Positions 1 through 10,236 of a stretch of 10,236 bases of DNA are shown here, one piece after another. The stretch is from positions 1 through 10,236 of the forward strand of contig JAQTVS010000077.1 in the NCBI GenBank assembly GCA_028706735.1, given 5' to 3'. The notes under the pieces are model-generated. The model was given only the letters and a program-made list of their open reading frames with translations. It had not been told where the DNA came from and ran no database searches. How positions within the stretch are numbered: the first letter of the stretch is position 1; every line of letters begins with the position of its first letter. The position numbers and the translations under genes are program-made. This DNA comes from Thiomonas sp. (GTDB taxonomy: Bacteria; Pseudomonadota; Gammaproteobacteria; Burkholderiales; Burkholderiaceae_C).

Positions 1-2
1 TG

Positions 3-440
3 CTCGGCCGCGGCTTTAAGAAGCTCAACCGCGCGGTGTGGACGCTGCTCGGCGCCGTGGTCTATGTGCTCATCGCCATTCCGTCGGCCGCGCACTTCAA
101 CGCCACGCTGGAGAACTTCCTGCTGATCGTGGCCTACTGGCTGGGGCCCTGGGCCATCATTCTGATTCTCGAACACTTGCTGTTTCGCCGCGGCCGCTAC
201 AACCTCGACGACTGGAACTCCCAGCACAGGCTGCCGGTGGGCTGGGCGGCGGTGATCGCCATGGCCGCGGGGCTTTTCGGGGTGTACCTCGGCGCGGCAC
301 AGTCTCTGTTCGTCGGGCCGATCGCCGCTTTGTTCAATCCGCCCTACGGCATGGACATCGGCTTCGAACTGGGCGTGGTGTTCGCCGCCACCGTCTATGT
401 CGTGCTGCGGCCCATCGAGTTGCGCGGCGCGCGCCGCTGA
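3..440 (+). CDS. NCS1-family purine/cytosine permease, C-terminal part (5' end outside window)
   Basis: The reading frame is open from the window edge and ends at TGA 438-440, giving about 145 C-terminal residues. At least four hydrophobic stretches are visible, around residues 11-31, 38-62, 77-110 and 117-139, so this is an integral inner-membrane protein. The segment YWLGPWAIILILEHLLFRRG, followed by Y-N-L-D-D-W-N and then LPVGWAA, matches the late membrane segments of the Fcy2-like purine-cytosine permease branch of the NCS1 nucleobase:cation symporters, as I recall that family. Members import cytosine, purines or related bases with a cation. The substrate-binding half is outside the window, so the substrate cannot be named. 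A second nucleobase permease follows on the same strand after about 120 bp, which supports a nucleobase-uptake locus. Confidence 0.8.
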   Translation, partial: LGRGFKKLNRAVWTLLGAVVYVLIAIPSAAHFNATLENFLLIVAYWLGPWAIILILEHLLFRRGRYNLDDWNSQHRLPVGWAAVIAMAAGLFGVYLGAAQSLFVGPIAALFNPPYGMDIGFELGVVFAATVYVVLRPIELRGARR

Positions 441-483
441 GTTCTGCCGTTCGCAGCGCAAGTCGGCTTGTCACTCCCCGTAG

Positions 484-537
484 CATGGCCAGGTGGCAAC
501 ACGCCACAGTCGCGGCTGGATGGCTTGCCGCGCCATG
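484..537 (+). promoter_or_regulatory. Potential three-helix RNA leader upstream of the uracil permease
   Basis: Two perfect hairpins lie side by side: GTGGC/GCCAC (493-497 with 503-507) and CGCGGC/GCCGCG (511-516 with 527-532). They are enclosed by CATGG/CCATG (484-488 with 533-537). Together this makes 16 Watson-Crick pairs in 54 nt, ending 24 nt before the permease start codon. No T-run follows, so it is not a classical terminator of the upstream gene. A role in leader control is inference. It matches no riboswitch class I know. Confidence 0.3.
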
Positions 538-561
538 ACAACACGACACACGGAGCGCGAT

Positions 562-1881
562 ATGGCCGAAGGCTACTTTCCAAATTGGCAACTCAAGACC
601 AGAGGGGTGATCGCCCCGGATGAACGCCTGCCAGGGCCGCAGACCCTGGCGATGGGCCTGCAGCATGTGGTGGCCATGTTTGGCTCGACGGTGTTCGCGC
701 CGCTGCTGATGGGTTTTAGCCCCAATATCGCGATTTTGATGAGCGGCATCGGCACGCTGATTTTCTTTCTTGTTGTTGGCGGGCGGGTGCCGAGCTATCT
801 CGGCTCGTCGTTCTCGTTCATCGGCGTGGTCATTGCGGCCAGCGGCTATTCGGGCAGCGGGATGAACGCGAATATCGGTGTCGCGCTGGGCGGCATCATT
901 GCCTGCGGCGTGGTGTATGCCGTGATCGGCCTCATTGTCATGGGCGTGGGGGTGAAATGGATCGAGCGGCTCATGCCGCCGGTGGTGACCGGCTCTGTGG
1001 TCGCGGTGATCGGGCTGAATCTGGCGCCCATCGCCATCAAGAGCCACGGCGCGAGCAACTTCGACGACTGGATGGCGCTCATCACCTTCGTCAGCATCGG
1101 CCTGGTCGCGGTCTACACCCGGGGCATGGTGCAGCGCCTGCTGATCCTCGTCGGATTGCTGATCGCCAGCGTGCTCTATGCGGTGCTCACCAATGGCCTC
1201 GGGCTGGGCACGCCCATGAACTTCTCCGGCGTGGCCAACGCCGCCTGGTTCGGCATGCCCGCGTTTGCCACGCCGGAGTTTCAGCCCAAGGCGATGACGC
1301 TGATCGTTCCGGTCGTGGTCATTCTGGTGGCGGAGAACCTTGGCCACATCAAGGCCGTCACCGCGATGACGGGCCGCAACCTCGATCGCTACATGGGACG
1401 GGCCTTTCTCGGTGACGGCTTGGCCACCATCGTTTCAGGCTCGGCTGGCGGCACGGGGGTGACGACCTATGCCGAGAACATCGGCGTGATGGCAGCGACC
1501 AAGATCTACTCCACGCTGATTTTCGCTACCGCCGCGGTAATCGCCATTGTGTTCGGCTTCAGCCCCAAATTCGGCGCGCTGATCCACCTCATTCCGCCGC
1601 CGGTGCTGCGGGGCGTGGCCATTGTCATTTTCGGCTTGATCGCGGTTTCTGGCGCGCGCATCTGGGTGGACAACAAGGTGGACTTCTCCGACAGCCGCAA
1701 CCTCATCATCGTGGCCATCACCCTGATGCTGGGCACGGCGGACTTCACCCTCAAGTTCGGCGACTTCGCGCTGGGCGGCATCGGCACCGCGACCTTCGGC
1801 GCCATCCTGCTCTACGCCTTGCTGGGGCGCGGGCAGCCGAAGCATGATGGACAGGACAAGCTGATGGACGCTCTGGAGTGA
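562..1881 (+). CDS. rutG: Uracil/pyrimidine permease, NCS2 family (RutG/UraA type)
   Basis: This is a 439-residue polytopic inner-membrane protein that probably imports uracil with protons. It follows E. coli RutG (442 aa, from memory) along its whole length: FPNWQLK and GVIAPDERLPGPQT at the N-terminus, LQHVVAMFGSTVFAPLLMG, MSGIGTL, GGRVPSYLGSS, WIERLMPPVVTG, ILVAENLGHIKAV, the conserved TYAENIGVMAATK, then FSPKFGALIH. The ATG at 562 was chosen because GGAG lies 6 nt upstream at 552-555 and the protein then begins MAEGYFPNWQLK as the family does. The GTG at 493 is in frame but falls inside a hairpin. No other rut pyrimidine-degradation gene is visible, so it may serve uracil salvage, and the symbol reflects similarity rather than operon context. 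No clear terminator follows. Confidence 0.88.
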   Translation: MAEGYFPNWQLKTRGVIAPDERLPGPQTLAMGLQHVVAMFGSTVFAPLLMGFSPNIAILMSGIGTLIFFLVVGGRVPSYLGSSFSFIGVVIAASGYSGSGMNANIGVALGGIIACGVVYAVIGLIVMGVGVKWIERLMPPVVTGSVVAVIGLNLAPIAIKSHGASNFDDWMALITFVSIGLVAVYTRGMVQRLLILVGLLIASVLYAVLTNGLGLGTPMNFSGVANAAWFGMPAFATPEFQPKAMTLIVPVVVILVAENLGHIKAVTAMTGRNLDRYMGRAFLGDGLATIVSGSAGGTGVTTYAENIGVMAATKIYSTLIFATAAVIAIVFGFSPKFGALIHLIPPPVLRGVAIVIFGLIAVSGARIWVDNKVDFSDSRNLIIVAITLMLGTADFTLKFGDFALGGIGTATFGAILLYALLGRGQPKHDGQDKLMDALE

Positions 1882-1954
1882 CCACTCCTCAGCCACGCCC
1901 TGTTGCCACTGTGACATCCATTGACCCGAAAACCGCTGGCGCTGCTGTGCAATA

Positions 1955-1981
1955 GAAGCCTTTGAACAGCTCGGAGGCTTC
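1955..1981 (+). promoter_or_regulatory. Hairpin masking the ribosome binding site of the next gene
   Basis: GAAGCCT (1955-1961) pairs perfectly with AGGCTTC (1975-1981) across a 13-nt loop. The Shine-Dalgarno sequence GGAGG (1973-1977), 7 nt before the ATG at 1985, lies largely in the 3' arm, so folding would hide it. The pairing is seen directly. A role in translational control is inference. Confidence 0.35.
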
Positions 1982-1984
1982 CGC

Positions 1985-2425
1985 ATGGATATTCAGACCA
2001 TCGATCAGCAGTATCAGCAATTGCAGAGCGAGGCGCAGCAGGTTGGGCAGCAGTTGCAGGCCCTGGCCGCCAAGCTGCATACGGCTGCCCAGGGCGGCAA
2101 CCAGGACGCGCGCGAATGGCTGCTCGACCTGCGCGAAGTCGCGCTGGGCGTGCAGACCGAGCAGCAACAGATGAGCCAGGTGCTGCAGGCCATCCACGGC
2201 ATGTGGCAGAACCAGGCGCAGCAGATGCAGTCCATGCCCGCAGCCATGCAGCCCGGCTACATGCCGCAGGGCATGATGGCGCAGAACGCCGCCATGCCCA
2301 TGCAGCAGCAGGGTGGCGGCATCATGGGCGCGCTCGACGGTTTTCTCAATTCCGGCTTTGGCCGCGCCATGGAAATGGGCGCGGGCATGGGGTTGGGCGA
2401 CGACCTGATCAACAAGATTTTCTGA
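1985..2425 (+). CDS. Hypothetical Gln/Met-rich protein with N-terminal coiled coil
   Basis: I do not recognise the family. The protein is 146 aa. Residues 1-77 are helix-prone and Gln-rich, with heptad-like spacing (IQTIDQQYQQLQSEAQQVGQ) that suggests a coiled coil. Residues 78-108 form a low-complexity Met/Gln/Pro linker. Residues 109-146 are Gly-rich and end GMGLGDDLINKIF, a possible amphipathic tail. There is no signal peptide and no membrane helix of normal length, so it is probably cytoplasmic. Translation is supported by GGAGG 7 nt before the ATG, and codon use is GC-rich like its neighbours. It stands alone between the uracil permease, about 100 bp upstream, and the convergent moeA. 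A TTGACC at 1921 could be a -35 element, but no convincing -10 follows. Function unknown; a scaffold or self-associating protein is only a guess. Confidence 0.75.
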   Translation: MDIQTIDQQYQQLQSEAQQVGQQLQALAAKLHTAAQGGNQDAREWLLDLREVALGVQTEQQQMSQVLQAIHGMWQNQAQQMQSMPAAMQPGYMPQGMMAQNAAMPMQQQGGGIMGALDGFLNSGFGRAMEMGAGMGLGDDLINKIF

Positions 2426-2439
2426 GCCTGCCTCAAGTC

Positions 2440-2456
2440 GGGGCTACACCAGCCCT
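2440..2456. terminator. Possible shared terminator hairpin between convergent genes
   Basis: GGGCT (2441-2445) pairs with AGCCC (2451-2455) across a 5-nt loop, between the end of the Gln/Met-rich gene and the end of moeA. It overlaps the moeA stop codon. Only a short T pair follows on the + strand and no U-run follows on the - strand, so it is weak as an intrinsic terminator in either direction. Confidence 0.35.
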
Positions 2457-3739
2457 TCGAACAGCAGCACGTCCACCAGATCGCCGGCCTGCACCGTGGT
2501 CTGCTCATGGTGCAGCACGATGAGTCCGTGCGCCTGCGACATGGAGCTGAGCACGCCCGATCCCTGATTGCCGATGGCGCTGACCTGCCAGCGGCCATCG
2601 GGCAGGGCAGTCAGCAGTCCGCGCTGATACTCGGTGCGGCCGGATTTTTTGCGCAGGGTCTGCGCGCTGACGGCGCGCAGCATCGGCTGTGGCTGCGGGC
2701 TGGCGCCCATGCAGTGCAGCAGCGCTGGGCGGACGAAGGCGTAGAACGTCACCATCACCGCCACCGGATTGCCCGGCAGGCCGAACAGCCAGGCGCTGTG
2801 GGCGTTGTTCTCGCCCGCGCGCAACTGGCCGAAAGCCAGCGGACGGCCCGGCCGCATGGCGATGCGCCAGAACACGACGTCACCCAAGGTGGCGAGGGTG
2901 CTGCGCAGGTAGTCGGCCTCGCCCACGCTGACCCCGCCCGAGGTGATGACCACGTCGGCGCATTCGGTTGCGGTGCGCAGCGCGGCTTCCACCGCATGCG
3001 GGCTGTCGGCCACCACGCCGAGGTCGATGACTTCGCAGCCCAGACGTTCCAGCATGCCCCACAGGGTGTAGCGGTTGCTGTCGTACACGCAGCCCGGATC
3101 GAGCGGCTGGCCGACGGAGCGCAGCTCGTCGCCGCTGGAGAAGAAGGCCACGCGCAGTTTGCGTCGTACCGAGACTTCGGCCATGCCGAGCGAGGCCATC
3201 AGACCCAGATCGGCCGGGCGCAGCACCTTGCCTGCGGGCAGCGCCGCTTTGCCGCGCGCCAGGTCTTCGCCGCGCAGACGGCGGTTGTCGCCTGCGCGAA
3301 CCACCCCGGGCGGAAGTATGACGGTGTCGCCCTCCACCCGGCAAAATTCCTGCGGCGCCACGGTGTCGCACCCCGCGGGCATGACGGCGCCAGTCATGAT
3401 GCGCAAGGCGCTGCCTGCGGGCACGTCGCCTCCGAAAGCATGGCCGGCCAGTCCGCGCCCGGCAATGCGCAGCACCGTGTCGCCCTGCGCGGCAAGGTCT
3501 GCGCCGCGCAGGGCGTAGCCGTCCATCGCCGAGTTGTCGTGCGCGGGCACATCGATGGGCGAGATGATGTCCTGCGCCAGCACCCGGCCGAGCGCGGCAC
3601 GCACTGCCAGGCGCTCGATGGCCTGCACGGGTTGCACGCTGCCCTGGATGACCGCCAGCGCCGCGTCCACTCGAAGCGCGTTGGGGTCGTAGCCGCTGAC
3701 GCAGGAGACGACCTGCTGCAGATCGAAGGGGCTGGTCAT
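2444..3739 (-). CDS. moeA: Molybdopterin molybdenumtransferase MoeA
   Basis: MoeA inserts molybdenum into adenylylated molybdopterin, a late cytoplasmic step of molybdenum cofactor synthesis. The 431-residue product carries the family marks in order: DNSAMDGYALRG (residues 68-79, with the conserved Asp73), MTGAVMPAGCDTV (115-127), SSGDEL (201-206), VYDSNRYTL (218-226), ITSGGVSVGEADY (265-277, the MoCF-binding signature), MRPGRPLAFG (295-304) and GLPGNPVAV (320-328). The C-terminal domain ends VLLFEGLV. Length fits the family (E. coli about 411). The ATG at 3739 was chosen because it overlaps the mobA stop as ATGA, which implies translational coupling. A longer frame reaching to 3847 would only reread mobA. 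It is the last gene of the - strand run that includes mobA. Confidence 0.95.
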   Translation of the reverse strand: MTSPFDLQQVVSCVSGYDPNALRVDAALAVIQGSVQPVQAIERLAVRAALGRVLAQDIISPIDVPAHDNSAMDGYALRGADLAAQGDTVLRIAGRGLAGHAFGGDVPAGSALRIMTGAVMPAGCDTVAPQEFCRVEGDTVILPPGVVRAGDNRRLRGEDLARGKAALPAGKVLRPADLGLMASLGMAEVSVRRKLRVAFFSSGDELRSVGQPLDPGCVYDSNRYTLWGMLERLGCEVIDLGVVADSPHAVEAALRTATECADVVITSGGVSVGEADYLRSTLATLGDVVFWRIAMRPGRPLAFGQLRAGENNAHSAWLFGLPGNPVAVMVTFYAFVRPALLHCMGASPQPQPMLRAVSAQTLRKKSGRTEYQRGLLTALPDGRWQVSAIGNQGSGVLSSMSQAHGLIVLHHEQTTVQAGDLVDVLLFEGLV

Positions 3740-4341
3740 GGCGATTCGGCGCTTTCCAGGCGTTGCAGATCGTCCTGGGTATTGATGTTCTCGAAGGCAT
3801 GGGCATCGTCGAAATCCACAATGGCCATGCTGTGCCGCGCCGTCCACAAGTCGATCTTGCTGCCACCCGATTGGAGAAAGACGCGCAGATCGTCACGCAG
3901 AGTGGCGTCCATCAGGCAGAACGCCGGCTGCAGCCTGCCCGCCGCTCGGGGCATGGCGATGCGCGCCTGTGCGCCCAGCAGTCCTGCGCCGAGTCGCTCC
4001 GCCAGGTCGGGCGCAAGCAGCGGCGAATCGCACGGGGCGGTGAGCAGATACGGCGTCGTGCAGGCATCCAGCCCGGCAAGAAAGCCGGCCAGCGGCCCGG
4101 AAAAATCGAGCGGCTGGGAGTCTGTCATCACGGGCAGCCCCCAGGTGCGATACACCTCAAGGTTGCGGTTGGCGTTCAGCATCACCCGGCCGACCTGGGG
4201 CCTGAGCCGCAGCAGCACTTGCTGCGCCAGCGGCAGGCCACGCCAGGGCTGCAAGCCCTTGTCAATGCCGCCCATGCGGCTGCCGCGGCCGCCCGCGAGA
4301 ACAAGGCCGGTGATGTCGGCAGCGGCGATGGCGTGCAACAT
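3736..4341 (-). CDS. mobA: Molybdenum cofactor guanylyltransferase MobA
   Basis: MobA transfers GMP from GTP to Mo-molybdopterin to make the guanine dinucleotide cofactor used by DMSO reductase-family enzymes. The protein is 201 aa (E. coli 194). The nucleotide-binding loop LAGGRGSRMGGIDKG is at residues 15-29, followed by LNANRN (55-60), DFSGPLAGFLAGL (79-91) and APCDSPLL (102-109), whose Asp105 is the expected Mg-binding residue. The ATG at 4341 was chosen because GGAGAGG lies 7 nt upstream and the loop then sits at the usual distance. An in-frame start at 4398 would add 19 unlikely residues. The SD falls within the end of the preceding membrane-protein gene, and the two genes are 1 nt apart. 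The stop overlaps the moeA start by 4 nt, so the three are probably cotranslated. Confidence 0.95.
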   Translation of the reverse strand: MLHAIAAADITGLVLAGGRGSRMGGIDKGLQPWRGLPLAQQVLLRLRPQVGRVMLNANRNLEVYRTWGLPVMTDSQPLDFSGPLAGFLAGLDACTTPYLLTAPCDSPLLAPDLAERLGAGLLGAQARIAMPRAAGRLQPAFCLMDATLRDDLRVFLQSGGSKIDLWTARHSMAIVDFDDAHAFENINTQDDLQRLESAESP

Positions 4342-4342
4342 T

Positions 4343-4696
4343 TCAAAACCTCTCCCGCTCGCCCGGCTCACGCACGTGTTGCGTGGCGTGGGAAGCATCG
4401 CCCCAGCGCACCGGGCCTTTCATGATGGACACCACAAGGCAGCCCATGCCCACGGTGAACACCAGTGCGGCGTCAAACAGGCTGAGACTGATGCAGAAAA
4501 TATCGATCAGGTCGCGCGCGGGCTGCGGGTCGCCCTTGACCAGCCCGGGTTGATAGCCGGTTTTGATCCAGGCGCCGATGATCCAGGGCAGGCCGACTCC
4601 GATGAAATACGCCGGAATCAGCCAGCGGGTGAGCACCCTCTCAAGGCCTGGAGCTCCGAGCGGGGAGGCGGGAGGGATGACGGGGCGTGCGGACAT
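4343..4696 (-). CDS. Small two-helix membrane protein of unknown function
   Basis: The product is 117 aa with no family I recognise. After a Pro-rich N-terminus (MSARPVIPPASPLGAP) there are two hydrophobic segments: WLIPAYFIGVGLPWIIGAWI at about residues 27-46, and LIDIFCISLSLFDAALVFTV continuing into GMGCLVVSIM at about 66-95. A charged tail ends HVREPGERERF. It is therefore a likely inner-membrane protein. The ATG at 4696 lies 10 nt after the zinc-finger gene's stop. Only a weak GGGG precedes it, so translation may depend on coupling. Its stop is 1 nt from the mobA start, and the mobA SD lies inside its last codons. Position suggests, but does not prove, a link to molybdenum cofactor synthesis. 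Its frame also stays open upstream across the zinc-finger gene, but that part lacks the look of real protein. Confidence 0.65.
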   Translation of the reverse strand: MSARPVIPPASPLGAPGLERVLTRWLIPAYFIGVGLPWIIGAWIKTGYQPGLVKGDPQPARDLIDIFCISLSLFDAALVFTVGMGCLVVSIMKGPVRWGDASHATQHVREPGERERF

Positions 4697-4706
4697 GCCC
4701 CGGATG

Positions 4707-5093
4707 CTACAGCCGTGCGCCGCCCGGCGTGTGGTGCTGGTGCTCGAAACGCTGCTGGCAGGCGGTGCAGCGCAGCACGGTGGGCTCGGCCAGCAGACGG
4801 GCGGGCTCAATCTCGGCGCCGCAGTCGATGCACACGCCGAAGTCCGGCGTGTCCAGACGCTGCAGGGCGCGGTCAATGGCGGCAAGCTCGGTGGCGTCGC
4901 GCGCGGTCGAGGCGATTTCCACCGCGTCCATGGCCTCGACGACGGCCTCATCGTCGGTTTCGCCGCGGTGGCTGCGCACGGCCAGCGTGCCCTCGTCGCT
5001 GATGGACTCATCCCGCAGGTCGGCCATCATCTGGACGCGGCGTTGTTGCAGCTTGTCGCGAAGCGTGTTGCGTAGCTCGGTCGTGAGGGGCAT
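4707..5093 (-). CDS. DksA/TraR-type C4 zinc-finger protein
   Basis: The product is 128 aa, shorter than DksA (about 151) and longer than TraR (about 73). Residues 1-80 are charged and helical, as in the coiled coil of the family. A zinc finger follows with CIDC (88-91) and CTAC (109-112), after the family-typical DFGVC. DksA proteins enter the RNA polymerase secondary channel and, with ppGpp, retune promoters such as those of rRNA. The acidic tip motif of DksA (DxxDxA) seems to align here with D56-A-V-E59-I-A61, so the second Asp is Glu. Activity on polymerase is therefore uncertain. The start is clear: AAGGAG lies 6 nt before the ATG. It lies 87 bp after murJ and 10 nt before the membrane-protein gene, all in one direction. 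It is probably a paralogue, not the housekeeping dksA. Confidence 0.88.
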   Translation of the reverse strand: MPLTTELRNTLRDKLQQRRVQMMADLRDESISDEGTLAVRSHRGETDDEAVVEAMDAVEIASTARDATELAAIDRALQRLDTPDFGVCIDCGAEIEPARLLAEPTVLRCTACQQRFEHQHHTPGGARL

Positions 5094-5180
5094 GTCGTTC
5101 TCCTTGTAGTGCTGATGCAGCAGATGATGCGCCCATTGTGGAATGCGGTCATTGCCTTCGGCTTGCGTTGGCGCAACACA

Positions 5181-6719
5181 TCACTCACTGTGCATGAATT
5201 GCCGCAGACGGAAACCGAGCAGTCGCAGCGTGGCGAAATACAGCACGGCGGCCACGGCCAGCAGACCCAGCCCCATGCCCAGCCGCAGCAGATCGCCATG
5301 CGCCCGGTCCCACGGCAGGGCGACGGCGCCCCACAACATCACCCCGCCCAGCGGCAGTTGCGCCAGGGCCACCTTCAGTGCATATCGCCCCCAGCCCGGC
5401 TGCGGCTTAAACATGCCGCGCTTGCGCAGACCCCGAAACAGCAGGCTGGCATTGAGCAGCGCCCCGATGGAGATGGCCAGCGCCAGCCCGGCATGCCCCA
5501 GCCAGGGCACGAACAGCAGATTCATCAACTGCGTGCAGACCAGCACCACCAGGGCGATTTTCACCGGGGTGCGCAAGTCTTGCCGGGCGTAGAAGCCGGG
5601 GGCGAGGATCTTGACGCCAATCAACGCGATCAGGCCGATGCCATAAGCCCGCAGCGCGCTGGTCGTGGCCAGCACGTCCGCATGGTCGAAGCGGCCGTAG
5701 TTGTAAAGCATGGACACCAGCGGCTGGGCGAAGATCAGCAGCGCAATGGCGCTCGGCAGCGCCAGCACCAGGGTGAGGCGCAGCCCCCAGTCGAGCAGGG
5801 TGCTGTACTTGGCCACGTCTTGCGTGGCGCTGGCGCGCGACAGGCTGGGCAGCAGCACCGAGCCCAGCGCCACGCCGAGAATGGCCGTGGGAAACTCCAT
5901 CAGCCTGTCGGCATAGGCCAGCCAGGAGACGCTGCCCGCGTGCAGGTGCGACGCGATCTGCGTGTTGATGACGATGGACACCTGCGCCACCGACACCGAC
6001 AAGCTCGCTGGCAACATCTGCTTGACCACGCGATGCACGCCTTCAGACCGCCAGGCCTTGAGAAAGCTCAACCGAAAGCGCGGCATCACGGCGTACTTGC
6101 GCAGCGCTGGCCATTGCACGGCCAACTGCGCCACGCCCCCAATCATCACCCCGATCGCCAGGGCGTAAATGGGCGGATGCACCAGTTTGTGGAATGCCAC
6201 TGCGGCGCCGATGATGGCCAGATTAAGCAGCGCCGGCGTCACTGCCGGTACGGCAAAATGCTTCCAGGTATTCAGAATGCCTGCGCTCAGCGCCACCAGC
6301 GAGATCAGCCCCGCGTACGGAAACATCAGCCGCGTCATCCAGATGGCCGCGTCAAACGCTTCGGGACGCAGGCCGGACGCCGTGAGCCACACCAGCACTG
6401 GCGCGAGCAGCACGCCGGCAAGGCTGATCGCCGCGAGTATCCACAACAGCGCGGTGGACACCTGATCAATCAGTTCCTGCGTCTGTTCTTCCGACTTGGT
6501 CTGCCGCGTCTGCGACAGCAGCGGCACGAAAGCCTGCGAAAACGCGCCCTCGGCAAACATGCGGCGCAGCAGATTGGGCAGGCGGAACGCCACGTTGAAT
6601 GCATCTGTCCACGCGCTGGCGCCGAAGTAAGTGGCCACCATGATTTCCCGCACCAGCCCGGTGATGCGCGATGTCAGGGTGAGAAGCGAGATGGTGGAGG
6701 CGGCCTTGAGAAGATTCAC
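5181..6719 (-). CDS. murJ: Lipid II flippase MurJ (MviN family)
   Basis: MurJ moves lipid II, the peptidoglycan precursor, across the inner membrane. The 512-residue protein fits the family length and is hydrophobic throughout, consistent with 14 membrane helices. Residues known to matter in E. coli MurJ sit at the same numbers: Arg18 and Arg24 (SRITGLVRE), Asp39 ([13 protein letters not shown]) and Arg52 ([16 protein letters not shown]). The start is GTG at 6719. An in-frame TAA lies at 6731-6729 with no start codon between, so no longer version is possible, and MNLLKA is a normal family N-terminus. No Shine-Dalgarno sequence precedes it, and a TATAAT box ends only 8 nt upstream, so the mRNA may be leaderless. 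It is divergent from rpsT and is the first gene of the - strand run toward moeA. Confidence 0.95.
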
Positions 6720-6748
6720 CCGACAGCATTATAGGAACGCACTGTCGG
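6720..6748 (-). promoter_or_regulatory. Candidate murJ promoter inside an inverted repeat
   Basis: On the - strand TATAAT occupies 6733-6728. No good -35 lies 16-18 bp upstream: the best hexamer is TTCAGC at 6757-6752. The box sits inside the inverted repeat CCGACAG (6720-6726) / CTGTCGG (6742-6748), with 7-bp arms and a 15-bp centre, which could be an operator. Predicted transcription would start about 1-3 nt before the GTG of murJ. Confidence 0.4.
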
Positions 6749-6775
6749 CAGGCTGAAAGTTCACTGGCGCGTCGC

Positions 6776-6792
6776 TTGACTTTGTCTATAAT
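6776..6792 (+). promoter_or_regulatory. Candidate rpsT promoter -10 region
   Basis: A perfect TATAAT lies at 6787-6792, about 40 nt before the rpsT ATG, and the only promoter-like box between murJ and rpsT on this strand. A TTGACT at 6776-6781 looks like a -35 but is only 5 bp away, too close for sigma-70. No good hexamer lies 16-18 bp upstream. The -10 is well supported, the -35 is not. Confidence 0.5.
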
Positions 6793-6832
6793 GGCCGGTT
6801 TTCCGAGCAGGCAACACAGAAGGATTTTTGAT

Positions 6833-7129
6833 ATGGCAACCAAAGCCGCAGCCAAGAACAAGAGCGTTCGCACCCCATCGGGCCGCAAACGCGCGCGTCA
6901 ATCCATCAAGGCCAACGCCGCCAACACGGCGCTGCGTTCACGTTTTCGCACCGCTGTGAAGTCGGTGCGCAAGGCCATCGCCGCTGGCGACCACGCCAAG
7001 GCCATGGAAGTGTTCAAGGCCAACGCACCTGTGCTGGACTCGATCGCCGACAAGAAGATTTTCCATAAAAACACCGCAGCACGTCACAAAAGCCGTCTGA
7101 ACGCGGCGATCAAGGCGATCGCCGCCTGA
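6833..7129 (+). CDS. rpsT: 30S ribosomal protein S20
   Basis: S20 binds 16S rRNA early in assembly of the small ribosomal subunit. The product is 98 aa and strongly basic, with the typical core [20 protein letters not shown], then [16 protein letters not shown], and the signature [19 protein letters not shown] near the C-terminus. Most S20 proteins are about 86-90 aa. Here the extra length is an N-terminal Lys/Ala/Ser-rich stretch ([15 protein letters not shown]) before the usual KRARQ. The ATG at 6833 has AAGGA (6820-6824) upstream at an acceptable 8-nt distance. An in-frame ATG at 6776 would overlap the promoter and is rejected. Other in-frame ATGs lie well inside the conserved core, so the extension is probably translated. 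The gene is monocistronic and divergent from murJ, a common betaproteobacterial arrangement. Confidence 0.96.
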
Positions 7130-7153
7130 TTCGATTTGCCCGCTCCGATCTGC

Positions 7154-7176
7154 GCCCAGGGCCAAGTGCCCTCGGC
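7154..7176 (+). terminator. Imperfect hairpin after rpsT, possible terminator
   Basis: GCC-c-AGGGC (7154-7162) pairs with GCCCT-c-GGC (7168-7176) across a 5-nt loop, giving eight pairs with one C/C mismatch, 24 nt after the rpsT stop. No T-run follows, so intrinsic termination is doubtful. Confidence 0.3.
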
Positions 7177-7195
7177 CGGATCCGCGCTCTATTGA

Positions 7196-7366
7196 TTGCT
7201 GTTCGCTTTCAAGTCCGATGCGCTAGTGGCGCCGAAGGGCCAGCCGCGAGCGATCAAACTGTCTGCCGATGACTGTCCTCTGCAGGCGATGCACGCTGCG
7301 ATCGACATACTGATCCAGCAGCGCGACACCCCCATCAATCCGGCTCTGATCAGGCTCAAACCCTGA
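7196..7366 (+). pseudogene. Orphan reading frame, possible gene remnant
   Basis: The gap between rpsT and the tRNA gene (7130-7504) holds no recognised gene. This frame opens after a TGA at 7193 with TTG at 7196 and ends at TGA 7364-7366, giving 56 codons. The translation contains KGQPRAIKLSADDCPLQAMH and ends NPALIRLKP, which looks like an ordinary soluble C-terminus. Roughly three quarters of its third positions are G or C, fitting local coding. It has no good start codon and no Shine-Dalgarno sequence. It may be the 3' end of a decayed gene or chance. The overlapping - strand frame (7189-7440) looks less protein-like. Function unknown. Confidence 0.25.
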
Positions 7367-7375
7367 GCACAAGAA

Positions 7376-7405
7376 CGCTCCACCGGAAAAAGCGCCTCTT
7401 TTTTT
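7376..7405 (+). terminator. Weak hairpin followed by T-run
   Basis: CGCT (7376-7379) can pair with AGCG (7391-7394), followed shortly by seven T residues (7399-7405). It lies 10 nt after the orphan frame, where a terminator would be expected if that frame was once part of a gene. The stem is only 4 bp, with an 11-nt loop. Confidence 0.22.
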
Positions 7406-7410
7406 GGGGA

Positions 7411-7449
7411 GCATTGATCACCCGCATTGATCACCCGCATTGATCACCC
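7411..7449. repeat. Three perfect tandem copies of a 13-bp unit
   Basis: The unit GCATTGATCACCC occurs three times without a mismatch or gap (7411-7423, 7424-7436, 7437-7449). Each copy contains the palindrome TGATCA, so three such sites are spaced 13 bp apart. The array lies about 55 bp beyond the 3' end of the tRNA-Thr gene. It could be a binding-site array, an integration scar or replication slippage. Confidence 0.9.
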
Positions 7450-7504
7450 AATAGGCAACAGCGGATTTGCTCCCATGCTGACGATTTTGCTTCGTTGACC
7501 TGGA

Positions 7505-7791
7505 TGGTGCCGAGTGTCCGACTCGAACGGACGACCTACCGCTTACCGTACCACTTCGGCTTTCGCCGCCATTGCGTTCGTGGTCTGGACTATCCCTTGG
7601 CCATGGCGATTCACGCTTTAGGCCCCCCCCGTCTAGTCTCTACACCTTCCCACTGCGTGGGCTTGGCTCGGGATTGGCATGGCCGTTGTGGCGTTAGCGT
7701 TCCCCGAGTTTGAGGGGTTCTGCACCTTCCGTTTCCGGCAGGGCACTCGTTTCAATCAAGGCGGTTGCTCTACCAGCTGAGCTAACCCGGC
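7505..7791 (-). tRNA. tRNA-Thr(UGU), split by a group I intron
   Basis: The - strand reads a normal tRNA in two exons. Exon 1 (7791-7758, 34 nt) has acceptor strand GCCGGGT, D-arm GCTC/GAGC and anticodon strand ACCGC, then CTT. Exon 2 (7546-7505) gives GTAA, GCGGT, variable loop AGGTC, T-arm GTCCG/CGGAC with TTCGAGT, acceptor ACTCGGC and an encoded ACCA. Joined, they form a 76-nt cloverleaf with all stems paired and the anticodon loop CTTGTAA, anticodon UGU. This reads ACA and, by wobble, other ACN threonine codons. The sequence resembles E. coli tRNA-Thr(UGU) closely. The 211 nt between the exons must be removed, and the interruption falls between anticodon bases 34 and 35. The gene follows sspB on the same strand and has its own TATAAT box. 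Confidence 0.93.
7547..7757 (-). ncRNA. Group I intron (small, IC3-like) in the tRNA-Thr anticodon loop
   Basis: The 211-nt insert has the marks of a self-splicing group I ribozyme. The 5' exon ends in U (CUU) and pairs with a GAG guide 12 nt into the intron (7745-7743), giving the U-G pair of P1. The intron ends in G. P2 has a GAAA loop. P4 is CTCGGG (7708-7703) with CCCGAG (7672-7667). P6 is CCCAC/GTGGG (7661-7657, 7653-7649). The conserved stretch GTGTAGAGACTAGACGG (7645-7629) supplies P7, GACTA (7638-7634), pairing with TAGTC (7592-7588). P9 is ACCAC/GTGGT with an inner GGC-GAAA-GCC hairpin. These match, from memory, the Azoarcus tRNA-Ile intron of about 205 nt. It is too short to encode a homing endonuclease. 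An unusual run of eight G (7630-7623) falls where the 3' strand of P3 is expected. Confidence 0.92.
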
Positions 7792-8039
7792 AGCACTTCA
7801 ACAAAACCAAACATTATAGGCACAGCGGGTAAACCAGTCTGAAAAATTGGCTTCACATGTGAGGACGCATCACTGCGCCTCGGAATCATCAAAGCATCAA
7901 CGGGACAGGGGCGTGGATCACACGTCCTCAGTTGGCGTGCCATCGCCAGAGCCGCGTAGAAATTCCTATGCAGTCCCCGGACACCAGCTGTAAGTTGGCG
8001 TAGGCGTTGGTGAACCCGGTGTTGCGCAAAGGCTGTGTG
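7792..8039 (-). other. Gap between sspB and tRNA-Thr
   Basis: There is no convincing gene here. The sspB reading frame stays open for 85 more codons after its stop and ends inside the tRNA (TAG 7784-7782). It includes an ATG at 7943, but it runs through the tRNA promoter and has no ribosome binding site, so it is probably chance. An inverted repeat, TGAGGACG (7860-7867) and CGTCCTCA (7923-7930), encloses 55 nt. A 5-bp hairpin GTGTG/CACAC (8050-8035) has the sspB stop codon in its loop. No U-rich terminator is visible, so sspB transcripts may read into the tRNA. Confidence 0.4.
7813..7818 (-). promoter_or_regulatory. -10 box of the tRNA-Thr promoter
   Basis: TATAAT on the - strand, 21 nt before the first tRNA base, is well placed for a short 5' leader removed by RNase P. 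No strong -35 hexamer is seen at 16-18 bp. TTCAGA at 7843-7838 is the nearest match, at 19 bp. Confidence 0.55.
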
Positions 8040-8561
8040 TTACTTCACACGCGTCAGATGAGCGCCGCCCGGTCTTGGAGCAGATGGCGGTGGCTCGGGC
8101 GGGGCGTCGCTCTGATCTGTCTTTTCTGATTTGACGGGGCGCAAATGCGCAGACGGGTTGGAGGAGGGTTGTTCGCTTTGATCGTCTGCGACAGGGGCAT
8201 TGTTGGCATCACCGATGGGGGGTTCGTCGTGGCCCGCGTCCAGGGGAAATGCCATGCCTTGGCTGTTTTCGCGGGCGTAGATCGCAGTGACCTGTCCGAT
8301 GGGCACCAGGATGTCTCGCGCGACGCCGCCAAAACGCGCTTTGAAACGGATGTCATCGTTGCCGATATTGAGCGCGCTGGTGGCGTCGAAGCTGATGTTG
8401 AGCACGATTTCGCCGTTTTTCACGAACTCCATTGGCACGCGCGCACCAGCGCCCACCTGCACCGCGAGGTAAGGCGTCAAGCCGTTATCCGTGCACCATT
8501 CGTAGAGGGCGCGGATGAGATAAGGCTTGGTGGAACTGATGTTCTGCGTATTGCTGTCCAT
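8040..8561 (-). CDS. sspB: ClpXP protease specificity-enhancing factor SspB
   Basis: SspB tethers ssrA-tagged proteins and some other substrates to the ClpXP protease. The product is 173 aa. Residues 1-110 or so form the conserved substrate-binding domain, marked by STKPYLIRALYEWCTDNGLTPY, then VPMEFVKNGEIVLNIS, and FGGVARDILVPIGQVTAIYA. A long acidic, Pro/Ser-rich linker follows. The last residues, GGAHLTRVK, are the short C-terminal motif that docks on the ClpX zinc-binding domain. The ATG at 8561 was chosen because the conserved block then sits near the N-terminus. An in-frame TTG at 8573, closer to a GG-rich stretch after the sspA stop, is a real alternative and would add four residues. 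sspB follows sspA by 16 nt (4 nt if TTG is used), so the two form an operon, as in many proteobacteria. Confidence 0.93.
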   Translation of the reverse strand: MDSNTQNISSTKPYLIRALYEWCTDNGLTPYLAVQVGAGARVPMEFVKNGEIVLNISFDATSALNIGNDDIRFKARFGGVARDILVPIGQVTAIYARENSQGMAFPLDAGHDEPPIGDANNAPVADDQSEQPSSNPSAHLRPVKSEKTDQSDAPPEPPPSAPRPGGAHLTRVK

Positions 8562-8577
8562 CTCGACGGGCAAAACC

Positions 8578-9189
8578 TTACTTGCGCATGATCTTTTCAG
8601 ACGGAGTGAGCGCCTCGATGTAGGCGGGACGCTGAAAAATGCGTTCAGCGTATTTCGCTAGAGGCAGGGTGGATTTCGGCAGGTCGATGCCGTAGTGATC
8701 GAGGCGCCACAGCAGCGGGGCGATGGCGACGTCGAGCATGGAGAAATCTTCGCCCAGCATGTATTTGTTCTTCAAAAAAACCGGTGCGAGTTGGGTGAGG
8801 CGGTCGCGGATGGCGGCGCGGGCTTTTTCCAGCGCCTTTTCGTTGGACTTGGTGGCGCGCGATTCCAGGGTGGTGACGTGAACGAACAGTTCCTTCTCAA
8901 AGTTGAACAGGAACAGGCGCACACGAGCGCGGGCGACCGGGTCGCCGGGCATGAGTTGTGGATGGGGAAAGCGCTCGTCGATGTACTCGTTGATGATGTT
9001 GGATTCGTACAGGATGAGATCGCGCTCGACCAGGATAGGCACCTGGCCGTAGGGATTCATGACGCTGACGTCTTCGGGTTTGTTGAACAGGTCGACGTCA
9101 CGGATTTCGAAATCCATGCCTTTTTCGAACAGCACGAAGCGGCAACGCTGCGAGAACGGGCAGGTCGTGCCGGAATAGAGCACCATCAT
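8578..9189 (-). CDS. sspA: Stringent starvation protein A (RNA polymerase-associated)
   Basis: SspA is a glutathione-transferase-fold protein without transferase activity. In E. coli it binds RNA polymerase holoenzyme and helps stress and starvation transcription. The product is 203 aa. The thioredoxin-like half begins MMVLYSGTTCPFSQRCRFVL, with Cys10 and Cys16, and has the cis-Pro stretch NPYGQVPIL (45-53) and YESNIINEYID (61-71). The P-H-P surface motif used by E. coli SspA to contact polymerase is present at residues 75-77. The helical half contains DFSMLDVAIAPLLWRLDHYG, typical of the family. The ATG at 9189 has AGGAG 9 nt upstream. A second ATG directly follows and cannot be excluded as the start. 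The gene lies downstream of petC with a strong hairpin between, and upstream of sspB in one operon. Confidence 0.95.
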   Translation of the reverse strand: MMVLYSGTTCPFSQRCRFVLFEKGMDFEIRDVDLFNKPEDVSVMNPYGQVPILVERDLILYESNIINEYIDERFPHPQLMPGDPVARARVRLFLFNFEKELFVHVTTLESRATKSNEKALEKARAAIRDRLTQLAPVFLKNKYMLGEDFSMLDVAIAPLLWRLDHYGIDLPKSTLPLAKYAERIFQRPAYIEALTPSEKIMRK

Positions 9190-9214
9190 GAATGCAGACT
9201 CCTGAAAGACAGAA

Positions 9215-9235
9215 CGGGGTGGCGGAGCCACCCCG
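9215..9235 (-). terminator. GC-rich hairpin between petC and sspA
   Basis: CGGGGTGGC pairs perfectly with GCCACCCCG around a TCC loop, a 9-bp stem. On the - strand it is followed by TTCTGTCTTTC, a broken U-rich tract, and then by the sspA Shine-Dalgarno sequence 11 nt downstream. It is a partial terminator for the bc1 operon or an mRNA-stabilising or processing structure. No sspA promoter is obvious between it and petC. Confidence 0.6.
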
Positions 9236-9282
9236 GCGATTCGGATTGGGCGGTGAGCCCGCGGTACGGGCGACAGCCAGTG

Positions 9283-10077
9283 TTACGTCACATCTTTCCA
9301 GTATTCGGATTTCAGTTTCCAGGTGATGAAGCTGAACAATCCCAGGAAGATGAACACGATGACGCCAAGGCGCTTGCGGAACAGTTGGTCGGGCTCGGCC
9401 ATCCACTGCATGTAAGCGACAAGGTCGGCAACTGTCGAATCATACTCGTTTGCCGATTCAGCTCCTTTGGTCAGCTGTGTGTAGCCAACAAAGGTCTTGA
9501 GCTTGATGGCCGGGTCTGCCGGATCCGGGCCAACCTGGAAATTAGCCGCGCGTTCGCCTTGCAGCATCCACAGCGGGTTGGGCATGCCGACGCCAGGGAA
9601 GACCAGATTGTTCCAGCCGGTCGGACGGGTATCGTCGCGGTAGAACGTGCGCAGGTAGGTGTAGAGGTAGTCGGCGCCGCCGCCACGGTGCGAGGCGAGC
9701 GCCTTGGTGATGATGGACAGATCGGGCGGATCGACGCCAAACCACTTTTCGGCCTGCGCAGCCGTCATGGACACGCGCATGGTGTCGCCGATCCTGGCCT
9801 CGCCGAACATCAGGTTGTGCTGAATCTGATCGTCAGTCAGACCTATACCGCGCAGACTTTCGTAGCGCATGTACTTTGCCGAGTGGCAGCCCAGGCAGTA
9901 GTTGACGAACAGGCGGGCGCCGTTCTGCAGCGCCAGGATATTGTTGACCCGGTAGGGCGCGTGGTCGAGCGTGATTTCTTGCTCTTCTGCGGCGGCGCTC
10001 GCGGCGCCGTGCAGCATCAGCCCGAGCAGAAAACCCAGGCACAACCGGTGCAGGATGGATTTCATGGGCGCGCGCAT
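9283..10077 (-). CDS. petC: Cytochrome c1 of the bc1 complex
   Basis: Cytochrome c1 passes electrons from the Rieske centre to soluble cytochrome c on the periplasmic side of complex III. The product is 264 aa. A signal peptide (about residues 1-30, cleavage near ASAAA) precedes the heme c site CLGCH (61-65). The segments DPPDLS (116-121) and RDDTRPTGWNN (147-157) are typical of the family. Met165 in GVGMPNPLW is the likely sixth heme ligand. A C-terminal anchor (RLGVIVFIFLGLFSFITW) precedes a short basic tail. The ATG at 10077 overlaps the petB stop as TGATG and has AAGG about 9 nt upstream. The next ATG at 10065 lacks a ribosome site but would give an equally good signal peptide. It is cotranslated with petB. 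Confidence 0.94.
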   Translation of the reverse strand: MRAPMKSILHRLCLGFLLGLMLHGAASAAAEEQEITLDHAPYRVNNILALQNGARLFVNYCLGCHSAKYMRYESLRGIGLTDDQIQHNLMFGEARIGDTMRVSMTAAQAEKWFGVDPPDLSIITKALASHRGGGADYLYTYLRTFYRDDTRPTGWNNLVFPGVGMPNPLWMLQGERAANFQVGPDPADPAIKLKTFVGYTQLTKGAESANEYDSTVADLVAYMQWMAEPDQLFRKRLGVIVFIFLGLFSFITWKLKSEYWKDVT

Positions 10078-10235
10078 CAGTGGGCCTTGAAAGTCAGTCG
10101 GTGCGGCACGGGTTTGAACTCCCCGAGTCGGCTCCACCACGGCATGAGGAAAAAGAAACCGAAATACAGCAGCGTGCAGGTCAGCGCCACGGCATAGGCC
10201 ACGGGCGAGGGCGGCTGGATGCCAAAGTAGCCCAG
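10077..10235 (-). CDS. petB: Cytochrome b of the bc1 complex, C-terminal end (5' part outside window)
   Basis: Only the last 52 codons are in the window, ending at TGA 10079-10077. The translation has a late membrane helix (AYAVALTCTLLYFGFFFLMP) followed by WWSRLGEFKPVPHRLTFKAH, the typical betaproteobacterial cytochrome b tail. Cytochrome b carries the two b hemes and the quinol sites of complex III in the inner membrane. The stop overlaps the petC start by one base, consistent with a petABC operon whose Rieske gene would lie further beyond the window edge. Confidence 0.9.
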   Translation of the reverse strand: MGYFGIQPPSPVAYAVALTCTLLYFGFFFLMPWWSRLGEFKPVPHRLTFKAH

Positions 10236-10236
10236 C

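Follow-up and report, generated by a model that had tools for sequence, protein, structure and literature searches.

A probable self-splicing group I intron within the anticodon of a Thiomonas tRNA-Thr(UGU) gene, and its relatives in bacteria and viral contigs

The interrupted tRNA gene

The window (the whole 10,236-nt stretch of DNA analysed here) carries on its minus strand a tRNA-Thr(UGU) gene whose two exons are held apart by 211 nucleotides (Table 1). With introns allowed (ARAGORN -i), the unspliced window yields a single gene, tRNA-Thr c[7505,7791] with a 211-nt intron. When 7791-7758 is joined to 7546-7505, as a sequence-only reading of the window had proposed, ARAGORN returns a 76-nt tRNA-Thr(tgt) with fully paired stems and one G-U in the acceptor stem, the cloverleaf with anticodon UGU being obtained once the 211 nt are removed. 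Both the coordinates of that reading and the gene it expected an intron-aware finder to report are therefore exact. Its warning that a standard scan may miss the gene was equally well founded. Namely, default ARAGORN, run without introns, calls no tRNA in the whole window and no tRNA-Thr in 22 of 22 related loci, and the Rfam tRNA family leaves the gene unlisted in its own genome and in each of the 14 loci scanned out of these 22. The placement of the intron leaves one base of ambiguity, which was resolved by the group I rules that the exon ends in U and the intron in G; the resulting lengths are 34, 211 and 42 nt, with the anticodon split between U34 and G35.

Table 1. Parts of the split tRNA-Thr(UGU) gene, its intron and a possible promoter element in the window
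Feature	Position	Strand	Basis
5' exon of tRNA-Thr(UGU), 34 nt, ending in U34	7758..7791	-	ARAGORN -i and boundary rules
Group I intron, 211 nt	7547..7757	-	ARAGORN -i, Rfam, alignment, covariance model
3' exon of tRNA-Thr(UGU), 42 nt, from G35, CCA encoded	7505..7546	-	ARAGORN -i and boundary rules
Internal guide ACGAG; GAG with exon CUU (U-G at splice site), AC with exon GU (P10)	7746..7750	-	
P2 hairpin, GAAA loop	7721..7745	-	both-side changes in 6/10 pairs
P3, 5' strand	7712..7717	-	
P3, 3' strand	7625..7630	-	both-side changes in 4/6 P3 pairs
P4, 5' strand	7703..7708	-	both-side changes in 1/6 P4 pairs
P4, 3' strand	7667..7672	-	
P5 (two never-varying pairs) and variable extension	7677..7698	-	
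P6/P6a	7645..7666	-	
P7, 5' strand GACUA; putative guanosine-binding helix	7634..7638	-	invariant in 23
P7, 3' strand UAGUC	7588..7592	-	invariant in 23
P8	7600..7623	-	
P9 and its GAAA hairpin	7550..7584	-	
Terminal G (omega-G)	7547..7547	-	G in 23/23, though required by the search pattern
TATAAT, possible -10 box upstream of the tRNA	7813..7818	-	by eye

In the window, Pfam recognizes SspB, a GST-fold protein at the place of SspA, and cytochrome c1. The TATAAT sits 21 nt 5' of the tRNA and has a similar position in the three nearest kin, as judged by eye, and it is not present in the 70 bases upstream in 11 congeners; a consensus scan found no full promoter or terminator at the gene. Immediately downstream of the tRNA, at 7411-7449, GGGTGATCAATGC stands in three tandem copies (by eye). 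The intron holds no sense-strand open reading frame of 60 aa, i.e. no encoded homing endonuclease, and one 72-aa frame runs antisense over exon 2 and the intron.

The interrupted gene is the only tRNA-Thr(UGU) detected in the window's genome, a draft assembly that is 92.5% complete, so that a second, intact copy could be missing from view. In particular, the only tRNA-Thr among its 31 intronless tRNAs is Thr(CGU), and an anticodon/T-arm pattern for intact Thr(UGU), which gave 1-2 exact matches in each of five congeners, has no exact match there. In the 22 other carrier genomes described below, we examined tRNA-Thr-like matches together with those anticodon/T-arm pattern matches that hold TTGTAA; within these, no other intact Thr(UGU) was found in 20, and another was called in two, namely an Acidiphilium bin (L216) and L228, where it is atypical. 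Lone tRNA-Thr 3' halves occur in nine of the 22, the Acidiphilium bin included. In three loci, an intronless 3' half lies approximately 95 nt past the intron-bearing tRNA-Thr (L068 7745-7794, L075 6994-7039, L078 3771-3818) and is preceded by spaced GCAAC repeats which, by eye, resemble an attachment site; in other genomes, e.g. L265, L266 and L243, such halves are found at a greater distance. Duplication at an att site was considered as the cause of the split and set aside, as the window contains no further piece of tRNA-Thr.

A family of threonine introns with a group I core

A pattern joining the intron 3' end to the Thr exon 2, which fixes the terminal G and the exon start by design, was searched in 84,980 species genomes. 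It matched 22 stretches, all of them tRNA-Thr(UGU) genes with an intron of 204-274 nt at the same site, and this number is a lower limit because an exact pattern misses introns with other 3' ends. The family, the window's intron included, thus has at least 23 members, with 68-93% identity to the window intron, and the threonine host named in the sequence-only reading is borne out by these cases as well as by the ARAGORN -i call. Of the 22 carriers, 8 are alphaproteobacteria (among them Acetobacter, Pseudochelatococcus, Chelatococcus and Magnetospirillum), 10 are betaproteobacteria, a class assigned from their families (among them Massilia, Thiobacillus, Paraburkholderia, Zoogloea and Variovorax), and 4 are MAGs that have no genus name.

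In a wider survey, a core model (R1) found tRNA-type introns in 46/276 (class), 46/300 (order) and 36/299 (phylum) sampled genomes, counts that come from overlapping samples with differing thresholds and each include the window's own genome. Because host calls by ARAGORN -i were often shifted or wrong, hosts were assigned with a second script, which demanded a U before and a G after the intron, a closed anticodon stem and a T-arm, and which solved 127 of 147 loci, leaving 20 unsolved. Since this script rewarded guide pairing, the guide counts given below for non-Thr introns are partly circular. Several calls were changed by hand: L062 from Arg to Thr, on the basis of its Thr split and a guide with one G-U pair; L099 and L105 (AGU) to Lys(UUU); L144 and L170 to Arg(CCU); and L089 from Leu 33|34 to Leu 34|35. 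No further Thr 34|35 intron appeared among the survey loci examined and solved, so this intron is rare. The other hosts are Leu(UAA), Ile(CAU) at 33|34 and 36|37, Arg(CCU), Arg(UCU) (L103, L107, L108, L110, L193, L201), Ser(UGA) (L088, L165, L179) and probably Lys(UUU) (L099, L105). What is more, at L106 1422-1712 the script sees an apparent tRNA-Thr(UGU) split at 36|37, which would be another insertion site within this tRNA; ARAGORN calls the gene Tyr.

The ARAGORN call on its own is not decisive, as 400 Markov-resampled windows gave 7 calls with a 150-320-nt intron; the decisive evidence is the ribozyme features rather than the tRNA call. The P1 with its U-G, the P4, the P7 of GACUA/UAGUC and the terminal G that the sequence-only reading had noticed are all present, and they stand within a conserved P3-P9 core with a P3/P7 pseudoknot, supported by both alignment and covariance model, together with a P10 to the 3' exon. 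The Rfam group I model RF00028, which that reading had suggested as a check, answered it in part. Namely, it aligns to 7717-7625 with 28.8 bits (E=3.6e-4), short of its gathering score of 50, which is the cut-off of a broad model rather than a defining group I feature and which 1 of the 14 related loci scanned reaches; elsewhere in the window's assembly it has no other match at E up to 1. By comparison, a covariance model that we built from 24 introns of other tRNAs, with no Thr intron included, scores the window intron at 130.8 bits (E=2.8e-33) and recovers 23/23 Thr introns at 117-138 bits, which, along with the trees discussed below, places them as homologs of the tRNA-Leu, -Ile and -Arg introns. 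This model has no match in five intronless congener loci, and its sole further match is a weak one (12.7 bits, E=0.27) elsewhere in L062.

Covariation points the same way. In the alignment of the 23 Thr introns, 97.9% of the cells in 53 pairs are paired, with the caveat that the structure was read from the window and from the same alignment used for counting, which favours it. Sliding the partners by 1-3 columns as a control lowers pairing to 32-49%. Changes on both sides are seen in 24 of the 53 pairs, and none of 500 shuffles does as well, although the relatedness of the sequences inflates such tests. Covariation is strongest in P2 and P3, with some covarying pairs in P4, P6, P8 and P9; the one pair that extends P1 is weak, being paired in 58%. 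Neither P7 nor the two core P5 pairs show any variation, and the assignment of P7 therefore rests on its sequence and not on covariation. An unconstrained minimum free energy fold contains, on our reading, the cloverleaf stems and P1, P2, P3, P4, P5, P8 and P9, at an energy that is not unusual (z=-1.23; 25 of 200 shuffles equally low).

The guide is complementary to the exon sequence CUU|GU in all 23 Thr introns, whose splits were chosen independently of guide pairing (ACGAG in 22, ATGAG in 1). In other hosts that share the CUU| exon, the two letters before GAG are TT in 37 of 46 scored Leu(UAA) introns, TC in 3/3 Ser(UGA) introns and AG in 3/6 Arg(UCU) introns. Across the four hosts, the guide matches the intron's own exon 2 in 66 of 78 cases; when exons are shuffled (2000 shuffles), the mean is 32.0 and the maximum 51. 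The observed count leans upward for the non-Thr introns because their splits were chosen partly by guide pairing; one Leu row of the 79 had no guide by the simple rule and was left out. The 12 that do not pair are 9 Leu introns (6 with TG, of the TTGGAG type) and 3 Arg introns, in which the simple rule may have picked the wrong GAG.

Taken as a whole, it is our belief that a group I intron, of the IC3-like kind found in tRNA anticodon loops, splits tRNA-Thr(UGU) between U34 and G35 and very probably self-splices to give the mature tRNA. By the standard pathway, the transcribed precursor would fold with the tRNA arms outside and the ribozyme inside, and the guide GAG would bind the exon CUU, forming the U-G pair at the splice site. 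An external guanosine, presumably held in P7, would then attack and cut after U34, whereupon the AC directly 5' of GAG would pair with the exon GU and align the terminal G for exon ligation, which would yield mature tRNA-Thr(UGU) and release 211 nt.

Could the two tRNA-like halves lie 211 nt apart by chance, with no intron between them? The frequency of comparable calls in resampled windows lends this some colour, but the E-value of the independent model, the 22 further cases and the covariation reduce its probability to a negligible level. An intron spliced by enzymes at a bulge-helix-bulge is ruled out, since the insert holds a full group I core. We also consider it very unlikely that the intron is real but decayed, having lost splicing, with the tRNA a pseudogene covered by another tRNA-Thr. 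Such a state would sit well with the draft nature of the genome, with the presence of the other Thr isoacceptor (CGU) and with the fact that splicing is a prediction; that said, the core helices, guide, GAAA loops and terminal G are present, the exons assemble into a complete tRNA that includes CCA, the window's genome showed no further intact Thr(UGU), and the same structure is maintained in the 22 kin. An active intron therefore remains our reading.

Descent, proposed gain and possible mobile carriers

Did the Thr introns arise once? In a tree of 124 introns (L112, L120 and L130 were dropped as repeats of other rows), labels cluster by host tRNA, requiring 13 changes against a shuffled mean of 69.9, and 22 of the 23 Thr introns fall together, a grouping that is moderately supported (89/90), the bootstraps of this tree, as of the trimmed tree and that with viral rows added, not having settled. 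The window intron belongs to a group of 15 rows (100/99) made up of betaproteobacterial and MAG introns together with a single one from the Acidiphilium bin, and the other alphaproteobacterial carriers form a separate group beside it. The Acidiphilium contig may be misbinned, because it carries an IS1595 transposase and an integrase and the bin also has its intact Thr(UGU). One could argue that Thr introns arose several times, through separate retargeting of Leu or other introns, given that L062 lies outside the Thr group in the first tree, that the grouping is weaker, at 5 changes, once the guide region has been roughly trimmed, and that Thr requires 3 changes when viral rows are included, the viral Thr introns and those of Acetobacter type then lying near viral Leu introns. 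However, a single Thr clade is not rejected by the AU test in the first tree (p=0.384), after trimming (0.216) or with the two viral rows (0.68), and in the last case the one-clade tree even scored higher. We regard several origins as possible but rather doubtful; one origin is neither rejected nor proven.

The route by which the window's species came by its intron is suggested by its congeners, in 12 of 12 of which the 76-nt tRNA-Thr gene is whole. Flanks were compared for 11 of these loci, and in 10 the gene adjoins sspA-sspB, the same neighbourhood as in the window. Three intron-bearing MAGs match the window's exons exactly, whereas the congeners reach only 91-93% identity, and their gene has a different acceptor stem and does not have the TATAAT. 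For these reasons, the sequences suggest that this locus gained the complete gene with its intron, or had its own copy replaced by it, and did not receive just the intron. Intron loss in the congeners would be a less simple account of the same data than gain of the whole gene. The intron has no endonuclease gene, and the species probably acquired it with the surrounding tRNA gene and not via DNA homing. Carriage by an integrase as a general rule was rejected, with a crude motif search flagging 1 of 23 loci.

In the viral collection, the Thr pattern finds two contigs. In one (L271, IMGVR_UViG_3300032219_001957), positions 242-525 hold a tRNA-Thr(UGU) with a 209-nt group I intron, flanked by tRNA-Arg and tRNA-Asn, with more tRNAs beyond and two HNH reading frames (Pfam); in the other (L272), the intron is 98% identical to an Acetobacter intron and adjoins an integrase. 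A core motif occurs in at least 119 viral stretches. We examined 82 loci (79 among the matches listed, together with L271, L272 and a Gordonia phage stretch), and 41 of these 82, among the matches listed, were solved as interrupted tRNAs. A guide match was seen in 37, 20 of them Leu(UAA), under a looser rule that allowed G-U anywhere, scanned 90 bases and also chose the split. The viral tree took 33 of the 41, with a guide, an accepted anticodon and an intron of up to 300 nt. Several odd anticodons among the viral loci are probably misassigned, and some of the contigs may be host DNA. Other viral contigs have group I introns in tRNA-Leu(UAA) and, by the permissive script, also in Lys, Arg, Asn and Ser tRNAs, and in Gordonia phage Daredevil (L276 1420-1731) a group I intron of 238 nt interrupts a tRNA-Lys(UUU) that is not annotated.

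Plasmids, too, hold an unannotated intron-bearing tRNA gene (L273 2431-2729 on pCTX-M3, L274, L277 and also L275), and DNA similar to this stretch is present in 1272 plasmid records. ARAGORN labels the tRNA 'Stop(tta)' in 3 of 4 examined, which we read as Leu(UAA), and the intron guide resembles those of some alphaproteobacterial Leu introns. A predicted aac(3)-II gene lies inside the stretch in 3 of 4, and the tRNA may mark the chromosomal source of the aac(3)-II module.

Viral tRNA arrays that contain such copies would be a means of spread for the introns, and carriage of the Thr intron between classes by phages is at present a lead and not a result. Tentatively, and with somewhat less than even confidence, we propose that the anticodon loop is what a single group of small group I introns recognizes. 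By altering the letters complementary to tRNA positions 35-36, these introns would have passed from host to host among tRNA-Leu(UAA), Thr(UGU), Ser(UGA), Arg(UCU), Lys(UUU) and further tRNAs, and they would cross between bacterial classes together with the tRNA genes that contain them, in part within the tRNA arrays of phages. Because the 5' exon CUU is shared and the two letters of P10 match the host, retargeting between tRNAs can be put to a direct test.

Comparison with known introns

Among the known bacterial tRNA introns are those of tRNA-Ile(CAU) in Azoarcus and tRNA-Arg(CCU) in Agrobacterium. The Azoarcus pre-tRNA-Ile is named in a 2014 review (PMC3984707), according to which the phage introns known at that time all resided in protein-coding genes and horizontal movement of bacterial introns among species had little evidence behind it. 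Ile(CAU) and Arg(CCU) are named as hosts in PMC5733544, which also gives 'group I introns' of 22-49 nt in cyanobacterial tRNA-Arg, -Gly and -Lys. Although these are likewise claimed in the anticodon loop of other tRNAs, we do not count them as precedents, as in our judgement they are too short for a group I core. In tRNAscan-SE 2.0 (PMC8450103), group I introns account for the apparent lack of an fMet or Ile2 gene in 36 genomes, and the text available names no Thr case alongside them. A 2025 group I database (PMC11835236) gives a host gene for each intron, and the Thr introns may already be in it, unremarked. In open-access full-text literature, we found no description of a bacterial tRNA-Thr group I intron, which agrees with the suspicion in the sequence-only reading that a threonine host is little described. 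The known hosts of bacterial group I introns thereby gain a tRNA that standard annotation misses, and genomes may therefore be wrongly scored as being without tRNA-Thr(UGU).

The group I introns of tmRNA genes, as described in PMC11915505, likewise reside in a tRNA-like gene and obey the same U and G boundary rules, but they lie in the TpsiC loop and not in the anticodon loop, and average 293 bp in the founding set. The closest known relatives of the Thr intron are those of tRNA-Leu(UAA), Ile(CAU) and Arg(CCU). With the Leu(UAA) intron, which is also found in one congener (L033) and other relatives, it shares the site after U34, the 5' exon CUU and the fold; however, the Leu guide is mostly TTGAG, matching the exon AA, and the Leu kin L029, L033, L034 and L053 have a P7 of GAGCA/UGCUC. 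The Ile(CAU) and Arg(CCU) introns resemble it in length (approximately 200-300 nt in the relatives seen here), in their three-base guide and in a related core, and those of this type at L030, L031, L119 and L155 share the P7 GACUA/UAGUC of the Thr introns, yet they are inserted at 36|37 (Ile also at 33|34), with another host and guide. The ribozyme itself is ordinary, and what is unusual is the host tRNA and the guide that matches it.
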